From Campylobacteraceae bacterium (lineage in GTDB: Bacteria; Campylobacterota; Campylobacteria; Campylobacterales; Arcobacteraceae): a stretch of 49,997 nucleotides of DNA. The position numbers were made by a program, and so were the translations under genes. Positions 1 through 49,997 of the stretch are shown here, in pieces (within the stretch, counting starts at the first letter, position 1; the number at the start of each line of letters is the position of its first letter). The notes below the pieces were generated by a model. That model was not told where the DNA came from and did not search any database. It worked only from the letters and a program-made list of their open reading frames with translations. Location: positions 1 to 49,997 of the forward strand of contig JABSOL010000004.1 of assembly GCA_013215985.1 (NCBI GenBank), given 5' to 3'.

Positions 1-205
1 AATTATCAATGAAAAAAAAAAAATTGTTAGTTTTATCGCGTTAATTATATTCATATATATATATATATAAAAAAAAAAAAAACAAGGTAAATCAAAAATT
101 AAATACAAGATTTGTATCAGACGATAAGACTTTGTTAGGAGTGGTACAATTAGATAAATGGGATTTTGAAGATGCTCATATAGGTATTTATAATACAGAA
201 CGATT
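1..205 (+). pseudogene. Fragment of a GNAT-like (PseH-like?) acetyltransferase
   Basis: Plus-strand frame reads KVNQKLNTRFVSDDKTLLGVVQLDKWDFEDAHIGIYNTE, resembling the GNAT beta4 region, then runs into sequence antisense to the neighbouring gene; coding similarity lost at about 205. Confidence 0.3.
49..82. repeat. Low-complexity (TA)n followed by poly-A
   Basis: Direct reading of tatatatatatatata then aaaaaaaaaaaaa. Confidence 0.7.
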
Positions 206-682
206 AATAAAATTGTTATCAGTAATGGATATAGATATTAATTTTTCAACATTATCTAAAAACTCTTTTTTATTATTTGAGACTAACAATAAAGAAGGAA
301 TTCTTGAAATAATAGACAGATCAGTTGATTTTGATTCTTCATTTGAATTATCTTTAAAATGATCAATCGTTTTTTGACTTGAAGAATCTATATATCCATT
401 ATAAGAACTCAGAAAAGACATGAATTCTTTTATATAAGTATTTTTATCAAATATTTTTTGTTTTTTAATAAAATTATAAAAAAACATATTCAAATCACCA
501 TAATGAGTTAACTCACCAGCTTTTTTTCCCTTATGCCATTTACTTTGTGCATTATTTAATTCATTCCAATTTAAGGGAAGTTTTTTTAATTGTTTTTCAT
601 CATATATCCAATGTGAACCAAGACAATATGCATCGGCAACTATACTAGCTAAAACTAAATCTTTTACTTTTACATTATACAT
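188..682 (-). pseudogene. ADP-ribosylglycohydrolase family protein, apparently C-terminally truncated
   Basis: MYNVKVKDLVLASIVADAYCLGSHWIYDE...GELTHYGD resembles the ARH/DraG N-terminus; only 164 aa and ends at the junction with the GNAT-like fragment. Confidence 0.5.
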
Positions 683-784
683 AAGAACTCCAATAAATAA
701 TTATTAAAGATATTGTGCCATAAATATAATCTTTTGTCTAAATTATTAAATCTTTATATTTTTATATCTATTAATTTTTGGAAT

Positions 785-825
785 AAAAAAAGGGTAAAAG
801 CTTAAGCTTCTACCCTTTTTTAAAG
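785..825. terminator. Bidirectional intrinsic terminator-like hairpin
   Basis: AGGGTAaAAGC TTAA GCTTcTACCCT flanked by A-run and T-run, next to the lactate permease stop. Confidence 0.75.
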
Positions 826-833
826 AAAATAAA

Positions 834-2534
834 TTATTTACTAATCGTCATTAATGGATCAACTAGTCCGATTCCATACATACCAATCATACCAATTATA
901 CCAGCAAGTAAACAATAATAAATTGTAGGAATAATAGTTCTTCTTAAAGTATCACCCTCTTGATCTAATAAACCAACAGTAGCAGATGCTGCAACAACAT
1001 TATGAATTGCAATCATATTACCAGCTGCCGCGCCAACTGCTTGAAGAGCTACCATAAATGCAGTAGATAAACCTAAAGCATCAGCAACACCAAATTGGTA
1101 CTGAGATAACATCATATTAGAAACAGTATTACTTCCTGCAATAAATGCTCCTAAAGCTCCAACAAGTGGTGCAAATAATGGATAAATATCACCCATAGAA
1201 GCAGCAACATAATTAGCCATAGCAACAGGCATAGAATCAAATCCAGCTCCATTAATTCCAGAGTTAATTAGAATTCTTACTAATGGAATAGTAAATACAA
1301 GTACAAAACCAGCACCTAACATTACTCTTGAAGACTCTCCAACAGCTGCTTTAATTTCACCAAATTTCATACCATGTAAGAAATAAGTTAAAAGAACAAC
1401 AAATACTAAGATACCACCTGGTAAGTATAAAGGAACAATTGAATAAGAAATACCTTCACCTAAAATATCTTTGAAAGGAATTACCCAACCTTTAACGAAT
1501 GCTTTAACATCATCAGATACTCTTGTTAATACTAAAATTAAAGCTACAAGAACATAAGGAATCCAAGCTTTAGTTAAAGACATAGGAACTTTTTCAGTCA
1601 TAGCATCAAGTTTCATCTCAAATTTACTTACCCAATGAACTGGCCATTTTTCTCTTGGTGCAAAATCCCAAGTATCTTTAGGTACTAAGAAACCTTTTTT
1701 AGCAGCAAATGTAACAATTGGTAAACCAATTAATGCTCCGATTAATGATGGGAACTCAGCTCCTAAATAAACACCAGTTAATGCGTAAGGAATTGTAAAC
1801 GCTAAACCACCAAAGATTGCAAAAGGAACAATTGATAAACCTTCAGTCCAAGATTTATTTTGACCAAAGAATCTAGTCATCATAACAATCATAAACAATG
1901 GAATCATTGTTCCAATAACAGCATGAACAATTGCAACTTCTGAAATAATAATTTGTAAGTATTGATCCCATGAAGAACCTACTGAACTTAAAGTAGCTCC
2001 AATACCATCTGAATCTAAACCTTTGTTAACACCAATTAAAATTGGAGTTCCAACTGCACCAAATGATACAGGAGTTGATTGAATCATCATACCAATCATA
2101 ACAGCAGCCATTGCAGGGAAACCAATTGCTACCATTAATGGTGCAGCAATTGCAGCTGGTGTTCCAAATCCTGAAGCACCTTCGATAAATGAACCAAATA
2201 ACCAAGCAATAATAATTACTTGAATTCTTCTATCTGGTGAAACATTATTAAAACCTTGTCTAATTACAGCAATTGCACCTGAGTGTTTTAAAGTATTTAG
2301 AAGTAAAATTGCTCCAAATATAATCCATAAAACTGCAACTGTAATAAGAAGACCTTGAATTGAAGAAGCTAAAATTCTATTAAAAGAAACTTCCCATACT
2401 AAATAAGCAACTAATGAAGTTACTACATAAACAGCTGGCATTGCTTTTTTTGCAGGTAATCTAAAACCTACTAAAAGAACAGCTGCAACGATTATTGGTA
2501 AAGCGGCACAAAGTGCTTGTAAACTGATATCCAT
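834..2534 (-). CDS. lldP: L-lactate permease (LctP family)
   Basis: [36 protein letters not shown]..., multi-TM; RBS aaggag before the internal ATG at 2534 (ORF track extends to 2606). Confidence 0.9.
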
Positions 2535-2726
2535 AAATATCTCCTTGTTAATTACCTTATGATATTCTAATCCTATGATAATGCTATGATAAAAATAACA
2601 TAGCATTAAAATAGCATTTAGAAAGAAGACAGTGAGAAAGAAGGTAACATTTAATTTTTTTTAATCTTATTAATTTAAATCACATTTTTAACATACTATA
2701 ATGTAAAAAAGATATAAAGGTAGACG

Positions 2727-3164
2727 TTGAACAACTTTCAATACGCATTAAATAGATTTATTAAAACAGGAATTACTTTATTTTTATTATATTTAATATT
2801 CACAAATTTTTTAGCTTTCATAGGAGTTATATTTTTTATTGGTGTTTTATTTTATTTTTTAGTATATAAAAGATTAAAAAAGATGTCAAAAGGATTTAAA
2901 TTTCAATTTAACCAAGCAGACTTTCAAAATGCAAACTTTCATCAAGGTGGACATCAATCAAGTTTTTCTCAAAAGCCTCAAATGGATGAAGTTCAAAAAG
3001 CAAAAAACTTTTTCTCTTTTACTCACGATCCAACAAAAGAAGATATTAAAAAGAAATATAAAGAATTAGCTAGAAAATATCATCCAGATATTAATGATCA
3101 TGGTGATGAATTAATGAAAGAATTAAATCATCATAAAGATGTATTAATGCAAACTTTTGCATAA
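2727..3164 (+). CDS. Membrane-anchored DnaJ-domain protein
   Basis: N-terminal TM, C-terminal J domain with HPD motif (ARKYHPDINDH); TTG start. Confidence 0.8.
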   Translation: MNNFQYALNRFIKTGITLFLLYLIFTNFLAFIGVIFFIGVLFYFLVYKRLKKMSKGFKFQFNQADFQNANFHQGGHQSSFSQKPQMDEVQKAKNFFSFTHDPTKEDIKKKYKELARKYHPDINDHGDELMKELNHHKDVLMQTFA

Positions 3165-3173
3165 AAATAAATC

Positions 3174-3668
3174 TTGTTTATAATTCAATTAAAAAAGATC
3201 TTTTTGATAATAATATTATTATCAAGTTCTTTTTTATTTTACTCACTTTATAAAAACTATCTCTTCGACAATAATGTTTTAAATGAAAAGATTATTAATC
3301 AAATTAAAATTAAAGAACTATATTTAAAAAAACTTGTTTTACAAAAATTTAATATACATGTTAATTTTCCAATAATAATATCTAATAATTTAAATGGAAA
3401 TCTTTTTGGCTTAGCTTCTTATGGTGAAAATGAAGATATTAAAATTGTTTTAAATAAAAAAAGATTTAAAGAAAGTTTAGATTATATGATAAATGATGTT
3501 TTACCTCATGAATATGCTCATGCTATGATTTTTAAATTAAAGATTTATTCAAATGAAGATAAAGGTCACTCAAAAGCTTGGATTAAAATGTGTAAAATAC
3601 TAGAAGGTTTAAAGTGCGAGAGATTTGTAAATAATGCAGATATTGTTTTTGGAAAAACTAAGTTCTAA
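3174..3668 (+). CDS. SprT-like zinc metallopeptidase-domain protein
   Basis: HEYAHAMIFKLKIYSNEDKGHSKAWIKMCKILEG (HExxH plus downstream H); TTG start. Confidence 0.7.
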   Translation: MFIIQLKKIFLIIILLSSSFLFYSLYKNYLFDNNVLNEKIINQIKIKELYLKKLVLQKFNIHVNFPIIISNNLNGNLFGLASYGENEDIKIVLNKKRFKESLDYMINDVLPHEYAHAMIFKLKIYSNEDKGHSKAWIKMCKILEGLKCERFVNNADIVFGKTKF

Positions 3669-3689
3669 GTCAAAATTAAATTTTGACTT
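3667..3689. terminator. Palindromic terminator between convergent genes
   Basis: AAGTCAAAATT-a-AATTTTGACTT perfect inverted repeat. Confidence 0.7.
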
Positions 3690-3966
3690 AAAAACTTGGT
3701 AACATTTCTTTTTTAGAAACTAATTCTTTTGATTTAGAATTAAACATATTTATATGAAAACTATCTTCATGCTCTTTATGTGCTTCTTCATTTCTAAATT
3801 CAGAATAAACTAAAAATTCTGAAGTATCTTCATCACTTTGATATACCTCAAAACAAACACAACCACTCTCTTGAACTGTTGAAAATAAAAGTTTTGATAA
3901 AAGAATTTGTAATTCTTTTTCTCTTTCATTATTAGCTCTATATATTTCTTGTATTACTATATTCAT
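3688..3966 (-). CDS. Antibiotic biosynthesis monooxygenase (YgiN-like)
   Basis: MNIVIQEIYRANNEREKELQILLSKLL...GCVCFEVYQSDEDTSEFLVYSEFRNEEAHKEHEDS pattern. Confidence 0.7.
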   Translation of the reverse strand: MNIVIQEIYRANNEREKELQILLSKLLFSTVQESGCVCFEVYQSDEDTSEFLVYSEFRNEEAHKEHEDSFHINMFNSKSKELVSKKEMLPSF

Positions 3967-4040
3967 AATTTTCCTATCTATTAAAAATGTAATGTACAAA
4001 ATATAAGTTTATAGCTTACTTAAGTGTAAACTTTATGAAC

Positions 4041-5003
4041 TTATTTACTTAAGTTTTTTGCAAAACTTAATAAGTCTTCATTTATTTCTGCTTTATAAGA
4101 ATTAACTTCTTTTAAGTCAAGAAATTTAAATTTAGAATTTTTATATACTATTACTTTTTTTAAATTGTCTTTTTTTATTAATTTATTTATACTTTTAACT
4201 ACAAATAGATTAGCCATTAGCCTATCATATGAACTAGGTGTTCCACCTCTTTGAATATATCCTAAAACTAAAAGTCTTGTATCCATTTTTAAATCATTTG
4301 TAAATAAATCAACCATTTTAGTAGAAGCATCACTTCCTTCTGCAACAATTGCTAAAGTATAAACTCTTCCATCAAGAACTTCATTTAAAAGTCTGTTTTT
4401 TATACTTTCATAATCTGCTTTAATTTCAGGAATTATACATACCTCAGCACCAGAAGTAATAGCAGAGACCAAAGCCAAGTAACCAAAATCTCTTCCCATT
4501 GTTTCAATAACAAATGCTCTATTTAAAGAAGATGATGTATCTCTTATCTCATCTAAAGCTCTTGATATTACATTTAAACAAGTATCGACACCAAGTGAAT
4601 AAGAACTTTTATAAACGTCATTATCAATAGTAGAAGGAATTCCAACAACAGAAATATCAAATTCATTTGAGAATACTTCTATAGCTTTAAAAGAACCATT
4701 TCCACCTAAGACTATAAGTTTATTTATTCCGAATGCTTGCAAATTTTCAAAAGATAAAGCTCTATATTTTTTTTTAAAAAATCTTTTAGATCTAGACGTT
4801 CTAATTATTGTTCCACCTAAATGAGAAAGACCTGAAACATCTTCTATTTTTGCTTCTTTAATTTTAGAATCAATTAAACCTTCTAATCCTTCATAAATTA
4901 AAAATGGCCTAATATTATTATTTAAAGAATGTTCCACAAAAGCTTTGATTGCGGGGTTACTACCTGCACAATCTCCACCAGAGGACATTATTGCAATATT
5001 CAT
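4041..5003 (-). CDS. pfkA: 6-phosphofructokinase family protein
   Basis: SSGGDCAGSNPAI, GIPSTIDNDVYKSSYSLGVDT, ETMGRDFGYLAL, LGYIQRGGTPSSYDR motifs. Confidence 0.88.
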   Translation of the reverse strand: MNIAIMSSGGDCAGSNPAIKAFVEHSLNNNIRPFLIYEGLEGLIDSKIKEAKIEDVSGLSHLGGTIIRTSRSKRFFKKKYRALSFENLQAFGINKLIVLGGNGSFKAIEVFSNEFDISVVGIPSTIDNDVYKSSYSLGVDTCLNVISRALDEIRDTSSSLNRAFVIETMGRDFGYLALVSAITSGAEVCIIPEIKADYESIKNRLLNEVLDGRVYTLAIVAEGSDASTKMVDLFTNDLKMDTRLLVLGYIQRGGTPSSYDRLMANLFVVKSINKLIKKDNLKKVIVYKNSKFKFLDLKEVNSYKAEINEDLLSFAKNLSK

Positions 5004-5011
5004 TTTATTTC

Positions 5012-5653
5012 CTAATAGTTTTCTTTATCTTCAAACTCATCAGCACTAGCATATAACTCACTAGCCCAGACTTGATCATTTAATAAATCTTCGTCACTAA
5101 TAGCATCTGCTATATATACTAACTCTTCAGCATTAGATACTTCTTTAATAGCTAAAATATAAATCTCTTTAGCCCAAGCAGGATCATTTAATAAATCCAT
5201 ATCACATAAAGAATCAGCAATACAATAATAATCATAAGAACTTTTTGCTTTGCTTATACATTCATTATATAAAGTAGCTGCTATTTTTACATCATAAAAA
5301 CCATCATTCTTTTTAGCTAATTCATCTGCTAAGTTTCTTAAGTCTCTTAAGTTTGTAATCTTCTTAATTGTAATATCAAGTAACTCTTTAGCCCAATCTG
5401 TATCATTAAGACCAAATCTTTTACCAACAGAAAATGCTAATTCTTTATAATCTCTAAAATCTTCAGCTCTTTGACTCGCTTCATCAAATAAAGCTTCAGC
5501 TAATTCAACATTATTACCAAACTCATCAGAGCAAAATTTATTAGCCCAATAACATAAATTAACATTATGAGATAAATCTGTAACTATTTTTTTGATATTA
5601 GAATCTAAAGCATATCTATTTTTTATTTCATCTAATAGTTTTTCATCACGCAT
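5012..5653 (-). CDS. Repeat-containing hypothetical protein
   Basis: Tandem about 37-aa units, e.g. LLNDPAWAKEIYILAIKEVSNAEELVYIADAISDED / LLNDQVWASELYASADE. Confidence 0.7.
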   Translation of the reverse strand: MRDEKLLDEIKNRYALDSNIKKIVTDLSHNVNLCYWANKFCSDEFGNNVELAEALFDEASQRAEDFRDYKELAFSVGKRFGLNDTDWAKELLDITIKKITNLRDLRNLADELAKKNDGFYDVKIAATLYNECISKAKSSYDYYCIADSLCDMDLLNDPAWAKEIYILAIKEVSNAEELVYIADAISDEDLLNDQVWASELYASADEFEDKENY

Positions 5654-5820
5654 ATAAAACCTTTTTTATTAATAATAATGTATTTTAGTCTATATATAGT
5701 AAGAGTATAGTGAAAAATAGAGTTTAATTCAAAAATAAGTAAAATTTTACATAATAGAGTATTTATAAAAGAAGCTAACATTATTTTAAGTATAACTTAC
5801 ATATAATTCTACTCTTACAA

Positions 5821-5905
5821 GCCCGTATGGTGAAATTGGTAAACACGTCGGATTCAAAATCCGATGCTTCACGGCTTCTCGGTTCAATTCCGAGTATGGG
5901 TACCA
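5821..5905 (+). tRNA. tRNA-Leu (anticodon CAA), CCA encoded
   Basis: gcccgta...tatgggt acceptor stem, anticodon loop ttCAAaa in tcgga/tccga stem, T-loop ggttcaattcc, 3' acca. Confidence 0.93.
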
Positions 5906-5914
5906 CCTAAATAA
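5900..5914 (+). repeat. Putative att site (direct repeat copy 1)
   Basis: gtaccacctaaataa, overlapping tRNA-Leu 3' end; identical 15-mer at 17494. Confidence 0.6.
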
Positions 5915-6090
5915 ACTACTAATAAAGTACCTTTCTATGGTGCTTCAACGAAATTAAATACAATCTAAACACACAACTATTACACGTATCTCTCTATTTT
6001 TTTAATAAGCATATTATCATTAGTTTTTTTGTATTTTGCTTAAAAACGTGTATCAAGTGTGTATCATTAAAATAATAAAACTATATTCTA

Positions 6091-6524
6091 TCAATCTAAA
6101 TTCAACTTAGATTCACCCTCAAGTAAAATTCTAAAGTTAAAATGTTCAGTCACTTCTTTAAATGACTATACGTATATCTCATGGCATAATTATCTAACAC
6201 TTGTATCTGTACTTCATCGTGAATATTAGCTACGAACTCATAACCATCAACACCTAACGGTATCTCTTTCATTAAGTTCTTGTCTAACGCCACTAAATAT
6301 TGCTTCATAACTAAAACTCCGGCACTCTGTAGTAACACATTTAATGTACTGTGAGCAATTCTAATCTTTAATATTCTTCCATCAAGTCCTTTGATATACT
6401 TTTGGTCTTTATCTTTCTCTGCTACAGCCTCTCGTAGGTCTGTAAGTGCAGGTAATGAACTCAAGAATCTCTCTTTAATCAACCACCCATCAATCGCATA
6501 ACATATTATTTCTCTTATTTTCAT
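6091..6524 (-). pseudogene. T7-like family-A DNA polymerase, C-terminal remnant with frameshift
   Basis: KERFLSSLPALTDLREAV..KYIKGLDGRILKIRIAHSTLNVLLQSAGVLVMKQ..VANIHDEVQIQV matches T7 gp5 C-terminus; after a frameshift near 6150-6165 the sequence continues as FKEVTEHFNFRILLEGESKLNLD* to 6091. Confidence 0.8.
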
Positions 6525-6587
6525 ACTTTCTATTTTCAGTAGGTTTTTTGTGGTAGACTTCCAACTATTTTATTAAAAAGGTATTTT

Positions 6588-6779
6588 ATGAATGTGAAAA
6601 ATATAGGAGAGCATTTAGCTGTTCTCTTTGTGAGTCTACTTTTAGGTGTATTCTTGGGTGGACTAATATTAATGGTATTAGACATTGAGTACAAACACAA
6701 TGATTCTTATAGGTTAGTATATGTGTCTTGTGCGCTATTTATAGCTCCTTTCATTACAATACAGATTTCAAAGACCTAA
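6588..6779 (+). CDS. Small membrane protein (two predicted TM segments)
   Basis: 63 aa, LAVLFVSLLLGVFLGGLILMVL and LFIAPFITIQI hydrophobic segments; RBS-like aaaaggt upstream. Confidence 0.45.
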   Translation: MNVKNIGEHLAVLFVSLLLGVFLGGLILMVLDIEYKHNDSYRLVYVSCALFIAPFITIQISKT

Positions 6780-7129
6780 CGCATTTAGTATATTAAAGAG
6801 TTTCAATTCTTTGTCTTTAAATTATTACCTAAAACTTTCATACTGAAGCTCTGTGGAGATTCTTCTGTACAAACACACATGATTAATTAGATAACGCTCT
6901 CAGGGAGCTGTGGGGATGGGTATCATTGTTGGCTTATGTTGAAAACAAATAGATATAGAAGACACAGAGACCTAAGTTGTACTGTAGATGTGTATAGAGT
7001 TATATCAGTAGTGGTTAGAGTAGATACCTATAATATAATGATATAGATGCAACCTATACTACACTAGTATCTACCTATATATCTATAGTATTACTCAACC
7101 CCTTCTTATAGTAAGTACGGGAGAAGAGC

Positions 7130-8233
7130 CTACGTTAATATAGGCTCTCTACCGATTATTAGACTATAATTCTTTGTTATCGATTGTCTAAGTTTATGTT
7201 CTAATTCTTTCTTTACTATGTAGCTATCATGAACTGTAAGAACTACTTGATTATCTTTTGTAAACTCTTCAATCACATTCATACAAACTCTTGAATCTAA
7301 GTAGTGTAAATCTAATCCTCTTCCTTGAAAGAACCACTCATCAGCAATAACTTTATAATGTTCATAACAGTCTAATACAAGTCCCTTGAGGTAACTTCTT
7401 TCACAATCTTTATACTTATCAAGTAGTGCTTTAACAGTGCGTTCAACACCTTGTGCATAACTTCTAACTCCATCTCCTATATTGAACATCATATTGATTG
7501 TATCTTTTACAAGTGCTCTAGGATAATCTTTAATAATATACAAGTCTCCTGAAGCATCTATCTTTGATAACTGTAGAACAATCCTAAGTGAACAGTTAGC
7601 AATATCAACCTCTACAGTTTCAACATCATTAATAGTTATTGTTGCTCTTTTATATGACTTACAGCTCTGCCAATGACCTACATAAATCCTACCATGTTTC
7701 TTCAAGTCATTTATATATGTTCTCTTAACTTTTATTCTTTCATAGATTCTTTTACCATCTATTTTGAGTTTAATCCAAGGTGAACTTAGTAACTCCGTGT
7801 ATCTTTTAAGAATAGCTCTATCTTTGTGAGTTTTCTCATTATCATCATAATCTGCAAGTACTTTAGAACGTTTAAGCTCTATTGGTTCATTGTCTCTATG
7901 TAGCGTTATGTCTGCTAAACTAATCTCATACTCATTAATTAAATCCATTAATTTAGAAGTCACTATAAACTCAGACCTAACGTCTACCCGAGGGCCTCTA
8001 GGAGCCTTATACAAGTGTATGTATTCATTATCTGCTAACCATTTAATAACATTGTAGAACACACAGTAAGTCAATCCTACGGGGTTGTATCTATCAGGTA
8101 TTGTGGAGTTATTCTTATCTAAAGATACAGTTATATACGTTCTTGATGACATCACACTTTGAATACTGTTACATAAGATATTCTTTAATGTATCCTCGTA
8201 TTGCTGTGTTGTAGTTTTGTATCTGATTAGCAT
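7130..8233 (-). CDS. Divergent family-A DNA polymerase-like protein of mobile elements
   Basis: Motif A-like VEVDIANCSLRIVLQL, motif B-like RALVKDTINMMFNIGDG, motif C-like VLTVHDSYIV; frame is open upstream of the ATG (..SPEIQYITEDILEVAIESM), so the 5' end may be truncated. Confidence 0.6.
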   Translation of the reverse strand: MLIRYKTTTQQYEDTLKNILCNSIQSVMSSRTYITVSLDKNNSTIPDRYNPVGLTYCVFYNVIKWLADNEYIHLYKAPRGPRVDVRSEFIVTSKLMDLINEYEISLADITLHRDNEPIELKRSKVLADYDDNEKTHKDRAILKRYTELLSSPWIKLKIDGKRIYERIKVKRTYINDLKKHGRIYVGHWQSCKSYKRATITINDVETVEVDIANCSLRIVLQLSKIDASGDLYIIKDYPRALVKDTINMMFNIGDGVRSYAQGVERTVKALLDKYKDCERSYLKGLVLDCYEHYKVIADEWFFQGRGLDLHYLDSRVCMNVIEEFTKDNQVVLTVHDSYIVKKELEHKLRQSITKNYSLIIGREPILT

Positions 8234-8272
8234 ACTTTCTATAGCAACTTCTAGTATGTCTTCAGTTATGTA

Positions 8273-8722
8273 TTGAATCTCAGGAGAATAACTCCAAAGT
8301 GTATTGACAAACGTCTAAATAATTGTGATGATGATGAACTGGTTTTTGAATCATTAGTAATATATTATTGGTATACTTCAATATATTTTTCTATGGATGA
8401 AAAAGAAAATACTCTATTATTTTCTGAAAAAACTTTAACTATAATTAATAGTTCTAAGAATGTTAAAACTTCTGTAATTGAGGAAGAAGGCATTAAATCT
8501 ATTTCAAAACAAATGAATCATATTAAAAGTATTTATATATAAAAAATACCGATTAAAAGTCTTAAAAAATATGGACGAAATCAAGTTATACATGTTGAAT
8601 ATTCAAATAGAACTAAGAAAGAAGGAAAATATAAAAAGTTTAAAAATGATATAAATTCCAAAAGTTGCATGATTATAACATTAAATAATAATACTTTATT
8701 CAAAAATAATATCATAAGATAA
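8273..8722 (+). pseudogene. Hypothetical ORF interrupted by an in-frame TAA at 8540-8542
   Basis: Frame resumes after the stop as KIPIKSLKKYGRNQVIHVEYSNRTKKEGKYKKFKND... to TAA at 8720. Confidence 0.35.
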
Positions 8723-8811
8723 GAATAATTTGACTTATCTACTGTTTTAAAATTCTGTGACAGTCTACTTATTTGACCACTTCCTTAATTATGTGAACTG
8801 TCACTAGAGTT

Positions 8812-10314
8812 TTAAAAGCAAAAAGTTGCCAACGTAAATATTGCAAAGTAAGATACTAGTGTCACATTCCAATATTCATTATATTTTTCGATTTGATTAT
8901 TAATAAATATATTATTATTTTCTTCAAAGTTATTTAGCTCAAAAATTTGTGCTAAATCATTTTTATCTAAAAGTTCACTATATTGTATTTTTAGTTGATT
9001 ATATTGACCAAATAATCTTTTTTTCTTTTCTTCAATTTCAGATATATTGAATTTTTTAAATAAAAACATAGCTATTAAAACAGAACTTAAAAATAGATAA
9101 ATATCAACACTAAATACATTAATATCAACCGTGGAAGAGCCTTTAATTATTTTTAGTAAAATAATACTTATGAATAAAGTTGCTAAAGTATAAAAACTTG
9201 CTCTAAATGAATTTGATAAATCATGTACGATATCATCAAATTTACTTGATAAACCAAATAAGGTATCAGTAATTTTATTTTTCATATCAATATATTTTTT
9301 TACATTTATGTTATAGTTTGATTTTATAGAACTAAGAATACTTCCTTTTATTTTTGTAAAATCATTATCAACTATATGCAAAGATATCACATTTCTAGCA
9401 AGTCCAATTTTGTCAGAAATACTTGAATTTGAATTAAATACTTCTTCGTAACTATAAAAATATTCATCTATTTCACTTATATCCAATTTACTAAATTCAT
9501 ACTCGTTCTTTAATGTTTTATATCCATACATTTTATAGGATAGAATATTTTCTTTAAATTCACTAATATCGGCAAAAACACTTAATACTAGAGATAATGA
9601 AAGTTTATTAAATAATATAAGCAATGAATCATTATTTGGCTTACTTCTAAAATAAAAATCTTCTGCAAGATATTTAATTTTAGAGATATTAGCAAAATGA
9701 GAATTTTCATTTATCTTAGAATGTTTATTAATTTTACATTCTTTTTTAGAATCAAGTTTTTTCAAGATATTACTTGTTCTATTTTCAAAATCTTCTGAAT
9801 CAACAAAAATAAAATTATCTGTGTAAAAACAGTGATTTTCCCCATCTATTATTTTAAATTTTTCAGTTGTGTTAAAGAATAAATCAAATATATATTCAAT
9901 GTTATTTTTTTCATTTAAAGAACTTACAAGAAAATTCATAGAATAAATTGAAGTATAATCTGATTCTTCAATAGATTTATCTATCAAAATTTTAATTTTG
10001 CCTTTAATATCTTCATATTCATGATTATAGTTATAGCTTGTAAGCTCACTAAGAGTAGAAAACGATAAGATCGAGTCATCAGTTTCATCAAGAATTGATA
10101 TTTTTAATCTATCATTTGTATCTACAGTTTCAAAAAATGGATTAAATAGGGGCATATACTCATTGATAGAAGACAAAAATGCATGAACTTCTATATCTTT
10201 TATGTAAATAATTAATGAGTCAAAGTCTTCAAATATATCTTTTTCTTCACCAAGACTTGTGAAGTTCTTTATATGTTTTTCAAGATTTTGAATATTCTTT
10301 TTTGAATTCATCAT
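8812..10314 (-). CDS. Hypothetical protein with C-terminal TM segments, second gene of a two-gene cassette
   Basis: 500 aa; TM-like ASFYTLATLFISIILLKII and VDIYLFLSSVLIAMFLF; overlaps the upstream gene. Confidence 0.75.
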   Translation of the reverse strand: MMNSKKNIQNLEKHIKNFTSLGEEKDIFEDFDSLIIYIKDIEVHAFLSSINEYMPLFNPFFETVDTNDRLKISILDETDDSILSFSTLSELTSYNYNHEYEDIKGKIKILIDKSIEESDYTSIYSMNFLVSSLNEKNNIEYIFDLFFNTTEKFKIIDGENHCFYTDNFIFVDSEDFENRTSNILKKLDSKKECKINKHSKINENSHFANISKIKYLAEDFYFRSKPNNDSLLILFNKLSLSLVLSVFADISEFKENILSYKMYGYKTLKNEYEFSKLDISEIDEYFYSYEEVFNSNSSISDKIGLARNVISLHIVDNDFTKIKGSILSSIKSNYNINVKKYIDMKNKITDTLFGLSSKFDDIVHDLSNSFRASFYTLATLFISIILLKIIKGSSTVDINVFSVDIYLFLSSVLIAMFLFKKFNISEIEEKKKRLFGQYNQLKIQYSELLDKNDLAQIFELNNFEENNNIFINNQIEKYNEYWNVTLVSYFAIFTLATFCF

Positions 10315-11389
10315 ATCCTTTCTCTGAATAAATTTTCAAATGTTTACCTTTAGAATCAGTATCAGGTATTATCTTTTTTCTAAGATTTTTTATTTCATCT
10401 TCAAGAGTTAAACTCATTGAAGAATCTAATTTTATTGTTTTTTTCATTTTGGATTTAATAACTTTCTTATCAATAGCAAAGTTTCCATCGAATAGTATAT
10501 TACCAGTCTTTGTCTTGTTTAAAGATTTCATTGAATTAATAATATTATCAATTTCAGATTGCCTATCATCTTGTTTTATTGCTTGAATATAATCTAATGT
10601 AGTAAAGTCACCCATAATACCAGTTATTGCACTATCGAATGTAAAAGACGGTGAACTTTTCATATATGCAATTAAACTATTTCTACAACTATAATAATCC
10701 ATCTTATTTTTTTCATAAAATTTATTTTTTAAAAATGAATCAAATTTACTAAATGCTCTATTTGTATTCTCATCATCTGTTGTAATTGCAACAACCTCTA
10801 AAAATTCATTCCACCAAAAACTTGCAGCTAAAGAACCTTTTGATTTTGTACTATCAGTAATTAAAGCTTTTCTATCATTTGACTTATTTGTAACAGAATC
10901 ATTTAATATAGGTATTATAATTGTTTTCAGCATATGTTCTTTTTCTGGAGTTGCTTTTTCCTTTTTAAAACTAGATTCCATTAATACATCTATAAAATGA
11001 ACTTTAGTAATTACAAAATACTTTTTACTATTGTTACTTGTAAAATGTGTTATTATCAAGCCACCTTTTTGTAGTTCACTATTTAAGTGTGCAATTTTCT
11101 TTTGAGCTGCTATCTCTTTTTTTAATAATCTATTTGCAATCATTGTAGCTTGCTTTATTTTTTCATCTGCTTCTGTATATTTTAATATATTATTTAAACA
11201 ATTTATAACTTCTGTTGATTGATTCTTTTCAATTTTATATTCTCTAATATCATCTTCATTATAAAGTTCAGATAAATGCTCTTTTATATAAAGCTCAACA
11301 TTTTTTTCAAGTTCAATTGTCGTTTGTCTTTCTATTTTGTTTGATTCAGTATCGATACTATAATAAGTTGAGAAATCAATATTAAACAT
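10280..11389 (-). CDS. Nucleoid-associated protein (NA37/YejK)-like hypothetical protein
   Basis: Layout GGLIITHF..YFVITKVHFIDVL...GSLAASFWWNEFLEVV...NRAFSKFDSFL resembles NA37 proteins; weak by eye. Confidence 0.5.
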   Translation of the reverse strand: MFNIDFSTYYSIDTESNKIERQTTIELEKNVELYIKEHLSELYNEDDIREYKIEKNQSTEVINCLNNILKYTEADEKIKQATMIANRLLKKEIAAQKKIAHLNSELQKGGLIITHFTSNNSKKYFVITKVHFIDVLMESSFKKEKATPEKEHMLKTIIIPILNDSVTNKSNDRKALITDSTKSKGSLAASFWWNEFLEVVAITTDDENTNRAFSKFDSFLKNKFYEKNKMDYYSCRNSLIAYMKSSPSFTFDSAITGIMGDFTTLDYIQAIKQDDRQSEIDNIINSMKSLNKTKTGNILFDGNFAIDKKVIKSKMKKTIKLDSSMSLTLEDEIKNLRKKIIPDTDSKGKHLKIYSEKGYDEFKKEYSKS

Positions 11390-11567
11390 CTTTAATCCCT
11401 TTTTAGTATTATTTTATCTTTATAACTAATTTCTTTTCTTAAAGTAATTTTAAATTTATAAATAAGCCATTTATATCATATTAACTGCACAATTTTACAC
11501 CCCTGAGAAGGAATCTCCAATGTACAATAAATTAATATGTGATAACTAAAAGAGGCACAATACTAAA

Positions 11568-11900
11568 TTACAGAAGAACTGGAATATTTTTTTCAATCCT
11601 TAACTCTTCTGCTTTCAACATATAATAGTAAATTTCCAATTCTTTATCATTAGCATTTTCAATAATATTTAGAATTTTCAATTTATAGTTCATATTTATC
11701 TTAATTTCTTTACCATTCATTAATAAACTTATGTCAATTTTCTCTTTTTCACATAATTTAAATAATTCTTTAAATGGGATACTTTGTCTACTTCTTATCT
11801 TACTTAAGTATGAGCTTTCAAGTCCCAATAAATCAGCAACTTCTCTATCTGTTTTAAGATCAAATACTTTTTTTATATTGTCATTATAGTTATATAATTT
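11568..11900 (-). CDS. CI-like repressor HTH protein (start uncertain)
   Basis: DREVADLLGLESSYLSKIRSRQSIPFKELFKLCEKEKIDISLLM; the frame upstream of the annotated ATG at 11828 encodes the HTH N-half but has no ATG/GTG/TTG start. Confidence 0.55.
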   Translation of the reverse strand, partial: KLYNYNDNIKKVFDLKTDREVADLLGLESSYLSKIRSRQSIPFKELFKLCEKEKIDISLLMNGKEIKINMNYKLKILNIIENANDKELEIYYYMLKAEELRIEKNIPVLL

Positions 11901-11983
11901 TAATAGTAACTTAATAATACTACATATTATTTAAAAATTCAAGTATAAAGAATATGTAAATTTTGAGTTATTAAAAAAGAAAC

Positions 11984-12080
11984 TGACGAAGGAAGTAGAA
12001 CTGAGATTAAAAACTAAGGAGCGGCCAGAGACTTGGTTTTTTATCACAGTTCCTTGACTAACTATAAAAAAGTTTCGTCA
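11984..12080 (+). other. Nested inverted-repeat element upstream of rep (candidate origin or structured RNA)
   Basis: Outer arms tgacgaa(11984)/ttcgtca(12074); aaggaa/ttcctt inside; inner AAAAACTAAG-gagcggccagaga-CTTGGTTTTT hairpin. Confidence 0.6.
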
Positions 12081-12103
12081 AATATATAAAGAAAGGATTT
12101 AAA

Positions 12104-13303
12104 ATGTATGGACTTACAAAATTTACAAGAGAGATAGCAATTGATAAAGTTAATTTCCAAAAAAGGTTTTTAGAAAACAATTTTATTTTATTTGGAACAA
12201 CTTCAGTTGCTTTAAGTACCTTTGTTAAAAATGCTTATATTAATTCAAATAGATATATAGCAGAAGTAAATCATAGAGTTTGGTCTTTATATCATTATGC
12301 AAATAATAAAGGATTAAAAAATATCTTTGGAACTATTACCGTACCCAGTGTTTATCATAAAAAAATAAGTAATAGATATTACAACTCTAATTTTATCAAT
12401 GATATAAATCATACTCCAAAAGCTGGAGCTATTGAATTATCAAGAATGTTTAAAAGATTACTAGATTTAAGAGTGCTTAGAGATATCAATAAAGAAGACA
12501 AGTGTCACTTTAGAGTATATGAACCACATAAAGATGGAACTCCACATTTACATTTCTCTATGTTTGTTCCAGAGAATAAAGTTGAAGAAATAGTAGATAG
12601 ATTTAAAAAGTATTTTAAATTAAAATATAAAAACCTACAAGTTAAATTTGAAACTAATATTAATAATCCTGTTTCCTATTTGATGAAATATATTTTAAAA
12701 ACATTTGATGATTTAAGAAAAGCAGATGCTAAATTATCTGATTTATCACTTTGGTATATAAAGCACTCTATTACTAGATTTTATACAAGTAGAACATTAA
12801 TCTCCCTTGATGTTTATAGGTGCTTAAATGGTAGATATGACCTCTTAGAGCTAACACAAATGTATAAGAACAGAGAACTAATTGTTTATTTAGATACTGA
12901 TACTAATAAGATAGCTTCTATTGAAGATCACATAGGAATAATTTATACAAAAAAACATGTAACTATATGTGATATGAAAACAAACGCTACATTTAAATTG
13001 AAATATGAAAAAAGAAAAAGTTTAAAAAGCCCTATTATAAATATTGAAGGCATTGAATATATTTCAGTAGATGGAATATTAAAAGTATTTGATCCCATTA
13101 TTCCAGTTAAGAAAATGAGCAGTATGAACTTGTATCAACACTACTTAGATATTAATGAAGATATTGAGAATTATAATTTACACCATTATGGATTAGTTAA
13201 AAATGAAATGATTTCTAGAGAGCTTATTGTTGGTGAAGAAGTATTGGTTAGTGAATATAATTTGGGATTTGATTTTCCTGATAACTATGATATTCAATCG
13301 TAA
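12104..13303 (+). CDS. HUH-type rolling-circle replication initiator (phage GpA-like)
   Basis: HUH motif GTPHLHFSMFV and downstream Tyr/Lys motif VSYLMKYILKTFDD. Confidence 0.75.
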   Translation: MYGLTKFTREIAIDKVNFQKRFLENNFILFGTTSVALSTFVKNAYINSNRYIAEVNHRVWSLYHYANNKGLKNIFGTITVPSVYHKKISNRYYNSNFINDINHTPKAGAIELSRMFKRLLDLRVLRDINKEDKCHFRVYEPHKDGTPHLHFSMFVPENKVEEIVDRFKKYFKLKYKNLQVKFETNINNPVSYLMKYILKTFDDLRKADAKLSDLSLWYIKHSITRFYTSRTLISLDVYRCLNGRYDLLELTQMYKNRELIVYLDTDTNKIASIEDHIGIIYTKKHVTICDMKTNATFKLKYEKRKSLKSPIINIEGIEYISVDGILKVFDPIIPVKKMSSMNLYQHYLDINEDIENYNLHHYGLVKNEMISRELIVGEEVLVSEYNLGFDFPDNYDIQS

Positions 13304-13385
13304 GAACTTAGTTTTGATACTTTTTGAAAGTATATAAACACATATGGTGATTCCCCTGCTTAAACAGCAAAAAAAAGGATTTATA

Positions 13386-13559
13386 ATGTGTAACTATTTA
13401 AGAGTAAAGACAGTAGCAGAAAAAGTTGGTATTAGTAAAAGTACAATATGGCTTTGGGTTAAAGAGAATAAATTTCCTAAACCTATAAAAGTAAGTCCTC
13501 AAGTAAGTGTTTGGAATGAAGATAAAATTGAAGAATGGATGAATAATAAAGAACTTTAA
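13386..13559 (+). CDS. AlpA-family transcriptional regulator
   Basis: YLRVKTVAEKVGISKSTIWLWVKENKFPKPIKVSPQVSVWNEDKIEEWM. Confidence 0.85.
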   Translation: MCNYLRVKTVAEKVGISKSTIWLWVKENKFPKPIKVSPQVSVWNEDKIEEWMNNKEL

Positions 13560-13577
13560 ATGATTATAAAGTTCTTT
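13548..13577. terminator. Bidirectional terminator hairpin
   Basis: AAAGAACTTTA-aatgatta-TAAAGTTCTTT, 11-bp perfect stem between convergent genes. Confidence 0.75.
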
Positions 13578-13585
13578 ACTTAAGT

Positions 13586-14338
13586 CTATAAATTATTTAG
13601 TATTTTTACTAATTTATGAACAGTTGTAGAAGGATTATCTTTTTCTGGATTATGACTTGAACTATAGCTATTAAGTAATTTTTCTGCATTCTTAATTGCT
13701 GTATTTTGAAGACTAAGTAAAGTATTAAAAATATGTTTAGTATAATTTTTATCTTTTATATTTTTTTTATTTAGTTTTAAAAAAAGATGAGGATTTATTG
13801 TCTTTAGTTTTTTAATTAAACTTGTAGAAATTTCATCTCTTAAAATAGCTGTATTTCTATATTCAAAATGTAATAAATACCACAATTCAAAAGAATCATT
13901 TACATAAGCAACTTCTATATTAAAATTAGATTTTTTGCTTTTAGCATTATTTATTGCTAAATTAAAATCTTCTGCTTTATGCCCTCCTCCATTTACTCTT
14001 TCAATATCTCTATCTATTATTATCCATTTATGATTAAAGTCTTTATATGTTTTACCATTTTCATCTTTGTACTCTTTAAGTTTCTTTAATACACCAGAAG
14101 GATGAGTAATATCAAGGTGAGGAACAATAATAAAAGAATCTTGTGTAATTTTTTTATCTTTAATTAAATTATCAATTATTCTTTGAAAGTATGTTGGTGC
14201 TGATACACTATCTTCACAAGATAAAATTACATCAGGAACTTTATTTTTATTATTCTTTTTTCTATCAAAATCTTTTTGTTTCAGTTCTTTTTTTCTATTA
14301 TGGATTTTATCTGATCCATCTTGTCCTCTTCTTGCCAT
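13586..14338 (-). CDS. rloB: RloB-family protein (TOPRIM-like nuclease partner)
   Basis: MARRGQDGSDKIHNRK..., ILSCEDSVSAPTYFQ..., FELWYLLHFEY; start taken at MARRGQ just after the rloA stop. Confidence 0.75.
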   Translation of the reverse strand: MARRGQDGSDKIHNRKKELKQKDFDRKKNNKNKVPDVILSCEDSVSAPTYFQRIIDNLIKDKKITQDSFIIVPHLDITHPSGVLKKLKEYKDENGKTYKDFNHKWIIIDRDIERVNGGGHKAEDFNLAINNAKSKKSNFNIEVAYVNDSFELWYLLHFEYRNTAILRDEISTSLIKKLKTINPHLFLKLNKKNIKDKNYTKHIFNTLLSLQNTAIKNAEKLLNSYSSSHNPEKDNPSTTVHKLVKILNNL

Positions 14339-14339
14339 A

Positions 14340-15614
14340 TTAAAACTCAAACTTTCCAAGGTATGGAATTCCACCATATTTACCTTGAATATATTGTTTT
14401 TCAAAATCTTCTGTTTTTCTAACATCATTAAACTGAGCTAATGAGAATATATTTGTTGATGCATATTTATCTTTTTCAGTTAACCAAATTTGATCTCTTC
14501 TGAAAAGTGAAGAATTTAATAAATTTGTATCATGTGTTGCAAAAATCAATTGTGCATTTTTTGTATTAATACTGTCATTGTGAAATAACTTAATTAAATG
14601 TTTTGTAAGCATTGGATGTAAACTTGCATCAAGCTCATCAATAATTAAAATACTTCCTTCTCTTAGTGTATTTAAAATAGGAGCTGCAATACTAAAAAAC
14701 TTTCTTGTTCCTTTAGATTCTTCATTTTCTAATTCAAATATAATATTTCCAACTTCTTCATTTTTTTCATTATATTGTTTATGATAAGTATTCAATGAGA
14801 TTTTTGTAATACCACCATTCTTTTCAATTTGTTCTTGAACAGTAGCATCTAAACCCATTTCATTCATAGCCATTGATGACATTTTTTCTTCTTCTAACAC
14901 AATATCATCAATTCCAATATCAGCAGTTTTAACTAATGAAACAATTTCATTTTTAAAATTAATATCTTTCATATGATTCATAGAATACTGTGAATATGAT
15001 TCTTGCTTCATTCCATCAATAAAATTAAATTTTGAAAACCAATTTAATATACTTTTTGAAATTTCACCATCATTTTGATCACATTTCCAAATAAATAGTT
15101 GGTTAGAAGAAATATTTATTTTTGAATTCTTTTTATCAAAAAAAGTATAACCTTCTTTAAATTTATTTATATTTACATAATGTTCTTCTTCAACTTCTCT
15201 ATAAAAAAGTTTAGATTCTTTTCCTTTTTCATCTGCATATAACCATTCTGAATAAACAGTAGTAGCATCAAGTTCAAACCCATATCTATATTTCACTTCA
15301 TTAATAAAACATACAATTTCAAATGTACTTGAAGAATCTTGTGTTTCTGTACTTAGTCTAAAAGGAATATGAGGAAGTTTATCAGTTGATTGAATTACTT
15401 TACTTTTATTAAGTACAATTGAACTCATGAAAGACATAGCTTTTAAGAAGTTACTTTTCCCACTTGCATTTGCACCATAAATAACTGCACTTTTTAAAAG
15501 TTCATATTTTCTTACATGAAATGAATTACCTTCATCTTTTGAAGAAGTAGCCATAGAAAATGTAATTGTATCTTTAATAGATTTATAATTATTTACTGAA
15601 AATTGAAGTAACAA
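14340..15614 (-). CDS. rloA: RloA-family AAA ATPase
   Basis: LLQFSVNNYKSIKDTITFSM, Walker A GANASGKSNFLKAM, Walker B SILIIDELDASLHP, ATHD. Confidence 0.85.
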   Translation of the reverse strand: MLLQFSVNNYKSIKDTITFSMATSSKDEGNSFHVRKYELLKSAVIYGANASGKSNFLKAMSFMSSIVLNKSKVIQSTDKLPHIPFRLSTETQDSSSTFEIVCFINEVKYRYGFELDATTVYSEWLYADEKGKESKLFYREVEEEHYVNINKFKEGYTFFDKKNSKINISSNQLFIWKCDQNDGEISKSILNWFSKFNFIDGMKQESYSQYSMNHMKDINFKNEIVSLVKTADIGIDDIVLEEEKMSSMAMNEMGLDATVQEQIEKNGGITKISLNTYHKQYNEKNEEVGNIIFELENEESKGTRKFFSIAAPILNTLREGSILIIDELDASLHPMLTKHLIKLFHNDSINTKNAQLIFATHDTNLLNSSLFRRDQIWLTEKDKYASTNIFSLAQFNDVRKTEDFEKQYIQGKYGGIPYLGKFEF

Positions 15615-15760
15615 TATAATTCCTTAGTCATTTTCATTTATTTTAACATAATAAACATTGATTTTGTTAAATAGTTGCAGCTATGCTATCTATTATAATG
15701 GATATTCATATAATCTTATTGTAGATGATAGAATAATATGACATTAGATTTAAGAATGGT

Positions 15761-15814
15761 ACGAAAACTTTCATTTATCGTCCCATATTTGGAACGAAAA
15801 AATTGATTTATCGT
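15761..15814. promoter_or_regulatory. Tandem 21-bp operator-like repeats upstream of fic
   Basis: acgaaaactttcatttatcgt (15761) and acgaaaaaattgatttatcgt (15794), 33 bp apart, each with ACGA/TCGT ends; TATAAT at 15829. Confidence 0.6.
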
Positions 15815-15856
15815 TTCTTTTTGACTATTATAATATAAATAAAAGGATTTCACATT

Positions 15857-16993
15857 ATGAAAAGATGGATATGGGAACAAGAAAACTATCCCAATTTTAC
15901 TTATGATATGAATAAACTTGCAAATTTGATTGAAAAAATATCATTAGAACAAGGTTATTTAATAGCTATGAATGATGTATTACCAAAAGATATTATTATT
16001 CAAAAAAAATTAGAAGCATTAGAAAGTGAAGCTATTAGTACATCTGCCATTGAAGGTGAAGTTTTAAATAAAGACAGTGTTAAAGCAGCAATTAAAAGAA
16101 AACTTGGAATGGAAGATGTTGATTATAGAAAAATTGATGAATCAACTGATTATCTTATAGAAGTTTTAATAGATGCAAATACAAACTATGAAAATGATTT
16201 AACTATTGAAAGACTATTTGCTTGGCATAATGCATTGTTCCCTAGAGGATTTTCTGGGTTTAGAGAAATAAAGGTAGCTTCTCTTAGAGGTGAAGAGACA
16301 ATGGAAATTGTTTCAGGTCATGCAGGAAAAGAAAAAGTTTTTTATGTAGCACCACCCCGAAGTATTTTAGAAGAACACATAAATGATTTTATTACTTGGT
16401 TTAATAAAACTGAAGCATCATTACTTAAAGCTTGTATTTCTCATCTTTGGTTTGTAATCATTCATCCATTTGATGATGGTAATGGTAGAATAACAAGAGC
16501 TATTACAGATTTAGTATTATCAAAAATTGAGAAATCTAAAATCTCAAAACTTTATTCTATGTCAAGTATAATTAATAAAAATAGAAATGATTATTATAAA
16601 GCATTGGAAAGAACAACTGGTTATATTAAAAAACAAGATAATCATTTGGATATAACCATTTGGTGTGAATGGTTTTTAGAAACACTTTATTCTGCATTAC
16701 TTGATACTAAAAAAAAGCTAAGATTTATTATTGATAAAACTAAGTTTTGGGATAAATATAAAGATAACAATTTAAATGCTAGACAAACAAAAGTATTAAA
16801 TAAAATTCTTGATATTGGAATAGAAGATTTTATAGGTGGTCTATCTAAAAAGAAATATATGAAAATTGCTGATACAACTTCGAGTACTGCTTCTAGAGAT
16901 ATAAATGAATTAATAGATATTGGATGTCTAGAACAAATTGAAGGCACCGTCGGAAGAAATACTAATTATAAAATAAATATACCTTCTATTTAA
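15857..16993 (+). CDS. Fic family AMPylator with DUF4172 N-terminus and C-terminal winged-HTH
   Basis: HPFDDGNGR Fic motif; inhibitory-type TSAIEG motif; N-terminal WIWEQENYPNFTYD; C-terminal KIADTTSSTASRDINELIDIGCLEQ. Confidence 0.88.
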   Translation: MKRWIWEQENYPNFTYDMNKLANLIEKISLEQGYLIAMNDVLPKDIIIQKKLEALESEAISTSAIEGEVLNKDSVKAAIKRKLGMEDVDYRKIDESTDYLIEVLIDANTNYENDLTIERLFAWHNALFPRGFSGFREIKVASLRGEETMEIVSGHAGKEKVFYVAPPRSILEEHINDFITWFNKTEASLLKACISHLWFVIIHPFDDGNGRITRAITDLVLSKIEKSKISKLYSMSSIINKNRNDYYKALERTTGYIKKQDNHLDITIWCEWFLETLYSALLDTKKKLRFIIDKTKFWDKYKDNNLNARQTKVLNKILDIGIEDFIGGLSKKKYMKIADTTSSTASRDINELIDIGCLEQIEGTVGRNTNYKINIPSI

Positions 16994-17088
16994 TAATTTA
17001 GATATAAAACTATACTAAAGTATACTTTTAAAGCTATATCTAAGTTTAAATCGATAAAACAATACATAAGTATAGGTAAAGGAAAAGA

Positions 17089-17331
17089 ATGCCAAAAAAA
17101 GTTATTGTCTCAAAAGAACCTTCATCTAATATCATTAGTGATGAAAAAATATTTGGAGATTTTATAAAATATAAAAGAACATCATTAGGTTTATCATTAG
17201 AAGAAACGGCAGCTTTGTGTAATGTAAATTATTTAACATTAAAAAAACTTGAAAGTGGTAATGTTGGAACTAGATTATCAACTGCTTTAAAAATATCTAA
17301 AATGCTTGGATTAAAAACTTTCGTGAAATAA
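17089..17331 (+). CDS. XRE-family HTH regulator
   Basis: FIKYKRTSLGLSLEETAALCNVNYLTLKKLESGNVGTRLSTALKISKMLGL. Confidence 0.8.
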   Translation: MPKKVIVSKEPSSNIISDEKIFGDFIKYKRTSLGLSLEETAALCNVNYLTLKKLESGNVGTRLSTALKISKMLGLKTFVK

Positions 17332-17493
17332 AAATAGATACAATTCCTAAGTACTTTAAAGAAAATATATTAAAAATTCAATAATTTCATAAGTAAATAC
17401 AATAAATACAGAATCAATTACTGGTACATTTTTTGGTACATTTATTTTAAATTTTAGTCATAAGTACCGTATAATAGGCAACTGTGACTCCAA

Positions 17494-17508
17494 GTACCAC
17501 CTAAATAA
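17494..17508 (+). repeat. Putative att site (direct repeat copy 2)
   Basis: gtaccacctaaataa, identical to 5900-5914. Confidence 0.6.
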
Positions 17509-17874
17509 CTGATTAATCAAATCTTTATATATTATCAAGAAATAAAAACAATCCAAGTGTAAATTTGACACTCAAATTACCCTGTTTTTAATAGTCTATT
17601 AGTATTAGTTCTTTCCTATTTAAAGTAGAAATATTATCTCTTCTAAAATACTAGATTAAAAAATTCTTGCAACTTTTTCACTATGTTTCTATTTATAATA
17701 TAAGGAATCAATCGTCAAATATCTGAGCATATATTCAAGTTGATTATCTTCAATATTTATATCAAATAGTATCGATAATGGTCCTTTGAAAATCAATATA
17801 TATAACTCTTAATTCAGACAAAATTGTGCTTAAGTCAGTGTATTAAATACGAAAATCATGGTTCATTTCTTTTT

Positions 17875-17907
17875 TTGCATTGTTTTTGCATTGTTAATTA
17901 TTACAAT
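17875..17907 (+). promoter_or_regulatory. TTGCA tandem box 1 plus -10
   Basis: TTGCA-ttgttt-TTGCA-ttgttaattat-TACAAT. Confidence 0.65.
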
Positions 17908-17935
17908 CATAAATATTAGAAAAAAAGGATATACA

Positions 17936-19084
17936 ATGAAAAAGTTATCACTTTTTGTTTTTATTGATGGTTTTGGTTGGGAGGTTTATAAAAAACATGG
18001 TTTTAATATCTCAATTATAAAAGATGCAAAAGCTTTAAAAACAACCTTTGGATTCTCATCAGCTGCAGATCCTTCAATTCTAACAGGACGATATCCAGAT
18101 GAACATACTCACTGGTCAAGCTTTTATTACGATCCAATAAACTCTCCTTTTAAGTTTTTTAAGTATTTGTCATTTTTACCAAAATATATATTTGATCGTT
18201 TTAGACCAAGACATTATTTAAGTAAGTTAGTAAAAATATTTTATGGGTATACAGGATATTTTGAACTATACAGCGTACCTTTTAAATATCTTCCTTATTT
18301 TGATTATCTTGAAAAAAGAGACTATTTTGTCCCAAATGGAATATTAAAAACAGATACTATTTTTGACTGGTGTGTTCAAAATAATATTCCTTACCATTGT
18401 TCAAATTGGAGAAAAAGTGAAACATATAACATCAATGTTTTAAAAAAAGAAATTGAAAAAAGACAAATAGAATTTACATATTTGTATCTACCTACACTTG
18501 ATGGTGTAATGCATACCTATGGAACAACAAAAGATGAAACTAAAAATAAACTTTTATGGTTAGAAAAACAAATTGAAGATGTATATACACATGCTTGTAA
18601 TAATTATGAAGAAGTAAGCCTTCATATTTTCAGTGACCATGGAATGTGCGATACGATAGGAAGTATTGATTTGATTTCTTCTATTGAAGAAAGCCATTTA
18701 GAATATGGAAAAGATTATGTTGCGATGTATGATTCTACAATGGCCAGATTTTGGTTTATGAATCAGGCTGCAAAAATTAAAATACAAAACATACTTGAAA
18801 AGATTACAGAAGGTTCTATTGTTGAACATGATGAGTTAAAAAGAATGCATGTTTTTTTTGAAGGCAATCGATTTGGAGAAATATTTTTTCTTACTAATCC
18901 AGGTATTTTAATCAACCCAAGCTATTTTGGATTAAAAGTTATTCCGGGAATGCATGGTTTCCATCCTAATCATAAAGATTCAAATGCATTAATATTTTCA
19001 AGTACAAAAATAGATGAAAACATTAAAAGTATTACAGATATCAGAAAAGTTATGGAAAAAGAGATAAAAAATGAAAAAAGATAA
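17936..19084 (+). CDS. Nucleotide pyrophosphatase/phosphodiesterase-like (alkaline phosphatase superfamily) protein
   Basis: FVFIDGFGWEVYKKHGF, FSSAADPSILTGRYPDEH, FSDHGMCDT; start at MKKLSLF rather than the longer ORF. Confidence 0.75.
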   Translation: MKKLSLFVFIDGFGWEVYKKHGFNISIIKDAKALKTTFGFSSAADPSILTGRYPDEHTHWSSFYYDPINSPFKFFKYLSFLPKYIFDRFRPRHYLSKLVKIFYGYTGYFELYSVPFKYLPYFDYLEKRDYFVPNGILKTDTIFDWCVQNNIPYHCSNWRKSETYNINVLKKEIEKRQIEFTYLYLPTLDGVMHTYGTTKDETKNKLLWLEKQIEDVYTHACNNYEEVSLHIFSDHGMCDTIGSIDLISSIEESHLEYGKDYVAMYDSTMARFWFMNQAAKIKIQNILEKITEGSIVEHDELKRMHVFFEGNRFGEIFFLTNPGILINPSYFGLKVIPGMHGFHPNHKDSNALIFSSTKIDENIKSITDIRKVMEKEIKNEKR

Positions 19085-21056
19085 TATTGATAACAATTTT
19101 TTAATAAATCCACACTATTATTTAAAAGTATTAAAATATAAATCACTACTCATTTTATTTATCACCTTTCTTTCTTTAAGTGCAGGAATCTTTCTTTCTG
19201 AAAATTTGGTTAAATCAAAATATAAAGCAACAGTAAAATTAATCAGATATGACAAGAAAATATCTGTGCCACGAGATGTTCCTTATAAGTTTCAAAATTT
19301 TAATTATGATACAACTTTACAGACAATAAGAACAAAAAAAAACTTAAAAGAAGTAATACAAGAATTGAATCTTGATATATCTGTTGAAAAACTCTATTCT
19401 GCTTTTGAAATTAAAAGAAAAAAAAATTCTGACATTATAGAAATTAGATATACAAGTACTGATATAAAAAAAGCGGTAAAAGGTGCTAACGTACTTAGCA
19501 AAATATTTTTAAAGAATTTTCATGAAGTCCAAAATGCCGCGACTAAAGAGATTTACAATTATTATGGTAAAGAAAAAAATAAAATACAAAAAGTAATAGA
19601 TTTATACCTTCTAAAAAAAGAAAAGTTTATTAAAAAAAATAAAGTTTTATCTCTAGAAATACAAAAAGAATACAAATATAAACAGTTAAATGAAATAGAC
19701 TTGGATCTAATTGAGGCAAAAGTCAATCAAAAAGAGTTTATCTCTAAAGTTAAAGAGATAAAAAGAAGTTTAGAAAATATTCCTTACGAAATTCAACTCA
19801 AATATACAGTAAAATCAGCCAATATAAAAAATTTAGAAAATAAGAAAAAAGAATTAAGGAAATTAAGACAAAGATATACTTTATTAAATCCAAAAGTAAA
19901 AAAAATCTCAGATGAAATTTTTATCATGGAAAAAGAATTATTTAACAAAGATAATAAAAATAATAAAACAATAGCAGATGAAACTACATTTGGAAATAAT
20001 CCAGTAGTAACAGCACTAAAAATTGAAGAATCGAAGAGTCAAATTGGAATAATAACAAGTTATACAAGAATAATTAACTTGATTAAAGAAAAAAAATTAA
20101 TTCAAAAAGAAATCAAAGATTTAAATTATTTAGAAAAGAAATTTTCAATAATAGAGACTCAATTAACTCAAAGTCAAAATTTAATGTTTAAAGTTGTAAA
20201 TAGATTAAATGAAATAAAAATGGCATTAGAATCATCTTTAGAAGATTTTAAATTCTTGGAATATGCGACAGCTCCTAAATATGCACAACCCACTTATAAG
20301 AAAGCCCTAATAATAATGTTTGGTTTTTTAGGCCTTTCATTATCAATAGCAAGCATTTTATTATTAGAGTTTTTTAATGACAAAATTAAAGAAAGTTTTG
20401 ATTTAGAAAAAAGATTTGATATAGATGTGTTGGGAACATTAGTAGATGAGAAAGAAATAAGTGATTTGAAAATCAAATATTATATGGATTTTTTTGATAA
20501 TTTTATTAATGCTTGTGAAGTATTTGATGCACCAAAAATAGTTATTTTTGGAAGTGATGTATCGAATACAGGAAAAACATTTGTTATAGAAAAATTACTA
20601 TATCTCTTGTCTCGACAAAATAAAAAAATTTTATTTATTCAAAGTATAAGAAAAAATGAAAAAGAGACAGAAAATGCTCTCATTAATAATGCCCTATTTT
20701 ACGGAGAACCCATTGATTATTCTTTAATAAATAAAATAAATGACAATGTAGATAAAGCATATCTTTTGATAAACGAAACTAATAAATATGACCTGGCTGA
20801 TTTGCAGAGTTTAAAAAGCTTCTTTAATCATTTGACTCAAAGTAAATATGATTATATATTTTTAGAAATATCAAATAGCCAATCAAATCCATTTCTTTTT
20901 TCATCAATTGCAAATTTTGCTAGTTTTGTCTGTTTAGTATGTAAATACAGGGTTTCTAATAAAAAAGATTTAAAAGAATTAATTAAAACTATGAGAAAAA
21001 AAGGAACAAAAAATATAAAAGGAGTTCTGAATGTTATTCATAAAAATTATATTTAA
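19071..21056 (+). CDS. Wzc-like chain-length determinant / degenerate BY-kinase fusion
   Basis: N-terminal Wzz TM region, long coiled coil, second TM, P-loop GSDVSNTGKT. Confidence 0.8.
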   Translation: MKKDNIDNNFLINPHYYLKVLKYKSLLILFITFLSLSAGIFLSENLVKSKYKATVKLIRYDKKISVPRDVPYKFQNFNYDTTLQTIRTKKNLKEVIQELNLDISVEKLYSAFEIKRKKNSDIIEIRYTSTDIKKAVKGANVLSKIFLKNFHEVQNAATKEIYNYYGKEKNKIQKVIDLYLLKKEKFIKKNKVLSLEIQKEYKYKQLNEIDLDLIEAKVNQKEFISKVKEIKRSLENIPYEIQLKYTVKSANIKNLENKKKELRKLRQRYTLLNPKVKKISDEIFIMEKELFNKDNKNNKTIADETTFGNNPVVTALKIEESKSQIGIITSYTRIINLIKEKKLIQKEIKDLNYLEKKFSIIETQLTQSQNLMFKVVNRLNEIKMALESSLEDFKFLEYATAPKYAQPTYKKALIIMFGFLGLSLSIASILLLEFFNDKIKESFDLEKRFDIDVLGTLVDEKEISDLKIKYYMDFFDNFINACEVFDAPKIVIFGSDVSNTGKTFVIEKLLYLLSRQNKKILFIQSIRKNEKETENALINNALFYGEPIDYSLINKINDNVDKAYLLINETNKYDLADLQSLKSFFNHLTQSKYDYIFLEISNSQSNPFLFSSIANFASFVCLVCKYRVSNKKDLKELIKTMRKKGTKNIKGVLNVIHKNYI

Positions 21057-22146
21057 ATATTTATTATTTTTACTAGTATTTGTTCTTTGTACAGGTTGTA
21101 TTCCCAGTCCAAAACCTGAAATAAATTTAACAAAAAAAGAAACAAATAAAAAAGAAATTTCAGTAAAAAGAAACTTTGAAGAAAAAGAAAAATATGTAGT
21201 AATTGAAAAAGACTTTGACATTTTATATACAGGCAAAACTGAAAATGAAATTAAAAAAGAACTTCTTCTTTTACATTTCAAGAAAAAAGAGAATTATATA
21301 ATAGGAGTTGGTGATAAGTTTAATATATTTATTTATGGTGAACCTGAGTTAAATATAAAAGGTGCAGTTATTAAACCAGATGGAACGATGACTATGCAAC
21401 TAATAGGAGATGTAAAGATTGCAGGAATGACAATCAATATGGCGATGAAAGAACTCTCAATTAAACTTAAAAAATACTTGATAAACCCTATAGTTTCAAT
21501 TATTCTTTATGAATTAAAAAGTGAGAGTTTTACTATTTTGGGGAAAATTAATGAACCAGGAACATATGCAATAACTAACAATACTAAAGTCATAGATACA
21601 ATTGCTATGGCAGAAGGTTTATCTATTGGTATTTTCGAAAATAATACTGTTGAATTGGCAAATTTAGAACATGCATATATAAGAAGAGATAATAAAGTAT
21701 TACCGGTAAATTTTATAGAGTTAATAAGGAAAGGAAATCCTTTGCATAATATTCCTTTAGAAGATAAAGATTATATCTATATTCCTTCTGCTTTAAATAA
21801 TGAAGTTTATGTACTAGGAGAAGTAGAAGAACCTGGTCATTTTGGGTTCAAAGAAAAAATGACATTAATTCAATTAATAACATATGCAAAAGGATATAAA
21901 ACAAATGCAAATATAAATGAAGTCGCAATTATAAGAGGAAATCTAACCAATCCTATTGTTTATATTGCAAACCTAGAAAAAATGATAGAGGGGAAACAGA
22001 AAGATTTTAGAATTAAACCAAATGATATTGTTTTTATACCTTCAAGTAAATTAGGTGACTGGAATACTGTTTTATCATTAATTATGCCAAGTTTAGATGC
22101 AGTCTTAAATACATTTTTAGTCAAAAAAATACTAGAAGGAGATTAA
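21031..22146 (+). CDS. Wza-like polysaccharide export outer-membrane lipoprotein
   Basis: Lipobox LVFVLCTGC; Poly_export-type YIIGVGDKFNIFIYGEPELN..; SLBB-type repeats FTILGKINEPGTYAI and VYVLGEVEEPGHFGF. Confidence 0.88.
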   Translation: MLFIKIIFKYLLFLLVFVLCTGCIPSPKPEINLTKKETNKKEISVKRNFEEKEKYVVIEKDFDILYTGKTENEIKKELLLLHFKKKENYIIGVGDKFNIFIYGEPELNIKGAVIKPDGTMTMQLIGDVKIAGMTINMAMKELSIKLKKYLINPIVSIILYELKSESFTILGKINEPGTYAITNNTKVIDTIAMAEGLSIGIFENNTVELANLEHAYIRRDNKVLPVNFIELIRKGNPLHNIPLEDKDYIYIPSALNNEVYVLGEVEEPGHFGFKEKMTLIQLITYAKGYKTNANINEVAIIRGNLTNPIVYIANLEKMIEGKQKDFRIKPNDIVFIPSSKLGDWNTVLSLIMPSLDAVLNTFLVKKILEGD

Positions 22147-22147
22147 A

Positions 22148-22678
22148 ATGAAAAGCTTATTTAAATTAATACAAGAGGATATTTCTATGTTTAGGAATAA
22201 AGATAAACTTGAATTAAAGGATTATTTCATGGTGCTAAATCCAAGAATGTACCCTGTTGTGTTAGTTCGAATTTCAAGTTTTTTACAAGAAAGCCATTTA
22301 GGAATACTGGCCAAAATAATTTCAACAATTAATTTTGTTCTTTTTGGATGTGACATTGCAAAAGGTGCAAAAATACAAGGAGGATTATACCTTCCTCATC
22401 CAAGTGGTGTAGTCATTGGAGAATATGCAATCATAGGTCGTAATTGTATTATTCACCAGGGAGTTACACTAGGAGATAGAGGAGAAGAACATGAAACTTC
22501 AAATCCAACATTAGGCGATTATGTGGAAATAGGAACGGGAGCGAAAGTTCTTGGAAAAATTCTTATTGATGACTATAGTAGAATTGGTGCAAACAGTGTA
22601 GTACTAAAAGACACTCCAAAGTATGCTGTGGCGGTAGGGGTTCCTGCTATTATCATCAAATATAGAAAAGTAATTTAA
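22148..22678 (+). CDS. Serine O-acetyltransferase-like (EpsC-type) hexapeptide transferase
   Basis: LYLPHPSGVVIGEYAIIGRNCIIHQGVTLGDRG...VVLKDTPKYAVAVGVPA. Confidence 0.85.
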   Translation: MKSLFKLIQEDISMFRNKDKLELKDYFMVLNPRMYPVVLVRISSFLQESHLGILAKIISTINFVLFGCDIAKGAKIQGGLYLPHPSGVVIGEYAIIGRNCIIHQGVTLGDRGEEHETSNPTLGDYVEIGTGAKVLGKILIDDYSRIGANSVVLKDTPKYAVAVGVPAIIIKYRKVI

Positions 22679-22687
22679 AGGTATATT

Positions 22688-24001
22688 ATGTCTGAGTTTA
22701 AATATATTATATTTTTTATTGTAATATTTTTAGGTATTCCTATTGGTTTTATGATGGCAAAAAAATTTCCTAAAGTCGAAAAATTCTTATGGTTTTTATT
22801 GCTCTTTTTTACTGCCAGTACTGAAGATATAAACTTCTTTTCTATGGAGTTATATAGAGGAACATCAAAGGGTTTTGAAATAGGTTTGGTGGATGTTACC
22901 GCGATGATAATGTTTTTAGTTCTCTTAAGCAGACGTGAAAAATATCCTTTGAGCTTACCTCTTGGCAGTTCTTTGTATTTTATCTATTTTGCTTTTTCTT
23001 GTATTTCTATTATAAACAGTGACATATATATTTATTCATTTTTTGAATTGTGGAAAATGACACGAATGTATTTATACTTTTTTGTCATTTATAATTTGAT
23101 TCGTTCCTTTAAAGATATTGAAGAATTTTTAAAATACATGTGTATTATTGTATTTTTTATTACAGTTATGGTTTTAAAACAGAAATACTTAGAAGGAATG
23201 TTTCAAGCAAGAGGACCTTTCCCACATCAAAATTCACTTGTTATGTATTTAATTGTTTACGGAAGTTTTTTTCTCTCTTTTTTGTTAAATGCTAAAAGAT
23301 CTAATCTTTTTTTATGGACCATTGCATTTGGTGCTTGTGCTATTGATATTTTAGCCACTCTTTCTCGTGGGGGTATGGTTTTGTTTAGTCTTTCTATCTT
23401 CATAATCTTTATTCTGTCTTATGTCCATAAATTCTCTTGGAGAAAAGTAGGAGTGGCAGGTCTACTTTTGATCTTAGGCACAGGAGTTTTATTTAAAGCA
23501 AGTGACACTATTATGGAAAGGATAAGAACAGCTCCCAAAGAATCAGTTAGTGTAAGGCTAATTTTAGCAAAAGCTGCACAGAATATGGCAAATGAGAAAA
23601 TATTTGGAATAGGTCTTAATAATTTCGCCTTAAAAATAAATCCTCCTTATTCTTATGGTAGCCATATACAAAGAATAGATGATGAAGAAAAAGGCGGCTT
23701 AGTAGAAACTATTTATTTAATGATAGCAGCAGAAACGGGATGGCTAAATATGGCTGTGTTTATGTTTATGCTTCTATTTTTTTATTTTAAAAACCTGTCT
23801 AATTACATGAAATTAAAACATGGAAAGTGGCGTAAATACAGATATATATGCATTGCACTTATTGGTGCATTATTAAGTATTTATTTACAATCTTCTTGGG
23901 AGTGGGTACTAAAACAGACAAATAATTTTTATCAGTTGATGTTTATATTTGCCATAATTGGAGCAATCAGAAGAATAATAATAAAAAAGGATTTTAAGTG
24001 A
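22688..24001 (+). CDS. O-antigen ligase/Wzy-like polymerase
   Basis: Multi-TM, ATLSRGGMVLFSLSIF, GIGLNNFALKINPP. Confidence 0.75.
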   Translation: MSEFKYIIFFIVIFLGIPIGFMMAKKFPKVEKFLWFLLLFFTASTEDINFFSMELYRGTSKGFEIGLVDVTAMIMFLVLLSRREKYPLSLPLGSSLYFIYFAFSCISIINSDIYIYSFFELWKMTRMYLYFFVIYNLIRSFKDIEEFLKYMCIIVFFITVMVLKQKYLEGMFQARGPFPHQNSLVMYLIVYGSFFLSFLLNAKRSNLFLWTIAFGACAIDILATLSRGGMVLFSLSIFIIFILSYVHKFSWRKVGVAGLLLILGTGVLFKASDTIMERIRTAPKESVSVRLILAKAAQNMANEKIFGIGLNNFALKINPPYSYGSHIQRIDDEEKGGLVETIYLMIAAETGWLNMAVFMFMLLFFYFKNLSNYMKLKHGKWRKYRYICIALIGALLSIYLQSSWEWVLKQTNNFYQLMFIFAIIGAIRRIIIKKDFK

Positions 24002-24513
24002 AAACTACAAATGAAAATTCAACTTTTGAATCTAACGAATCAAATATACAAACAATAATTTCAGAAGAACAAACAAACGAAAGTGAAAAATCAGTAAAAG
24101 TTTCAGAACATACTCCAAACAAAGAAACGACAATAATTAAATCTATTAATGAAAACTTTATTTTTTCCAAAATAAATCCTTTGATTGAAGAGAGTATGAA
24201 TAATGAACAAAAAAGAGAAAGTAAAAGATTAATAAAACTTGCCCTTCCAAGACAGACTAAAAAAGTTATTGAAGTGAATATCTGTTTTTGGTTTTTAAGA
24301 CTCTTTTATATCACTTTTTATTTGGGTCATGAAAAAAGAGATAAAAGCAGACAATTCGATAAAAATTTTATATGGGAAGTTTTGGTAATGTTTATTTCGT
24401 CAATATTTGTTTTAAGTGTTGCGTTATCTTTGGTTTTTGCAATCTTTTTGGCTTTATATTATATAAAATCACTCATAGGAGTAGATTTGTTTGAAGGGCA
24501 TTTACTAAAATAA
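23998..24513 (+). CDS. Hypothetical membrane protein in EPS locus
   Basis: GTG start overlapping the wzy stop; charged N-terminus, C-terminal TM segments. Confidence 0.6.
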   Translation: MKTTNENSTFESNESNIQTIISEEQTNESEKSVKVSEHTPNKETTIIKSINENFIFSKINPLIEESMNNEQKRESKRLIKLALPRQTKKVIEVNICFWFLRLFYITFYLGHEKRDKSRQFDKNFIWEVLVMFISSIFVLSVALSLVFAIFLALYYIKSLIGVDLFEGHLLK

Positions 24514-24526
24514 TAAAGGATGAACA

Positions 24527-25678
24527 ATGAAAATTTTAGTTATCAGCAATTATTACCCTCCCTATTACATTGGTGGCTACGAATTGTCTTGTTTTGATAC
24601 AGTACAATATTTAAAAAAATGTGGGCACGAAGTGTATGTATTGACAGGAAATTATAAGAATGAGAGTATTGAGTTTGAATCAATTTACAGAAAATTTAAA
24701 TATATCAATTATAAAAACCCTTCTTTTTTTGATAAACATAAGGTTGAAGTTTACAATTATAAGGTAACACAAAAATTAATAAAAAAGATTTTACCAGACT
24801 TAGTCTATTTTTGGTCTCTTCGTTTGGTTTCACTTTCACCTGCGGTTGCTGTTCAGAGACTTAATGTAAAAAAAGTATTTGAAATTGGTGACTTGTGGAT
24901 GAAGGGTTATTTCCAAAATACAATTTTCGCTAAATTAAAAAGAAGCATTAAAAATTACTTGCCTTTTACAGTAGGTTCTATAGTTGATTTCTCACCTTCT
25001 ATTTGTGTCTCTGCGTGGATTGAAAAAGAAATGAAAAAGAAGTATTTTGCAAAAAAGACTTATGTTATTCCAAATGGTGTAAAGATATCTGAAAGAAATA
25101 AAAGTCACAGGAGTCAAAAAATAAGATATATGTTTTGTGGTAGAATTGACTATACAAAAGGATTAGATTTGGCTTTAAAAGCCTTAAGTAATTTAAAAGA
25201 CAGAGGTCTGAATAATTTTGAGTTTCATATATATGGTGCAGGGAATGAAGTATATATACATAAATGTAAAAGAATAATAAATGCTTTAAATTTGAATAAA
25301 GAAGTGAAGTTTTGTGGTAAAAAAGATGATATAAATAAATATTATAAACAATACGATATCTTGTTAATGCCCACTCGAATGAAAGAACCTTTTGGTTTGG
25401 TTATTATTGAAGCAATGGCAGCGGGTGTTGTGGTTATCGCTACAAATGCATATGGACCAGCCGAAATCATCAAACATAATAAAGACGGATTACTCTTTAA
25501 ACGTGAAGATGTTGATGATTTGACAAGAAAAATACTTAAACTACATAATAATACTGCTTTATATACTAACTTAAGAAATGCAGCTTTTATTAAAGTTTTT
25601 GAAAAGTTCAATCTTTTATCTGTTAAAAAAGAAGTTGAAAATATCTTAGTATTGACTGCAAGAAAGGATATTTTATGA
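24527..25678 (+). CDS. Glycosyltransferase family 4
   Basis: NYYPPYYIGGYELS..., PFGLVIIEAMAAGVVVIAT..GPAEII. Confidence 0.88.
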   Translation: MKILVISNYYPPYYIGGYELSCFDTVQYLKKCGHEVYVLTGNYKNESIEFESIYRKFKYINYKNPSFFDKHKVEVYNYKVTQKLIKKILPDLVYFWSLRLVSLSPAVAVQRLNVKKVFEIGDLWMKGYFQNTIFAKLKRSIKNYLPFTVGSIVDFSPSICVSAWIEKEMKKKYFAKKTYVIPNGVKISERNKSHRSQKIRYMFCGRIDYTKGLDLALKALSNLKDRGLNNFEFHIYGAGNEVYIHKCKRIINALNLNKEVKFCGKKDDINKYYKQYDILLMPTRMKEPFGLVIIEAMAAGVVVIATNAYGPAEIIKHNKDGLLFKREDVDDLTRKILKLHNNTALYTNLRNAAFIKVFEKFNLLSVKKEVENILVLTARKDIL

Positions 25679-27231
25679 AGCTTAATATTAATGAGATTCT
25701 TATCAAAAGTAGCGTTTCAAATTATATATTGATCATACTTAAAATAGTAGCTTCTTTGTTTCTCATTAGAATAATTTTTTTAGGAATAAGTAATGAAGAA
25801 TATGGTTTTTGGGCCCTGCTATGGAGTATTTTTGGATATTCTGTTTTATTAGATTTCGGTTTTGGAACAGCAGTACAAAAAGCAACCAGTGAAGCTTTAG
25901 AAAAAAATGAGTGGGAAGACTATAATAAATTAATTTCAACTATCTTTTTTTCTTATGTAATACTGTCTTTAGGCATCTTTATTTTTACTCTAATTATGGC
26001 CATTAACCTTGAAAAAATATTTGCATTTTCTTCAAATGAATCGATTAACTATTATAAAATTATTTTTATGATTTTTGGTTTTGGAACAACTCTTATTTTC
26101 CCTTTTGGCTTTTTTAAAGAGATATTAAGAGGACTAAGAGAAATACCATTAAGAAATAATATCGATATGATTTTTATTATATTAAACTTTATTATTATTT
26201 ACCTTTGTGTTTCCGTATATTCTTCTCTTATGCTTATGGCTGTTGGAGCCATTATTGTACAATTATTAGCAAATATCTTTATGACCATATATGTATATAA
26301 AAAGATTCCTTCTTTAAAAATATCAATAACTTTATTTCAAAAAGACAAAGTAAAAGAAGTAATGAGTTTTTCATTTTTTGCTTATATAGTTATGTTTTCA
26401 AATTTGATTATTTTTAAAACCGATCAAATTGTGATATCAATATTTTCAACAGTTACTTTAGTTGGCTTTTATCAAATTATTTCAAGAATAAGCGAATTAT
26501 TCAGACAATTTTCAACACAAATACACGATATAATTGGCCCCATTAGTGCTGCTCTTTTTACATCTTCAAATAATGACAAACTTTCAAAAGTCTTATTGCA
26601 GTCCAATCAAATTGTAGGTTTCATTTCTACTATGTTAATTGTTCCTTCCTTTTTATTTATTGAAGATCTTTTATTTATTTGGTTACAAATTAATAATAGT
26701 GATGTGATATTAACTGCAAAAATACTATTAGTATCCATGTATATATTAGTTACATTAAGAAGTAGTACTGTACAAGTACTATTGATGTGTAACAAACACA
26801 AACAGTTAACAGCAGTAGCTATTATTGAAGCCTTTATGAATTTGTTCTTAAGTATATACTTGATTCAATTCTATTCAATAATTGGAGTTGCTATAGGAAC
26901 ATTAATACCAAATATAGTTTTGGCTATTGTTTATAATATTCCTATTTCATGTAAATTTTCAGGAATCTCTATCTTTGAATATTTAAAACAAGCTATTTGT
27001 AAAAATATTTTTACAGGTTTGATTGTTTATGGTATTTTATTCTATTTATCTCAATTCTTTGGAAAAGTATCATTTATAGGTCTAATACTTTATGGAATCA
27101 TGTCTATCCTATTATATTGTTTTGTTTATTATATATGTTGTTTAAATAAAAAGAGTAAGAAAAAAGTAAAAAATGTTATAAAAGAATATTTTTTTGAAAA
27201 AAAAAAATTATTAAATATAATTAATGTATAA
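25675..27231 (+). CDS. Wzx-like polysaccharide flippase
   Basis: Multi-TM, EEYGFWALLWSIFGYSVLLDFGFGTAVQKATSEAL. Confidence 0.85.
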   Translation: MKLNINEILIKSSVSNYILIILKIVASLFLIRIIFLGISNEEYGFWALLWSIFGYSVLLDFGFGTAVQKATSEALEKNEWEDYNKLISTIFFSYVILSLGIFIFTLIMAINLEKIFAFSSNESINYYKIIFMIFGFGTTLIFPFGFFKEILRGLREIPLRNNIDMIFIILNFIIIYLCVSVYSSLMLMAVGAIIVQLLANIFMTIYVYKKIPSLKISITLFQKDKVKEVMSFSFFAYIVMFSNLIIFKTDQIVISIFSTVTLVGFYQIISRISELFRQFSTQIHDIIGPISAALFTSSNNDKLSKVLLQSNQIVGFISTMLIVPSFLFIEDLLFIWLQINNSDVILTAKILLVSMYILVTLRSSTVQVLLMCNKHKQLTAVAIIEAFMNLFLSIYLIQFYSIIGVAIGTLIPNIVLAIVYNIPISCKFSGISIFEYLKQAICKNIFTGLIVYGILFYLSQFFGKVSFIGLILYGIMSILLYCFVYYICCLNKKSKKKVKNVIKEYFFEKKKLLNIINV

Positions 27232-27270
27232 TTGTTTTAGTCTATTTATATAACATTTAGGAGTTTAACA

Positions 27271-27591
27271 ATGAATTTAGATATTAAAAAATCTAGCTCT
27301 CAGGTACAAATAATATTTATTGATGATGATAGAATTGATGCTACGAATTTAAAAGAGATACAAAGCTTACTGAGCCCTTATGTTCTTGAAATTCAAAAAA
27401 GCAATGTAAAAGAACTTGAACTTGACTTTACTTCGATAAATTTTATAGACAGTTCTGGTTTGGCTATGATTATAAATATATATAAAAAACTACTGGAAAA
27501 AGATCAAAATTTGACTATTATAAATAGTGGTACTTTTATACAAGAGATATTTAATGTCACTAAACTTGATACTTTCATAAACCTACGGTGA
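27271..27591 (+). CDS. STAS-domain anti-sigma factor antagonist
   Basis: ELDFTSINFIDSSGLAMIINIYK, conserved DSSG serine. Confidence 0.88.
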   Translation: MNLDIKKSSSQVQIIFIDDDRIDATNLKEIQSLLSPYVLEIQKSNVKELELDFTSINFIDSSGLAMIINIYKKLLEKDQNLTIINSGTFIQEIFNVTKLDTFINLR

Positions 27592-28004
27592 ACACTATGA
27601 AAAAGTTTACTTCCAAAATGACAATACAAAGTAATCTTAATAATATAAAAAAAGTAATGGAGTGGATTGAATCTGACTTAAAATCATTATTTTTAAGTGA
27701 GAGAAAATATCAAAGTTTAATATTGGGTCTTCAAGAAGCAATCACAAATGCAATTATACACGGCAATAAATTGGATGAAAATAAGTTTGTTAATATTTCT
27801 TATTATCGCAATGGCAGAATAAAGATTATCATTGAAGATGAAGGAGAAGGAATACTGCAAGAAAACCAATACTATGATATATCAAGAATTGGTAAAGAAG
27901 ATATTTTAAAAGAATCAAGGCGTGGAATAATGCTTATGAAACACTTCTGCGATGAAGTGATATTTAATAAAAATAGTGTAACCTTAGTTATAAAATACAA
28001 ATAA
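27588..28004 (+). CDS. RsbW-like anti-sigma kinase (HATPase_c_2)
   Basis: LGLQEAITNAIIHGNKLDENK, IIIEDEGEGI, RRGIMLMKHFCDEV. Confidence 0.88.
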   Translation: MNTMKKFTSKMTIQSNLNNIKKVMEWIESDLKSLFLSERKYQSLILGLQEAITNAIIHGNKLDENKFVNISYYRNGRIKIIIEDEGEGILQENQYYDISRIGKEDILKESRRGIMLMKHFCDEVIFNKNSVTLVIKYK

Positions 28005-28007
28005 GAG

Positions 28008-29270
28008 GTGTTTATTATGCAAGATTTAAATAAACTAAGAGAATTAGCGAATGATATCACAGTTTTATATGTGGAAGATAATGATCTAGCTCGAGAAAAA
28101 ACGTGTGAGTTATTTAAAAGAATATTTAAAGAAGTTTATACTGCTTCAAACGGACAAGATGGTTTAGCTTTATATATGAAACACAAATTTGATTTGGTTA
28201 TTACTGACATTGTTATGGCAAAACTCAATGGACTTGAAATGATTATTTCAATAAAACAAGTCTATAAATCTCAAAGAGTCATATTCTTATCTTCTTATTC
28301 TGATATAAACTTTTTAACACAAGCAATAGAATTGGGTGTTGACGGTTTTATTTTTAAACCCATTGATAGAGATAAACTTTTTGATGTCCTTCATAAAATA
28401 TTAATGCAAATAAAATATACGAGAGAGAATAAACAATACAAAACAAACTTGGAAGATTTAGTTAACCAAAGAACAAAACAGTTAAAAGAAAAGAATATTA
28501 TTTTATTGAAAACATTAGAAGAAGTTAAAAAAGCAAACTATTTAAAAGAAGAAATGAAGATAGCACAATCAGTCCAGCAAAACTTTTTGCCAAAAGAAAT
28601 ACCAAACAATAATAAGATGGAGGTTGCAACTCATTTTGAGGCAGCTCAATTTGTTGGTGGAGATTATTATGATTTTTTCTTTTCGAGTGATGGCGCAATT
28701 AATATAGTAATAGCAGATGTATCAGGACATGGCCTTGGACCAGCCATTAATATGAGTAGTTTTAGAGGTATATGCAGAGCCGTTCTATCAACATCATCTT
28801 ATTTTCAAGAGCAAGTTGAACATATCAATAATATGGTCTGCTCAGATGCAAAAAATAATAGTTTTTTTATTACCGCATTTTTTATCAAATTTTATGAAAA
28901 ACAAAATAGAATCACTTATATTGGAGCTGGTCACAATGATATTTTATATTTTAATTCAAAAAAAAACTCTTTAGAGAATTTAAGTTCTGTATCTATTCCG
29001 TTGGGAATATTTGAGACAAGTAAATATCAAGTTACTGAAAAACATATTTCTAAAAATGATTTCATGGTTTTATATACAGATGGTTTAAGCGAAGCAATCA
29101 ATGAAAAAGGAGAAATGTATGGCCTAGATAGACTCATACGAACAATTAAACAAAATACTCATACGAGTGCATCTGAACTTTTAAACTGTATTACATTATC
29201 CTTGAAAAATTTTATACAAGAAAAAGAAAAAAATGATGATACTACAATCCTTATCAGTAAATTTCTATAA
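28008..29270 (+). CDS. Response regulator with PP2C/SpoIIE (RsbU-like) phosphatase domain
   Basis: REC DLVITDIVMAK; AQSVQQNFLPKEIP, FVGGDYYDFF, IADVSGHGLGPA, DDTTILI. Confidence 0.9.
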   Translation: MFIMQDLNKLRELANDITVLYVEDNDLAREKTCELFKRIFKEVYTASNGQDGLALYMKHKFDLVITDIVMAKLNGLEMIISIKQVYKSQRVIFLSSYSDINFLTQAIELGVDGFIFKPIDRDKLFDVLHKILMQIKYTRENKQYKTNLEDLVNQRTKQLKEKNIILLKTLEEVKKANYLKEEMKIAQSVQQNFLPKEIPNNNKMEVATHFEAAQFVGGDYYDFFFSSDGAINIVIADVSGHGLGPAINMSSFRGICRAVLSTSSYFQEQVEHINNMVCSDAKNNSFFITAFFIKFYEKQNRITYIGAGHNDILYFNSKKNSLENLSSVSIPLGIFETSKYQVTEKHISKNDFMVLYTDGLSEAINEKGEMYGLDRLIRTIKQNTHTSASELLNCITLSLKNFIQEKEKNDDTTILISKFL

Positions 29271-29307
29271 GATTTAAGAATTTTATTCATTTATTTACTT
29301 TTTACTT

Positions 29308-29340
29308 CTGCATTTTATTTGCAACTTGTTATGGAAAACT
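29308..29340 (+). promoter_or_regulatory. TTGCA tandem box 2 (weak -10)
   Basis: CTGCA-ttttat-TTGCA then acttgttatgg-aaaact. Confidence 0.5.
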
Positions 29341-29378
29341 TTTAAATATAAGTCGTTTAACTTATTTGGAGGTGTAAA

Positions 29379-30770
29379 ATGACAAATGTAATCTTATCTG
29401 GTGGAAATGGTACAAGACTTTGGCCCATTTCAAGAAGCCATATGCCTAAACAATTCATAAAAATTACATCTAACTACTCTTTATTTCAAGATACAATTTT
29501 AAGAAATAAAATCTTTACAAATAAGTTTTTAATAGTCTGTAATGAGCAAAATTATTTTATTGCAAAAGAACAAATTAATCAACTTATAAATGAATTCTCA
29601 TTGGATTTAGATGTTGAATTTATTCTAGAATCTATTGGAAGAAATACAGCTGCTGCAATTATAATAGCCAGTTTATATCTAGATAAGAATGAAGTTCTTT
29701 TAGTAACTCCATGTGACCACACAATTAAAGGAGAAAAAGATTATAAAAAAGCAGTAAATAAAGCCATTCTCAATTCAAAAGAAGATTATATAAGTATTTT
29801 TGGAATAAAAGCATTATCCGCGAACACTGCCTATGGTTATATCAAAGCACATAACGAAGATGTGGAAAAATTTTATGAAAAACCTAATCTTGATAAAGCA
29901 AATGAATATAAACTTGCGGGATATTTCTGGAATAGCGGAATGTTTTGTTTTAAAGCAAAACATTTATTAAGTGAAGCGATAGAACACGCTTTAGATGTTT
30001 ATGAGATGTGTATGTATGCATTTAAAAGTGTATCAAAATCAAAACCATTATTATTAAACAGTGAATTAATGAAAAATATTCCAGATATAAGTATTGATTG
30101 TGCTGTTATGGAAAACTCTTATAAATTAAAAATGGTCAGATCGAAATTCTACTGGAATGATGTAGGTAGTTTTGATGCTATTTATGATGAATTGCCAAAA
30201 GAAAAAACAAATGCAATTACTTATAAGAATGAAAAACCATTATTGATCAACTCTTCAACTAATTTGGTAATTGCAAACAATAAAAAAGTAGTACTTTTAA
30301 ATGTTGATGATTTGATAGTTATTGATACCCGTGATGCTTTGTTAATTGCAAAAAAAGGAAAAAGTGAAGATGTAAAAGATGTTGTGAAAAAATTGAATAT
30401 TGAGGGATCATCTATAACGCAAGAATATCCCTTGGTACACAGACCCTGGGGTACTTATAATTTACTGGAAAGTAAAGACAATTATAAATTTAAAACTATT
30501 TTAGTAAAACCAAAACATCGACTCTCTTTACAAAAACATTATCATAGAAGTGAACACTGGATTGTATTGAAAGGAACAGCTACTGTTACTATTGGAAAAA
30601 TTAAAAAGCTTGTGCATGTAAATGAATCTGTTTTTATTCCTTTGGGTACTAAACATAGATTATCAAATAAAGGGAAAAGCAATTTACTCTTAGTAGAAGT
30701 TCAAGTGGGAGATTACCTCGGAGAAGATGATATTGTAAGATATAAAGATGATTATAAACGAATAGGATAA
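29379..30770 (+). CDS. manC: Mannose-1-phosphate guanylyltransferase/mannose-6-phosphate isomerase
   Basis: VILSGGNGTRLWPISRSHMPKQF, VHRPWGTYNLLE, KPKHRLSLQKHYHRSEHWIV. Confidence 0.93.
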   Translation: MTNVILSGGNGTRLWPISRSHMPKQFIKITSNYSLFQDTILRNKIFTNKFLIVCNEQNYFIAKEQINQLINEFSLDLDVEFILESIGRNTAAAIIIASLYLDKNEVLLVTPCDHTIKGEKDYKKAVNKAILNSKEDYISIFGIKALSANTAYGYIKAHNEDVEKFYEKPNLDKANEYKLAGYFWNSGMFCFKAKHLLSEAIEHALDVYEMCMYAFKSVSKSKPLLLNSELMKNIPDISIDCAVMENSYKLKMVRSKFYWNDVGSFDAIYDELPKEKTNAITYKNEKPLLINSSTNLVIANNKKVVLLNVDDLIVIDTRDALLIAKKGKSEDVKDVVKKLNIEGSSITQEYPLVHRPWGTYNLLESKDNYKFKTILVKPKHRLSLQKHYHRSEHWIVLKGTATVTIGKIKKLVHVNESVFIPLGTKHRLSNKGKSNLLLVEVQVGDYLGEDDIVRYKDDYKRIG

Positions 30771-30780
30771 AGGATTTTAG

Positions 30781-31950
30781 ATGAAAGCAATGATTTTAGC
30801 TGCAGGTAGAGGAACAAGGGTTCAACCAATTACAAATGATATTCCAAAAGCAATGATTCAACTTCTTCAAAAACCTGTTTTAGAATCAATTATTGAACAT
30901 TTAAAAAACAATGGAATAACACAAATCATCATAAATACAAGTTATCTCTCTACACAAATTGAACAATATTTTGGAAATGGCAGCAGATTAGGCGTTCACA
31001 TTGCTTACTCTTTTGAGGGTGAAAAAGTAAAAAAAGAATTAATTCCCCACGCACTAGGAAGTGCGGGAGGAATGAAAAAGATTCAAGAGGATAATGCATT
31101 TTTTGATGATACATTTTTAGTATTATGCGCAGATGCTTTAATTGATTTAGATATAAAAAAAGTAATCAAAATACACAAAGAAAAAAAAGCACTTGTTACA
31201 ATTGCCCTTAAAAACGTTTCTAAAAAAGATGTACATAAATATGGCATCGTGAAACTAGATAAAAATAATAAAATAGTCTCTTTTCAAGAAAAACCTAAGA
31301 GAGAAGATGCCTCATCTACATTGGCAAATACGGGAATATATGTTTTTGAACCAGAAATTTTCAATTTTATACCCTCAGGCGTTAAATACGATATTGGAAG
31401 TGAATTACTTCCTATCCTTGTTTCTAAAAAATTAAAGGTGTATGGTATAACGATTCCTTATGAGTGGATAGATATTGGTAATGTAAATGACTTTTATTAT
31501 GCGACAAGCGCAATATTGAAAGGAGAAATAAAAAATTATAAGATATTTGAACAAGAGATAAAAAAAGGAATTTTTGTCGGTTTAAATGTAAAGGTTGATT
31601 TTGACAAAGTTAATATTACTCCTCCTGTTTTTATAGGTTCTTCAACAAAAATAGATGAAGGTGTAACTATCATAGGACCTTGTATGATTGGATCGAATTG
31701 TCATATCAAAAAAAATGTTTTATTAAAAAAATCTATTATTGATGACTATAAAAAAATCGTTTTTCCTGCCTCGATAGAGAATAAAATCATTTTTTCACAT
31801 TCTATTATATCCTTAGATGGAACTCTTCTTGATACTCAAGAGTGTAACATGAATTGGCTTGTTGAAGATGTTCGAGTAAAAACAAAACAAACATTCCTTG
31901 AAAAAAATATTTCGAAATTATTAAAACAAAGAAGTACAAATGAAAACTGA
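30781..31950 (+). CDS. Sugar-nucleotide pyrophosphorylase (NDP-hexose guanylyl/uridylyltransferase type)
   Basis: MKAMILAAGRGTRVQPITNDIPKAM, C-terminal LbH repeats. Confidence 0.88.
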   Translation: MKAMILAAGRGTRVQPITNDIPKAMIQLLQKPVLESIIEHLKNNGITQIIINTSYLSTQIEQYFGNGSRLGVHIAYSFEGEKVKKELIPHALGSAGGMKKIQEDNAFFDDTFLVLCADALIDLDIKKVIKIHKEKKALVTIALKNVSKKDVHKYGIVKLDKNNKIVSFQEKPKREDASSTLANTGIYVFEPEIFNFIPSGVKYDIGSELLPILVSKKLKVYGITIPYEWIDIGNVNDFYYATSAILKGEIKNYKIFEQEIKKGIFVGLNVKVDFDKVNITPPVFIGSSTKIDEGVTIIGPCMIGSNCHIKKNVLLKKSIIDDYKKIVFPASIENKIIFSHSIISLDGTLLDTQECNMNWLVEDVRVKTKQTFLEKNISKLLKQRSTNEN

Positions 31951-34333
31951 AAAACAAAAAGTCTTATACATAGATACACCTTTTTTAGGACTTTATGGTG
32001 GTGATAAAAATAGAAGTAAATTTTTATTCAAATCTTTATGCCTGAAATATGATACGGATATACTAATTATTGAAGATAAAGAGTATGAGAGTAAAATTTT
32101 AAAAAAACATGAAATCAATAAAATGTATATAATTAAAAGTAAAAAAGAATCTTTTTATTTACCACAATCAATCCACAGTTTTGATAAAAAACAAATAAAT
32201 TATTTTAAAAAAATACTACGATTAAATCAATATGATTTGCTAGTTTTTAAGTTTAATTCAACTGCAATCTTAGCAAATATTGCAAAAAAAAATCTACCTT
32301 TTTCAAATATAATCATTGATGTGGATATGTTAAGTTCTCGAATATGTTATGACTCATGGATAAATAATAAAAGTTTAAAAAATAGATATTATTTAATTGA
32401 ATATTTTAAATTATATTATTTTGAAAAAAGATTTTTAAAAAATAATTTTACATTTTTTTATACCAATGAAAAAGAAATCAATCTGGTAAAAAATAAATAC
32501 AAGCTGCAAAACATTAATAATCACAAAGTATTACCCAATGTCTTTTATGAACTTACAAGTGACAAAAAATGTAAAAATAAAAATAGGTTTATTCTATTTT
32601 ACGGTATGTTGAACTCAACAGTTAATATTAGTGCTTATACATTTTTAAAAGACAAGATTTATCCATTGATAAAAGATTTTTTGATTAAAGAAAATATAAA
32701 AATTCTAGTTATAGGAAGAAATAAAACCAGCTTATATAATAAAGCATATACAAATATTGAGGTTATTGGAGAAGTAGATGATTTAACTGCTTATATCAAA
32801 GCAAGTGAATTTGTTTGTTTGCCTCTTGTAATCGCATCTGGAACATTGACAAGAATACTTGAAGCAGCTTACTTAAAAAAAGTTGTTTTGACAACTACTA
32901 TTGGTGTTGAGGGATTAGATATGAAAGATTGCATTTTTATTGAAGATAAAGCAAAAAATATTGCTTTAAAATTTATTGAACTAGCACTTAATAAAAATGA
33001 ATGTAAGGAAACTGGAATAAAGGCTTATTCTTATGTTGTTAAAAAACATTCACAAAAAGAAGTTTCAAAAAAACTATATGCTTTCATAAAAAATCTAAAA
33101 GTAAAAAAAATAAATGTCATTCATATCCCTAGACGTTTTACCCAAACACATTGGGGTGGAACTGAAAATGTGATTTTATCTTATGCTAAAGGATTAAAAA
33201 AATTCCATATTAAGTCCCAAGTGTATACTACAAAAATATTAAACAGTAAAGAAAAAGAAAATATACAGGGAATTAAGATCAGAAGATTCTCATATTTTTA
33301 TCCATATATAAATTTAAGCAAAAGAATTAAAGAAAAATTAAATCTTATTGGTGGAAATGTATTTTCTTTTTCTTTATTATTTTCTTTATTGTTTAAAAAA
33401 AATATCGACTTGATACATCTGCATACATTTAAAAGAATAGGCTCAATTGCAAGAATTGTTTGTAAACTACGGAATATACCTTATATTGTTTCAATTCATG
33501 GAGGTATCTATAATCGAAATGGAATAGAAACAAATAAGAATTATTTTAGAAATAGTTTTGAGTGGGGCAAAATTTTAGGTTTTTTACTAGGATCTAGAAG
33601 AGTGATAAAAGATTCAAATGCAGTTATATGTTTAAACAAAAAAGAGTATGTAAAGATCAAAGAAAAGGAGAATAATAAAAATATTTTTTTATTACCAAAT
33701 AGTGTTGATGTTTCTATATTTTCAAAACCTAAGAATCAAAACTTACGAAAGAAATATGATTTGCATAAAAATGCGTTTATTTGTTTGGTTAGTGCTAGAA
33801 TTGATAAACAAAAAAACCAATTATTACTTTTGAAGGTATTGAAGAAGATAAAAAATGAACATGAAAATATTCATATATTGTTCGTAGGAAATATTACTGA
33901 TATTGAATATTATAAGAAAATACAAGAATATATTTATATGAACTCTTTAGAAAAATATATCACATTCATTACTCATATCAAACCAGAATCAAAAGAGTTA
34001 ATCGATGTTTATTTAAACTCAAATGTATTAGTACTTCCCTCAAGTCATGAACCTTTTGGAATTGTTGTGCTTGAAGCCTGGGCCAGTTCCCTACCAGTTA
34101 TTGTAAGCGAAGTAGCTGGAGTTTGTAATAGTATTGAAGATAAAAAAGATGCATTGATTTTTGAAAATAACTCAATTGAATCTTTGGAGAAAAATCTACT
34201 TTCTTTGATAAAAGATAAATCGCTACAAAACACCTTAATTAAAAATGCGAAAAAGACTGTTATGACATTTGATACAGACATTATTAACGCTCGAATAAAC
34301 TCAATATACAGACAACTTCTTAGTAGAAAATAA
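31940..34333 (+). CDS. Tandem fusion of two glycosyltransferase (GT4-type) modules
   Basis: First module ends about KKISK...SQKEVSKKLYAFIKNL; second begins INVIHIPRRFTQTHWGGTENVILSYAKGL and has EPFGIVVLEAWASSLPVIVSEVAG. Confidence 0.8.
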   Translation: MKTEKQKVLYIDTPFLGLYGGDKNRSKFLFKSLCLKYDTDILIIEDKEYESKILKKHEINKMYIIKSKKESFYLPQSIHSFDKKQINYFKKILRLNQYDLLVFKFNSTAILANIAKKNLPFSNIIIDVDMLSSRICYDSWINNKSLKNRYYLIEYFKLYYFEKRFLKNNFTFFYTNEKEINLVKNKYKLQNINNHKVLPNVFYELTSDKKCKNKNRFILFYGMLNSTVNISAYTFLKDKIYPLIKDFLIKENIKILVIGRNKTSLYNKAYTNIEVIGEVDDLTAYIKASEFVCLPLVIASGTLTRILEAAYLKKVVLTTTIGVEGLDMKDCIFIEDKAKNIALKFIELALNKNECKETGIKAYSYVVKKHSQKEVSKKLYAFIKNLKVKKINVIHIPRRFTQTHWGGTENVILSYAKGLKKFHIKSQVYTTKILNSKEKENIQGIKIRRFSYFYPYINLSKRIKEKLNLIGGNVFSFSLLFSLLFKKNIDLIHLHTFKRIGSIARIVCKLRNIPYIVSIHGGIYNRNGIETNKNYFRNSFEWGKILGFLLGSRRVIKDSNAVICLNKKEYVKIKEKENNKNIFLLPNSVDVSIFSKPKNQNLRKKYDLHKNAFICLVSARIDKQKNQLLLLKVLKKIKNEHENIHILFVGNITDIEYYKKIQEYIYMNSLEKYITFITHIKPESKELIDVYLNSNVLVLPSSHEPFGIVVLEAWASSLPVIVSEVAGVCNSIEDKKDALIFENNSIESLEKNLLSLIKDKSLQNTLIKNAKKTVMTFDTDIINARINSIYRQLLSRK

Positions 34334-34344
34334 CAGATAAGTAT

Positions 34345-34377
34345 TTGCAATCTATTTGCATAAAAAAACGTTAATAT
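34345..34377 (+). promoter_or_regulatory. TTGCA tandem box 3 plus -10
   Basis: TTGCA-atctat-TTGCA-taaaaaaacgt-TAATAT. Confidence 0.65.
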
Positions 34378-34402
34378 TTTGTATTAAATAAAGGAGTTTG
34401 GG

Positions 34403-35557
34403 ATGCATATTTTATGGATAAACAATAAAGCTTCAAGAGGTGGTGGTGCTGAACAATATGTTTATAATACAGTAAAGCATTTAAATAATAAAGGAATAAA
34501 ATCCTCTCTTCTTTATGACCCAAACATTGAAGTAGAAAGTGAATTCCTTAATATATTTCATAGTGCTTTTCCTCTAGTTTGTGTCAAAGAACAAATAGAA
34601 AATATTAATCCCGATATCTTATATATACACCAGTTGCATGATTTTGATACTTATAAAGAGATTATGAAATGTAAGGTTATAAAAATAAGATTTTATCATG
34701 ATCATAAATTATTTTGTTTAAGAGAACATAAATACAAAACCTTGAGTAAAAAAACCTGTACTTGTAAAACAGGTTTTGACTGTTATACTTGTTTGGGATT
34801 TATCAATAAAACTCAAAATGGTTTTAAAATAGCAAGTCTTGGAAAACTTAAAAAACTTCAAAATATCAACAAACTTTTAGATGGTTTTGTTGTTGGGTCC
34901 AACTATATGAAAGAACATTTAAAACTTCATCATTTTGATGAATCAAAAATAATTATTAATCCTTTATATGCAAATGACAATATTAAATATAAAAAGAATG
35001 TGAATCGAAGCAACAATAAAACATTGTTATATGTAGGACAATTATTAACAGGAAAAGGTATAGATATTTTATTAGATGCAATGACTGCTATTGATAAATC
35101 ATATTCCTTAAAAATTGTAGGAAAAGGTGTTCAAGAAGAATTTCTTAAACAGTACTCAGAAAAATTAAACTTACAAAATAGAGTAGAATTTGTTGGATAC
35201 GTTAAGCATGAAGAATTGTCATTTTATTATCAAAATGCATATTGTTTAATTGTACCAAGCAGAATTCCTGAAACATTTAACTTAACAGGTGTTGAAGCTT
35301 TAAAAGCTGGACTTCCAGTTATTGCAGCGAATGAGGGAGCAATAAAAGAGTGGTTGAGCGATGGTAAAAATGGTTTTCTTTTTGAATCAAACAATTCTAC
35401 AGACTTGGCTTTTAAGATAAATAAACTGATTTCAAATGAAACCTTGCATCAAGTTTTTTGTCACAATGCTTTTAAAAGTACATTACATGACTTTAAAAGT
35501 CAAACCCATATAGATAATTTAATTGCGATGTTTGGTCAAAAAACAAAAGGAGTTTAA
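34403..35557 (+). CDS. Glycosyltransferase family 4 with Cys cluster
   Basis: RGGGAEQYVYNTVKHL, CTCKTGFDCYTCLGF, PETFNLTGVEALKAGLPVIAANEGAIKE. Confidence 0.85.
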   Translation: MHILWINNKASRGGGAEQYVYNTVKHLNNKGIKSSLLYDPNIEVESEFLNIFHSAFPLVCVKEQIENINPDILYIHQLHDFDTYKEIMKCKVIKIRFYHDHKLFCLREHKYKTLSKKTCTCKTGFDCYTCLGFINKTQNGFKIASLGKLKKLQNINKLLDGFVVGSNYMKEHLKLHHFDESKIIINPLYANDNIKYKKNVNRSNNKTLLYVGQLLTGKGIDILLDAMTAIDKSYSLKIVGKGVQEEFLKQYSEKLNLQNRVEFVGYVKHEELSFYYQNAYCLIVPSRIPETFNLTGVEALKAGLPVIAANEGAIKEWLSDGKNGFLFESNNSTDLAFKINKLISNETLHQVFCHNAFKSTLHDFKSQTHIDNLIAMFGQKTKGV

Positions 35558-35558
35558 A

Positions 35559-36746
35559 ATGAAATCTTTTGGAAAATTAAGCTTCAAAGGAAGTGCACAT
35601 TTTGAAGAGAAAATGACAAGTCTATTAAATGATATATCTAGTGATATTGAAAATGTTATTGATTTAAAATCCTATACATGTGTAATTTTAATTGGAGGTT
35701 ATGGAAGAGGAGAAGGAGGTGTAATAAAAATAAATAATATTGAATTCCCTCATAACAATTTGGACTTTTTAATTGTTTCAAAAAATATTGGAAAAACAAA
35801 AAAGATACAACTTAAAAACAACATCAATTCCATAATCACAACTCATTGCAAGCGTGTTAACATAGATTTTGACCTCTCAATTATCTGTGAATTTACATTA
35901 AAAATATGTGAACCTTTGGTCATCACTTATGATATGAAATATGGACATAAAGTAATTAATGGTGACTTCTCTTTTTTTACGCGTATGAAACGTTTTGATA
36001 TTGAAAATATACCAAATTGGGATATACGGAACTTGATGGTAAATAGAGGAACCCTTCTTATCATAAATGATTTAATACTTGCAAAAAAAAACCGTACAAT
36101 AAAAGACCTAAAAACAATAATTAAACATTGTGTGAAAGCAATCATAGGATATGGAGATGCTCTTTTATATTATTATGGTGATTATCATTACTCTTATGTT
36201 GAAAAAAAAATACGTATGTCAAAACAAAACAATGTAGATGATGCATTTAAGAAAATGTACAATGATGCAATGGATTTTAGATTTGAACCAAATTACGAAA
36301 AATATTTACAACTTGATTTAATTACATTCCAAAATAGTGTGAAAGATATAGTCAAACAAATACATTTAACCTGTGAATCAATATCTTTAGGTAAAAAAGA
36401 TATCAAATGGAAAAGTTACTTTGAAACTGCATTATCAAACTCTTTCTTAGATACCTTAAATATTAAGATGATTTTGAAAAATATTCCCAATTTATTTTTA
36501 CCAAATCATTTTATAAAAGACTTAACTCTAAAAAATAAATTAAGAGCAAAAATACTTGGAAAGAGAGGAGTACTTCCGCTACTTTTTCCATATGTGGCTT
36601 TTGGAATGCAAGATAAAAATATGGAATTACTCAATAGTTTTTTTAATATTAAAACTACTGATAAAACAGTCTTAAAACAACAATATCTTTTGTATTGGAG
36701 AAAATATATAAACAATAATTTTTCTTTAAAAGAGTATGGTTTATAA
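35559..36746 (+). CDS. Hypothetical protein with pol-beta-like nucleotidyltransferase signature
   Basis: VILIGGYGRGEGGVIK...NNLDFLIVSKN...NIDFDLSII. Confidence 0.55.
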   Translation: MKSFGKLSFKGSAHFEEKMTSLLNDISSDIENVIDLKSYTCVILIGGYGRGEGGVIKINNIEFPHNNLDFLIVSKNIGKTKKIQLKNNINSIITTHCKRVNIDFDLSIICEFTLKICEPLVITYDMKYGHKVINGDFSFFTRMKRFDIENIPNWDIRNLMVNRGTLLIINDLILAKKNRTIKDLKTIIKHCVKAIIGYGDALLYYYGDYHYSYVEKKIRMSKQNNVDDAFKKMYNDAMDFRFEPNYEKYLQLDLITFQNSVKDIVKQIHLTCESISLGKKDIKWKSYFETALSNSFLDTLNIKMILKNIPNLFLPNHFIKDLTLKNKLRAKILGKRGVLPLLFPYVAFGMQDKNMELLNSFFNIKTTDKTVLKQQYLLYWRKYINNNFSLKEYGL

Positions 36747-36756
36747 AGGGTTTATT

Positions 36757-37581
36757 ATGATTTGTTTAACAGGTGACTTACATCATAAAAGTTTGAAAAC
36801 ACTTAATCAAAAACATTGTAATATCACTGAAATACAAACAGCACAAGCTTTTTTAAAACGATTGGAAAAACACAAGGTTAAAATGACACTTTTTATAACA
36901 GGAAAATCTTTTTTGGAAGAATTTGACGATGTCTCTGAAATTATATTCAATCCCTTGATTGAAACAGGAGGACATAATTATGATGCATTTGAATGTGAGT
37001 TTTTTCATCGTGTTTGGAATAAATTGACAAAAAATTACAATGGTCCAAAATGGATTCAAAAAAAGGATGTTTTTAAAACTATGGATATCATTTACAAAAT
37101 GTCTGGAAAAACTATTAAGGTGTGGAGAAATCACATGTATATGCATGGAATCAATACAGAAGAAGTTCTTTTTAAAGAAGGAATAAAAATATGCTCCGAT
37201 GGTGTTTCAAAAAGTTCATATGGACTTCAACAACATAAAACAGGATTATATAATTTACCTATAAATATTATTCCAGACCATGAACATTTAATTCATGCAG
37301 AACGAACTCCCCAGTGGATTAAATCCTGGCAAAAAAGGTATAAGTGGAGTGATGATTTTGGTCCAAATTCTTATCATATTAAAGAGTGGACAAAAATGGT
37401 TTTAGAACAATTAAAAGATAATGAAGAAAAAGGGCTACTGTCCAATGTTATCATCCATCCAATCACAATGTACTTGTGTGATAAATTTGAAAAAGTAGAT
37501 GAAATACTTGCATATATATCAAGCTGTGAGAATATACATATGAGCGATCTATTAACTCAAAAAGGACTAAATCATGTTTAA
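36757..37581 (+). CDS. Polysaccharide deacetylase-like (NodB-fold) protein
   Basis: MICLTGDLHH..., KHKVKMTLFITGKSFLEE, IETGGHNYDAF. Confidence 0.6.
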   Translation: MICLTGDLHHKSLKTLNQKHCNITEIQTAQAFLKRLEKHKVKMTLFITGKSFLEEFDDVSEIIFNPLIETGGHNYDAFECEFFHRVWNKLTKNYNGPKWIQKKDVFKTMDIIYKMSGKTIKVWRNHMYMHGINTEEVLFKEGIKICSDGVSKSSYGLQQHKTGLYNLPINIIPDHEHLIHAERTPQWIKSWQKRYKWSDDFGPNSYHIKEWTKMVLEQLKDNEEKGLLSNVIIHPITMYLCDKFEKVDEILAYISSCENIHMSDLLTQKGLNHV

Positions 37582-38452
37582 TAAACACGTTTCAATAATA
37601 ATTAGAACGAAAGATTCATCAATTATAATTGCTCAAACACTAAAAGCCCTATTTTCACAAACATTTAGACATTTTGATTTGATTATTGTTGATTCAGGCT
37701 CGAAGGATGATACCTTGGTAAAATGCTCTAAATATAAACATACTCTTATAAAAATAAAAGCCCAAGATTATCATCCAGGAAAAGTTATAAATTATGTTTT
37801 AGAACAGTGTGATACAGATGTTATTGTTTTTCTAAATTCAGACTGTGTTATGCTACTTACAAATACCTTACAGCTTTTATTGGATGCCCTTGAGCTTGAA
37901 AATATACACGCAGTATTTGCAAGGCAAATTTGCCGTCCCGAAGCAACATCTTGTGTTAGAAGAGATTATGAAGTATCTTTTCCTATGGGAGAAAAACCAG
38001 AATGGATGCACTTTTCTCTTCCTCTTGCTGCAATTAAAAAAGAGGTTTGGAGGGAAGTTCCTTTTTATACCCAATCGTGGGCTTCTGAGGATACAAAATG
38101 GGCAATAGATATCAAAAAGAAAGGATATCACGTTCAATATGTAAAAGATGCTTTGGTAATGCACTCTCACAATTATAATTTCAAACAACTGTTTAATAGA
38201 AAATATGTTGAAGGTGAAGCGGATGTATATATTTTTAATATAGAATTAAATATTTTTACAGTGATTAAAAATTATGGCACTTCGGTTTATCATGATTTTG
38301 TTTTTCATTTAAAATATTTTGATGTATTGGGTTTTTTTAAATCATTAATATTTAGATTAGTTTACCATTATGCTTATTATAGAGGACATCAAAATGGCCT
38401 TAAAAGAAAAAAATCTAATGATAAAGAAGTAACATTTGGTAATTATCAATAA
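37574..38452 (+). CDS. Glycosyltransferase family 2
   Basis: VSIIIRTKDSSIIIAQTLKALFSQTFRHFDLIIVDSGSKDDT, FLNSDCVML. Confidence 0.92.
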   Translation: MFNKHVSIIIRTKDSSIIIAQTLKALFSQTFRHFDLIIVDSGSKDDTLVKCSKYKHTLIKIKAQDYHPGKVINYVLEQCDTDVIVFLNSDCVMLLTNTLQLLLDALELENIHAVFARQICRPEATSCVRRDYEVSFPMGEKPEWMHFSLPLAAIKKEVWREVPFYTQSWASEDTKWAIDIKKKGYHVQYVKDALVMHSHNYNFKQLFNRKYVEGEADVYIFNIELNIFTVIKNYGTSVYHDFVFHLKYFDVLGFFKSLIFRLVYHYAYYRGHQNGLKRKKSNDKEVTFGNYQ

Positions 38453-38823
38453 GAACTTGATATAAAGTTATCAATATTACTAAAGAACTGTACAATGAAA
38501 ATATTAAAGAGAAGTATAGATTTCAATAAAATAAAGAAGATAAGTATATGAAGAATAAACAAAAAAATTAATACATCACATATCGTTAATAACTTCATGA
38601 CTATTAGATATAAAATAATAATTACTTTTCAAATAAAAAGACATTATATATCAAAACCCCTTCTCTGCTAAGGCACTATCATTTACCTCATCTATAAATT
38701 TATCATTAGAAGAAATAAACAATACAATTAAAACAATAAATATATTATTTTATCAAGAATATTGTTATTTTTATTTAATTTCATAATTATTAAAGGAATA
38801 GAATTATTTCCTAAAAAACCAAA

Positions 38824-38861
38824 ATGCAATGTATTTGCATAAAAGAATAGCATTATATAAT
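38824..38861 (+). promoter_or_regulatory. TTGCA tandem box 4 plus -10
   Basis: ATGCA-atgtat-TTGCA-taaaagaatag-CATTAT, TATAAT also at 38856. Confidence 0.6.
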
Positions 38862-38878
38862 TAGTGAAAGGATGTGAA

Positions 38879-40021
38879 ATGTATAAAATATTTGTAAGTG
38901 CATTGGTTTTTGATGAAGGTAAATCTGGTATTTCAAACTATATCGAAAACTGTGTGTACAATTTGGCTTTAAACAATGAAATATATTTGGCTATATTAAA
39001 AAGAGATATAAAAAACTATACAAGAACACATAAAAATATCCATTTTATTGTATATAATGATATATTAAAATATACTCCTTTTAATATATTCTTTCATTTT
39101 TTTATTTTACCTTTTCTAATATCCCGTAAATATGATTTCATTTTTTTACCAGCAGCGAATAGAAGATTAATGATATATTACCCTTTATATACAATTGCCA
39201 CCTTTCATGATTTATCACAATTTTATATCAAAGAAAAATATGATTGTTTTAGGATCTTCTATATAAAGTATTTTATTCCTTTTTTTTTAAGAGGTATCAA
39301 TAAAATACTTGCAGTAAGTAATAATACAAAAAAAGATATGTTGAAGTATTTAAATATATGTGAAGAAAATATAATAGTCAATCCAAATGGATTTGACAAA
39401 TCTTTATATGTTCATAATAAAAAAAAGACATCAAAAAAAAATAAGTTTAATCTTTCAGTTAAGTATATTTTATATATATCTAGAATTGAACATCCTGGTA
39501 AAAACCACATCAACCTCATAAAAGCTTACGAATGTCTACCTTTAAGTGTCAAAGAATCATACGATTTAGTCTTAGTGGGCTCTGATTGTCAAAATGCTAG
39601 ATTTGTTCATGAATACGTTTTTAAGTCCAAAGATAAAACGCATATAAAATTCTTAGGTTTTGTAAAGAATGAAGATATGCCTCTTCTTTTTTCAAGTGCC
39701 CAATTATTTGTGTTCCCTTCCCTTTACGAAGGATTTGGAATTCCTTTAGTTGAAGCGATGGCAATGAATGTACCTGTTATATGTGCTTCGAATTCATCAT
39801 TAATAGAAATAGGAAAGAATGTTTGTGTTTTCTTTAATGAATATGATGCATTAAACATCAAAGACTCAATACTGAAGGTTATTTATGATGAAGAGTTGCA
39901 AACAGAAATGAAAAAAGCTGGATTACAACGAGCTAAACGATATGATTGGAGATATCATGCAGAAAAAATCATTAAGATTTATGAAAAAAATAAATTTTTA
40001 CAATATTCAAAAACGCTTTAG
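38879..40021 (+). CDS. Glycosyltransferase family 4
   Basis: FLPAANRRLMIYYPLYTIATFHDLS, VFPSLYEGFGIPLVEAMAMNVPVICASNSSLIEI. Confidence 0.9.
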   Translation: MYKIFVSALVFDEGKSGISNYIENCVYNLALNNEIYLAILKRDIKNYTRTHKNIHFIVYNDILKYTPFNIFFHFFILPFLISRKYDFIFLPAANRRLMIYYPLYTIATFHDLSQFYIKEKYDCFRIFYIKYFIPFFLRGINKILAVSNNTKKDMLKYLNICEENIIVNPNGFDKSLYVHNKKKTSKKNKFNLSVKYILYISRIEHPGKNHINLIKAYECLPLSVKESYDLVLVGSDCQNARFVHEYVFKSKDKTHIKFLGFVKNEDMPLLFSSAQLFVFPSLYEGFGIPLVEAMAMNVPVICASNSSLIEIGKNVCVFFNEYDALNIKDSILKVIYDEELQTEMKKAGLQRAKRYDWRYHAEKIIKIYEKNKFLQYSKTL

Positions 40022-41882
40022 TGAATATATCTTGTCTATAATCATTTTAAGTTTTGGACTTTTGTTGTTTTTTTATTATCTAATTAAAAACAAAGTAGTT
40101 TTAAAAAAAAATGTTTTTAAAAGCATTGTTATAAATAAAAAGAAAAAACTATATATATATAATACAGAGATTCTTTTTTTTAGAAATGTTCCTCTCTTTT
40201 ATTATATATTAAAAGGTGATATTTCACTTATAGGATTAGCTAACTGTGAAAAGAAATCTTCTTATGCAACAAATCAAAATAAAATAGGACTTTGTAGTCT
40301 TTGGTTTATACGTAAGAACAATAAAATTCCAAATACATCAATATATAAATGTAACAAGGAGTATTTGGATAATAAGAGTTTTTTTTATGATTTTAAGATA
40401 CTTATTAAATCATTTATTTCTCTTTTGTATTATAAAAAACTAAATAATTACAGTGCTAAAATAAAATTATTTGATATCGAATTTGATAATTTAACAAGAA
40501 ATGAGATATTAAAAAACATAAAAACTTTAGTAGACAAACAATTGAAAAAAACTGTCTATTTTATCAATGCAGATTGTTTAAACAAAAGTCAAAACGAACC
40601 AGTATATAAACATGTATTACAAAAAGGTGATTATATATTAGCTGAAGGCAGTGGAATTAATATTGCATGTAATATCTTAAATAATCCTTTAAAAGAAAAT
40701 CTGAATGGAACAGATTTATTCCCATATATCTGCTCTCTTGCTCAAAAACAATCTTATAAAATATATCTTTATGGTGCAAAAGAAGGTATTGCAAAAAGAA
40801 CAAAAAATGAATTGTTAAAAAAATACAAAAGATTACAAATTGTTGGAGTCCATCATGGTTACGTTAAAACTCAAGATATCCCCAAATTAATACAAGAGAT
40901 AAACCAATCAAGAGCTGATATTCTATTTGTAGCTTTAGGATCCGCTATACAAGAGCTCTTTATAGAAAAATACAAAAAACATATTAATGTAAAACTATTT
41001 TTGGGAGTGGGAGGTTTGTTCGATTTTTATTCAAAATCTATAAAAAGAGCTCCACTTTTTATACGAGAGATTGGTTTTGAATGGACTTATCGAATGTTAC
41101 AAGAACCACAAAGAATGTGGAAAAGATATATCATAGGAAACCCAAGGTTCTTATATAGTGTTTATCAATATAAGAAAAACTCAAATAAAAATATTTTGAT
41201 TGAAAATTATTTAGAAAATTATGATGAACATACTTTTGATTATAATTACAAAAGTTTCTTATGGAACTTTAAATTGAATTGTTCTTCTATTTTCAAAAGG
41301 TTAATGGACATTTTTATTTCAAGTGTGATGATAATTTTGTTTTTCCCTCTATTTTGTTTGCTTGGTTTAATTATAACAATTGAGTCAAAAGGTTCAGTAA
41401 TATTTTGCCAAAATAGAGTTGGATTAAAAGGTAAAATATTTAAAATGTATAAATTTAGATCAATGATTATACATGCATCTAGATTACAAGAAAAATTATT
41501 AAATAAAAACGAATCAAAAGATGGTGTACTTTTTAAAATAAAAGATGATCCAAGAATTACAAAAATCGGTAAATTTATAAGAAAAACAAGTATTGATGAA
41601 CTACCACAATTATTTAATGTGATAAAAGGTGAAATGAGTTTAGTAGGTCCAAGACCTCCTCTTGAGAGTGAAGTTGAACTATACAGTATTGAAGATAGAA
41701 AACGATTAGATATAAAACCAGGAATTACTTGTATTTGGCAAGTCAGTGGACGAAGTAACATACCATTTAAACAACAGGTTCTTATGGATAAAAAATATAT
41801 AAAAGAACATGGCTTTTTCTACGACATTATTATTTTACTTAAAACAATTCCGGCTATCTTATTTTCTAAAGGTTCCTATTAA
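39981..41882 (+). CDS. Tripartite protein: degenerate sugar transferase - WecG/TagA/CpsF (GT26) - intact UndP sugar phosphotransferase
   Basis: GT26 core (FINADCLNKSQN..LAEGSGINIAC..LNGTDLFPY..YGAKEGIAKR..GVGGLFDFYSKSIKRAP); C-terminal PGT (FKMYKFRSM, DELPQLFNVIKGEMSLVGPRPP); N-terminal LFYYILKGDISLIGL..KIGLCSLWF..FFYDFKILIKS parallels the C-terminal PGT; start uncertain. Confidence 0.8.
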   Translation: MKKINFYNIQKRFSEYILSIIILSFGLLLFFYYLIKNKVVLKKNVFKSIVINKKKKLYIYNTEILFFRNVPLFYYILKGDISLIGLANCEKKSSYATNQNKIGLCSLWFIRKNNKIPNTSIYKCNKEYLDNKSFFYDFKILIKSFISLLYYKKLNNYSAKIKLFDIEFDNLTRNEILKNIKTLVDKQLKKTVYFINADCLNKSQNEPVYKHVLQKGDYILAEGSGINIACNILNNPLKENLNGTDLFPYICSLAQKQSYKIYLYGAKEGIAKRTKNELLKKYKRLQIVGVHHGYVKTQDIPKLIQEINQSRADILFVALGSAIQELFIEKYKKHINVKLFLGVGGLFDFYSKSIKRAPLFIREIGFEWTYRMLQEPQRMWKRYIIGNPRFLYSVYQYKKNSNKNILIENYLENYDEHTFDYNYKSFLWNFKLNCSSIFKRLMDIFISSVMIILFFPLFCLLGLIITIESKGSVIFCQNRVGLKGKIFKMYKFRSMIIHASRLQEKLLNKNESKDGVLFKIKDDPRITKIGKFIRKTSIDELPQLFNVIKGEMSLVGPRPPLESEVELYSIEDRKRLDIKPGITCIWQVSGRSNIPFKQQVLMDKKYIKEHGFFYDIIILLKTIPAILFSKGSY

Positions 41883-41883
41883 T

Positions 41884-41916
41884 TTGCAAAGTTATTGCAA
41901 TTTGTTTGTTTATAAT
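41884..41916 (+). promoter_or_regulatory. TTGCA tandem box 5 plus -10
   Basis: TTGCA-aagtta-TTGCA-atttgtttgtt-TATAAT. Confidence 0.7.
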
Positions 41917-41938
41917 TAATAAAGAAAAAGGAGTTATT

Positions 41939-42316
41939 ATGTTTAGTATAAACTATGAAAATAGAGAACATATTACTATAGTTAGATTCAAAGGCAGTTT
42001 AACTTCAGAGAATATTAAACTGATAAAAAATGACTTGATTTCTAACAATAAAAATAGTAAAAATTATATTTTTGACTTTAAAAAACTTGAAGTAATTGAT
42101 TCTGCCGGACTTAGTTATATTATTAACTGTTTAAAAATAACAATGAAAAATAACACACAAATAAAAATATTGAACCTCATAAATCAACCTAAAATAGTTT
42201 TTGAAATAACAAGAGTTGACTCTTTGTTTGAAATTTATAACAATGAAAGAGAAGCCTTAAATAGTTTTAAAAATAAGGAGGAATCTAGTGAGAGCAATAA
42301 TACAAATAGGAAGTAA
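41939..42316 (+). CDS. STAS-domain anti-sigma factor antagonist (second copy)
   Basis: IFDFKKLEVIDSAGLSYIINCLK, conserved DSAG serine. Confidence 0.88.
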   Translation: MFSINYENREHITIVRFKGSLTSENIKLIKNDLISNNKNSKNYIFDFKKLEVIDSAGLSYIINCLKITMKNNTQIKILNLINQPKIVFEITRVDSLFEIYNNEREALNSFKNKEESSESNNTNRK

Positions 42317-43172
42317 AGAATATATAAAAAATGATTTAAACCTTATAGATGACATACTGTTTTTAAAAATATGCGGAAAAATGATGATTTCTTATTATTT
42401 TGATTTTTTATATCAACTTGGAGTTAAAGAAGTGTTTATTGCATCAAATAATCCTTGGATATGGAAAGATAAACTAAGTGATATAGATAAACTAAATTTT
42501 AAAATAAAATTCATAAAAAGCCCTAGCAGTAAAAAGAGTTATTCTTTAAACATACAGAACTTCAATAATGAAGATTTAATAATTATTGAGAATTTTGGTT
42601 TTATAAAAAATAATTTTAATCTTATAAATAATAGATTTTTTAAATCATCTCAAAACACTATTTTTAAAGATAATAGTTTTAAAATATTTTATATTCAAAA
42701 TCATCTTAAAAATATAGATATAAATTCTTTTAAACAGAAAACATTCTTACATCTAAAGGAAATGAATACAGTAGAAGATTATTTTTTTGTCTCAAATCTT
42801 ATTTTTAAAAATTTAAATGCTAAATATTTTTTATTAGGTTATAGCAATGAAAATGGAATTGTTATTGGCAAAAATGTTGAAATTGAAAGGGGATGCGAAC
42901 TTATTGCTCCTGTTATTATAATGGATAATGTAAAAGTTTGTAAAAACTCAAAAATAGGTCCCAATACCGTTTTAAACCCCAATGTTTTTATTGAATCAAA
43001 TTGTGAAATAACAAATTCTATTGTATATGACAATACCTATATAAATAAAAATTTAAAGTTTGAAGAAAAACTTATTTTATCTAATATGATAGTTGATAAA
43101 AATAACAAAAAAGTATATAATATTGACAAGAAGTTTGTTTCTGAGAATTTAATGAGCCTTTTAAGCTTGTGA
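42288..43172 (+). CDS. LbH-repeat, nucleotidyltransferase-like hypothetical protein
   Basis: C-terminal hexapeptide-type IGKNVEIERGCELIAPVIIMDNVKVCKNSKIGPNTVLNPNVFIE; N-terminal half lacks an obvious GxGxRxxP motif; GTG start. Confidence 0.6.
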   Translation: MRAIIQIGSKEYIKNDLNLIDDILFLKICGKMMISYYFDFLYQLGVKEVFIASNNPWIWKDKLSDIDKLNFKIKFIKSPSSKKSYSLNIQNFNNEDLIIIENFGFIKNNFNLINNRFFKSSQNTIFKDNSFKIFYIQNHLKNIDINSFKQKTFLHLKEMNTVEDYFFVSNLIFKNLNAKYFLLGYSNENGIVIGKNVEIERGCELIAPVIIMDNVKVCKNSKIGPNTVLNPNVFIESNCEITNSIVYDNTYINKNLKFEEKLILSNMIVDKNNKKVYNIDKKFVSENLMSLLSL

Positions 43173-43204
43173 ATTTAGTTAGTTTATTAATTATAGGATT
43201 TATT

Positions 43205-44617
43205 ATGGATTATAATATTTTGACAAAAAAAGAACTTATTACAGTAATCAAAGATTTACAAACACAATCTTATGACAAATCCCGAGATATTTTCATATCT
43301 AATATATCACATGATGTAAGAACCCTTTTAAATTCTATTTATGGACATACCCAAATTTTATCAAAAGATAAATTCTTAAATAATGGACATAAAGAACTTA
43401 TCGATAAAATTTTAGATGCCAGCTCTCATATGATAGATTTAATTAATGAAATTATAAATATTAGTAAAAATGTAGGAATTGGTAAATTAAACCTAAGTGA
43501 TTTCGAATTAAATACCCTTATATCTAATATCTATTCTATTTTTGAGTCTATTGCATCTTCTAAAAATATTAAAATAGTGCTTAATAATGAATTTGAGTCT
43601 GGATTTATAATAAAAAGTGACAAAAATAAACTCTTTTACATTCTCTTAAATATTGTTGGAAATGCAATAAAATTCACAGCAAAAGGCAGCGTGATTTTAA
43701 ATTGCAAAAAAAATGATAAAAATAGCGTTTTATTTGAAGTTATTGATACTGGAATAGGTATTGAAAAATCAATGCAAAAAGAAATATTTGATAATTATGT
43801 TAGAACACAAGAAAGTAATGATTATGAAGGTAATGGTTTAGGATTATCTATTGCAAATAAGAACTTACTAGCTCTTGGAAGTGAGTTAAAGATTAATTCA
43901 ATTAAAAATGTAGGAAGTAAATTTTCTTTTGTGATTAAATGTCAGAAATCTAAAGATAATTTTCTTTCCCTCAACGAAAATATTTTCGAACTTAAAGAAA
44001 TAAAAGCACTCAAAAAGAACAATGAACTTTTCATTTTAATAGGTAGAAAAATCGATAAAGAGAAGTCTATACTAGAAAGTTATTTAAGTTCTAAGAAAAT
44101 AAAATATGAAATATTTGACAAAAAAGATGAACTTTTAAATTATTTGAATAATAATAATAATAATGTTGACATGATTTTTTTAGATACAAACATGAGTAAT
44201 AAAAATTCAACAGATATTATAATACAGATACAAAAAATAAATTTAAAAATTCCGATTATCGCATTGACTGCATCAGTTATGAGTGAAGATTTAAAATTAA
44301 TAAGCCAAAACTTTACAAATTATATTATAAAACCCTATAGTTTCAGTGATATTGATCAGGCTTTAATCTTCTTTAGCGGTAAAGAATTTGAATTTGTAGA
44401 TAATGAAATAAAAGAAGACAAGAATAATCTTATAAATATTGCAAATACACAATTAAAATATGATATTCTTAAATATGCAAGACTGGGTCAATATAAAAAA
44501 TTATCCCAACTTATGGAACAAATAGATAACCAAAGATCTAAAGAAATATTAAAAGCATACCTCAATAACTATAATTTTGAAGAAATAATAAATAAAATTA
44601 AAGAAGCTGTATTATGA
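43205..44617 (+). CDS. Soluble hybrid histidine kinase (HisKA-HATPase-REC)
   Basis: FISNISHDVRTLLNSIYGHTQIL, NIVGNAIKFTAKG, DTGIGIE, GNGLGLSIA, REC-like VDMIFLDTNMS...YIIKPY. Confidence 0.85.
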   Translation: MDYNILTKKELITVIKDLQTQSYDKSRDIFISNISHDVRTLLNSIYGHTQILSKDKFLNNGHKELIDKILDASSHMIDLINEIINISKNVGIGKLNLSDFELNTLISNIYSIFESIASSKNIKIVLNNEFESGFIIKSDKNKLFYILLNIVGNAIKFTAKGSVILNCKKNDKNSVLFEVIDTGIGIEKSMQKEIFDNYVRTQESNDYEGNGLGLSIANKNLLALGSELKINSIKNVGSKFSFVIKCQKSKDNFLSLNENIFELKEIKALKKNNELFILIGRKIDKEKSILESYLSSKKIKYEIFDKKDELLNYLNNNNNNVDMIFLDTNMSNKNSTDIIIQIQKINLKIPIIALTASVMSEDLKLISQNFTNYIIKPYSFSDIDQALIFFSGKEFEFVDNEIKEDKNNLINIANTQLKYDILKYARLGQYKKLSQLMEQIDNQRSKEILKAYLNNYNFEEIINKIKEAVL

Positions 44618-45645
44618 AAAAAATATTAGATAAGAAAATACTTATTATTGATGATGTAAGTGAAAATATTAATGTATTACGACATATACTTGATACCCGT
44701 GGTTATGAGTTATACATGGCTAAAGATGGTTTAAAAGGTATTGAAATTGCAAAAAGTGTAAAACCAGACTTAATACTCTTGGATATCATGATGCCTGAAA
44801 TTGACGGTTATGAAACCTGCAAAAGATTAAAAAAAGATAAAAATTTAAAAGATATACCTGTTATATTTTTATCAGCATTGAGTAATATAGAAGATAAAGT
44901 TAAAGCTTTTGACGTAGGAGGCATTGATTATATTCCAAAACCTTTTAATGAAGAAGAAGTAATAATCAGAGTTAAAGCCCACCTGCAGACAAGTATGATT
45001 ATTACTTCTTTAAATAATCTGATTGAAAAATCATTTCACGAAATTTATACGCCTTTGAGTGTCATTCAAACTGGAATAGAAATGCAAATCTTGGAGTATG
45101 GCAGCAGTGAATATATTGAAAGTATTGAAGCAGCCATTATAAACTTGAATGTGGTTTCTGATGATATTTATTATGCTATTAAAAAAGAAATTAGTCCTTT
45201 TGATCCTAAATGGATAGAACTGGATTTATTTATAGAAACACAAATTAAATATTTTAAACCACTTGCAAAAACAAAAAATATTACATTTACATTTTATAAT
45301 GAAATAGAAAATCCAATGATTTATATAAATGATACAGAGTTAAAAAGATTGCTTTTAAATGTATTATCAAATGCCATTAAATATTCAAGCCCCAATACAA
45401 TTATTGAAATTGAAATTGAAAATATAAATAATAAAATAGTTTTTTCTATTCAAAACCAAGGTAGGATAATCAAAGAGAAGGATAAAATCTTTAAAAATAT
45501 GTTTCAGGAAAACTCAAATAATTTAGGTTTGGGCATTGGATTGGATATCGTTGATCAAATATGTAAAAAAAATAAAATTAAAGTAACTGTTAAGTCAATC
45601 AATCATTTTACAAAATTTAGCTTCACGTATAAAGAAGAAAAATGA
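44614..45645 (+). CDS. Response regulator-histidine kinase fusion (REC-HisKA-HATPase)
   Basis: DLILLDIMMPEIDGYE, YIPKPFNEEE, SFHEIYTPLSVIQTG, NVLSNAIKYSSP. Confidence 0.88.
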   Translation: MKKILDKKILIIDDVSENINVLRHILDTRGYELYMAKDGLKGIEIAKSVKPDLILLDIMMPEIDGYETCKRLKKDKNLKDIPVIFLSALSNIEDKVKAFDVGGIDYIPKPFNEEEVIIRVKAHLQTSMIITSLNNLIEKSFHEIYTPLSVIQTGIEMQILEYGSSEYIESIEAAIINLNVVSDDIYYAIKKEISPFDPKWIELDLFIETQIKYFKPLAKTKNITFTFYNEIENPMIYINDTELKRLLLNVLSNAIKYSSPNTIIEIEIENINNKIVFSIQNQGRIIKEKDKIFKNMFQENSNNLGLGIGLDIVDQICKKNKIKVTVKSINHFTKFSFTYKEEK

Positions 45646-46292
45646 AAATTTTATTACTTGAAGATGATTTTTTATTGAAAAAACATATTGAAAAATATTT
45701 TGTATTAAAAGGTCATGAGATAATTGGTTTTGATGATGGATTAGATATGTTGGACAATGTTAATCTTTATGAATTTGATTTCTTTATTTTTGATATTAAC
45801 GTTCCTAATATTGATGGTTTTGAAGTATTAGAATTTTTAAGAGAAAAAAAGATAAATTTTCCCGTTATCATGATAAGTGCTATGGTGGATATATCCAATG
45901 TTAAAAAAGCATATGCGCTTGGGTGCAGTGATTATTTAAAAAAACCATTTGAACTAGCTGAATTAGAATTAAGAATGGATGCCATAATAAAGAATTTTCA
46001 TTTTAAAGACTATATTGAATTTGAAAATGGTTATAAATACGATTTAATTGAAAAACAATTATTTAAAGATAAAGAAATAATTATATTATCAAAGAAACAG
46101 AATGAAATTTTGTATTTATTGATTAAAAATACAGGCAGAGTTTTATCCTTTGATACTATTGCTGATTTTATTTATGAGGACTCTTTTAAAGACATACACA
46201 CTATTTCTAGTCACATAAGAGACATTAGGAAACATATTGATTTTGAATTAATTAAAAATGTTCGTGGTGTTGGATATATAATAAAAAAGTAG
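45642..46292 (+). CDS. OmpR/PhoB-family response regulator
   Basis: REC DFFIFDINVPNIDGFE, KKPF; C-terminal wHTH HTISSHIRDIRKHIDFELIKNVRGVGYIIKK. Confidence 0.92.
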   Translation: MKILLLEDDFLLKKHIEKYFVLKGHEIIGFDDGLDMLDNVNLYEFDFFIFDINVPNIDGFEVLEFLREKKINFPVIMISAMVDISNVKKAYALGCSDYLKKPFELAELELRMDAIIKNFHFKDYIEFENGYKYDLIEKQLFKDKEIIILSKKQNEILYLLIKNTGRVLSFDTIADFIYEDSFKDIHTISSHIRDIRKHIDFELIKNVRGVGYIIKK

Positions 46293-46300
46293 GTAACAAA

Positions 46301-47422
46301 ATGAATCAATTATTCACAATTTTGCTAGTAGATGATATCGAACAAAACTTAGATGCATTATCTCTTATGATTTTAGATGAATTTGATGTTAAAATAGAAG
46401 TCTCAAAAAGTGCGCAAGATGCAATTGATAAACTAATGAAAAAAGATATCAATTTAATTCTAACAGATATACAAATGCCAGACATTGATGGTTTTGAATT
46501 TGCTGAATATTTAAAAGGCATTGAGAAAATAAGAGATATTCCAGTAATTTTCATTACTGGTATTTATGATACAGAAGAGTACCAACAAAAAGGCTACGAT
46601 TTAGGAGCTATAGAGTATATTACGAAACCAATTAATAATGCATTATTTACTTCAAAATTAAGGGTATATATCAAACTTTTTGAAGATAAAATAAATCAAG
46701 AAAACAAATTAAAAGAAAAAAATAAAATTATTATATACCAGTCTAAAATGGCTGCTATGGGTGAAATGATAAACGTAATTTCACATCAATTAAAACAACC
46801 CTTAAATATCCTATCTCTTTATTGTCAAGATATAAAAAGTTCTTTTGAATTGAATGAAATAAATAAAGAATTTATAAAAGATTTTGATAAAAACACAAAA
46901 AACCAAATTCGATTTTTAAGTAAAACCATTGATGATTTTAGAGATTTTTTTAACCCAAATAAAATGAAACAAGATTTTAGTATTCAAAATTCTGTTATTA
47001 AAATATTAAACTTAATAGAAAAGCAATTGACTCTCAATGAAATAAAAATAGTTATGGACATACAAGAAGAATATATTTATGGCACAGAATCAGAATTTGA
47101 ACAAGTCGTATTAAATCTAATTTCTAATGCACAAGATGCACTAATAGAAAATAAGATAGAGTATAAAGAAATCAAAATTAAAAGTTTGAAAAATGAGGAC
47201 AGCATTGAATTCTCAATTGAAGATAATGCAGGGGGAGTGCCAAATAGTTTAAAGGATAAAATATTCAATCCTTATTTTACAACAAAAGACAAAGGTACGG
47301 GAGTTGGGCTTTATATGGCAAAGCTTGTTATTGAATCAAGTTTTCGTTCACATTTAATATTACAAAATACTTTAAATGGGGCAAAATTTATAATAAATTT
47401 TTCAAACAAGAATTTAGAATAA
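46301..47422 (+). CDS. REC-histidine kinase fusion
   Basis: LILTDIQMPDIDGFE, EMINVISHQLKQPLNILSLYCQDI, NLISNAQDAL, DNAGGVP. Confidence 0.9.
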   Translation: MNQLFTILLVDDIEQNLDALSLMILDEFDVKIEVSKSAQDAIDKLMKKDINLILTDIQMPDIDGFEFAEYLKGIEKIRDIPVIFITGIYDTEEYQQKGYDLGAIEYITKPINNALFTSKLRVYIKLFEDKINQENKLKEKNKIIIYQSKMAAMGEMINVISHQLKQPLNILSLYCQDIKSSFELNEINKEFIKDFDKNTKNQIRFLSKTIDDFRDFFNPNKMKQDFSIQNSVIKILNLIEKQLTLNEIKIVMDIQEEYIYGTESEFEQVVLNLISNAQDALIENKIEYKEIKIKSLKNEDSIEFSIEDNAGGVPNSLKDKIFNPYFTTKDKGTGVGLYMAKLVIESSFRSHLILQNTLNGAKFIINFSNKNLE

Positions 47423-47546
47423 CTTACAAATAAAAAGATTAAATAATGTCAAAGGAACAATTAGTAAAAGAGAAGAAAATATAATATTACTACTAAAATA
47501 AATGTTTGTTATTAAAATAGTTAATAAAATTATAGAAGGATACCTT

Positions 47547-48290
47547 ATGAAAAAAATAGTTTTGACTGTCTTATTATTTTGCAGTGTTTTATTTGCTGCA
47601 AAAGATATTAATGTTTATACATATCATAATCATGCTCCGTTCATTATAGATAAAAAAACTGGCTTATCTTATGATTTAGTAAAGTTCTTAAATAATAATT
47701 CAAATGGTGCTTTTAATTTTAAGTTAAAAATAGTTCCAAGAAGTAGATTAAATTATAATTTAAAACCTTGGATACAAAAAGAGTGTGGAATTATAAAAGA
47801 CTGTAACTCAAACTGGTTAGTTTTATGGGTGAATCACAAATGGGGCTTTGGTAAAGATGCTCTCACAAACTTTTCATGGACTAAACTTTTTGAAGATTCT
47901 AATGCAATTATTTATTCTAAAATCAGAAAAATCAATTATAACAATCCAAAATCTCTTGTAGGAAAGAAACTAGCAGGCATAGCTGGGCACAGATATGTGG
48001 GTATTGATGAATTAGTAAAAGAAGGTAAAATCATAAGAATAGATGGAAATAGTGAAGAACTAAATTTACAAAAAGTATTATCCAATAGAGTGGATGTAAC
48101 CCTACTTCCAACTTCTTCTTTTAATTATTATTTAAATACGAATAAAGATTTAAAAAGTTTAGAAAAAGCAAAAGTATCTCACCAGATTTATATGAGAAAT
48201 ATTATGACAACAACACAAAATGTTGAATTAATAAGCTTTTTACAAAGTCTGAATTTTGAAGGAATTAATAAAGAACATGCAAAACAATAA
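47547..48290 (+). CDS. Periplasmic solute-binding (SBP_bac_3-like) protein
   Basis: Signal peptide MKKIVLTVLLFCSVLFAA; INVYTYHNHAPFIIDKKTGLSYDLVKFLN. Confidence 0.75.
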   Translation: MKKIVLTVLLFCSVLFAAKDINVYTYHNHAPFIIDKKTGLSYDLVKFLNNNSNGAFNFKLKIVPRSRLNYNLKPWIQKECGIIKDCNSNWLVLWVNHKWGFGKDALTNFSWTKLFEDSNAIIYSKIRKINYNNPKSLVGKKLAGIAGHRYVGIDELVKEGKIIRIDGNSEELNLQKVLSNRVDVTLLPTSSFNYYLNTNKDLKSLEKAKVSHQIYMRNIMTTTQNVELISFLQSLNFEGINKEHAKQ

Positions 48291-49997
48291 ACAAATTGGG
48301 CATATCTTATTTAATAAGATTTTTTTAGGATATGTTCTTATTGCGATAATTTTTACAAGTTATCATATTTATGCACAGTATTCTTTGGCAAAGAATACTG
48401 TTTTAAAAGATATGCAAACGATTGAAAAAGCATTTTATAATGGACTTGCCAATAGTATTTGGCATTTGGATGAAAAACAAATAAGTTCCAATGCACAAGC
48501 TATTGAATCAATACAAGGTATTGTTGGAGTATCTATAATTAGTGTAAATAATGAAGTTCTTTCTCAAAAAGGAAATCTATCTTTAGAAGATAAAAAGTAT
48601 AAAATTTTTCTTTACAAAAGAAATGAAAACATAAAATTTAGCAATGGCTTAATAAAGCATACTTTTGAAATAATACATGAAGAGTTTTCAAAAGGTGAAG
48701 TTCTTGGAATGGTAACTATTTATACCTCTGAAACTGCAATATATTCAATTATAAAAGAGAGTTTAATTTTTATTTTGATTTATACCTTTATAATTATAAT
48801 TGTTCTATGGGTATTATTCATTCATTTTGCAAATAAGTTATTAACAAATCCACTTCATCAAATAATACAAGCTACAGAAAAATTGAGTATAATTGAGTAC
48901 AAAGAGATAAGATTAAATCATAATGATAACAGCAGAAGCGAATTAGATATTTTGGTTGATACCTTCAACAAAATGTCAAAAAGAATTATAGATTCATTTA
49001 GTAAATTAAAAGAACAAAAAAATAAATTAATAGATGCAAACAAATATCAAACTGACTTCTTGGCAAATATGAGTCATGAATTAAAAACTCCTCTAAATTC
49101 TATCAATATTATATCTGCTGTCATGTCAAAAAACAGTAATGGTGAATTAAATAATAGTCAAGTGAAAAACTTAAATATAATTAATAAAGCAGGACAAGAC
49201 TTATTACTTTTGATAAATGATATTTTAGATGTTTCAAAAATAGAAGCGGGAGAATTATCAGTAATTTATGAAAAAGTTGATCTAACAATACTTACTAACG
49301 ATATATATAATACAATGAAACCAATAGCAATAAATCAAAAAATTATTTTAGAAAAAGACATAAGATTAAAAGAAAAAATTATTATTTCTGATTCTAAAAT
49401 AATAAAACAAATAGTCCAAAATCTACTCAGTAATGCAATAAAATTCACACATAAAGGTAAGGTTTCTTTTAATATATATCAAAATAATTTAAATATTTTT
49501 ATTGAGATAATTGATACAGGAATTGGAATACCAGCAAATAAAAATAAACATATTTTTGATAGATTTAAACAAGTAGATGGTAGTAAAACAAGAAAATATG
49601 GAGGTACTGGTTTAGGATTAGCAATTTCAAAAGAATTAGCTTCTCTTTTAGATGGAGATTTAACCATGAGCAGCACAGAGGGAGAAGGTAGTGTCTTTAA
49701 ACTAACTATACCCATAAAAACAAATGATATTATTCAGGAAAAAAAAGAAGAAAAGCATAAAACTAAAAATGAAAAAACAACTTTTGATGAGATAGGACTA
49801 TTATCAAATGTAAATGATAAGTTATATACAATGCAAAAGATTAAAGTTTTTCTTTTTAATAATAATCCAGTTGAATTTTTCAGTTTAATTATTACATTAA
49901 AAAAAGAGAAATATATTAAATTATTACTGCTAAAAGATAAAGCTTCTGTTAATGTAGAATTGTTAATAGTAGAGAAAAGTATATTAATTTTTGATTT
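48277..49997 (+). CDS. Membrane sensor histidine kinase (runs off the window; absent from the ORF track)
   Basis: ATG at 48277 overlaps the SBP gene; MQNNKQIGHILFNKIFLGYVLIAIIFTSYHIY; FLANMSHELKTPLNSINII; NAIKFTHKG; DTGIGIP; GGTGLGLAIS. Confidence 0.88.
   Translation, partial: MQNNKQIGHILFNKIFLGYVLIAIIFTSYHIYAQYSLAKNTVLKDMQTIEKAFYNGLANSIWHLDEKQISSNAQAIESIQGIVGVSIISVNNEVLSQKGNLSLEDKKYKIFLYKRNENIKFSNGLIKHTFEIIHEEFSKGEVLGMVTIYTSETAIYSIIKESLIFILIYTFIIIIVLWVLFIHFANKLLTNPLHQIIQATEKLSIIEYKEIRLNHNDNSRSELDILVDTFNKMSKRIIDSFSKLKEQKNKLIDANKYQTDFLANMSHELKTPLNSINIISAVMSKNSNGELNNSQVKNLNIINKAGQDLLLLINDILDVSKIEAGELSVIYEKVDLTILTNDIYNTMKPIAINQKIILEKDIRLKEKIIISDSKIIKQIVQNLLSNAIKFTHKGKVSFNIYQNNLNIFIEIIDTGIGIPANKNKHIFDRFKQVDGSKTRKYGGTGLGLAISKELASLLDGDLTMSSTEGEGSVFKLTIPIKTNDIIQEKKEEKHKTKNEKTTFDEIGLLSNVNDKLYTMQKIKVFLFNNNPVEFFSLIITLKKEKYIKLLLLKDKASVNVELLIVEKSILIFD

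Follow-up and report, generated by a model that had tools for sequence, protein, structure and literature searches.

A divergent NA37-membrane protein gene pair in a Campylobacteraceae tRNA island is a probable anti-phage module

The RexAB system of phage lambda, which is carried on the prophage, combines a cytoplasmic sensor with a membrane effector. The gene pair described here, P1-P2, can be likened to RexAB in its proposed sensor and membrane effector layout. RexB has more transmembrane (TM) segments than P2, and the Pfam and PHROG results for P1 and P2 include neither RexA nor RexB. A second system with a comparable division of parts is Kiwa, in which the membrane protein KwaA is paired with the DNA-binding protein KwaB, which binds entering phage DNA without cleaving it (PMC12904381). 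P1-P2 resembles Kiwa in consisting of two genes, one for a membrane protein and one for a DNA-binding protein (for P1, a predicted property), and in occurring in defense islands. In contrast, the P1-P2 order is a soluble protein gene followed by a gene for a 500-aa membrane protein, whereas in the Kiwa locus of another Campylobacterota genome (L008) KwaA (194 aa) precedes KwaB (331 aa). The KwaB domain (PF16162) was absent from P1 and P2 in Pfam and PADLOC searches, and a KwaB family search of the genome that carries the pair was negative. We rejected an identity with Kiwa, since profile comparisons of P1 and P2 with KwaB were negative, the L008 Kiwa proteins showed no similarity, and no small KwaA gene lies upstream. 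The L008 pair itself (positions 1432 to 3008 of that locus) is a genuine Kiwa pair located beside HsdS- and HsdM-looking genes.

The other relevant background concerns the NA37 family. The nucleoid protein YejK influences topoisomerase activity (PMC10053502), and the NA37 homologue NdpA2 controls the transfer of the integrative and conjugative element (ICE) PAPI-1 in Pseudomonas aeruginosa (PMC8565334). According to the DefensePredictor report (Science 2026; PMC13092281), a YejK domain has been experimentally validated in an Escherichia coli anti-phage system; that system and P1-P2 would have an NA37/YejK domain in phage defense in common.

The window, i.e., the whole 49,997-nucleotide stretch of DNA that was analyzed, contains P1 and P2 exactly where the first-pass annotation had described two overlapping minus-strand genes. 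P1 (10280 to 11389, 369 aa) and P2 (8812 to 10314, 500 aa) both begin with ATG and overlap by 35 bp (10280 to 10314), and a Shine-Dalgarno-like sequence (AGAAAGGAT) lies within P1, immediately 5' of the ATGATG of P2. The C-terminal TM segments that had been ascribed to the 500-aa protein were also recovered, since hydropathy analysis placed them at residues ~372 to 390 and ~400 to 418, near the C terminus. A third C-terminal hydrophobic helix was over the threshold in two P2 relatives and under it in the window P2, such that the overall layout is a large soluble N-terminal part followed by two to three TM segments. PADLOC, Pfam, and NCBIfam searches revealed no nuclease domain in P1 or P2. AlphaFold models of P1 and P2 built from two-sequence alignments were unusable (pLDDT of 36.6 and 45.9), so the fold assignments below derive from sequence comparison.

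Pfam, NCBIfam, and PADLOC returned no credible family for P1 or P2, and P1 matched no model in PADLOC-DB 2.0.0, consistent with the earlier remark that the pair is not a recognized named system. PADLOC matches of P2 to ThsB (0.0019, ~50 residues) and Csm3 (0.013, ~96 residues) were attributed to chance, as was a match of P1 to PF24565. Both proteins did match PHROGs of unknown function, namely, phrog_30064 for P1 (1.7e-17) and phrog_32650 for P2 (5e-20). When the pair was compared to phages and plasmids by tblastn, only a Photobacterium locus was found; scans of viral contigs with the window, Sulfurospirillum, or Photobacterium sequences and a blastn search for the Photobacterium pair in E. 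coli gave no match. One weak Campylobacterota match (L003) was set aside after a reading of the locus revealed an unrelated gene cluster.

Closer relatives were nonetheless identifiable as pairs. In Sulfurospirillum sp. UBA12182, the two genes are adjacent, in the same order, and overlap by 14 bp, and their products are 63% (P1) and 55% (P2) identical to those of the window; this pair is flanked by HsdR on one side and by an Mrr/STAND NTPase (PADLOC candidate PDC-S60) and then an AlbA_2 protein. The Photobacterium pair, which is carried on a megaplasmid, is likewise adjacent and in the same order (28% and 23% identity), and its proteins match the same two PHROGs as the window pair. The short overlap or spacing is also kept in these relatives. 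Among 397 Campylobacterota genomes, strong matches to P1 and strong matches to P2 were confined to the same two genomes, the window's own included; the system is therefore rare in Campylobacterota, and its halves travel together. P1-P2 is a real conserved two-gene module.

The relationship of P1 to the NA37 family emerged through intermediates. The NA37 model (PF04245) did not match the window P1 at E ≤ 1 or either of its two relatives at E ≤ 10. A search with the Photobacterium P1 picked up solo genes in two related Campylobacterota genomes, and these are NA37 genes by PF04245 (2.9e-27 and 4.9e-27). BLASTP between the Photobacterium P1 and the solo protein with the 2.9e-27 match gave 4e-13; the direct comparison of the window P1 with the same solo protein was weak (0.026). 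In profile-versus-profile comparisons, P1 and NA37 aligned collinearly over 205 columns (E of 1.2e-4), and the score of 39.4, obtained with an NA37 profile that contains the two solo proteins, was exceeded by none of 60 decoys (mean, 14.9; maximum, 22.6). With the solo proteins removed from the profile, the score fell to 24.5 (E of 0.021) and still exceeded all 60 decoys (maximum, 20.1). In a tree, P1 and the solo NA37 proteins formed a group apart from the prophage NA37 clade, but their branches are very long. The solo genes (L028, 1399 to 2439; L029, 1195 to 2235) have no membrane partner adjoining them. The first-pass reading of P1 as an NA37-type protein is thus supported by transitive homology and profile comparison, but not by a direct Pfam match, and P1 is best described as a divergent relative of the NA37/YejK superfamily.

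NA37 genes paired with a membrane protein gene turned out to occur more widely on mobile elements. A YejK search of plasmids led to an Acinetobacter baumannii record (CP040048) in which an NA37 gene (279641 to 280687; 4.3e-48) is separated by 2 bp from a downstream gene (278433 to 279638) whose 401-aa product has TM segments at its C-terminal end; QatA of the Qat system (3e-266) lies nearby. This membrane protein belongs to phrog_5023. A search with the membrane protein alone, in which no NA37 query was used, recovered a second PF04245 plus phrog_5023 pair on a Pseudoalteromonas arctica plasmid (NZ_CP011027, 50822 to 53061), another A. baumannii pair, and then 31 provirus loci, some of which are near-duplicates; such scans worked only with the A. 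baumannii-type partner. The NA37 gene lies directly upstream on the same strand in 27 of these 31 loci, and three of the remaining four end before the upstream sequence. The one real exception is L054, where the membrane partner (3980 to 5218) is preceded not by an NA37 gene but by an open reading frame for a LexA/CI-type repressor (2528 to 3199). Spacing between NA37 gene and partner ranged from -53 to +14 bp in 24 of the 26 loci with a full-length partner. Together with the window, Sulfurospirillum, and Photobacterium lineages, these loci strongly support the conserved pairing that had been proposed for a gene-neighborhood check. One A. baumannii locus (L025) has a third overlapping gene after the pair (8971 to 9603), encoding 210 aa with two hydrophobic stretches, and is perhaps a three-gene variant.

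The settings of these pairs are varied. Genes for phage tails (like those of phage P2), tape-measure proteins, and head proteases flank the provirus loci. In L058, the gene immediately downstream of the module is SspE/GmrSD-like, and the Pseudoalteromonas pair has a type IV restriction gene of the HNH kind in its neighborhood. An association with defense islands or prophages is supported in several unrelated settings (PDC-S60/HsdR, Qat, type IV restriction, SspE-like, and phage tail genes, and AbiL plus Fic in the window). The PF04245 plus phrog_5023 pairs resemble P1-P2 in that the genes come in the same order and either adjoin or overlap slightly, the proteins are of like size with TM segments arranged toward the C terminus, the first protein is of the NA37 type, and the setting is one of defense genes or a prophage, although P1 and P2 have diverged too far from them for direct HMM recognition.

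For P2, too, the link depended on profile comparison, as a direct PHROG search gave no match to phrog_5023. The P2 profile aligned with the membrane-partner family over 191 columns (E of 2e-5), confined to P2 residues 215 to 420, i.e., the middle and membrane parts. None of 60 decoys scored higher, and the margin was modest (47.1 versus a decoy mean of 22.1 and maximum of 40.4). The N-terminal parts did not align, that of P2 being longer and different. The most conserved residues of the partner family (F252, K254, R256, K257, E258, P285, N309, Q330, and E340 in A. baumannii numbering) flank the TM segments or lie between them. A comparable helix next to the membrane, likewise rich in lysine (NVKKYIDMKNK), is present in P2, which lacks a counterpart of the conserved P285.

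The island that carries P1-P2 could be delimited in full. A tRNA-Leu(CAA) gene lies at 5821 to 5905, and a 15-bp att-like repeat on the plus strand (GTACCACCTAAATAA) occurs at its 3' end (5900 to 5914) and at the other edge of an 11.6-kb island (17494 to 17508), these being the only two copies in the 2.78-Mb genome. The same island encodes an AbiL/RloAB defense pair on the minus strand (13586 to 15614; PADLOC AbiLi, 1e-99; AbiLii, 9e-20) and a SoFic-like Fic protein on the plus strand (15857 to 16993), so the tRNA island with RloAB and Fic described in the first-pass annotation is present in all its elements. The CI-like helix-turn-helix (HTH) gene that had been placed upstream of the pair exists as a minus-strand open reading frame (11568 to 11828), but a role for it in the system did not hold up: its match to PF07022 is weak and below the cut-off, no ATG, GTG, or TTG precedes the HTH N terminus, and nothing similar was found upstream of the pair in relatives. 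We therefore rejected it as an operon member, and it probably lies outside the P1-P2 system. The frame may be truncated or may use a rare start codon. The island further contains a Phage_GPA/G2P-type Rep protein (12104 to 13303) and an HTH protein (13344 to 13559) named AlpA-like from a reading of its sequence. No recognizable integrase open reading frame was found between 5900 and 17508. Given the terminal repeats without an integrase, together with the Rep protein and the AlpA-like HTH, these features suggest a satellite-like or trans-mobilized element. At 6150 to 6524, a short open reading frame looks like the C terminus of a PolA-type phage polymerase (HDEVQIQ). A second frame, of 367 aa (7130 to 8233), carries a motif of the same kind (VHDSY) but matches no family significantly; both are possible phage replication remnants.

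Taken together, these data favor the view that P1-P2 is a divergent branch of an anti-phage module of the NA37-membrane type found on prophages, plasmids, and defense islands, to which we assign a probability of roughly 0.6. Because the pair is a branch of a module carried by many prophages and defense islands, it is probably an anti-virus system absent from PADLOC. We infer that P1 is the DNA-binding subunit and P2 the membrane effector or anchor. P1 would bind DNA and read something that infection alters, such as phage DNA, its replication, or its supercoiling, while P2, with a cytoplasmic soluble domain, would keep the complex at the inner membrane. Engagement of P1 would activate the membrane part of P2 and stop the infection, most likely through inner-membrane damage, i.e., abortive infection. 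That YejK affects topoisomerases makes DNA topology or replication a possible trigger, on which we can only speculate. If the module is indeed anti-phage and of the NA37-membrane type, a membrane-effector mechanism is somewhat favored; an active membrane part is preferred over a plain tether because the most conserved residues of the wider family adjoin or lie within the membrane part. The DNA sensor and membrane effector arrangement leading to abortive infection that had been envisaged at the outset is plausible.

Alternatively, the membrane protein might place NA37 at phage entry sites, where NA37 would coat the incoming DNA and halt its replication and transcription with neither cutting nor cell death. 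KwaA and KwaB split their roles alike (PMC12904381), NA37 proteins associate with the nucleoid and alter the activity of topoisomerases (PMC10053502), and P1 and P2 have no detected nuclease domain. Against this, P1 and P2 have no sequence or profile relation to KwaB, and the location of the wider family's most conserved residues, in the membrane part or adjoining it, suits an active effector better than a simple tether. Among mechanisms for an anti-phage NA37-membrane module, such a membrane-held block is possible if doubtful; as an explanation of the pair as a whole, we consider it unlikely.

It is less likely still that NA37 and its partner control, partition, or anchor the DNA of their own element without acting on phages. 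NA37 proteins do serve as plasmid and ICE regulators, as with NdpA2 and PAPI-1 (PMC8565334), yejK is present on many plasmids, and the modules are located on prophages, plasmids, and islands. Yet the hosts and elements are of unrelated replication type and carry other defense genes alongside, and the window island keeps the pair even though it has no recognizable integrase. Moreover, in two plasmid yejK neighborhoods of the wider YejK group (L020 and L021), no membrane partner is annotated beside yejK. A toxin-antitoxin module, with P2 as a membrane toxin kept inactive by P1, would fit the short overlap or spacing and the order of a soluble DNA-binding partner gene followed by a membrane gene, but it is improbable given that the proteins are large for such modules (~350 and 400 to 500 aa) and that the membrane partner was never found alone except in L054. 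Finally, that direct HMM searches fail and few members are known would be expected if the P1-NA37 and P2-phrog_5023 links were due to chance and the pair a rare two-gene system that is unrelated to the module and mechanistically distinct. This reading is equally improbable, as P1 and P2 lead independently to the two halves of a single module, with the gene order preserved and each score above all decoys, and BLAST bridges P1 to NA37.

With the anti-phage reading as the preferred one, a broader and more tentative proposal is that the NA37-membrane pairs form a widespread unnamed system in which a housekeeping-type NA37 protein that modulates the nucleoid and topoisomerases has been recruited as an infection sensor and joined to a dedicated membrane effector. 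Such a system would respond at the membrane to the topology or replication of phage DNA, and the window pair would be its second, deeply diverged lineage. The membrane protein could be the partner of the YejK domain that the DefensePredictor report places in defense (PMC13092281). NA37 proteins occur widely yet are poorly understood, and an NA37-membrane pair that is carried on dozens of prophages and absent from PADLOC may offer a concrete two-gene unit in which a nucleoid protein would act in phage defense.
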